Shown here: in pieces, positions 1-33,874 of the stretch | Layout of the letters: every line of letters starts with the position of its first letter | Position numbering within the stretch: position 1 is the first letter of the stretch | NCBI GenBank assembly: GCA_012840125.1 | Contig: DULZ01000083.1 | Span: forward strand, 1 to 33,874 | Direction of reading: 5' to 3' | From: Clostridia bacterium | GTDB taxonomy: Bacteria > Bacillota > DULZ01 | Length of the DNA: 33,874 nucleotides | The notes under the pieces: generated by a model | The model's database searches: none | What the model was told of the DNA's origin: nothing | What the model saw: the letters and a program-made list of their open reading frames with translations, nothing else | Translations under genes and position numbers: made by a program

Positions 1-1349
1 ATTGTACGGAAGACGACGGTGAGGTCCCGTTTTGGGATGCGAAATATGTCCAGATCCGTGTCTCCGCCAGCGCTCTTAATAATAAAAGAACGATAACGGA
101 GACCATGGAGACTATCATCTCCAGGTCCATCTACCAGGAAGCTTCTCCGGGCTGGGGAATCAGGATTTGTGCGTTCCGGGGTTGGCCTGCAAATATGGGT
201 GAAAAGGTACCTGTCGCCGGGGTCAAGGTTGCCATTGACGGGCCCAAGAAAACCTGGACCAGTACCAACAACCGCGGTGCCGCTTTGTTCTTTTTGAATG
301 GTAATGAGACAGGTAATTATAAGGTTACTGTAGAGGCTCCCGGTTCCATGATGGTTATGCCCGGAGATCGGTCATTTGAACTGGACGTAAAGCATAATAC
401 AGAAGACCCTGTTGAACGATGGGCGAAAAGAAGAGTTCTGGTGGAATACCCGTGTTACTTGGATCTCACCGTCCGGGATGCCGGTACAAAGAACCTAATT
501 GAAGCAGCCTATGACGAGGAGAGTCACCTGGAAATCCGCAGTCCTTTTTATCCTTATGTACAGAGGATGGAGGTTCGCTCTCCCGTATTGTCAATTGCGG
601 AACCCTTATGGCCTCTAGGGCCCGGTGAAACGGGAGCGTATGGGCTCAGCCTGCGCCATGTCCAAGGTTATCACGACGCGGAAGGAAATGAGTTTTTTTG
701 GGTAACCGGGCAAAAGGAAGAAACTGCATGGAACGGCACTTTTGCCGGCCCCGGTGAGCGCTTGGCTTTAATTGCCTATTTGCTCCCTATCCCGCCTACT
801 CCTTCCGGTGATGATGTCCAGGATGCGACCGGGCTTGTGCAGTGGCTTAACGGCAACAGTCATGTAGTCACTAGCAATATCAAGGAAGACAAGGCTCGAG
901 CGACAACTGATGCAGGTGACTTGGCAAAGGTTGTTTGGAAAAGTGGAAATCCTCAAGACACCATTAAGTTAAACAATGATAACAGCTTCGTCTTTACCGC
1001 ATCCGCCATGTATTGGGAGCGCAATTTCTACACTCAGGCTCATATGCGAGTAGCAGCTGAGTTGCATGTGTTTAACGGGTGGGTCCATTTAGAGGATAAG
1101 AATGCAAACAAACAAGGGGAGTTAAGCTTGTTCGTTCCCGACGGGCTTGGTATTCCCGGCAGCCTCATTCCCGGCGGTAACCCGGAACGTGTTTACGGGG
1201 AAGTTCATTTCGTGGAAGGACTATTCTTAGGCGATCCCAGCAATGAGGAAAATCTAATCGCCAAAGGCGCTTACTACTTCCCTGATGGTGCCAGGCTCCC
1301 AGAAGATGCTAGACTGTTGATTCCCATGATCCCGTCTAATCTCCGATGA
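1..1349 (+). CDS. Minor-pilin-like protein with carboxypeptidase-regulatory-like domain, 5' end missing
   Basis: The reading frame is open from the window edge (first full codon at position 3), so the ATG at 105 is internal and the true start lies upstream; about 448 residues are visible. The first visible residues, including VQIRV and the end TIISRS just after the ATG, resemble the C-terminal strand of PilV-type pilins, which commonly end in a similar 'TLISR' pattern. A beta-sandwich segment follows around visible residues 68-112 (pattern VPVAGVKVAIDG...TNNRGAALFFL...YKVTVEAPG), typical of carboxypeptidase-regulatory/Cna-B-like domains. The remaining ~300 residues are not recognised and contain no obvious membrane segment. 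It stops just before the next prepilin gene, suggesting one operon. Inference: a large minor pilin with an added surface domain, possibly for adhesion or at the pilus tip. Confidence 0.65.
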   Translation, partial: CTEDDGEVPFWDAKYVQIRVSASALNNKRTITETMETIISRSIYQEASPGWGIRICAFRGWPANMGEKVPVAGVKVAIDGPKKTWTSTNNRGAALFFLNGNETGNYKVTVEAPGSMMVMPGDRSFELDVKHNTEDPVERWAKRRVLVEYPCYLDLTVRDAGTKNLIEAAYDEESHLEIRSPFYPYVQRMEVRSPVLSIAEPLWPLGPGETGAYGLSLRHVQGYHDAEGNEFFWVTGQKEETAWNGTFAGPGERLALIAYLLPIPPTPSGDDVQDATGLVQWLNGNSHVVTSNIKEDKARATTDAGDLAKVVWKSGNPQDTIKLNNDNSFVFTASAMYWERNFYTQAHMRVAAELHVFNGWVHLEDKNANKQGELSLFVPDGLGIPGSLIPGGNPERVYGEVHFVEGLFLGDPSNEENLIAKGAYYFPDGARLPEDARLLIPMIPSNLR

Positions 1350-1359
1350 GGTGTCTACC

Positions 1360-1893
1360 ATGAAGGGGTATTTTGAAAACCGGCGCGGGTTGACCCTGGT
1401 GGAGCTACTCATTGTCCTGGCTCTTTTATCAATCATCCTAATAGGCGTCGTTAATCTTTTCAGCTTTATTCTCCGGACCTTCGATTGGGTGGAAGGGGAA
1501 ACCCAACGACAGCAGGAGGTAAAACGGGCCTTGTCCATGCTGGGCAATGACATCAGGAATGCCAGACCCCTTGAGGACCAGCTCATCGGGGTAGCTATTA
1601 ATCAATCCGGCACGGAACTGTTATTGGGGCCTGAAGGACAGGGGTGCATCCGTTACCAGGTGAGACAGAATGCACTGTGGCGGCAGGTGCATGATGGACA
1701 TGGTTTTACCGATCAACCGGGGAAGATCCTTGACCTGGTGGTGCAACCCGGTGATAGGCCTTTCCAAAGAAATGAAAAGACTGTTTTCGTGCACCTGAGA
1801 ATCGATTATAGCGGCGGTAGGAAAGCCGGAAAACTTATGGAAATCACGGCGGAGTTCACCGTGAGAAACGGTTTGCTGGAAAAGGAGGATTAA
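1360..1893 (+). CDS. PilW-like prepilin (minor pilin)
   Basis: A 177-residue protein with a class III signal. A short charged leader ends in RRG, followed by LTLVE and a long hydrophobic helix, so prepilin peptidase would cut after the Gly and leave Glu at +5. Later residues show the PilW/PulJ-like layout (helical spine, then a mixed beta region with a run of charged strands). I chose ATG 1360 over the in-frame GTG 1351 because GAGGTG (1348-1353) sits at a good distance upstream. The start lies 10 bases after the preceding stop, and the next gene starts 2 bases after this stop, so the three genes are surely co-translated. Role: minor pseudopilin that primes or caps a type IV-like pilus; exact subclass is uncertain. 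Confidence 0.75.
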   Translation: MKGYFENRRGLTLVELLIVLALLSIILIGVVNLFSFILRTFDWVEGETQRQQEVKRALSMLGNDIRNARPLEDQLIGVAINQSGTELLLGPEGQGCIRYQVRQNALWRQVHDGHGFTDQPGKILDLVVQPGDRPFQRNEKTVFVHLRIDYSGGRKAGKLMEITAEFTVRNGLLEKED

Positions 1894-1894
1894 T

Positions 1895-3352
1895 ATGTTC
1901 AAACTCCTTTGGCAAAATGAGGATGGCATGGTGTTGCCTCTCGTAGTAGTCATGATTGCCGTTTTTACTATTCTAGGGTTCAGTGCTCTTTTCATGGTAG
2001 ATACGCAAGCCGGCTTGGAGGAAAAAGAAATCCATAGGACTGGTGCCCTGCACTATGCGGAGGCCGGCATCAATGATTACCTGGGCCATTTGAACAGGCG
2101 GATTAATGTGCCCTGGGACAAATGGAATGTACCCGTACCTTTTGAAGACGGCTACTACCAATTAGAGCAGGTAGAATTTGATGAAAGCTCCTTGACCAGG
2201 GTAATTCAGGCCACAGGATGGGTTGCCGGCGACGAGGGCAACAAGAGAACTATCCGGGCAAAAATCGGGCGGAGAGCATTTAACGAGTACGCCTATTTTT
2301 CTCATGATGACGGCCCAAACATTTACTGGAAAACGGGAGAGGTGTGTTATGGTCCATACCACACTAATAATATCCTTAACATAAGCGGGACACCGACCTT
2401 TTACGGGCCTGTCACTTATTCCAAGGACGTTATCGGAGTTGGTAACAATGCCAAGAAGATTTTTAGGGCCGGTTATAGAATGGTTCCGGAGATTAAACTG
2501 CCCAACAATAATTATCAATTAAAGGAAAGAGCTCTGGAAAGGGGTCACTATTATTTCGGTCGGACCAGGATCCTTCTTGATGGGGATAGATACCATGTGA
2601 AATACTACGAAGAGATTACCGATGGACGCGGTAGAAAAACCTACCAAGAACAAGAAAAAAGGAACCTGCCCTTGCCGGAAAACGGTGTAATCTATGTGGA
2701 CGGCGGCAATGACGGTAAGTTTGCCGCCACCTCCGGCAACTTGTTTATTGCCGGTGAGCTTTCCGGTAACTTGACGGTGGGGGCGGCAAACGACATTTAC
2801 ATTCTAGGATACGATCCTTTGGAAAACCAATGGGAGAAAAATGTTAAGCAGGGCAATAAAACGGTCACCAAAAAACCCGATCCGGTACCTAATGCCGCGA
2901 CTCAGGGGATTGTTTATAAAAACACTGTCTTTAGACAGGTGAAATCAGGTAAGGAAGTTACCGGTTATGAGGCTGACGGGGATGATATGCTGGGTTTGGT
3001 GGCCAATAACAAGATCAGGATTTTAGGCGAAGATTGGTTTGACGGGGTTAAAGCCGATGTGGCTCCAAATAACATCACCATTCACGCAGCCCTTTTCTCC
3101 ATCAATGAAGGCTTCGGTTACGAAAGCTATACGAAATATAAAAAAGAAAACATCATTTTAAGGGGGTCCCTTGTCCAGCACACTAGAAAGCCGGTCGGTG
3201 AAACCGATTGGATGGGTAAAAAAACGGGGTATTACAAGGATTATGCTCATGATCCGAGGATGTTGACCACAGCACCTCCCAATTTCCCTGAGCCTTTAAA
3301 CACCGGGTGGGAGATTAAGGAATGGATTGTAGATCCTCCCGAGGACCGGTAA
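1895..3352 (+). CDS. PilX/GspK-like pilus assembly protein, large
   Basis: A 485-residue protein. The N-terminus has an acidic leader ending in NEDG and a ~22-residue hydrophobic helix, then the A-x-x-Y-A-E-A-G-I pattern seen at the start of PilX-type proteins. After the presumed cleavage site the +5 residue is Leu, not Glu, as in PilX/GspK-type tip pseudopilins. The body (residues ~130-470) is rich in Gly, Asn and beta-type sequence with repeated 'IYVDGG...LFIAGELSGNLTVGAANDIYILG' character, resembling polymer-forming or beta-helical segments of DUF4900-type proteins; that family name is a guess. AAGGAGG lies just before the ATG. It is the last gene of the first pilin module, ending before a GC-rich hairpin and a terminator. 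Confidence 0.65.
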   Translation: MFKLLWQNEDGMVLPLVVVMIAVFTILGFSALFMVDTQAGLEEKEIHRTGALHYAEAGINDYLGHLNRRINVPWDKWNVPVPFEDGYYQLEQVEFDESSLTRVIQATGWVAGDEGNKRTIRAKIGRRAFNEYAYFSHDDGPNIYWKTGEVCYGPYHTNNILNISGTPTFYGPVTYSKDVIGVGNNAKKIFRAGYRMVPEIKLPNNNYQLKERALERGHYYFGRTRILLDGDRYHVKYYEEITDGRGRKTYQEQEKRNLPLPENGVIYVDGGNDGKFAATSGNLFIAGELSGNLTVGAANDIYILGYDPLENQWEKNVKQGNKTVTKKPDPVPNAATQGIVYKNTVFRQVKSGKEVTGYEADGDDMLGLVANNKIRILGEDWFDGVKADVAPNNITIHAALFSINEGFGYESYTKYKKENIILRGSLVQHTRKPVGETDWMGKKTGYYKDYAHDPRMLTTAPPNFPEPLNTGWEIKEWIVDPPEDR

Positions 3353-3441
3353 TGAACCGGCTGCGTTATCTTTACCCCTGAATGCGGCCGCCGGCGGGAA
3401 CAGTCGTGATGATGCCGGCGCTCCCTTTACACGTGAAAACA

Positions 3442-3469
3442 GCACCCCGTTGCCCGGGGTGTCTTTTTT
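3442..3469 (+). terminator. Intrinsic terminator after first pilin module
   Basis: A GC-rich stem CACCCCG (3443-3449) pairs with CGGGGTG (3455-3461) around a 5-base loop, extended by a G-U pair and followed by six T residues (3464-3469). It lies 90 bases after the stop of the PilX-like gene. Another inverted repeat, CGCCGG (3389-3394) with CCGGCG (3415-3420), lies just upstream but lacks a T tract. Confidence 0.85.
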
Positions 3470-3604
3470 GACAGATCCTGTCGTTTCCTGACGGCAAAAA
3501 GTGAAATATTTTGGCAGGAAACAACAAACTTAGAGAGAATTGTTAATTTTCAGAGGCAGAAATACTGGATTTTAGGATATCGGGGAGGAAAGAGGATACC
3601 TCTC

Positions 3605-4807
3605 ATGGCTGTTTTCTATTACCGGGCTCGCGACAAGAAGGGGCAATTGGTGGAAGGAAGCCTTACCGCCAGCAGTCGACTGCAAGGAGCCCAGGAACTC
3701 AGGCAGCAGGGATTGTTTCCCCTCGAGATTAGAGAAAGGGCAATTTTCCAAAACAGGCCGACCTTAAAATTTGCCATTACAAAGAAAACACAGCACCTTG
3801 CCGTTTTTGCACACCAAACGGGAGCGATGTTGGAAGCAGGATTACCCGTGCTGACTTGTTTAGAGTTAGTAAAAGAACAGCTTTCCCAGGAATATGGGCA
3901 GGCTTTAACAGCCGTACAGCAAGACTTAAAGGAAGGAAGTTCCCTGGCCGGCGCTTTAAAGAAGCATCCCCATGTGTTTCCTCCCCTGTTGACCAGCATG
4001 GTAGAGGCCGGGGAACTCGGTGGAATCCTAGTGGAGGTTTTATACTGGCTGGCAGAGCTTTATGAGAGAGAGACTCATTTGTTGGAAAAAGTCAAGTCTG
4101 CATTGCTGTATCCCTGCTTGGTGCTGGTGCTGGCCCTATTAGCACTGGTATTCTTGTTTATCGCAGTCATACCCAATTTTGCACACATTCTGGAGAACAT
4201 GGGGGCGGAAATACCTCTCATCACGCAGTTGATCTTGACTACGGCACGGAAGCTGGCCGACGGCGGATTCTTTTTGGCTCTGGTCTTAGGGCTGCTGCTG
4301 GGCTGCACCTATTATATCTCAAAGTCGCCGGCGGGGAAGGGTTGGCGGGACAAGTTGCTGCTTGAATTCCCATTGATTAGGGATTTGACGGTCAAAATGC
4401 TGTCTGCCAGGTTTTGTAGGATGCTCAGTGCCTTGTTGAGGAGCGGTGTACCTATCTTGCAGGCCGTCACCGTGGTGCAGAAGACCCTCGGCAATCAACG
4501 GGCCCAAGCAAGATTGTCTTTAATCGTAACTGATTTGCAGGAAGGCAGGAGTTTAGGAAGCTCCCTGGCCAAAATGGGGCTTTTTCCTCCGCAGCTGGTG
4601 GCGGTGGTTGTTGCCGGGGAAGAGTCAGGACAATTACCCGAGTTCTTGTTCAAGTTGGGCCAAATGTATGAGACGGAATGCCACCGGACCTTGGAGCGGG
4701 TTACCGTCTTGCTGGAGCCTGCTTTGATGTTGTGCCTGGGCGGTTTCGTCAGTTTTGTCGTCATCGCCCTGTTGTTACCGCTGTTTACCCTGATTGGTTC
4801 TCTATGA
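3605..4807 (+). CDS. pilC: Type IV pilus / type II secretion inner-membrane platform protein PilC (GspF family)
   Basis: At 400 residues this is the full family length. The two repeated T2SSF domains are visible: residues ~65-190 (HQTGAMLEAGLPVLTCL...GSSLAGAL...MVEAGELGGIL) and ~265-390 (FCRMLSALLRSGVPILQAV...GRSLGSSLA...VVAGEESGQLPEFL). The first is followed by a long hydrophobic segment at ~165-190, others lie near 215-235 and at the C-terminus. PilC is the membrane platform that couples the cytoplasmic ATPase to pilin extrusion; no PilB/PilT ATPase is in the window, so those genes are probably upstream or elsewhere. GAGG at 3592-3595 serves the ATG. A possible but weak promoter (TTGGCA 3511-3516, GAGAAT 3535-3540, 18-base spacer) precedes it, after the terminator at 3442-3469, so this gene probably heads a second transcript. 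Confidence 0.93.
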   Translation: MAVFYYRARDKKGQLVEGSLTASSRLQGAQELRQQGLFPLEIRERAIFQNRPTLKFAITKKTQHLAVFAHQTGAMLEAGLPVLTCLELVKEQLSQEYGQALTAVQQDLKEGSSLAGALKKHPHVFPPLLTSMVEAGELGGILVEVLYWLAELYERETHLLEKVKSALLYPCLVLVLALLALVFLFIAVIPNFAHILENMGAEIPLITQLILTTARKLADGGFFLALVLGLLLGCTYYISKSPAGKGWRDKLLLEFPLIRDLTVKMLSARFCRMLSALLRSGVPILQAVTVVQKTLGNQRAQARLSLIVTDLQEGRSLGSSLAKMGLFPPQLVAVVVAGEESGQLPEFLFKLGQMYETECHRTLERVTVLLEPALMLCLGGFVSFVVIALLLPLFTLIGSL

Positions 4808-4881
4808 GCCGCTGCCGGACCCATCAACGTTCAATACCAATCAGGTTTGCCTGGAATAGGATTCTTTATACCGTGAGGACC

Positions 4882-5337
4882 ATGAAGAAAGGAAAACCAA
4901 GAGGGTTTACTTTGTTAGAAGTTATCACCACCATAGCCATCTTAGGCATTATCTTAACCATGGCCGTGCCTAACCTGCATAAACCGCTGGCCAGGTACCG
5001 ACTACAAAGTACGGGTATGCAGTTGGCTGCGGATTTGCGGTGGGTGAGGCAGCAATCCATTTACGGTAAGGCTACTGTGGTACATATCTGGTTTTCTTTA
5101 CCGGATAATTTTTACATGGTCCGGGATGGTACCAAAATCATCGTCTACCGCACGCTGCCGCCCGGTATCCGATTTGCGGAAGTGGAACTCCAGCAGAGAC
5201 CGTTTACTTTCACCCTTTCCGGAGCGCCCGGGGGCGGGGGCAGGATTGTGCTAAAAAACGATTACGGGGAAAGGTGTTATGTGTATATTATGCCCTCCAC
5301 CGGCCGCATCAGGGTGGAGATGGGGAAGGGACAGTGA
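4882..5337 (+). CDS. GspH/FimT-like prepilin
   Basis: A 151-residue prepilin. The leader MKKGKPRG is followed by FTLLEVITTIAILGIILTMA, with Glu at +5 after the cleaved Gly, and the pattern A-x-D-L-R-W-V-R-Q-Q near residue 45, characteristic of GspH/FimT pseudopilins. The frame is open further upstream into pilC, but ATG 4882 is the sensible start: GTGAGG lies at 4873-4878 and it gives a normal leader. The gene begins 74 bases after pilC and overlaps the next pilin gene. Role: minor pilin in a pilus-tip initiation complex. Confidence 0.85.
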   Translation: MKKGKPRGFTLLEVITTIAILGIILTMAVPNLHKPLARYRLQSTGMQLAADLRWVRQQSIYGKATVVHIWFSLPDNFYMVRDGTKIIVYRTLPPGIRFAEVELQQRPFTFTLSGAPGGGGRIVLKNDYGERCYVYIMPSTGRIRVEMGKGQ

Positions 5338-5728
5338 CGTAAGGCGAAAGGAAGACGGCTTTTCCTTCATCGAAGTCGTGGTGGCGGTTTTCATACTATG
5401 GTTGGTGGCGGCACCCTTTGTTTCCATGTTTGTTCATTCATTCCAGGCATGTATCGCCGCCGGGGAAGAAACCCAGTCTCTTCATCTCATGCAGGGTATT
5501 TTGGAAACCATCCTGGATCCCTCGGCAACACCGGCCGCTACCGGAGGATTTGTCACCCATCCCGCATGGCCGCGGTACGAATACAGGATTATGGTCCAAC
5601 CCCATAGCGGTGTATTCCTTGACCGAGTCACGGTAGAATTGCGTGATACCGGTCGACCCGGTCAAGTAATTTCGTTTACCACATTAAAGGCCAGGCGAAA
5701 GCTATATGAAACGGCTTCTTTCCAGTAA
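5279..5728 (+). CDS. PilV/GspI-like prepilin with unusual long leader
   Basis: The prepilin motif is clear: EDG then FSFIEVVVAVFILWLVAAP, Glu at +5. The start is not. The only standard start codon in frame is ATG 5279, which overlaps the upstream pilin gene by 59 bases and gives a ~28-residue leader containing two Cys and several Pro, unlike a normal short leader. AAGG at 5271-5274 is close to it. A non-standard start nearer the motif, coupled to the upstream stop at 5335-5337, cannot be excluded. The mature part (~120 residues) has the size of a GspI/PilV-like minor pilin, and the gene overlaps the next one by 23 bases. Confidence 0.75.
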   Translation: MCILCPPPAASGWRWGRDSDVRRKEDGFSFIEVVVAVFILWLVAAPFVSMFVHSFQACIAAGEETQSLHLMQGILETILDPSATPAATGGFVTHPAWPRYEYRIMVQPHSGVFLDRVTVELRDTGRPGQVISFTTLKARRKLYETASFQ

Positions 5729-6236
5729 AGGTGTTACCGCCATAGAGGTAGTCCTCAGTACCGGTTTACTGCTGGTGCTGCTCATACCCTTTTATGGGTT
5801 CCTTTACACCGGTATCAAGTCGTACCAAGCCATAGAAACACGAACCAATCATCAACAGAATCTCCGCATCGCCCTGGAGGCTATTGCCTGGGACCTGCGG
5901 CACTGCACCGGGTTGGTGGAAACGGCCGCGAATGTCAGGTTGGATGAACACAACTTGCTGCTGGTGAACAGCCAACAAGAGACTATCTGGTATTACTTGA
6001 GCGGCGAGGACCTGCGGTGGGCTGTGAAAAAGAAAGCCGACACCAGGTTCCAGGCCCATAACCCGGTGGCGGGAGGCATTACGGACTTGAGATTCCGTTA
6101 CAACCGTTACCCTCCCAGTCACAGCACCCAAGTAACCATTTTGATAGAAGGTATGGACAAGCTTGGACGAGTCTACCGGTTGTCGTCAACGATAGCTTTA
6201 AGGGTTGATAGCTCCGATGCTTGGCGGTGGAAATGA
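5706..6236 (+). CDS. PilW/GspJ-like prepilin
   Basis: A 176-residue protein with leader MKRLLSSKG, cleavage before VTAIE (Glu at +5) and a hydrophobic helix to residue ~32. The segment N-x-R-I-A-L-E-A-I-A-W-D-L-R is the usual PilW/GspJ signature after the spine helix. The ATG overlaps the previous gene by 23 bases, and its own end overlaps the next start, so translation is coupled along the pilin row. Role: minor pilin of the same initiation complex as its neighbours. Confidence 0.82.
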   Translation: MKRLLSSKGVTAIEVVLSTGLLLVLLIPFYGFLYTGIKSYQAIETRTNHQQNLRIALEAIAWDLRHCTGLVETAANVRLDEHNLLLVNSQQETIWYYLSGEDLRWAVKKKADTRFQAHNPVAGGITDLRFRYNRYPPSHSTQVTILIEGMDKLGRVYRLSSTIALRVDSSDAWRWK

Positions 6237-7377
6237 AATCCTTGTGGATAGCCGGGGTTTTATCCTTTTTCCCACGGTGATGCTGGTCATTTTAGTGCTG
6301 GTCATTGGACTGGCCACCCTAGAACTGGCAGGAACAGAAGTAAAGCTTAGCGGGAACCACAAGCTGGCTCTGGAAGCCCTTTACCTGGCTGAAGCAGGGG
6401 TGCAAATGGCCCTTCACATGTTGGAAAGGGATCCGGCCTGGCAGCAAGGTTACCGGAACTATCCCCTGGGAAGAGGTGTCATTAAGACTGTCACCGTTAC
6501 CCACGAGGGTAACCTGGTCACTATTGAATCACAAGGAGAAGTACTGGGGGTGGGCCGGAGAATCAGGGTGCAGTTGGAGAAGGTACCTGTACCTTTCACT
6601 CATGTAATAGAAACTAATTCCTTAGACTTGCGACCGGGTGCGATGGTTATGGTGGAGGGTGACGCGGTTCATTTCGGCGACTTTGCTCTGGCGCATGGGG
6701 AATTGGATGCCCTTTTGACTGTAGAAGGTTCGGTGCGCCTGGCCGGCGGCCGCTTTAAGGGAGCCATGGCGGCTACCGGAGCGATTACGGTGTACCCTGA
6801 CGCTCAGGTGGAAGGCACCCTGATCAGCGCCAAAGAGGTCAGCGGAGTGGAGGGATATGCTGGCGTACCTGTGATACTGCCTGCCGGGTCCCTGCCGCCG
6901 GACCTGCACTGGTATTATCAACAACCTCGTTTTCCCGTGGAAGAGCCGGTCTTAGACCTGGGCGAACTAAGTTCCGGCTTTTACATCGCCGGCGGCGATT
7001 TAACCCTGGTGGGACAAAACCCGGTTTCGAATTATCAAGGATCCGTGGCCGTGGTTGTGCCGGGCACATTATTTGTTCATTGCAATTTGATCCCAGAAAA
7101 CCCGGAGCTGGATACGCTGGTTCTGGCGGCTGAAAGGATCGTCGTGTCCCCCTGGGTTACTGACTGTGCCGGGATCTTCCTGGCAGCAGAAGAGATTCAA
7201 ATCGAAGGAGGTACCCTGAGCAGGAAGCTGGCGGGCAGCCTGGTGGCGCCTCGCATCTCCATTGGACCGGGACAGGTGACGCTGTCCTATTATCCTTTCC
7301 CCGGTGCACATCTCGTCAAACAGCCGCAGATGCTTTTACAGGTAAATAAATGGCAAGAAATCATGCTGATGAAGTAG
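6217..7377 (+). CDS. PilX/GspK-like pilus assembly protein
   Basis: About 386 residues. The N-terminus has DSRG, a hydrophobic helix (FILFPTVMLVILVLVIGLA) and then L-A-L-E-A-L-Y-L-A-E-A-G-V-Q, the PilX N-terminal pattern; the +5 position is Pro rather than Glu. Residues ~130-330 are rich in Gly and Val with short strand-like repeats (VEGDAV, VEGSVRLAGG, VEGTLISAKEV, FYIAGGDLTLVG), resembling a polymer-forming beta-helix. The start is uncertain: TTG 6205, ATG 6217 and GTG 6244 are all in frame, and I prefer ATG 6217. It overlaps the upstream gene by 20 bases. This is the second such protein in the window, the counterpart of the gene at 1895-3352. Confidence 0.72.
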   Translation: MLGGGNEILVDSRGFILFPTVMLVILVLVIGLATLELAGTEVKLSGNHKLALEALYLAEAGVQMALHMLERDPAWQQGYRNYPLGRGVIKTVTVTHEGNLVTIESQGEVLGVGRRIRVQLEKVPVPFTHVIETNSLDLRPGAMVMVEGDAVHFGDFALAHGELDALLTVEGSVRLAGGRFKGAMAATGAITVYPDAQVEGTLISAKEVSGVEGYAGVPVILPAGSLPPDLHWYYQQPRFPVEEPVLDLGELSSGFYIAGGDLTLVGQNPVSNYQGSVAVVVPGTLFVHCNLIPENPELDTLVLAAERIVVSPWVTDCAGIFLAAEEIQIEGGTLSRKLAGSLVAPRISIGPGQVTLSYYPFPGAHLVKQPQMLLQVNKWQEIMLMK

Positions 7378-7389
7378 AGGTGAAGATAT

Positions 7390-8352
7390 TTGTGGAAAAG
7401 GTTTCTTACGCGGGAACGGCTGCCTTTAGGCCTGGCCTGGGAAGAGGACGGGATTCGCATCATAGAAATAGACCATGGAAGGCCGGGCTACCGCGTAAAA
7501 GCATTCAACTTTCCTTTTCCTGATCCGGTGGTGGAAACAGGCTGCCAGGCCGGTCACCGGCTCCTGGCAGAGTTTATGAGAAGGATCGTAGCGGAAAACC
7601 GCTGGCACAAGAAACCGGTGGTTACAGCGCTGCCGTCTCACCAGGTTATCATCAGAAACCTTAAGTTTCCGCAGATGCCCAGGGCGGACCTGCACAAAGC
7701 TGTAGTGTGGGAAATCAGTCAAATCCTGGACGGGGATTTGTCCGCCTTTACTTACGATTACCTGGTGGCAGAGGAACCCGCACCCGGCGATGAGCAGAAA
7801 GACATCAGCGTAATGATTGCCGCCATGGAACGAGAAAAGGTGATGGCATATTACCGGTTGTTTGTAGAAGCAGGTTTTCAACTGCAAGCCATTGACGTGG
7901 TTCCTTTGGCTTTGAAAAGAGCCCTGCTGGGAAAGGGAGAGACCATTGATGGCCGGAAGCCGGTGGTGTTATTGGACCTGGGCAATTGCTGCAGCCAACT
8001 GGCGGTCATCGATGAAGGTATGCTGACACTCACTCGTTCCCTACCGTATTCGTTTTCTGGCCCCGGTGAACACGACCGGGTGCCGGGAGGAACGGCGGCG
8101 CCGCCACACTCCAAACTGCTGTTGGAGATCAAAAAGACCTTGGACTTTTTTCAAGCGGAACGGAGGCGGCAGGTCACAGGCATTATTGCCAGCGGTAGGG
8201 CTCTTTCCCCCTTGAGCCTGCAAATGCTGCACATGGATCTAGGTATCCAGGTCATACCCGGCCTGCCCGGCAGGGGTTTGCGGCTGGACCGGTATCCCGA
8301 TCCCAGTTATGCGGTGGCCATGGGGCTCGCCTTGAAAGGAGTGCGGGATTAG
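7390..8352 (+). CDS. pilM: Type IV pilus assembly protein PilM
   Basis: A 320-residue actin-like protein of the PilM family. It begins with LGLAWEEDGIRIIEID, the first phosphate-loop strand of the fold, has the conserved segment V-T-A-L-P-S-H-Q-V-I-I-R-N-L-K-F-P, and a second phosphate-type motif VVLLDLGNCCSQLAVIDEG around residue 195. It ends with PSYAVAMGLALKG, typical of the family. PilM is cytoplasmic and binds the N-terminal tail of PilN to link the pilus motor to the alignment complex. The start is TTG 7390, with GAGGTG at 7378-7383; no ATG is available near it. The stop TAG touches the ATG of pilN directly. Confidence 0.9.
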   Translation: MWKRFLTRERLPLGLAWEEDGIRIIEIDHGRPGYRVKAFNFPFPDPVVETGCQAGHRLLAEFMRRIVAENRWHKKPVVTALPSHQVIIRNLKFPQMPRADLHKAVVWEISQILDGDLSAFTYDYLVAEEPAPGDEQKDISVMIAAMEREKVMAYYRLFVEAGFQLQAIDVVPLALKRALLGKGETIDGRKPVVLLDLGNCCSQLAVIDEGMLTLTRSLPYSFSGPGEHDRVPGGTAAPPHSKLLLEIKKTLDFFQAERRRQVTGIIASGRALSPLSLQMLHMDLGIQVIPGLPGRGLRLDRYPDPSYAVAMGLALKGVRD

Positions 8353-8889
8353 ATGTCCATTAACCTGCTGCCGGAAGAGATCCGGGTGCATCATATCAAC
8401 CGGGAGCAAAAGTCTTTATGGCTGGTCCTGCTGATCCTGTACGCCGGCCTTTTCGCCGGTTCCAACGGTTTCTTGTTCTACAAGATCAGTGCCAAGCCCG
8501 TGGACGAGGCCGCCTGGCATAGGCTCCAAATGGAGCACCAGCAGGCGGAAGAGACTTTAGCCCAGTTAAATGATGCATTAGACAGGATCATTGAAGAAAA
8601 GAATGCATTGGAAGCTTTATGGCAAAGGGAACAGGAGCAGGCTGCCGTCGTGGCCTTCATCCTTGAGCAGGTGCCCACGTCCATGCGCCTTCTGAAACTG
8701 CAAGTAACGGAAGAAGACTGGGCAACCTTGTCGGGAGAAGCCAGCAGCCTGGAAGAAATCAGCCTATGGGTTGGAGCTTTGTCAAGGCAGGCCCTCTTCC
8801 GAGAAGTAACCCTTGCCCAGCTGGATGTGAACCGGGAGACGGGAGTCAGCATCTTTACCATTGATTTGAGATTCAACCGGGAGCCATAA
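8353..8889 (+). CDS. pilN: Type IV pilus assembly protein PilN
   Basis: A 178-residue bitopic protein. The N-terminal INLLPEE is the classic PilN motif that docks into PilM. A single membrane helix follows (residues ~22-45), then a coiled-coil stretch rich in Glu, Gln and Leu (~50-100) and a small alpha/beta domain. The ATG follows the pilM stop without a gap, so the two are translationally coupled, and pilO begins 10 bases after its stop. Role: inner-membrane alignment partner of PilO. Confidence 0.9.
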   Translation: MSINLLPEEIRVHHINREQKSLWLVLLILYAGLFAGSNGFLFYKISAKPVDEAAWHRLQMEHQQAEETLAQLNDALDRIIEEKNALEALWQREQEQAAVVAFILEQVPTSMRLLKLQVTEEDWATLSGEASSLEEISLWVGALSRQALFREVTLAQLDVNRETGVSIFTIDLRFNREP

Positions 8890-8899
8890 TGGTGACGCC

Positions 8900-9619
8900 A
8901 TGTACAGCTTGTCAGGAAGAGAAAAAAAGCTTGTAGCCCTTGCCGTTGGGTTATCGGCTTTTGTTTTTTGGTACAAGATTTTTTTCGGGTTGTTGCTGCC
9001 CCAGTATCACCAACGGCAGCACTTAGAGGCAGAAACCCTCGGTCTGCAGGAAAACCTGTCCCGATTGTCTGCCACGATAGCCGGGAAGGAAAGCATTATC
9101 GCAGATACAGAGGAGGAAATAAAGGCCATTAAACATCAATTGACTTCCCCTTCCGGCTTTTTACTTTATGAGCTGGGCAGGTTGGCGGCAGGCAGAGTGG
9201 CTTTGTCGGGCATGGAGACCCGTGCTCTCCGTCATGACGGCAATTTCCTTGTTAGCCACGTGTCCGTTGAACTGGAAGGCAGCTACCAGGCCATCGTTGA
9301 TTTAGTGCGAGAGCTGGCAGGAGTGCCGGGTATCAGCTTTAGAGAATTAACATTCAACCGGGCAGAGGACGAAAGCCCAGGAAGGGTTACGGCTCGCCTT
9401 ACAGTTCAACATTTTGATGTAGCGGACAGGGAAAGGTTCCCTGAAGAACCGGGCTTCCGGTACGAGCCCTACCAAAGCTTTGCTCAACTTGAGCCGGGTG
9501 AGGACCCGGATGATACGATGGATGAGACGAGCAGTGAAACTGTGCAAGAACCTGCTGCCCCAGAACAGGACGGTGCCTACCGGTGGCCCTTGGCACCTTA
9601 TACGTTTCCGGTCAGGTAG
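8900..9619 (+). CDS. pilO: Type IV pilus assembly protein PilO-like
   Basis: A 239-residue protein with the PilO layout: short cytoplasmic N-terminus (SLSGREKK), one membrane helix (~11-35), coiled coil (~38-80), then a ferredoxin-like globular domain with V-S-V-E-L-E-G-S-Y-Q-A-I-V-D-L-V-R-E-L around residue 120. The last ~40 residues are Pro/Glu/Asp-rich and probably disordered. Position after pilM and pilN supports the call more than sequence alone, because PilO proteins are poorly conserved. Confidence 0.82.
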   Translation: MYSLSGREKKLVALAVGLSAFVFWYKIFFGLLLPQYHQRQHLEAETLGLQENLSRLSATIAGKESIIADTEEEIKAIKHQLTSPSGFLLYELGRLAAGRVALSGMETRALRHDGNFLVSHVSVELEGSYQAIVDLVRELAGVPGISFRELTFNRAEDESPGRVTARLTVQHFDVADRERFPEEPGFRYEPYQSFAQLEPGEDPDDTMDETSSETVQEPAAPEQDGAYRWPLAPYTFPVR

Positions 9620-9654
9620 AATTTCGGGTATTTCGCCGAGGTAAGGGTGAGACA

Positions 9655-10416
9655 ATGGGAAAGTACATAAAGACTGTTTGCTTTGCGCTGCTATTTCTCC
9701 TAGTCACAGGTGTGGCCGCTTTTCCCGGGCAGGAGGCCGGGATTGGGCAAATCAAAGCTATCTATCAAAATATCAGGCTGGTGGTAAACGGGAGGACGGT
9801 GGACCTGCCGGTAACTCCTTTTCAAGTCGAGGAAGGGCATTTGATGGTTCCTGTCCGGGCATTGGCAGAGGCATTGAACTGCAGGGTGGAATGGGATCCA
9901 AATGAGAATATTGTATACATCAACAACCATTTCCTGTTAAGAAGTGATTGCAGTAACCGGGTACCTTACGTTTACGTGGAAGAACTTCCTGTCTTGCGCA
10001 ATGTCGGGCCTTTCTTTCAGTTAAAGAGCAGGCCGATTACCATTGCTTCCAGGCAATTTGGGCATGGCTTGGTGGTAGAACTGGTGGCACCGCCTCCCAA
10101 CGGGAAGGAAGAGGAAAAACCTGCCCACTACGCGGAAGCCGTAGTGGAACTGGGCGGCAAGTACACCTGGTTGGAGGGCTTCTTGGGTGTAGACGACGAG
10201 ACCCGGAACAGTCGTGGGAGTTTTATCTGCGAGATCTACGGGGATGACCTGCTCATTCACCAGTCGGAAATCATCAGGCCGTCCCAGTATCCTCAAAAAT
10301 TCATCGTCAATGTAACAGGATTTCACCGGCTAACTCTCCTGGTCCGCTGGGAGGATGCCGGCCGGGGCGATTATGACCGGCTCTGGGCTGCGGTGGCTGA
10401 TCTCCTGGTTTATTGA
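9655..10416 (+). CDS. Secreted protein with copper-amine-oxidase-type N-terminal domain and NPCBM-like domain
   Basis: A 253-residue protein with a signal peptide (MGKYIKTVCFALLFLLVTGVAAF). Residues ~30-95 match the copper amine oxidase N-terminal ('stalk') domain of Gram-positive surface proteins: LVVNGRTVDL...VEEGHLMVPVRALAEALNCRVEWDPNENIVYI. The C-terminal part resembles NPCBM carbohydrate-binding modules: LGGKYTWLEGFLGVDDETR, FICEIYGDDLL, FIVNVTGFHRLTLLVRW, YDRLWAAVADL. No sortase signal is present. ATG 9655 has GGTGAG a few bases upstream and gives a clean signal peptide; the frame stays open a little further upstream. It follows pilO closely, where diderm operons carry pilP. Inference: a wall-facing partner of the pilus machine; no direct evidence. 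Confidence 0.72.
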   Translation: MGKYIKTVCFALLFLLVTGVAAFPGQEAGIGQIKAIYQNIRLVVNGRTVDLPVTPFQVEEGHLMVPVRALAEALNCRVEWDPNENIVYINNHFLLRSDCSNRVPYVYVEELPVLRNVGPFFQLKSRPITIASRQFGHGLVVELVAPPPNGKEEEKPAHYAEAVVELGGKYTWLEGFLGVDDETRNSRGSFICEIYGDDLLIHQSEIIRPSQYPQKFIVNVTGFHRLTLLVRWEDAGRGDYDRLWAAVADLLVY

Positions 10417-10531
10417 CCCGTTTCAGGCGCCACTGACGCTAAAGAATTTAAAGGAGAGCCCATCACCCAGAAGGAATATATTCATCCAGCATGAATAATA
10501 CTAGGGATCAAGGAAAAAAGGGGTGATGCAG

Positions 10532-11917
10532 ATGCTGGAGAAACAGCAGTTGGAAACAATTCTAGCCACCGCCCTAGGGGAAGGTGGGGATTTTGCCGAA
10601 CTGTTCATGGAGAGGAAGACCAACACCGGCATCAGCTGTGAAGACAACCGGATTGAGAAGATTATCTCCGGTATCGAGCTGGGAGCCGGGATTCGGGTCA
10701 TAGTCGGCGAAAATACAGCTTATGGATATACAAATGATTTGTCTTTGGAAGGGCTGTTAGAGGTAGCGAGAGTGGTGGCGAAAGCGGCTAAGGGAGCTGC
10801 CGGAAGCGTTAAAATTGAGTTGAAAAAAGCTGAGCCTCCCGTTGCTTTTGAGGTCAGGCAGCTGCCCACCGGGGTCAGCATCGATGAAAAAGTGCGGCTG
10901 GTGGAAGCAGCCAATGAAGCTGCCCGGGCTCTGGATGAACGGGTTATCCAAGTAGCCGTGGCGTACGGAGACGTAATCCAGGATGTGTGGATTGCTAACA
11001 GCCTGGGCAGGTATGTGGAAGACCGGCGGATTCGCACGCGCTTTGTCGTTAACGTGGTAGCGGCCGAGAACGGTTTGATCCAGACCGGTTATGAAGCAAT
11101 TGGGGGACATGTCGGTTTCGAACTCTTTGATGAAGTATCCCCGGTGGAATTGGCGAAAAAAGCCGCCCAGAGGGCTTTGTTGATGCTAAGAGCCAAACCT
11201 GCTCCGGCGGGTCAAATGATGGTGGTGATGTCCGGAGAAGCAGGCGGCACCATGATCCATGAAGCCTGCGGTCATGGTTTGGAAGCAGACCTGGTACAAA
11301 AACAGCTATCAGTCTATAGAGGTAAAATAGGGCAAAAAGTTGCCTCCGAGCTGGTGACCGTTATTGATGACGCCACTTTGCCGAATAAGTATGGTTCTTT
11401 TGCGTTTGACGATGAGGGCAATCCGGCCCAGCGGACCGTTCTCATTGAAAACGGGATCCTGAAAGGCTATATGTACGACTATTTAACGGCCAAAAAGGAA
11501 GGGAAAACGTCCACCGGTAACGGCAGACGGGAATCTTTCCGGGATCGTCCCATTGTACGGATGACTAATACGTTTATCGCCCCCGGCAATTCGGATCCGG
11601 AAGAAATCATTCGATCCGTGCAAAAAGGTTTCTACGTGAAGAAAATGGGTGGCGGTCAAGTCAATACCACCAATGGTGACTTTGTTTTCGATGTGACCGA
11701 AGGCTATTTGATTGAGAACGGGAAAATCACCGAACCGGTCAGGGGAGCTACTTTAACCGGCAATGGGCCGCGAGTATTACAAATGATTGATATGGTGGGA
11801 AATGACCACGGATTTGCTATTGGCACGTGTGGCAAGGACGGCCAGGGAGTACCCGTATCAGACGCTCAACCAACCATCCGTATTCCACAACTGACCATCG
11901 GCGGCTTATTAGACTAA
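10532..11917 (+). CDS. tldD: TldD family metalloprotease
   Basis: A 461-residue member of the TldD/PmbA family with the zinc site typical of TldD: HEACGH at residues 243-248 (HExxxH), within GGTMIHEACGHGLEADL. Later conserved blocks are present: FAFDDEGNPAQRTVLIENGILKGYM and GNGRRESF. In known systems TldD pairs with TldE as a heterodimer that degrades unfolded peptides or trims ribosomal peptide precursors. ATG 10532 is preferred because AAGGGG(TG) precedes it at a normal distance; GTG 10523 and ATG 10526 are also in frame. The partner gene follows by 12 bases. No peptide-precursor gene is visible nearby, so the substrate is unknown. Confidence 0.93.
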   Translation: MLEKQQLETILATALGEGGDFAELFMERKTNTGISCEDNRIEKIISGIELGAGIRVIVGENTAYGYTNDLSLEGLLEVARVVAKAAKGAAGSVKIELKKAEPPVAFEVRQLPTGVSIDEKVRLVEAANEAARALDERVIQVAVAYGDVIQDVWIANSLGRYVEDRRIRTRFVVNVVAAENGLIQTGYEAIGGHVGFELFDEVSPVELAKKAAQRALLMLRAKPAPAGQMMVVMSGEAGGTMIHEACGHGLEADLVQKQLSVYRGKIGQKVASELVTVIDDATLPNKYGSFAFDDEGNPAQRTVLIENGILKGYMYDYLTAKKEGKTSTGNGRRESFRDRPIVRMTNTFIAPGNSDPEEIIRSVQKGFYVKKMGGGQVNTTNGDFVFDVTEGYLIENGKITEPVRGATLTGNGPRVLQMIDMVGNDHGFAIGTCGKDGQGVPVSDAQPTIRIPQLTIGGLLD

Positions 11918-11929
11918 GGAGGGAATTAG

Positions 11930-13267
11930 ATGGACAAATACCAGATCCTGGCGAAAGAATTGGTGGAAAAAGCAGCAGCCAGCGGGGCCCACCAGGCTGA
12001 AGTGTATATCTCGAAAGGAAAAGAATTGACCATCGAAGTAGCCAACGGTCAAGTGGAAGCATTAAAAAATGCCGAGGAACATGGCCTGGGCATCAGGGTC
12101 CTCGTAGACCACCGGTTAGGCTACGCTTATACTTCGGATTTTTCTCCGGCAGCGTTGGAAGCGACCCTCACTCAGGCCATTAAGAACGCGGAAAAAACCC
12201 ACCCAGATCCTCATTATCGCCTGCCGGACCCGGTCATCGATCACAGGGAATTGGAACTATACGATCCGGAGATAACTGCCACCAGTATTGAACACAAAAT
12301 CAACCTGGCTTTAGCCATTGAAAAAGCAGCCAGGGAATATGATCCCCGGGTGAAAATTACCGAAAATTGTACATACCAGGATTCCCAGTACCAGGTGATC
12401 CTGGCCAATTCTCAGGGAATCCTGTGTTCTTATCAAGGCGCCTACTGCGGGTGTTATGCTTACGTAGTAGCGGAAGAAGATGAAGATGCCCAAACCGGCT
12501 TTGGCATGCAGTTTGATTTGAAAATTGCGGCGCTGGACCCGATCAAAGTAGGGAAAGAAGCCGCCGCCAAAGCTGTCAGGATGCTGAATGCGAGCCATAT
12601 AAAAACCCAAAAGGCACCGGTTGTGTTCGATCCTTATGTGGCGACCAACTTCCTGGGAGTATTGGCACCGGCCCTTTCCGCTGATGCCGTGCAAAAAGGA
12701 AAATCTCTCTTTGCCGGCAAAGTGGGACAGCCAGTCTGTTCCTCATTAATCAACATTGTTGACGACGGCGCCTTGCCGGGCGGTCTGATGTCAGCTCCTT
12801 TTGACGGGGAAGGTGTGAGCACCGGGAGGACCGTACTGGTGGAAAGAGGCGTCCTGAAGGGATACCTGCACAACACTTATACTGCAGCCAAAGACGGGGT
12901 AAGTTCCACAGGGAATGCCGTACGTTCTTTTAAGAGCACCCCGGAAGTGGGTACCACCAATTTTTATATCGAACCCGGTAACGTATGTAAAGAAGAGCTG
13001 CTGGCCGGCATTGAGCAGGGTTTCTATGTGACGGAAGTGATGGGCATGCACACGGCCAATCCCATCTCCGGCGACTTCTCCGTCGGTGCCAGCGGCTTGT
13101 GGATCGAGAACGGGCGGTTAACCAGACCGGTTCGAGGCGTGGCTATTGCCGGCAATTTGATGCATCTCTTTCAATCCGTGGATTGTGTCGCCGACGACTT
13201 AACCTTTTTCGTGGGAAGAGGTTCCCCCACCATTCGCATCAAAGAAATGACTATCAGCGGCAGTTAG
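11930..13267 (+). CDS. tldE: TldE/PmbA family protein, partner of TldD
   Basis: A 445-residue TldD/PmbA-family protein without the HExxxH motif, as expected for the TldE/PmbA half. It has the family blocks GLGIRVLVDHRLGYAYTSDFS near residue 55, APVVFDPYVATNFLGVLAPALSADAVQKGKS and APFDGEGVSTGRTVLVERGVLKGYLHNTYTAAKDG. An AAGGAGG site precedes the ATG. Cotranscribed with tldD. No clear terminator follows; the next 70 bases hold the aroQ promoter. Confidence 0.92.
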   Translation: MDKYQILAKELVEKAAASGAHQAEVYISKGKELTIEVANGQVEALKNAEEHGLGIRVLVDHRLGYAYTSDFSPAALEATLTQAIKNAEKTHPDPHYRLPDPVIDHRELELYDPEITATSIEHKINLALAIEKAAREYDPRVKITENCTYQDSQYQVILANSQGILCSYQGAYCGCYAYVVAEEDEDAQTGFGMQFDLKIAALDPIKVGKEAAAKAVRMLNASHIKTQKAPVVFDPYVATNFLGVLAPALSADAVQKGKSLFAGKVGQPVCSSLINIVDDGALPGGLMSAPFDGEGVSTGRTVLVERGVLKGYLHNTYTAAKDGVSSTGNAVRSFKSTPEVGTTNFYIEPGNVCKEELLAGIEQGFYVTEVMGMHTANPISGDFSVGASGLWIENGRLTRPVRGVAIAGNLMHLFQSVDCVADDLTFFVGRGSPTIRIKEMTISGS

Positions 13268-13281
13268 TTTCATAAAAACTC

Positions 13282-13310
13282 TATCCAAAAGGGCTAACAT
13301 ATGGTAAAAT
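13282..13310 (+). promoter_or_regulatory. Likely promoter of the aroQ operon
   Basis: An extended -10 element, TGG followed by TAAAAT (13305-13310), lies 30 bases upstream of the aroQ ATG. A weak -35, TATCCA (13282-13287), is 17 bases before it. The extended TG would compensate for the poor -35. Confidence 0.5.
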
Positions 13311-13339
13311 GCTAGCGAAAAACACTGGGGGAGGCAGTG

Positions 13340-13819
13340 ATGAGGCTTCTTTTCTTGCACGGTCCTAATTTGAACCTGTTAGGCAAAAGGGAACCCGGTA
13401 TCTATGGTACCACCACCCTGGCAGGGATTAATGAGCAATTGCAATCCCTGGCAAAAGAATACGGAGTGGAAATTAGTTTTTTTCAATCAAATCATGAGGG
13501 CGTCCTCATAGACGTGCTGCAGGAAAAAGGATGGTCCGGGGAAGTAGATTGCATTATTTTCAACCCGGGCGCCTTTACCCATTACAGCTATGCCCTCCGC
13601 GACGCGGTAGCGTCAATCCCCATTCCTGTCATTGAGGTGCATTTATCGAACATATACCAGAGAGAAGAATTCCGGCACCGTTCCGTGCTTGCGCCGGTTT
13701 GCCGGGGGCAGATCAGCGGATTTGGTGCCGGGAGCTATATCGCCGCATTTTTTGCGGCGCTGCACTTGATCAAACCGCAAATACTTGAACCGGGGAAGGA
13801 ACACCAAAATGCCTTATGA
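13340..13819 (+). CDS. aroQ: 3-dehydroquinate dehydratase, type II
   Basis: A 159-residue type II dehydroquinase, full length. It converts 3-dehydroquinate to 3-dehydroshikimate in the shikimate pathway, in the cytoplasm. The N-terminal [16 protein letters not shown] holds the catalytic loop with Arg17 and Tyr22. [25 protein letters not shown] and [17 protein letters not shown] are the other active-site blocks, and [10 protein letters not shown] is the usual C-terminal helix. ATG 13340 is preceded by GGGGGAGG (13327-13334). It overlaps the peptidase gene by 11 bases, as in the Bacillus aroQ-pepP-efp order. Confidence 0.96.
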
Positions 13820-14885
13820 ACGACGCTGCAAAAGAATTCAAGCGCTATTGAGAGAAGAAGATTTAGACGCCATACTTGTTACCGGTGGATCTAACCGTTA
13901 TTACCTGAGCGGGTTTCGCGGTTCCGCCGGCTGCTTGCTGGTGACTGCCAACCAGGCATTTCTATTGACCGACGGTCGTTACGTAGATCAGGCCAAACAG
14001 CAAACCGCCTGCTGCCAAGTCCTGCATCAAGGTGCCGATTGGTATAATACCTTAAACCAGTTATTAAAAGAGCACCAGGTGAGAAAGCTGGCCTTTGAAC
14101 AGGAACACGTGAGCCACGGGGAATACCTGCGCCTGGCGGAGAAGGTGTCGGGTGCGACCCTGATCGGCAAGAGAAATTTTGTTGAGACTTTTCGTGAAAT
14201 AAAAGACGGGTCGGAACTGGAACTGATGAAAAAGGCGGCCTCTATAGCTGATCAGGCTTTCCATGACTTATTGTCCATCTTAAGACCCGGGTTAACGGAA
14301 ACGGAGGTGGCGGCTCAGCTCGAGTACCGGATGCGCCGCCTGGGCTCGGAAGGGCCTGCTTTTGATACAATTGTAGCCTCAGGGCCGCGTGCTGCCTTAC
14401 CCCATGGTACGGCTACCGACAGGAGAATTGCCCCGGGAGACTTCGTCGTCTTTGATTTTGGGGCTACCTATCAGGGCTACCGCTCTGACATGACCCGAAC
14501 GGTGGTGATCGGGCAGGCTTCGTCGAAGCAAAAGGAGATCTACCAGTTGGTGTTAAGAGCTCAACTGGCCGGCCTGCAAGCTGTGAAGGCAAACGAAACC
14601 TGTGAGAGCGTGGACAGTGCCGCCAGGGAAGTTATCGCTAAAGAAGGGTACGGGGAGTTTTTCGGGCACAGCCTGGGACACGGCGTGGGCCTGGATGTAC
14701 ATGAAAATCCACGGCTGGCACAGGGAAATAAGCTTCCTTTAAAGCCGGGTATGGTTGTCACAGTTGAACCGGGAGTATATTTAACTGACTGGGGCGGGGT
14801 TCGTATCGAGGATATGGTCCTGGTAACCGGCGACGGCTGTGAAATCTTAACCCATACATCAAAAGAATTGTTGGAGATTGCTTAA
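13809..14885 (+). CDS. pepP: Xaa-Pro aminopeptidase (M24 family)
   Basis: A 358-residue M24 peptidase that removes N-terminal residues before proline. The N-terminal creatinase-type domain (~1-125) precedes the pita-bread catalytic domain. All five metal ligands are visible: Asp216 and Asp227 ([19 protein letters not shown]), His291 ([12 protein letters not shown]), Glu320 (VEPGVYL) and Glu334 (VRIEDM). ATG 13809 has GGAAGGA upstream and is preferred over the in-frame TTG 13785. It sits between aroQ and efp; the efp partner arrangement is conserved across Firmicutes, probably because EF-P acts on proline stretches and this enzyme on proline peptides (inference). Confidence 0.94.
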
Positions 14886-14917
14886 GTCAAGGTTGTGGAT
14901 GAGAAGGAGGTTCAATC

Positions 14918-15475
14918 ATGATTTCAACTAACGATTTCCGGACTGGTTTAACCATCGAAGTGGACGGGGAGGTTTATACGGTAGTAGAATTCCAGCACGT
15001 GAAACCCGGCAAAGGCGCTGCTTTCGTCCGTAGCAAACTGAAAAACAGGCGTACCGGTGCCGTGGTGGAGAAAACCTTCCGTGCCGGCGAGAAGGTCGAA
15101 AAGGCCCATGTAGAGCGCCGGGAAATGCAGTATCTCTACAATGACGGGGACAATTACTATTTTATGGATACCGGAAACTATGAGCAAATATCTCTAAATA
15201 AAGACCAGCTAGACGAAGCCATCAAGTTTTTGAAGGAAAATATGAACATCTATTGCTTGTTCTACAAAGGGGAATCTATCGGTGTGGAATTGCCGAATAC
15301 AGTAGAGCTCAAAGTTGTTGAAACTGAACCCGGTGTCCGGGGTGACACGGCTACCGGCGCCACGAAAGCCGCTGTTTTGGAAACGGGAGCCGTCGTGCAG
15401 GTGCCGTTGTTTGTGAACGTGGGCGACGTACTTGTGATTGACACGCGGAGCGGGGAATATGTCCAGAGGGCATAA
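14918..15475 (+). CDS. efp: Translation elongation factor P
   Basis: A 185-residue EF-P, full length, which relieves ribosome stalling at polyproline. Three domains are seen: KOW-like N-terminus with the tip loop VKPGKGAA, in which Lys32 is the residue modified in many bacteria; the OB domain; and the C-terminal [46 protein letters not shown] signature. A strong GAAGGAGG site precedes ATG 14918. No Lys-modifying enzyme (EpmA, EarP) is visible in the window. Confidence 0.97.
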
Positions 15476-15532
15476 TGTTTAAGGAATAGGCAATAATACG
15501 GAAGTAGAAATTTGAAAAAAGGAGGGTTCCCG

Positions 15533-15985
15533 GTGAGAAAACTGTTCAAGAAAATCGCGTATCTTGAGGGCTTAATTGACGGCGCCGATCTGGAGGATGC
15601 CAAGGTAAAACGGATTCTCGATGAAATAGTGGATGTATTGGAAGATGTGGTAGAAGCCCTGCACGATCTGCGGGACAGCCAGGAAGAACTTGAAGATTAC
15701 GTATCCAGTGTAGATGAGGATTTAGAAGACCTGGAAAGAGAAATCTACGGCGACGAAGAAGATGATTACGAAGAAGACGAAGACGACGATGATGTTTCCT
15801 ATGTGGAAGTGGAATGTCCCAAATGCCACGATACCGTTTATTTTGACGCCAATATCTTAGAAGATGATGATGTGGTTGAAGTAACCTGCCCCAATTGCGA
15901 TGAAGTTGTGTTCGTCAATGATGACAGCATCGAATTGTCAAATGAGGACGACGGGCAGGACGACAATAAGAATGATGACATCTAA
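15533..15985 (+). CDS. Acidic coiled-coil zinc-ribbon protein (CD1247-type N-terminal domain)
   Basis: A 150-residue protein, small and very acidic. Residues ~1-75 form a helical region (IAYLEGLIDGADLED...LEDVVEALHDLRDSQEELEDYVSSVDEDL) that I associate with the CD1247 N-terminal domain of clostridia. An Asp/Glu-rich linker follows (~78-95), then a zinc ribbon with C-P-K-C-H and C-P-N-C-D about 28 residues apart. The start is GTG 15533, since AAAAAAGGAGGG lies just upstream; TTG 15512 is in frame but lacks such a site. It lies between efp and spoIIIA and is followed by a strong terminator. Function unknown; the zinc ribbon suggests nucleic-acid or RNA polymerase contact, which is only a guess. 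Confidence 0.82.
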   Translation: MRKLFKKIAYLEGLIDGADLEDAKVKRILDEIVDVLEDVVEALHDLRDSQEELEDYVSSVDEDLEDLEREIYGDEEDDYEEDEDDDDVSYVEVECPKCHDTVYFDANILEDDDVVEVTCPNCDEVVFVNDDSIELSNEDDGQDDNKNDDI

Positions 15986-15999
15986 GCATAGCTAATCAT

Positions 16000-16040
16000 A
16001 ACCCCTCGGTGAAAGCCTGACGGAAAACCGGGGGGTTTTT
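16000..16040 (+). terminator. Intrinsic terminator between the efp and spoIIIA transcripts
   Basis: An 11-bp stem, AACCCCTCGGT (16000-16010) with ACCGGGGGGTT (16027-16037, one G-U pair), encloses a 16-base loop and runs into five T residues (16036-16040). It separates the aroQ-efp-zinc-ribbon transcript from spoIIIAA. Confidence 0.93.
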
Positions 16041-16099
16041 GATTCTATGGCATAAAATTCCACTTGGACAATATCTTAATAGGGAAGGGAGGGTCAGGC

Positions 16100-17104
16100 A
16101 TGATCCATCACCTCACTACCGGTGCACGGCATCGCCGGCCACCGGAGCGATTTGCCCGTGAAATCTTGCCCTATTTCCCCTTGCCCCTAAAAAGCTGGTT
16201 GGCTAACCTGTCTGATGACGCTTTAGCGGAGTTAGAAGAAATCAGGCTACGCGTTAATAAACCCATCATTTGTCAAATCGGGGGCCGCAGCGCCTGGTTA
16301 AATGATCAGGGGCAACTGGTAACCCTCTATACCGGCAAACCTTTTATCCTGGAAAGTGAATTAATGGAAAAAGTGATCGCTCTCATCAGTCAGAGTTCAT
16401 TTTACGCCCTGGAGACAGAGCTGTCGCAAGGATACCTGACTTTGCCGGGAGGACACCGGGTAGGCTTTACCGGGGAAGCAATTCTAGAACAAGGTAGGAT
16501 AGCAGGCATGAAGCATTTATCCAGTTTGAATTTCAGGGTTGCCCGTGAAATCCCGGGGGCTGCTGACAGGCTCATTCAGGCATTAATCGATGAGACAAGT
16601 CATAGAATCTATCATACTTTAATCGTATCCCCGCCCCGGGCCGGGAAAACTACTTTGCTAAGGGACCTGGTGCGGCAGATCTCCAGCGGCATCCCGGGAC
16701 TATGGCCCGGGGTTAATGTGGGGCTGGTAGATGAACGCTCGGAAATCGCCGGGTGCTGTCAAGGTGTACCCCAGCTCGACGTGGGAACCAGGACGGATGT
16801 TCTGGACGGCTGTCCCAAGGCAGAAGGGATGATCCTTCTTCTTCGTTCCATGTCCCCTCAAGTCATCGCCGTTGACGAACTGGGCCGGCCGGAAGACATC
16901 AATGCCGTAATGGAGATGCTTAATGCCGGGGTTAGTCTCATTGCTACCGTGCATGGCCATTGCATCCATGAACTGGAGCACCGGCCCCACCTGGGGTATT
17001 TGATTAAACACAGGATTTTCGAACGCATTGTCATTCTAAGCCGCCGGTTGGGACCGGGGACCGTCGAAAACATCTATCATGGGGACCTGACCCAAGCCGG
17101 CTGA
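16100..17104 (+). CDS. spoIIIAA: Stage III sporulation protein AA, AAA+/VirB11-like ATPase
   Basis: A 334-residue secretion-type ATPase. Walker A is at residues 177-185 (SPPRAGKTT), Walker B around GMILLLRSMSPQVIAVDELG, and GLVDERSEIAGC is the conserved arginine/acid block of SpoIIIAA. It powers the SpoIIIA-SpoIIQ channel from the mother cell. ATG 16100 is chosen because GGGAAGGGAGGG lies just upstream; the frame opens earlier at TTG 16064. Upstream, CATAAAAT (16051-16058) looks like a sigma-E -10 box, but I find no fitting -35 there. The gene heads the eight-gene spoIIIA operon. Confidence 0.95.
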   Translation: MIHHLTTGARHRRPPERFAREILPYFPLPLKSWLANLSDDALAELEEIRLRVNKPIICQIGGRSAWLNDQGQLVTLYTGKPFILESELMEKVIALISQSSFYALETELSQGYLTLPGGHRVGFTGEAILEQGRIAGMKHLSSLNFRVAREIPGAADRLIQALIDETSHRIYHTLIVSPPRAGKTTLLRDLVRQISSGIPGLWPGVNVGLVDERSEIAGCCQGVPQLDVGTRTDVLDGCPKAEGMILLLRSMSPQVIAVDELGRPEDINAVMEMLNAGVSLIATVHGHCIHELEHRPHLGYLIKHRIFERIVILSRRLGPGTVENIYHGDLTQAG

Positions 17105-17127
17105 CGGCAGAAGGGGGTATCGGCGAC

Positions 17128-17643
17128 TTGAAATTGCTGGGGGCAGTGCTCATCCTGCTGGCTTGCAGCGGTTTAGGAATCATGGCAGGAGAAAGAATCG
17201 CCGCTCGTCCCAGGCAGCTGCAAAAACTGAGGAACGATTTGCTTCTATTGGAAATGGACATCAATTACGCGGCGACCCCATTGCCGGAAGCCCTATCCAA
17301 ACTGGTCCAAACCAGTGACCGGCCAGTAAGGCAGTTATGGGAAGGAACACTGAACTACCTGGTCAGCGGGGAAGGTCTGACAGCAGAGGAAGCCTGGCAC
17401 CGGAGCCTTACCGGCTTCAGTTCCCAATCGGCTTTGCAGGAAAAGGACTTGGCTGTGCTGAGGGACTTCGGTGCCGGGTTGGGCACCACCAATCGCCGGG
17501 AACAGTTAAAGAAATTCAAACTGGTGCAAGAGCAACTGGCTGTCCTGGCAGCCCAGGCGGAGGAAACCAGGCAAAAAACGGAACGGATCTACCGCACCAT
17601 GGGAGTCTTAACCGGGATTGCTCTTATTATCCTATTATTCTAA
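17128..17643 (+). CDS. spoIIIAB: Stage III sporulation protein AB
   Basis: A 171-residue protein with an N-terminal membrane helix (LLGAVLILLACSGLGIMAG), the family segment ARPRQLQKLRNDLLLLEMDINYAATPLPEAL, and a C-terminal membrane helix (MGVLTGIALIILLF). It resembles GspF-type platform proteins and is thought to anchor the SpoIIIAA ATPase. The start is TTG 17128 with AAGGGGG upstream; no ATG fits. The next gene follows after AAGGAGG. Confidence 0.92.
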   Translation: MKLLGAVLILLACSGLGIMAGERIAARPRQLQKLRNDLLLLEMDINYAATPLPEALSKLVQTSDRPVRQLWEGTLNYLVSGEGLTAEEAWHRSLTGFSSQSALQEKDLAVLRDFGAGLGTTNRREQLKKFKLVQEQLAVLAAQAEETRQKTERIYRTMGVLTGIALIILLF

Positions 17644-17654
17644 GGAGGAGAACC

Positions 17655-17864
17655 ATGTTCAGCTTGGCGGGAGCGGGAATCATCTTTAAAATTGCCAGTA
17701 TTGCTATTATCATCTCCGTGTTTTATACATTCCTGAAGCAAGCCGGTAGGGATGAATACGCTTACATGATCCTGTTAGCTGGGTTGGCGGTTGTTTTGAC
17801 CATGGCTATCCCCCAAATTCTCGAATTATTTCAAGCGGTGGAGCGGGTGTTCAGCTTGTATTAA
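17655..17864 (+). CDS. spoIIIAC: Stage III sporulation protein AC
   Basis: A 69-residue membrane protein, the normal size. Two hydrophobic helices (IIFKIASIAIIISVFYTFL; YAYMILLAGLAVVLTMAIPQILELF) with the conserved QAGRDEYA between them. ATG 17655 follows TAAGGAGGAG at the end of spoIIIAB. The reading frame is open far upstream in another gene, but that extension is an artefact. Forms part of the export apparatus in the mother-cell membrane, with similarity to FliQ-type components. Confidence 0.92.
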   Translation: MFSLAGAGIIFKIASIAIIISVFYTFLKQAGRDEYAYMILLAGLAVVLTMAIPQILELFQAVERVFSLY

Positions 17865-17881
17865 ACAGGGGTGACCTTAAC

Positions 17882-18271
17882 ATGAATATCATGCAAATTG
17901 TCGGTATCGGCATGATTGCAGCCATCCTTGCTATCTTTTTGAGACAGACTAATTCCCCGGTCAACGCCATGCTCATCAGCCTGCTGGTGGGCGTCATCAT
18001 CTTCATTACCCTGTTGGATGATATTGCTTACGTGCTGGGAGTACTGGACCACTTGGCGGTGAAAGCGCGAGTCAACCAGCTTTATTTAACCACCATTTTG
18101 AAGATTATTGGCATTGCGTATGTGGCTGAATTTGGCGCACAAGTTTGCCGGGATGCCGGTGAAACAGCCATTGCCTCAAGAATTGAGTTTGCCGCTAAAA
18201 TACTGATCCTGGTACTGGCAATGCCCATCTTGGCAGCGGTATTGGAAACCATCATTCTCTTATTACCCTAA
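17882..18271 (+). CDS. spoIIIAD: Stage III sporulation protein AD
   Basis: A 129-residue membrane protein with four hydrophobic segments and the conserved block YLTTILKIIGIAYVAEFGAQVCRDAGETAIASRIEFAAK, diagnostic for SpoIIIAD. The start is ATG 17882, 17 bases after spoIIIAC. It is a channel-complex membrane component. Confidence 0.94.
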   Translation: MNIMQIVGIGMIAAILAIFLRQTNSPVNAMLISLLVGVIIFITLLDDIAYVLGVLDHLAVKARVNQLYLTTILKIIGIAYVAEFGAQVCRDAGETAIASRIEFAAKILILVLAMPILAAVLETIILLLP

Positions 18272-18283
18272 GGTGGGAAGAAC

Positions 18284-19468
18284 ATGAAGAGAACAGCTAA
18301 AATCATCTCCCCATGCATCCTCGGCCTGGTGTTACTCTTGGCCCTACCCTTACCGGCTCCGGGTATTGCCGAAGGGGCTGCCGCGATGGCGGACAACCCT
18401 TCCTTGCAAGGACAACTGGAGGAGCTAGAGGGCTTTTTATTGGAAATAGATCGAGAACTGTCCCGGGCTATACCTGAGCTCAGTCTAACCCAATTGTTTA
18501 ACAAGCTTAGAGAAGGAAACGTCGATCTAAGCGTGGCCGGCATCACTCAAGGAATGGTGCAGTTTTTGTTCCGTGAACTGCTGGCCAATTCCATGTTGCT
18601 GGGTCAATTGATCGTGCTGGCGGTACTTGCTGCCGTCCTGCAAAACATGCAAACGGCTTTTGAAAACGCCACCATCAGTAAACTGGCCAACGCGGTTATC
18701 TTCCTGGCCTTGATTTCTCTGGCGCTGGTTTCTTTCCACCGGGTAACCAGCGCCGGCAAGACGGCCATTGAGCAAATGGTTCAGTTTGTTTACGCGCTGT
18801 TGCCGGTACTGGTCACTCTGATGGCCAGTGTGGGCAGCTTATCCACAGCTTCCATCATCCACCCGGTGATTCTCACGGCTCTTAGTATTATCAGCAGTAT
18901 GACGGTGAATATCATCTTCCCCCTTATGTATTTGGCAGCGGTGCTGACGATTGCCAATCAAATTTCCGAACAATTCCAAGTAACGCAGCTGGCGAAACTG
19001 TTTAAGGACATCAGCTTAGGACTGCTGGGGTTGTTCCTGACCATCTTCATCGGCATCCTGTCCATCCAGGGAGTGGCCGGAGCGGTGGCTGACGGCGTAG
19101 CCCTGCGCACGGCCAAGTTCTTGACGGGAAGCTTTGTCCCGGTGGTGGGGAAAGCATTTTCCGACGCCCTCGAGGCCATGATCGGCACTTCATTATTATT
19201 AAAGAACGCCGTGAGCTTAATCGGGGTAGCCGTCATCACCTGCCTCTGCTTGCTGCCGGCAGTAAAGATCTTATCCATGGCACTCATTTACCGCCTGGCT
19301 GCGGCGATTATCCAGCCTTTCAGCGGGGGCAGCATCTCCAATATGTTGGAAAGCTTGGCCGGCGTGCTGTTTTCGGTTTTCGGTGCGGTGGCCACGGTGG
19401 GATTAATGTTTTTCATGGTGGTAACCATCATCGCCGGGCTGGGAAATTACAGTGTTCTGCTTAGGTGA
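18284..19468 (+). CDS. spoIIIAE: Stage III sporulation protein AE
   Basis: A 394-residue protein with a signal peptide (IISPCILGLVLLLALPLPAPGIA), a soluble helical part, and then at least seven hydrophobic segments from residue ~95. GILSIQGVAGAVADGVALRTAKFLTGSFVPVVGKAFSDALE is the strongly conserved family block. It is the largest membrane component of the channel. The stop overlaps the region just before the spoIIIAF start. Confidence 0.95.
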   Translation: MKRTAKIISPCILGLVLLLALPLPAPGIAEGAAAMADNPSLQGQLEELEGFLLEIDRELSRAIPELSLTQLFNKLREGNVDLSVAGITQGMVQFLFRELLANSMLLGQLIVLAVLAAVLQNMQTAFENATISKLANAVIFLALISLALVSFHRVTSAGKTAIEQMVQFVYALLPVLVTLMASVGSLSTASIIHPVILTALSIISSMTVNIIFPLMYLAAVLTIANQISEQFQVTQLAKLFKDISLGLLGLFLTIFIGILSIQGVAGAVADGVALRTAKFLTGSFVPVVGKAFSDALEAMIGTSLLLKNAVSLIGVAVITCLCLLPAVKILSMALIYRLAAAIIQPFSGGSISNMLESLAGVLFSVFGAVATVGLMFFMVVTIIAGLGNYSVLLR

Positions 19469-19473
19469 GAACA

Positions 19474-20103
19474 ATGATCGATCTGCTTAAGGAGATTGTC
19501 TATCATCTGGTCCTGCTGCTGTTACTGGCCACTTTTCTCGACATGCTGCTGCCCAAGAACACCTTTACCCGCCATATCCGTTTTGTGGTAGGGCTGTTCG
19601 TGATGCTGACCATTTTACAGCCATTGTTACAACTGTTCAACTGGCCGGGACCGGTGCATTTTTCTATCAGGGAACCACCGGAAGTAGAGACCGGGAAAAT
19701 CATCCAAACAGGTATGGAACTTCAAACCGCCACAGAAATAGCTGCCTTGCAAGCGGCAAAAGATCGCCTGGAACAGCAGTTGGAAGCCATGATTTATCTC
19801 AATCTTGGAATAGACCGGGTGCAGGCGGAATTGACCCTGGAAAACGTGCCGGAACAAGGACCGGTGGTGAGCCGGGTCACCATCTACCTGCAGCCTGGTA
19901 ATGACGATGGTCAGGAAAAGGCGCTCTTGGTCAAAGAAGTTGAACCGGTCATTGTCAATACGGAACATCCACCGCCGGTGGAGGTCAAAGCTGACGCGGA
20001 GTTGGAAAAGCTCAAAGCAAAAATCATGAATGGTGTCAGCGCCTATTTAGGCTTGGACCGGGACAGGATCGACATTTTGGTAGGCCAATCTACAGATACA
20101 TAA
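19474..20103 (+). CDS. spoIIIAF: Stage III sporulation protein AF
   Basis: A 209-residue protein. Two N-terminal membrane helices (VYHLVLLLLLATFLDMLLP; FVVGLFVMLTILQPLLQLF) with the conserved TFTRHIRFVVGL between them are followed by a soluble alpha/beta domain. ATG 19474 is chosen over GTG 19465 because AGGTGAG lies at a good distance from it; either way it abuts or overlaps the spoIIIAE stop. Channel ring component. Confidence 0.9.
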   Translation: MIDLLKEIVYHLVLLLLLATFLDMLLPKNTFTRHIRFVVGLFVMLTILQPLLQLFNWPGPVHFSIREPPEVETGKIIQTGMELQTATEIAALQAAKDRLEQQLEAMIYLNLGIDRVQAELTLENVPEQGPVVSRVTIYLQPGNDDGQEKALLVKEVEPVIVNTEHPPPVEVKADAELEKLKAKIMNGVSAYLGLDRDRIDILVGQSTDT

Positions 20104-20116
20104 CGGAGGTGGTACA

Positions 20117-20707
20117 ATGCCGGAGAATCAAACCAAATCCCTTTGGGAATTATTAGGAGGAAAGCAGAAATACTCCACCGGGCTGCTGCTCCTGGCCCTA
20201 TGCTTGGGCTTGCTGCTGTTCGCTCTAAATTACTTAGTTCAACCTCCTAAAGACCCCCAGGTAGCGACGCCGCCGGAGGTTCATTTTCCTGAAACGGAAA
20301 TCAGCCGTACCGAGAAAATGCTGGAGCAACGTTTAGAGCACATCCTGTCGCAAATTGCGGGAGCAGGAGCAGTGGATGTGTCCGTTTTCCTGGCCACCGG
20401 TACCCGCTACGAATATGCTATCAATGCCAGTGTCAACAAAAGGGTCATTGATGAAAAAGATCAAGCCGGAGGGGTGCGGTTAACCACTGAGGACAACTCC
20501 TCAGACGAATATGTATTGATCAGGGGATATCAAGCGGAAGAAAAACCGGTGGTAGTACAGGAAAACAGCCCGAGAATACAGGGGGTATTGGTAGTGGCGG
20601 ACGGGGCACGGGATGCCAGGGTCAAAACTCAACTGCTACAGGCGGTGCAAGTGGCCCTGGGCTTAGAACCTCACCGTATTCAAGTTCTGGCGAGAGAGGT
20701 AAGGTGA
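20117..20707 (+). CDS. spoIIIAG: Stage III sporulation protein AG
   Basis: A 196-residue bitopic protein with one membrane helix (~20-42) followed by a ring-building domain: LEHILSQIAGAGAVDVSVFLATG, the conserved strand-rich insertion around YEYAINASVNKRVIDEKD, and PRIQGVLVVADGARDARVKTQLLQAVQVALGLEPHRIQVL. In B. subtilis SpoIIIAG forms a large ring in the intermembrane space; this copy has the full set of blocks. GGAGGTGG precedes ATG 20117. Confidence 0.94.
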   Translation: MPENQTKSLWELLGGKQKYSTGLLLLALCLGLLLFALNYLVQPPKDPQVATPPEVHFPETEISRTEKMLEQRLEHILSQIAGAGAVDVSVFLATGTRYEYAINASVNKRVIDEKDQAGGVRLTTEDNSSDEYVLIRGYQAEEKPVVVQENSPRIQGVLVVADGARDARVKTQLLQAVQVALGLEPHRIQVLAREVR

Positions 20708-20715
20708 TGTAAGGA

Positions 20716-21300
20716 ATGACCATTATTACTTCACGCAGGACCGTGATACTGGCCTTAAGTTTGTTGGCTCTATGTTTCATCTACCTTGGCATAAATAACG
20801 GTGAAACTGCCACCAATCAGGGCCACAGGCCGGACGGCGAAACGGTCGTGGAAGCAGCAGATATACCCGCTGGGTTGATCGCCGGCACCAGCACCGGTGC
20901 AGTTTCCGGGAGTACTCCCGGTGAAATCACCGGTGAGGAAGAAACTGAGGGGGACGCCTTCTTCACGGAATATCGTTTAAATAGGGACCGCCGCCGGGCT
21001 CAGGAAATAGAATTATTGCAGTCGATGCTGAATTCGACGGATGCGGCCAGTGAAGTAAAGCAAGAAGTGCAATACAAACTGCTGGAAATCACTAATGCCA
21101 TCAACCAGGAACTGTCATTGGAAACCTTGATCATGGCCAAAGGATATGCCGATGCGGTGGCAGTGGTACAGCCGGAACATGTGACCGTAGTAGTCCGCGA
21201 TGCTGACTTTACCGAGGAAGATGCAGCCAGGATTGCTGACTTGGTCACCAAAACCACCGGCGTACCTTTATCTAAAGTGACTATTTTTGCTAAAAGATGA
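20716..21300 (+). CDS. spoIIIAH: Stage III sporulation protein AH
   Basis: A 194-residue bitopic protein with one N-terminal membrane helix (TVILALSLLALCFIYLGI), a low-complexity linker rich in Thr, Gly and Ser, and the SpoIIIAH ring-building domain (EYRLNRDRRRAQEIELLQSMLNSTDAASEVKQEVQYKLLEITNAINQE...), which binds SpoIIQ from the forespore. Last gene of the operon. No T-tract terminator follows directly; the next hairpin with a T tract is at 21393-21415. Confidence 0.94.
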   Translation: MTIITSRRTVILALSLLALCFIYLGINNGETATNQGHRPDGETVVEAADIPAGLIAGTSTGAVSGSTPGEITGEEETEGDAFFTEYRLNRDRRRAQEIELLQSMLNSTDAASEVKQEVQYKLLEITNAINQELSLETLIMAKGYADAVAVVQPEHVTVVVRDADFTEEDAARIADLVTKTTGVPLSKVTIFAKR

Positions 21301-21303
21301 CCA

Positions 21304-21332
21304 GGCCGCTAGAATTATGTATACATGCGGCC
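21304..21332 (+). repeat. Inverted repeat enclosing a perfect 10-bp palindrome
   Basis: GGCCGC (21304-21309) and GCGGCC (21327-21332) form a perfect 6-bp inverted repeat. Inside it, ATGTATACAT (21317-21326) is itself a perfect palindrome. It lies immediately after the spoIIIAH stop and just upstream of the promoter at 21339-21367. It could be an operator or the hairpin that ends the spoIIIA transcript; the lack of a T tract favours an operator, which is inference. Confidence 0.5.
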
Positions 21333-21338
21333 AAACGG

Positions 21339-21367
21339 TTGCAGGGCCTCCCGGCCACAATTATAAT
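21339..21367 (+). promoter_or_regulatory. Promoter of the carboxyltransferase-accC operon
   Basis: A perfect TATAAT (21362-21367) with TTGCAG (21339-21344) at 17 bases spacing. The transcript would start near 21374 and carry a ~56-base leader containing the hairpin at 21393-21415. Confidence 0.65.
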
Positions 21368-21392
21368 GTACAATAACGATCATGAGTGGTTC

Positions 21393-21415
21393 CCCTGGGT
21401 CGCCAGGGTTTTTTT
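21393..21415 (+). terminator. Short hairpin with T tract in the leader of the carboxylase operon
   Basis: CCCTGG (21393-21398) pairs with CCAGGG (21403-21408) around a 4-base loop, followed directly by seven T residues (21409-21415). It lies downstream of the TATAAT at 21362 and 15 bases before the start codon. It can end read-through from spoIIIA, but would also attenuate the carboxylase operon unless regulated. Confidence 0.65.
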
Positions 21416-21429
21416 AGGGAGGTCATTGG

Positions 21430-23265
21430 ATGCAACCATTGAAACTTACCGACACTACATTGCGTGACGGTCACCAGAGTCTGTGGGCTACCAGAATGCG
21501 CACTGAAGATATGCTGCCCATCCTGGAAAAACTGGATGAGGTCGGCTACCACTCCCTGGAGGTATGGGGAGGGGCCACCTTTGACGTCTGTATGCGTTAC
21601 TTGGGAGAAGATCCTTGGGAACGGCTGCGCATCTTGCGCCAGAGGATCAAAAAGACCAAACTGCAAATGCTGCTGCGGGGTCAATCCCTAGTGGGCTACC
21701 AGCATTATCCCGATGATGTGGTTAAGGCTTTTATCCGGAAAGCGGTTGATAACGGCATAGACATTATTAGGATTTTTGATGCCTTAAATGATTTGAGAAA
21801 CATGGAAGTACCTATTGAAGCTGCCAAACAAGCCGGGGCCCACGCGCAGGGGACGGTGGTGTATACCATCAGCCCGGTGCATACATTGGAACACTATGTG
21901 GATACAGCTTTACACTTGGAACAAATGGGCGTGGATTCCATCTGCATCAAAGACATGGCGGGTTTGCTGTCTCCTCATGTGGCCTATGAACTAGTCAGTT
22001 TGTTAAAGCAAAAAGTCCGCGTTCCCATCCAGCTGCACAGCCACTATGTTGGGGGTTTGGCTGTAGGCGCTTATCTGGAGGCGGCCAAGGCGGGAGTGGA
22101 TGTGGTCGATACGGCTTCGGTGCCGCTGGCCTTTGGTTCTTCTCAACCCCCGGTGGAGACAGTGGTCAGGGCCCTGCAGGGTACTCCCTATGATACCGGG
22201 TTGAACCTGGCCCAGCTGTTCGAGATTGCCCAGTATTTTGATGAGTTGCGGAAAGAATTAGGATTTGAACGGGGTGTCACCCGTATTTCCGACATGCAGG
22301 TCTTTGAGCACCAAGTGCCGGGAGGAATGATTTCCAACCTCGTTTCCCAGTTGAAAGAACAAAAGGCGCTCCATCGCTTAGGTGAGGTGCTGGCGGAAAT
22401 ACCGCGGGTCAGGGCGGAATTAGGTTACCCGCCGCTGGTAACTCCCACCAGCCAAATCGTGGGAACCCAGGCGGTGCTCAATGTACTTACCGGGCAAAGA
22501 TACAAATTAGTGCCCGGTGAAGTTAAAGCTTATGTGAAGGGAGCTTATGGGAAACCTCCTGCTCCTATCGATGAAAACATCCGCCGATTGATCATCGGAG
22601 ACGAGCCCGTCTGTGAAAAGCGCCCGGCAGATTGCTTGGCACCCATGCTGGAAAAAGCAAGACAGGAAATTGAGGCATATATCACTTCGGAAGAGGACCT
22701 ATTATCCTACTGCCTGTTTCCCCAAGTAGCGAAAAAGTTTTTTGAGGACAGGAAGGCGGGCCGGTTGACAGGAAATGATAACGGCGCCCGTAACCAGGTC
22801 AAGCAGCAAGGAGGTCAGACTAAAATGGAACTAAAAGAAATCCAGGAACTCATCAAATCTTTGAACCAATCAGGTTTCTCGGAATTCAATTTGGAAACTG
22901 ACGGCCTCAAGCTCCAGATCAAGAGAACCAGCCAAGCGGCTACTGCACCAGCCGGTCCGGAAGTCGCCGGGATGGAAGAGACGAAGAAACCATTGGAAAA
23001 ACAAGACAGCAATGCAAGCCGTAAACACCATGTCTTGAAAGCACCGATGGTGGGTACTTTTTACCGGGCTCCGGCTCCGGACGCAGAACCTTTTGTGGAA
23101 GTGGGCAGTCTGGTGACCAAAGGGCAAACGGTGTGCATTATCGAGGCCATGAAATTGATGAATGAAATTGAAGCGGATATTGCCGGCCGCATTGTAGAAA
23201 TAAAAGTGGAAAACGGGCAGCCGGTGGAATATGGTCAAGAACTTTTTGTGATCGCAGAGGAGTAG
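21430..23265 (+). CDS. Pyruvate/oxaloacetate-type carboxyltransferase fused to AccB-type biotin carboxyl carrier protein
   Basis: A 611-residue two-part protein. Residues ~1-455 are a carboxyltransferase of the PycB/OadA type: [11 protein letters not shown] (residues 7-17), the Lys174 block [10 protein letters not shown] for the carbamylated lysine, the metal motif His203-x-His205 (LHSHYVGG), and GSSQPP near residue 236. Residues 466-611 match a full AccB, including the N-terminal helix pair ([20 protein letters not shown]), an Ala/Pro linker, [22 protein letters not shown], and biotin site EAMKLM with Lys575. OadA proteins usually carry a PYC-type biotinyl tail; the AccB-type one here is unusual. 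With accC 4 bases on, the likely reaction is ATP-dependent carboxylation of pyruvate to oxaloacetate. No Na+-pump subunits (oadB/oadG) are nearby, which argues against a decarboxylase. AGGGAGGTC precedes ATG 21430. Confidence 0.88.
22808..22827 (+). promoter_or_regulatory. Internal ribosome binding site and ATG at the start of the AccB-type part
   Basis: Within the fused gene, AAGGAGGT (22808-22815), an ideal Shine-Dalgarno sequence, stands 9 bases before an in-frame ATG (22825-22827) that is exactly the expected start of AccB. A free 146-residue AccB could thus be translated from the same mRNA as the fusion protein. Confidence 0.7.
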
Positions 23266-23269
23266 AGGT

Positions 23270-24613
23270 ATGTTCAAAAAAGTCTTAATCGCCAACCGGG
23301 GAGAAGTGGCCGTCCGTATTATCAGGGCTTGTCAGGATCTGGGCATCAAGACCGTGGCCGTCTATTCCGAAGCTGACCGGGATTCCTTGCATGTGCGGCT
23401 GGCCGACGAAACAGTGTGCATCGGTGCTCCTCCTTCCACCCATAGCTACCTGAACATCAACAACATTATTAGCGCTGCCAAGATTACCAACGCTGATGCC
23501 ATTCATCCCGGATATGGTTTCCTGTCGGAAAACCCTTATTTTGCCGACATGTGTAAAGCTTCAGATCTAATCTTTATCGGCCCTCCCCCCGAGGTCATGC
23601 GTACCATGGGAGCCAAGGCTAAAGCCAGGGAAACCATGAAAAACGCCGGTGTACCGGTGGTCCCCGGTTCTTCCGGCATTTTGCGGGACCCGCAGGAAGC
23701 AGTGCAACTGGCGGCTGAAATCGGCTATCCGGTGATTGTGAAGGCTTCCCAGGGAGGGGGAGGACGCGGCATGCGGGTGGCCCACAATGAAACGGACTTG
23801 AAGAAAGCCTTGCAGGTCGCCAGCAATGAAGCAGAAGCCGCATTTGGTGACAGCAGCGTTTACTTGGAAAAATACATTGAAGAACCGCGCCATATTGAAG
23901 TGCAAATTGTCGCCGATCATCACGGCAGCATTCTCCATTTAGGTGAACGGGATTGTTCCATGCAGCGGCGGCACCAGAAGATCTTAGAAGAAGCTCCCTC
24001 CATATCTTTGGACGAGGAAACCAGGCGAAAAATGGGGGAAGCAGCCGTTACGGCCGCCCGCTCCGTCGGGTATCGCAATATCGGTACCATAGAGTTTTTG
24101 CTGGACCGGGACAACAATTTTTATTTTATGGAAATGAACACCCGGCTGCAAGTGGAGCACCCGGTAACGGAGATGGTAACCGGGATTGACCTGGTCAAAG
24201 AACAGATCAAAATTGCAGCGGGTATCCCTTTGGCTTTCAATCAGGAAGAGGTCACTATCAAAGGCCACGCCATCGAATGCAGGATTAACGCGGAGGATCC
24301 TCAGAAAGGATTCCGGCCTTCTCCCGGGGTAGTGACCGGATTGGTGGTGCCTGGAGGCTTTGGGGTTAGGTTTGATACCTGTCTATACCAGGGATACCGG
24401 ATCCCCCCATACTATGATTCCTTAATCGGAAAGCTCATTGTGTGGGGCGAAAATCGCCAGGCGGCCATCGCTCGCATGGAGCGCGCCCTGGGGGAACTGG
24501 TGATAGAAGGTGTGAAAACCACCATTCCTTTTCATCAAATGGTACTTCAAAATGCTTTTTATCGTAAAGGAGAAGTATACACTAACTTTATCCAGCGCAG
24601 GATTCTTACATGA
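23270..24613 (+). CDS. accC: Biotin carboxylase
   Basis: A 447-residue biotin carboxylase, full length. It carboxylates the biotin on the carrier protein with ATP and bicarbonate. N-terminal domain [26 protein letters not shown]-grasp glycine loop GGGGRGM near residue 163; [17 protein letters not shown]; and the active-site block [23 protein letters not shown] near residue 285. ATG 23270 follows the fusion gene by 4 bases, with GAGG upstream. It may serve both the adjacent carboxyltransferase and acetyl-CoA carboxylase; no accA/accD is in the window. A strong terminator follows. Confidence 0.96.
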
Positions 24614-24633
24614 TCTAGTCTGGATTTGCTTAC

Positions 24634-24671
24634 AAAGAGTGGACTGCCGTTGTCAATGCAGTCCACTTTTT
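24634..24671 (+). terminator. Intrinsic terminator after accC, overlapping the next promoter
   Basis: A perfect 10-bp stem, AGTGGACTGC (24638-24647) with GCAGTCCACT (24658-24667), encloses a 10-base loop and runs into T residues to 24671. Upstream AAAG pairs with the T tract, extending the stem. The -35 box of the asp23 promoter begins in its loop. Confidence 0.88.
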
Positions 24672-24679
24672 GGTATACT
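24650..24679 (+). promoter_or_regulatory. Promoter of the asp23-amaP-nusB operon
   Basis: TTGTCA (24650-24655, 5 of 6 to consensus) and an extended -10, TGG followed by TATACT (24674-24679, 5 of 6), are 18 bases apart. The start codon of asp23 is 46 bases downstream of the -10. Confidence 0.75.
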
Positions 24680-24724
24680 ATGGGTAGTTTAATCAAGATA
24701 AATAATGAAAGTGGGGGTTTAATC

Positions 24725-25129
24725 ATGACAAATTCGGAAAAAATGGTAGAAACTAAACCTGAAGGAAAAGGTTCAGTTAAGATTGCTGATGAAGTGGTAG
24801 CCATTATTGCCGGTCTGGCTGCAACGGAAGTGGACGGCGTAGCGGGGATGAGCGGCGGAATTGCCGGCGGCATCGCGGAAATGCTGGGCCGGAAAAATCT
24901 CTCCAAAGGGGTCAAAGTAGAAGTAGGGGAAAAAGAAGCAGCCGTGGATATTTATGTGGTGGTTGAGTTCGGCGTGCGCATTCCGGACGTGGCGTTGAAC
25001 ATTCAACAAAGGGTGAGGCAGGCCGTCGAAGGCATGACCGGCCTGAAAGTAGTAGAGGTAAATGTGCATGTCCAAGGTGTCAATTTTCCCCAGCCGGAAC
25101 CGGCAGAAGAGGAACAGCGAGTGAGGTAA
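24725..25129 (+). CDS. Asp23/Gls24 family envelope stress protein
   Basis: A 134-residue Asp23/Gls24 (DUF322) protein. Conserved strands GSVKIADEVVAIIAGLAATEVDGVAGM, VKVEVGEKEAAVDIYVVVEFGVRIPDVALNIQQRVRQAVEGMTGLKVVEVNVHVQGV are all present. In staphylococci Asp23 is held at the membrane by AmaP; the AmaP-like and DUF2273-like genes follow here in the same order. ATG 24725 is chosen because the longer frame would start upstream of the promoter. GTGGGGG upstream is a modest ribosome site. Equivalent to yqhY beside accBC in Bacillus. Confidence 0.93.
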   Translation: MTNSEKMVETKPEGKGSVKIADEVVAIIAGLAATEVDGVAGMSGGIAGGIAEMLGRKNLSKGVKVEVGEKEAAVDIYVVVEFGVRIPDVALNIQQRVRQAVEGMTGLKVVEVNVHVQGVNFPQPEPAEEEQRVR

Positions 25130-25150
25130 GCTGAAAGGAGTTGCGCTCTG

Positions 25151-25687
25151 ATGAAACCTTACCAGCGAGTACTGGTGAGCATTTACAGCCTGTTATTTGC
25201 TGTCCTGGCATTATTAGTCTTGTTGGTGGCTTTAGGCTGGCACCAGCCTCTTGACGAGTTTCAGGCACTTTTGGCTCAGGAACAAACTCGCTGGATAATA
25301 GCAGCCGTTGCAGCTGTCGTTTTTCTCGTCGCTGTAAGGTTATTATTCAGCAGTTTCGGTGCTCCCCCCATGACGCAAGCAAGGGTACAACAGACAGGGT
25401 TAGGCGAAGTCCACATTACCATCAGTGCTTTGGAAAACATGGTAAAAAAAGCCTTGCACAACATGTCCGGGGTGTCTCAAGTCAGGCCGCGCATTAAGTG
25501 CAACTCCGAGGGAATAGCGGTATTCGTCAAGGTGCAGTTGGCGCCTGAAATGAACATCCCTCAGACTACTGCCCAAATACAGTCTGCCATTCAAGAATAC
25601 CTGGAAACTTATACAGGCATGAAGCTGCTGGAAGTCAGGGTATTAGTAGAAGACGCTCCCCCAGAGCCCCGGGCCAGGGTTGAGTAA
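25151..25687 (+). CDS. amaP: Alkaline-shock membrane anchor AmaP-like protein
   Basis: A 178-residue protein with two membrane helices (~8-29 and ~45-64) and a C-terminal domain that resembles Asp23 itself (GEVHITISALENMVKKAL...PRIKCNSEGIAVFVKVQLAPEMNIPQTTAQIQSAIQEYLETYTGMKLLEVRVLVED). This layout defines AmaP, which tethers Asp23 to the cytoplasmic membrane. AAAGGAG precedes ATG 25151. Located directly after asp23. Confidence 0.87.
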   Translation: MKPYQRVLVSIYSLLFAVLALLVLLVALGWHQPLDEFQALLAQEQTRWIIAAVAAVVFLVAVRLLFSSFGAPPMTQARVQQTGLGEVHITISALENMVKKALHNMSGVSQVRPRIKCNSEGIAVFVKVQLAPEMNIPQTTAQIQSAIQEYLETYTGMKLLEVRVLVEDAPPEPRARVE

Positions 25688-25702
25688 TCGAGGTGATGAT
25701 GA

Positions 25703-25921
25703 TTGAATTGGGATGAAATATTCAATAAGGTTTGGCAGCATCACCGGGGTAAAGTCATCGGAATCGGGTTAGGATTATTATTCGGTTTGCTGGCAGTATC
25801 CGTCGGGTTATGGAAAACCCTTTTTATCGCCATCTGTATTGGGATTGGTTACCTGGTCGGTAAGCGGGCTGATGAAAAAGGAGACTTGCAGAAACTGTTA
25901 AACAAGTGGTTTGGTGATTAA
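25703..25921 (+). CDS. Small DUF2273-like membrane protein
   Basis: A 72-residue protein with a hydrophobic region of two close helices (GKVIGIGLGLLFGLLAVSVGLWKTLFIAICIGIGYLVGKR) and a polar tail ending KLLNKWFGD. Size, topology and position after asp23 and amaP match the DUF2273 family. The start is TTG 25703 with GAGGTG at 25690-25695; the nearby ATGs are out of frame. Likely a membrane partner in the Asp23-AmaP assembly. The stop is followed closely by nusB. Confidence 0.85.
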   Translation: MNWDEIFNKVWQHHRGKVIGIGLGLLFGLLAVSVGLWKTLFIAICIGIGYLVGKRADEKGDLQKLLNKWFGD

Positions 25922-25942
25922 TTGTTTTTTGGGGTGACAGTA

Positions 25943-26362
25943 TTGGGAAGACGACTTGCACGGGAAAAAGCTTTGCAAATACTGTTTCAAATTGACGTAG
26001 GCAGGATCCGTCCCGAAAAAGCCTTGCACTACAGCTTTCAGGAAGAAGATTTATCCAGCGATGAAAAAGAATTCGCCACAACACTGGTTCTTGGGACCTT
26101 GGAGCATCTCGAAGAAGTGGACAAGTTGATTTCCCAGCACTCCCGTGACTGGCCGTTAAACAGGATCGCCAATGTGGACCGGAATATCCTGCGCCTGGCC
26201 GTTTTTGAGTTCTTGCATGTACCCGACATTCCACCTAACGTAACTATTAATGAAGCCATAGAATTGGCCAAGGTTTTTAGCGGGGAAGGAGCCGGTGCCT
26301 TTGTCAACGGTATTCTGGACCAAATCCGGCGCCATATTGTTCAAGAACAACCGCAAGAATAA
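25943..26362 (+). CDS. nusB: Transcription antitermination factor NusB
   Basis: A 139-residue NusB, the normal size, an all-helical RNA-binding protein that works with NusE at boxA in rRNA transcription. It begins GRRLAREKALQILFQIDVG and contains WPLNRIANVDRNILRLAVFEFLHVPDIPPNVTINEAIELAKVFSGEGAGAFVNGILDQI, the family signature. The start is TTG 25943 with GGGGTGA just upstream; the frame also holds TTG 25922, which has no ribosome site. Sits between asp23 and folD as in Bacillus, with extra genes inserted. Confidence 0.95.
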   Translation: MGRRLAREKALQILFQIDVGRIRPEKALHYSFQEEDLSSDEKEFATTLVLGTLEHLEEVDKLISQHSRDWPLNRIANVDRNILRLAVFEFLHVPDIPPNVTINEAIELAKVFSGEGAGAFVNGILDQIRRHIVQEQPQE

Positions 26363-26381
26363 CATACCGGGGAGGCCAACA

Positions 26382-27350
26382 GTGAAAGCGGTTTTAGGTA
26401 TTGACACAAGTTGCTATACCACATCTTTGGCTTTAATGAGTATTGATGGCCATCTCCTCGCGGAACACCGCCGTCTCCTGACCGTGCCACAGGGAGAAAG
26501 AGGATTACAACAGTCCCGGGCGGTGTTTCAACATGTCCAAAACATAGCAGGAGTCTTTCAAGCCGTCGAGCCCGGGCTGCGAGACGTAGAACTGGTGGCC
26601 GTAGCGGCCAGTACCAAGCCGCGGCCTGTCGATGGTTCTTATATGCCGGTGTTTACCGTTTCAGAAGCCTTTGGGCGGGTGCTGGCAAGTACGCTGGGAG
26701 TGCCCTTTTGGGGTACCACCCATCAGGAGGGACACTTACTGGCAGGGCTCTGGTCCGGTAAGGCCGGTCTGCCACCTGCTTTCTTAGCCGTACATTTGTC
26801 CGGGGGAACCTCGGAACTACTGCACGTAACCGTTAAGCCCGGGGAAGCAAAGCTGGCCATTGAGATCCTGGGCGCTACCAAAGATCTTCATGCGGGCCAG
26901 TTCATTGACAGGGTGGGAGTGGCCCTGGGCCTGCCCTTTCCGGCAGGACCCCATTTGGAAAAACTGGCCCGGCAGGCGCAGGGCCGGGATATTATCATAC
27001 CTTCTTCCGTCAAGGGTTACTCCTTCAGTTTTTCCGGCAGTGAAACCTGCGCCCAGCGATTGATCGCCCAAGGCTTACCAAGAGAGAGCATCGCCCGGGC
27101 GGTGGAAAACTGCATCGCCAAAACTCTGGAAAAGGTTCTTCGCCGGGCCGTTGAGGATACCGGTATTAAAACGGTGTTAATCGTGGGCGGTGTGGCGGCA
27201 AACCGGTATCTCCGGGCAAGACTGATCCATCGCCTGGGTCATCCTGCCGTCGGAGCCCAGCTGGTTTTCGCCGAACCTGACTTAAGTACCGATAACAGTG
27301 TTGGCGTGGCTCTCAGCGGTGTCATGGCTTTCCAGCAAGGTCTACTTTAG
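26382..27350 (+). CDS. TsaD/Kae1-like domain protein (diverged paralogue)
   Basis: A 322-residue ASKHA-fold protein. It starts VLGIDTSCYTTSLAL, has the metal motif HxxxH as HQEGH near residue 117, a glycine strand AVHLSGGTSELLHV, and ends with VLIVGGVAANRYLR and STDNSVGVALSG. The blocks match TsaD/Kae1, which make tRNA t6A, but it differs from canonical TsaD (for example HQEGH instead of the usual HMEGH/HMEAH, and lower overall similarity). This looks like the second, clostridial 'O-sialoglycoprotein endopeptidase-like' copy that accompanies nusB; a true tsaD is probably elsewhere. GTG 26382 has GGGGAGG at 26369-26375. Its role is unknown; t6A formation is not assured. Confidence 0.82.
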   Translation: MKAVLGIDTSCYTTSLALMSIDGHLLAEHRRLLTVPQGERGLQQSRAVFQHVQNIAGVFQAVEPGLRDVELVAVAASTKPRPVDGSYMPVFTVSEAFGRVLASTLGVPFWGTTHQEGHLLAGLWSGKAGLPPAFLAVHLSGGTSELLHVTVKPGEAKLAIEILGATKDLHAGQFIDRVGVALGLPFPAGPHLEKLARQAQGRDIIIPSSVKGYSFSFSGSETCAQRLIAQGLPRESIARAVENCIAKTLEKVLRRAVEDTGIKTVLIVGGVAANRYLRARLIHRLGHPAVGAQLVFAEPDLSTDNSVGVALSGVMAFQQGLL

Positions 27351-27447
27351 TAAATTATTGTACTAAATTTCTAATAAATTTCCTGCAGGAGAAATCCCTA
27401 AATAGTGGAATATGATTACAGTACGATCTTAATTAGGGGGGAGTACG

Positions 27448-28287
27448 TTGTACCAGATTGTAAGAAAGAAGGTATTTTCACCAACGCTCAAGTTGATGGA
27501 CGTTCAAGCACCGGATGTGGCGCGGAATGTCAAAGCCGGTCAATTTGTGATTTTGCGCATGGACGAAATGGGCGAGCGTATTCCATTGACCGTAGCCGAC
27601 TATGACCGCGAAGCCGGTACCATCACTATTATTTTCCAAGAAGTGGGTTACTCCACCATGGCTTTAGGCAAATTGGAAGCAGGAGATTACTTATTGGACT
27701 TTGTGGGTCCATTGGGAGAGCCCACTGACGTACAAAACTTTGGCAAAGTAGTGTGTGTCGGCGGCGGGGTGGGAATTGCCCCCATTTTCCCAATTGCCAG
27801 AGCTCTTAAAGAAGCCGGTAATGAAGTGATCTCCATTATCGGTGCCCGTAATAAAGACTTGCTGTTCTGGGAAGAAGAAATGAGAGCGGTCAGTGACCGG
27901 TTGTATGTGGCTACGGATGATGGGTCTTATGGACGCCAAGGTTTCGTGACTGACATTCTAAAAGAAATAATTGAACAAGAAAAAGTGGACCGGGTTTGGG
28001 GGATCGGCCCCCTGGTGATGATGCGTGCCGTTTCGGAAGTGACCAGGCCCAGCGGCATTAAGACCATTGTGAGCATGAACCCCATCATGGTGGACGGAAC
28101 AGGCATGTGCGGCGCATGCCGGATCAGTGTTGGCAATGAAACTAAGTTCGCATGTGTTGACGGACCGGAATTTGACGGGCACTTGGTGGACTGGCAATTA
28201 GCCATCAGGCGGAGCCAGATGTACAAGGATGAAGAAAAACGGGCCATGGCCAAAGGTCAATGCGGGGGTGGATGCGGATGCCATTAA
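27448..28287 (+). CDS. nfnA: NADH-dependent reduced ferredoxin:NADP+ oxidoreductase, small subunit
   Basis: A 279-residue ferredoxin-NADP reductase-type protein. FAD domain with RIPLTVADYD; NAD-binding segment VVCVGGGVGIAPIFPIARAL; C-terminal [2Fe-2S] site VDGTGMCGACRISVG...FACVDGPEFDGHLVDW, the mixed Asp/Cys-ligated cluster of NfnA. The protein ends in a Cys-rich tail, CGGGCGCH. With NfnB it bifurcates electrons between NADPH, NAD+ and ferredoxin in the cytoplasm, supplying reductant for C1 metabolism. The start is TTG 27448 with AGGGGGGAG upstream. It overlaps nfnB by 10 bases. The leader (27351-27447) contains an AT-rich inverted repeat and a weak TATGAT (27411-27416). Confidence 0.92.
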   Translation: MYQIVRKKVFSPTLKLMDVQAPDVARNVKAGQFVILRMDEMGERIPLTVADYDREAGTITIIFQEVGYSTMALGKLEAGDYLLDFVGPLGEPTDVQNFGKVVCVGGGVGIAPIFPIARALKEAGNEVISIIGARNKDLLFWEEEMRAVSDRLYVATDDGSYGRQGFVTDILKEIIEQEKVDRVWGIGPLVMMRAVSEVTRPSGIKTIVSMNPIMVDGTGMCGACRISVGNETKFACVDGPEFDGHLVDWQLAIRRSQMYKDEEKRAMAKGQCGGGCGCH

Positions 28288-29678
28288 TTAAAGACAAAAC
28301 GCCGATGCCGGCTCAGGATGCAAAAGCCAGGATTAAAAACTTCAATGAGGTTGCCCTTGGTTATTCGGAAGAAGACGCCCTAAAAGAGGCGGAGCGCTGC
28401 ATACAATGTAAGAAGCCCGGCTGCCGCCAGGGTTGCCCCGTGCAGGTCAATATCCCCGAGTTTATTGCGAGAATTAAGGAAAAAGATTTTATCGGTGCTG
28501 CGAACAGCATTAAAGAGTACAACAATCTCCCTGCTATTTGTGGTCGAGTTTGTCCCCAGGAGAACCAGTGCGAAAAGTATTGTGTCGTAGGCAAGAAAGG
28601 AGATCCCGTCGCCATTGGACGCCTGGAACGCTTTGTGGCTGATTATGCCATGGCCAATGACAGTGCCAAACCCCAGCGCATACCCTCCAACGGCAAAAAG
28701 GTGGCCGTGGTAGGTTCCGGCCCGGCAGGTTTGACCTGTGCCGCTGACCTGCGCAAGATGGGCTATGAGGTCACCGTTTTCGAAGCCTTACACGTGCCCG
28801 GCGGCGTATTGATGTACGGTATTCCGGAATTCAGGCTTCCCAAGGCCGTAGTGCAGAAAGAAATTGACACGCTCCGGGACTTGGGTGTCGAAATTAAGGT
28901 TAACAGTGTGATCGGCAAGATTGAAACAGTCAATCAACTGCTGGAACAAGGTTATGATGCGGTGTTCATCGGTACCGGTGCCGGCTTGCCGTATTTCATG
29001 AACATTCCGGGGGAAAATTATAACGGGGTTTACTCAGCTAACGAATTCTTGACCCGGGTTAACCTGATGAAAGGTTACTTGTTCCCTGAATATGCCACCC
29101 CGGTGAAAGTAGGCCGCCGCGTAGCCGTATGCGGCGCAGGCAATGTGGCTATGGATGCTGCCAGGACTGCCTTGCGATTAGGGGCGGAAGAAGTGTACAT
29201 TGTGTACCGGAGATCCAAGGCCGAAATCCCGGCGCGTCATGAAGAACTGGAGCATGCTTTAGAGGAAGGAGTGCAGCTGGTTCTTCTCACCAGTCCGGTG
29301 GAGATCCTCGGCAATGAAGAAGGCTGGGTAACCGGTATGAAGTGCATCCGGTATGAATTAGGTGAACCCGATGAATCAGGGAGAAGAAAGCCCATACCCG
29401 TTGAAGGGTCCGAGTTCGTCATGGATGTGGATACGGTGATCATGGCCATCGGTCAAGGACCAAACCCATTAGTTCCTACCACCACGGAAGGATTGGCCAC
29501 GACGAAACGGGGCAATATTGTAGCGGACGAAGAGACAGGCCAAACGTCTCTGGAAGGTGTGTTCGCGGGCGGAGATATCGTGACCGGGGCTGCCACCGTC
29601 ATCCTGGCCATGGGTGCCGGCAAGAAGGCGGCACAAGCCATCGATGCTTATCTGAAACAGAAATCCAACGGCAATTAA
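28278..29678 (+). CDS. nfnB: NADH-dependent reduced ferredoxin:NADP+ oxidoreductase, large subunit (glutamate synthase small-subunit-like)
   Basis: A 466-residue protein like the small subunit of glutamate synthase. N-terminal cysteines for two [4Fe-4S] clusters: CIQCKKPGCRQGCPV and CGRVCPQENQCEKYC. Next a FAD site (VAVVGSGPAGLTCAADLRKMGYEVTVFE), a second Rossmann site (VAVCGAGNVAMDAARTALRLGAEEVYIVYRR), and GVFAGGDIVTGAATVILAMGAGKKAA at the end. No gltA-type partner is present, so with nfnA adjacent it is NfnB rather than glutamate synthase. ATG 28278 is chosen, with GGGGGTGG upstream; earlier in-frame ATGs (28260, 28272) lie inside the nfnA tail codons. Confidence 0.93.
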   Translation: MPLIKDKTPMPAQDAKARIKNFNEVALGYSEEDALKEAERCIQCKKPGCRQGCPVQVNIPEFIARIKEKDFIGAANSIKEYNNLPAICGRVCPQENQCEKYCVVGKKGDPVAIGRLERFVADYAMANDSAKPQRIPSNGKKVAVVGSGPAGLTCAADLRKMGYEVTVFEALHVPGGVLMYGIPEFRLPKAVVQKEIDTLRDLGVEIKVNSVIGKIETVNQLLEQGYDAVFIGTGAGLPYFMNIPGENYNGVYSANEFLTRVNLMKGYLFPEYATPVKVGRRVAVCGAGNVAMDAARTALRLGAEEVYIVYRRSKAEIPARHEELEHALEEGVQLVLLTSPVEILGNEEGWVTGMKCIRYELGEPDESGRRKPIPVEGSEFVMDVDTVIMAIGQGPNPLVPTTTEGLATTKRGNIVADEETGQTSLEGVFAGGDIVTGAATVILAMGAGKKAAQAIDAYLKQKSNGN

Positions 29679-29700
29679 CCGATTATACCTTAGTCTAGAC

Positions 29701-29727
29701 GCATCAATATTGCCACAATTTTGATGC
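29701..29727 (+). repeat. Long imperfect palindrome between nfnB and folD
   Basis: A 27-base hairpin with 11 paired bases and one T-T mismatch around a 3-base loop: GCATCAA (29701-29707) with TTGATGC (29721-29727), and inside it ATTG with CAAT. No T tract follows, so it is not a typical intrinsic terminator. It may be an operator or an mRNA processing/stability element; a promoter for folD was not recognised. Confidence 0.6.
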
Positions 29728-29805
29728 CACCCTTTGCTGGTTTTCATCAGATGAGTACCTTATATCCCGGTGGCTAAAATTACTATAAAGAAAGGGTTGA
29801 TCCGG

Positions 29806-30654
29806 TTGGCTAAAATTATTGACGGTAAGGCTATTGCGGCCGAAATCAGGGAAGAAGTAAAGGCGGAGGCCATGCAATGGAGAGAGCAGGGCATTATTCC
29901 TAAACTAGCCGTGATTCTGGTGGGCGATGATCCTGCCTCAGTAGTCTATGCCAATTCCAAGCAGAAAGCCGCGGAAAAAGTGGGGATCGACTTCGAACTG
30001 TTCCACCTGGCGGGCAGTACCCCGGAAGCCGAAGTGATTTCTTTAATTCAAAAACTGAATGATGATGCCTCCGTCCACGGAATTATGGTGGAGCTTCCTT
30101 TACCTGATCATATTTCCAAGGAAAAGGTCATGGAAGCGGTTCATCCGTTAAAGGATGTGGATGGTGTGCATCCGGTGAACCGGGGGTACATTTTAAGTGG
30201 TCAAGAAGGCTTGTTTCCCGCTACGCCCCAAAGCTGCGTAGAGATTTTGCTGCGGTCCGGTGTCGAGTTAAAGGGTAAACACGCTGTCATCGTCGGCCGT
30301 GGTGAGACAGTCGGCAAGCCTTTGGTTTTCCTATTATTAAAGCACCATCCGACCATCACCATCTGCCATTCCCGTACCGCAGATTTGGCCTACCACACCC
30401 GCCAAGCCGATATTCTCATCGCTGCCGTCGGCAAGGCCAACATGATTAAGGCCGACATGGTCAAGCCCGGCGCTGTCGTCATCGATGCCGGTATCAACGA
30501 AGTTGAGGGCGGCATCACCGGAGACGTGGATTTCGAAGCGGTCAAGGAGGTAGCCGGTGCCATTACCCCTGTGCCCGGCGGAGTGGGTTCTTTGACCACG
30601 GCCCTCTTGTTCAGGAACGTATTGCTGGGATTAAAGCTCCAGCAAAAGAAATGA
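29806..30654 (+). CDS. folD: Methylenetetrahydrofolate dehydrogenase (FolD), cyclohydrolase residue replaced
   Basis: A 282-residue FolD. The dehydrogenase oxidises methylene-THF to methenyl-THF, or runs in reverse in the methyl branch of acetogenesis. Tyr48 and Lys52 (SVVYANSKQK) and Asp119 (KDVDGVHPVN) are kept. Glu96 stands where Gln is expected in the conserved V-Q-L-P-L-P segment. GRGETVGKPLVFLLL holds the nucleotide-binding loop, and TPVPGGVGSLTTALL ends it. TTG 29806 is the better start because AAAGGG lies upstream; GTG 29770 would add 12 residues and has no ribosome site. The 12-base TGGCTAAAATTA occurs at both candidate starts. fchA follows 22 bases after the stop. Confidence 0.93.
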   Translation: MAKIIDGKAIAAEIREEVKAEAMQWREQGIIPKLAVILVGDDPASVVYANSKQKAAEKVGIDFELFHLAGSTPEAEVISLIQKLNDDASVHGIMVELPLPDHISKEKVMEAVHPLKDVDGVHPVNRGYILSGQEGLFPATPQSCVEILLRSGVELKGKHAVIVGRGETVGKPLVFLLLKHHPTITICHSRTADLAYHTRQADILIAAVGKANMIKADMVKPGAVVIDAGINEVEGGITGDVDFEAVKEVAGAITPVPGGVGSLTTALLFRNVLLGLKLQQKK

Positions 30655-30676
30655 TTTTTCCCGGGAGGTTGCTTTG

Positions 30677-31306
30677 ATGAGTAACATTTTTGATTCTTCT
30701 TTGCGTCAAGTATTAGAAGCTTCCGCTTCTGATGCTCCTACGCCAGGCGGCGGCAGTGTGTCCGCCATTGTGGGAAGTTTCGGGGTAGCCATGGTTTCCA
30801 TGGTCGCCAATTTGACCACAGGCAAGGAAAAATATAAAGATGTGGAACCACAAGTAAAGGCAATTCTGGAGAAAACCAGTAGAATTATGGCCCGCCTAGA
30901 GGAGCTCGTGGCGGAAGATATGCAGGTTTTCGGCAAGTTCATGGAAGCGCTGAAAATGCCAAAGGATACGGAAGAACAAAAGAGCCTGCGGGCCGGCAAA
31001 ATGCAGGAAGCCCTCAAAGCGGCTACCGATACCCCGATGGAAATAGCTCGGGTGTGCTTGGAAGGCCTGGAATTGGCTGCCGAGCTGTCCTCCATCGGAA
31101 ACAAGGGAGCCATTAGCGACGTGGGAGTGGCAGCCTACGTGGCGGAAGCAGCTTTAAACAGCGTCCTGTTGAGCGTGGATATTAACATCCCCAGCATCAA
31201 AGATGCTGAATACGTGGACCAGGTCCAACAAGAGAAATATGCCCTTATCGTGAAAGCCGCCCAGTTGAGAGAAAAGGCTGTAGCACAAGTAAGGGACAGG
31301 ATGTAA
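30677..31306 (+). CDS. fchA: Methenyltetrahydrofolate cyclohydrolase, FTCD/cyclodeaminase family
   Basis: A 209-residue helical protein of the formiminotransferase-cyclodeaminase family. The N-terminal block APTPGGGSVSAIVGSFGVAMVSMVANLTTGKEKY, with its glycine loop, is diagnostic, and ELSSIGNKGAISDVGVAAYVAEAALNSVLLSVDINIPSIKD ends the fold. Clostridial FchA makes or opens methenyl-THF/10-formyl-THF, here beside folD. GGGAGG at 30662-30667 serves ATG 30677; TTG 30674 is also in frame. Could instead be a cyclodeaminase for histidine/purine breakdown, but no formiminotransferase neighbour is seen. Confidence 0.9.
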   Translation: MSNIFDSSLRQVLEASASDAPTPGGGSVSAIVGSFGVAMVSMVANLTTGKEKYKDVEPQVKAILEKTSRIMARLEELVAEDMQVFGKFMEALKMPKDTEEQKSLRAGKMQEALKAATDTPMEIARVCLEGLELAAELSSIGNKGAISDVGVAAYVAEAALNSVLLSVDINIPSIKDAEYVDQVQQEKYALIVKAAQLREKAVAQVRDRM

Positions 31307-31308
31307 CT

Positions 31309-32559
31309 ATGTTGTTTCGCGCAGAGCCAGTGAAGTGTTGGCAGGTTTCGGAACTGAATAATTACCTGAAGGAGCTGTTGTCCAGCAATCCTTTCCTGTC
31401 CAACCTGTGGATTAAGGGGGAGATTTCCAACCTGCGGCAGCCCGGATCCGGTCACCTGTTTTTCACCTTAAAGGACCGGACCGGCTCTATCCGTGCCGTC
31501 ATGTTTCGCTCCAAAGCTGTGGAACTGCGCGTACCCTTGCGAGATGGGATGGAGGTCCTGATAAGGGCCTCCCTTTCCATTTACGAAAGGGACGGTGTTT
31601 ACCAGCTCTACGTAGAAGAAGTGCACCCATTAGGCGTGGGGGATTTGCACCGGGCTTTTGAAATGCTGAAGGCCCAGTTAGAAAAGGAAGGGCTGTTTCG
31701 ACCGGAGCGCAAAAAGAAACTGCCTTACCTGCCGCGCCGGATCGGTTTGGTCACTTCCACCACGGGCGCAGCCATAAGGGATATCCTGACAGTCTTGCTG
31801 CAAAGATGTCCCTCTTTGGATATTGTGGTGGCCCCGGCCCTCGTGCAGGGTGCCGGTGCGCCTGATTCTATTGCCCATGCTTTGGCGCTCTTGAACCGCT
31901 TCGGTCAGGTAGATGTGATTATTGTGGCCAGGGGAGGAGGATCCCTGGAGGAATTGTGGGCTTTCAATACGGAACAAGTGGCCAGGAGTATTGCTGCTTC
32001 AACCATTCCGGTGGTAACGGGAGTAGGACATGAAACTGATTTTACCATCGCTGACTTGGTGGCGGACCGCCGGGCTCCCACTCCTACGGCTGCTGCGGCT
32101 CTGGTGGTACCTGACCTCCGTGAAGAACTGGATAAACTGGACGTAAAACTCAAGAGAGCCCACCGCAGCCTGGTGAGTCTATTGACCAAAAAGCAGCAGC
32201 ACCTGCATGGGATTGGCAAGTATTCAATCCTGGCACGACCGGAACAGCTTTTTGCCCGGCAGAAACAGCGGCTTGAAGCCACCCAGCACAAACTGCATCT
32301 GATCATTAAACAGTATTTCCAGGAACGGCACAATAAACTGGGTGTGCAGTGGCACAAACTGGATGCTTTGAGCCCTTTGAAGGTACTGCAAAGAGGTTTT
32401 TCCATTTGCCGGGACGAGCAAGGCAAAATAATCACCAGTGCCGCTCAAGTGGTGGTGGGCCAGCTGTTGGAAGTAAAACTGAAAGAAGGCAGCTTGGACT
32501 GCCGGGTAATGGGGGTGAAAGAATCTAGTGCCCAAGGACAACCGGAACCTAACGTATGA
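31309..32559 (+). CDS. xseA: Exodeoxyribonuclease VII large subunit
   Basis: A 416-residue XseA. N-terminal OB domain (WIKGEISNLRQPGSGHLFFTLKDRTGSIRAVMFRS), catalytic domain beginning RIGLVTSTTGAAIRDILTVLLQRCP, then the DVIIVARGGGSLEELWAFNTEQVARSI and PVVTGVGHETDFTIADLVADRRAPTPTAAA blocks, followed by a long helical coiled region (~270-360). Degrades single-stranded DNA with XseB. It starts 2 bases after the fchA stop and overlaps xseB by 32 bases. Confidence 0.95.
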   Translation: MLFRAEPVKCWQVSELNNYLKELLSSNPFLSNLWIKGEISNLRQPGSGHLFFTLKDRTGSIRAVMFRSKAVELRVPLRDGMEVLIRASLSIYERDGVYQLYVEEVHPLGVGDLHRAFEMLKAQLEKEGLFRPERKKKLPYLPRRIGLVTSTTGAAIRDILTVLLQRCPSLDIVVAPALVQGAGAPDSIAHALALLNRFGQVDVIIVARGGGSLEELWAFNTEQVARSIAASTIPVVTGVGHETDFTIADLVADRRAPTPTAAAALVVPDLREELDKLDVKLKRAHRSLVSLLTKKQQHLHGIGKYSILARPEQLFARQKQRLEATQHKLHLIIKQYFQERHNKLGVQWHKLDALSPLKVLQRGFSICRDEQGKIITSAAQVVVGQLLEVKLKEGSLDCRVMGVKESSAQGQPEPNV

Positions 32560-32770
32560 AGAAGCGTCGCAGCGGTTGGAAGCTATCGTGCAGCGCCTGG
32601 AACAGGAGGAACTGAGCCTGGACGAAGCCCTGGATCTATTTGAAGAAGCCGTCATTTTGGCCAACTATTGCAGGAAAACACTATCTGCTGCGGAACAGCG
32701 GCTGTCGGTCCTGCTGGAAAAGGAAGACGGCCGGCTATTACTGGAACCTTTTTCCCTATCGGAGGAATAA
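32528..32770 (+). CDS. xseB: Exodeoxyribonuclease VII small subunit
   Basis: An 80-residue XseB with the family pattern LTYEEASQRLEAIVQRLEQEELSLDEALDLFEEAVILANYCRKTLSAAEQRL. The start is GTG 32528, inside the end of xseA, with GGGGGTGA about 10 bases upstream. Many small subunits bind one large subunit; the tight overlap implies coupled translation. Confidence 0.94.
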   Translation: MPKDNRNLTYEEASQRLEAIVQRLEQEELSLDEALDLFEEAVILANYCRKTLSAAEQRLSVLLEKEDGRLLLEPFSLSEE

Positions 32771-32772
32771 CC

Positions 32773-33672
32773 ATGATGAACATCCAACAATACTTGCAAG
32801 ATAGAAAAAAGATGGTGGAGGAAGCGCTTTTCAAGCACTTGCCCCCGCCAAATACCTACCCGGCAGTAATTCATGAAGCCATGCATTACAGCTTGGCCGC
32901 CGGAGGCAAAAGATTGCGGCCTATCCTGGTACTGGCTTCCGCAGAAGCAATCGGCCATTGCGACCCGGCAGCCATGGCCCCCTTATATTGTGCCGTGGAA
33001 TACATCCATACATACTCGCTGATTCATGATGACCTACCGGCGATGGATGATGATGACTTCAGAAGGGGCAAGCCCTCTTGTCATAAAGCTTTCGGGGAAG
33101 GAATCGCCATTTTGGCCGGAGATGCCTTACTAACTTATGCATTTGAACTGCTAACCCATTTAGCTCCACCCGAAGGTGTTTTCCCGGAAGAATTAGTGGT
33201 AAGAATCATCAAGGATATCAGCTGCAGCATTGGAACCACAGGTTTAATCGGCGGGCAAGTGGTAGACCTGCAATCAGAAGCCGTCCGGGTGGACCTGGAT
33301 ACCATAACCTATATTCACCGGCACAAGACCGGCGCTTTGTTTAAGACTTGTATCCTTTCCGGTGCCAGGCTGGCCGGGGCTACGGAGAAAGAATTAGAAC
33401 ATTTAGCTAACTACGCCGATGCCTTCGGCATGGCCTTTCAGATTATCGATGATATTCTAGACATCGAAGGAGATCCTGCCTTGCTCGGCAAACCAACCGG
33501 AAGTGATGCCAAGAAGCAAAAAGCTACTTATCCCGGTCTAATGGGTATTGAGGCAGCGCGGGCAAAAGCCGAAGACTGTATCAGCCAAGCGGTACGGGCT
33601 CTGGAATCTTTCGGAGAACAAGCCGAAGCATTGCGACAGCTGGCCGTCTATATTGGACAAAGAGAGATCTGA
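32773..33672 (+). CDS. ispA: Farnesyl diphosphate synthase (polyprenyl synthetase family)
   Basis: A 299-residue prenyl synthase that condenses IPP with DMAPP and GPP. First aspartate-rich motif at residues 86-92 (DDLPAMD), second at 226-230 (DDILD), and GGKRLRPILVLASAEA near residue 46. ATG 32773 has GGAGG (32761-32765) at 7 bases spacing; the frame opens earlier inside xseB, but that is an artefact. It ends the conserved folD-xseA-xseB-ispA run, after which dxs would be expected beyond the window. Confidence 0.95.
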   Translation: MMNIQQYLQDRKKMVEEALFKHLPPPNTYPAVIHEAMHYSLAAGGKRLRPILVLASAEAIGHCDPAAMAPLYCAVEYIHTYSLIHDDLPAMDDDDFRRGKPSCHKAFGEGIAILAGDALLTYAFELLTHLAPPEGVFPEELVVRIIKDISCSIGTTGLIGGQVVDLQSEAVRVDLDTITYIHRHKTGALFKTCILSGARLAGATEKELEHLANYADAFGMAFQIIDDILDIEGDPALLGKPTGSDAKKQKATYPGLMGIEAARAKAEDCISQAVRALESFGEQAEALRQLAVYIGQREI

Positions 33673-33684
33673 TTCTCTTGCCCC

Positions 33685-33713
33685 TTGCTCTTTAGCCTAT
33701 TCGGTGGTATAAT
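33685..33713 (+). promoter_or_regulatory. Promoter downstream of ispA
   Basis: An extended -10, TGG followed by a perfect TATAAT (33708-33713), with TTGCTC (33685-33690, 3 of 6) 17 bases upstream. It begins 13 bases after the ispA stop and would start a transcript near 33720, in the putative OLE RNA. Confidence 0.65.
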
Positions 33714-33719
33714 GCTTAG

Positions 33720-33874
33720 TCGAAATAGGCGTACATTATTTCTAAAAATGAGTGGTGCAGTATTCTAGTCAGAATGGCCAATTTTGAAGACGGGCCTAAA
33801 AATCCGTCAAAGGGCACATCGATGAAGTTCCTGGTGCTGGCTGCCGATGCCCCGTCGGGGGTTGGTGCTGGGAG
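33720..33874 (+). ncRNA. Probable 5' part of OLE RNA, truncated by the window edge
   Basis: No start codon with a good ribosome site or sizeable reading frame is seen from 33720 to the end. The stretch instead has several possible stems: ATTCT/AGAAT (33762-33775), GACGG/CCGTC (33789-33808), GGGC...ATCG with CGAT...GCCC (33812-33852), and CCCC-GTC-GGGG (33850-33860), some mutually exclusive. GGTGCTGG occurs twice (33833-33840, 33864-33871). OLE RNA is a ~600-nt membrane-associated RNA whose gene lies right after ispA and before the OapA and dxs genes in many extremophilic or anaerobic Firmicutes; this is exactly that slot. The call is mostly from position. I did not run a covariance model, and another leader RNA remains possible. 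Confidence 0.6.

Follow-up and report, generated by a model that had tools for sequence, protein, structure and literature searches.

A stretch at the 3′ end of the window (the whole of the analyzed DNA, 33,874 nt from a Clostridia bacterium) is almost certainly the beginning of a complete OLE RNA gene of the full-length type, the remainder of which lies on a second contig, C29, of the same assembly. OLE is a large, stress-related bacterial RNA that is abundant and dimerizes (PMC12286853). It binds the protein OapA and localizes to the membrane, and H. halodurans without OLE is sensitive to alcohol, cold, Mg2+, and poor carbon sources (PMC12265935). The class is already known, and the locus is one more, ordinary complete example of it. 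It is a new locus from an uncultured Clostridia lineage, in which the published rules (OapA next door, MpfA absent) hold.

Identity of the RNA and its continuation on a second contig

In a scan of all 4227 Rfam families, RF01071 (OLE RNA) was the sole match in the window (144 bits, E 2.4e-38, the gathering score being 50 bits). The match corresponds to model positions 1–139 of 616, and its 3′ cut is due to the contig end alone. A permissive rescan of the window gave no further Rfam matches at E values up to 0.1, and no tRNA genes were found in the window. The initial annotation, made from the letters of the DNA, had described about 155 bases after the promoter as lacking a credible reading frame and had proposed that the window is cut inside OLE. 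The first statement was confirmed, no such frame being present at 33673–33874, and the second was borne out by the covariance-model check it had suggested, the match reaching the window edge and the remainder being present on the adjoining contig. The coordinates of the features are listed in Table 1.

Table 1. Features of the OLE locus in the window and on contig C29
Feature	Position	Strand	Evidence or remark
nusB	25922–26362	+	Pfam NusB, E 2.9e-39
folD	29770–30654	+	Pfam THF_DHG_CYH_C, E 1.7e-61
xseA (exonuclease VII large subunit)	31309–32559	+	Pfam Exonuc_VII_L, E 4.8e-97
xseB (exonuclease VII small subunit)	32528–32770	+	Pfam Exonuc_VII_S, E 1.8e-18
ispA (polyprenyl synthetase), directly upstream of ole	32773–33672	+	Pfam polyprenyl_synt, E 3.4e-60; stop TGA 33670–33672
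ole promoter	33685–33713	+	−35 TTGCTC 33685–33690, 17-bp spacer, extended −10 TGGTATAAT 33705–33713
5′ part of OLE RNA	33736–33874	+	RF01071; continues on C29
First OLE hairpin (helix 1)	33789–33808	+	33789–33794 pairs with 33803–33808 around conserved CCUAAAAA loop; RF01071 structure
Equivalents of H. halodurans OapC kink-turn U84, C85	33819–33820	+	Alignment
Long OLE hairpin (helix 2)	33828–33873	+	RF01071 structure; arms carry repeated GGTGCTGG
oapA, 196 aa	C29:625–1215		Directly after OLE
dxs	C29:1218–3098		After oapA

The window comprises contig C83 to its end, in an assembly of 2.47 Mb and 106 contigs that is 97% complete. A whole-genome search for OLE returned a single match, which begins at base 1 of C29 (model positions 13–616, 610 nt, 556.8 bits, E 4.8e-162) and contains all later regions of the model, model positions 1–12 being located in the window and not on C29. 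Bases 1–127 of C29 are letter-for-letter identical to window positions 33748–33874, and this region is matched at two places only in the genome, i.e., the end of C83 and the start of C29. An exact overlap of 127 bases at two contig ends is what would be left at a branch when a de Bruijn assembler is run with k = 127. Because the overlap fits such a branch, C83 and C29 are most likely neighbors, as judged from overlap and synteny rather than reads. A second OLE copy as the cause of the contig break was ruled out, as the genome has one copy only.

With regard to the gene neighborhood, an exact nusB-folD-xseA-xseB-ispA-OLE context had been claimed. The order xseA-xseB-ispA-OLE-oapA-dxs stands, but the order further upstream is interrupted by an NfnAB-like pair between nusB and folD and by a formiminotransferase-cyclodeaminase-family gene between folD and xseA. 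The genes by which an OLE neighborhood is recognized in Bacillota (isoprenoid, xse, folD, and nusB genes) are all present. In related loci, OLE is followed by an oapA orthologue, and the upstream gene is usually an open reading frame of 290–310 aa, the size of ispA. On C29, dxs is followed by genes for a TlyA-type methyltransferase, NAD kinase, MnmM, and ArgR. As a separate observation, the content of window positions 27448–31306 (the NfnAB-like oxidoreductase pair, folD, and the formiminotransferase-cyclodeaminase-family gene), within the nusB–xseA neighborhood, suggests folate C1 metabolism.

Structure and covariation of OLE RNA

The secondary structure used here was that of Rfam RF01071 and was not derived from the sequences compared. 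In the OLE RNA of this organism, 153 of the 158 model pairs are standard and 5 are non-standard. Compared with the nearest relative (RNA 90% identical), 4 pairs have changed on both sides with pairing kept. In 32 OLE sequences drawn from many families, 86% of cells are paired, and both-side changes occur in 117 pairs versus 83 in shuffles, none of 500 shuffles reaching 117. The covariation score over the same 32 sequences is 0.446, versus 0.195 for shuffles and 0.10–0.15 for slid structures. Both the length (610 nt, against about 600 nt for the class) and the ornate covarying structure are those of OLE.

In the window, helix 1 has 99.5% of cells paired and both-side changes in 2 of its 6 pairs, and helix 2 has 95.8% of cells paired and both-side changes in 11 of 20 pairs. 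The stems and the repeat that had been noticed after ispA are present. The repeat, GGTGCTGG, is found at 33833–33840 and 33864–33871, on opposite arms of the long hairpin, and has four further occurrences elsewhere in the window; since the stem is rich in G-U pairs, its arms carry two copies, and the repeat is a by-product of one long hairpin. In the OapC kink-turn, the equivalent of C85 is invariant in the alignment while that of U84 varies, the numbering having been deduced from the OLE78-290 primer (PMC12054373) and from named mutants (PMC9723947).

Two other readings of the window end may be weighed against an intact OLE gene. The stretch might be no more than an ordinary leader or intergenic region belonging to the next gene in the operon, its stems being due to chance, and the thermodynamic fold of the single strand, taken alone, beats shuffles only moderately (z −2.2). 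This reading is exceedingly improbable given the covariance-model E values for the window and the adjoining contig, the strong covariation over the 32 sequences, and the strict nucleotide conservation of the unpaired stretches. It is also conceivable that the locus is an OLE remnant, by truncation or by decay, in an organism without working OLE, as the copy in the window is truncated and decayed OLE loci exist (G016, see below). The chance of this is very small: all helices of the remaining RNA are present on the adjoining contig, where oapA is intact, and the exact overlap of the contig ends would point to assembly, not decay.

A conserved extended −10 element upstream of ole

The TATAAT at 33708–33713 that had been reported 35 bases past the ispA stop was found as described, and a TG at 33705–33706 precedes it, giving a perfect extended −10. 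The best −35, TTGCTC, is poor (3/6 consensus), so that a promoter/terminator consensus scan, which requires 4/6 in the −35, did not list the site. When the 120 bases are shuffled, 0.7% of the shuffled sequences reach an equally high combined promoter score. Within the 34-kb window, the 9-mer TGNTATAAT has one further copy on the + strand, at 14040, and none on the − strand.

Among 93 distinct loci, which have diverse flanking bases and are not phylogenetically independent, 62 carry the same 9-mer no more than 60 nt upstream of the OLE core; the core of each locus was located by motif. In control stretches further up and inside OLE, outside oapA, it was found in 0–1 of about 92. Extending the distance to 120 nt upstream gave 66 of the 93 loci, whereas dinucleotide-preserving shuffles gave 1.0 on average and never more than 4. 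Other features common to the aligned ole promoters are TTGAA within the −35 region and a T located two bases ahead of the TG. At the present locus, the −10 box lies 46 nt from the core motif, toward the long end of the distribution (median about 30). In addition, eight TGNTATAAT matches were detected 720–840 nt downstream of the core, in the oapA coding range; these probably come from the conserved GI(I)FD codons of oapA (GGT ATA ATT TTT GAT).

It was reported that ole of H. halodurans has its own promoter inside a large operon (PMC9723947). Because TGNTATAAT lies upstream of so many OLE cores and is nearly absent from the controls, transcription of ole from a promoter of its own is probable throughout these lineages and not only in H. 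halodurans, as judged from sequence conservation. A rival account, which concerns how OLE is produced and leaves the identity of the RNA untouched, is that OLE is made only via processing of a long nusB-to-dxs transcript, the TATAAT being incidental. The H. halodurans cluster is indeed transcribed as one polycistronic RNA from which OLE is presumably processed (PMC12265935; PMC9723947), and the −35 at the present locus is poor. Such an account is nevertheless unlikely in view of the perfect extended −10 close to the OLE core in most loci and almost nowhere else nearby, and of the promoter reported for H. halodurans ole. An own promoter for ole is therefore preferred, and there is a good chance that ole generally forms a transcription unit of its own in Clostridia and Bacilli, with a strong extended −10 housekeeping promoter set in a conserved cluster and OLE levels uncoupled from those of the neighbors. 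The conserved element would offer a concrete reason for OLE to be abundant while its neighbors need not be, and it is simple and testable.

What was observed at this locus (the sequence and structure of OLE, its genomic position, the genes for its partners, and the conserved promoter element) can be combined into a mode of action, for which expression, dimer, membrane location, and function are taken by analogy from studies of H. halodurans and C. acetobutylicum. Briefly, RNA polymerase would probably start near 33720 from the extended −10 of ole and yield an RNA of about 610–630 nt; transcription reading through from ispA is also likely, as is a long transcript spanning ole, oapA, and dxs. 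The RNA would adopt the OLE fold and dimerize. OapA, the product of the next gene, would hold it at the membrane, together with OapB- and OapC-type RNA-binding proteins, and the complex may act in adaptation to stress, such as alcohol, cold, Mg2+, and poor carbon sources.

Partner proteins, distribution, and comparison with known OLE systems

The initial annotation had anticipated that oapA, encoding a small multi-pass membrane protein, would be the next gene and that the organism belongs to the OLE-bearing group. Both expectations are supported: the gene directly after OLE encodes a 196-aa hydrophobic protein, is orthologous to the gene following OLE in relatives, and precedes dxs, and the RF01071 match is thus accompanied by oapA and dxs on the adjoining contig. 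Two strong and one marginal hydrophobic segments were predicted from its sequence (Kyte-Doolittle). The protein is 76% identical to that of the nearest relative and 34–51% identical to the others in the alignment, all of which are encoded directly after OLE. It has no match in Pfam or NCBIfam; since no family model in them names OapA, its identity rests on position and orthologues. A search of the OapA profile against the PDB found nothing. The nearest named genomes by OapA are those of two uncultured Clostridia MAGs, AS22ysBPME_114 and AS09scLD_108.

Candidates for the other known partners were also detected. A gene located between map and infA encodes a KOW-like OapB candidate with a match to 'OLE-associated protein B' (PDB 7k9b, E 1.7e-8), and an L7Ae-type OapC candidate, encoded between rpoC and rpsL, matches YbxF (4lck, E 2e-18). 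YbxF has been renamed OapC in H. halodurans (PMC9723947). A bS21 gene is present in the genome. OapB and OapC are not required in all OLE-bearing species.

Of the 61 genomes searched, 48 have OLE, the present one among them. OLE and MpfA have been described as anticorrelated, OLE-bearing species being without an MpfA/CNNM exporter. A CNNM/MpfA Mg2+ exporter was not found in the present genome, and over the 61 genomes a full-length CNNM protein (E < 1e-20) occurs in 10 of the 13 without OLE versus 15 of the 48 with OLE (Fisher p 0.004, uncorrected for kinship), which is in line with the published anticorrelation. In about 20 relatives, the gene adjacent to OLE is a weak match to the Pfam CNNM profile (PF01595), and this fits the published relationship between OapA and MpfA.

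Several unusual loci were encountered among the genomes. A decaying ole-oapA locus is present in G016 (contig C15, locus L120:1543–2523), where OLE scores only 169.9 bits with regions lost, oapA is fragmented and has stops, and a full-length MpfA/CNNM protein is encoded in the same genome; this locus, in an MpfA-bearing relative, is a natural case in which to study how the OLE complex is lost and replaced. An OapA-like protein (45–48% identical) adjoins a DDE transposase in a MAG with the label Planctomycetota (L054:2680–3477); no OLE was found in this locus or, by whole-genome search, in its genome, and the locus may be a misbinned short contig. OLE and oapA were also found in MAGs labelled Actinomycetota (L058, L089), which would be explained by horizontal transfer or misassignment, as published for non-Bacillota matches. 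In G002, OLE is in pieces on two contigs (C108:3428–3856 and C5:60287–60550) with part of the model present twice, probably due to an assembly error or a strain mixture.

Compared with the CNNM domain of MpfA-type exporters, OapA is much shorter (about 200 aa, versus about 420–460 aa for the full-length CNNM proteins found). With regard to the H. halodurans OLE ribonucleoprotein (OLE, OapA, OapB, OapC, and bS21), candidate genes for all five components are present, and no MpfA-type exporter was found; the OapB candidate is a distant match to the solved OapB. The locus is the same as the full-length OLE type described by Fernando and Breaker in 2024 (PMC11332333) in that the whole model is covered, the helices shortened or missing in variants 1 and 2 are present, and oapA comes next in an isoprenoid/xse/folD neighborhood. 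Apart from the long leader between the −10 and the core, it differs from that type in sequence divergence only.
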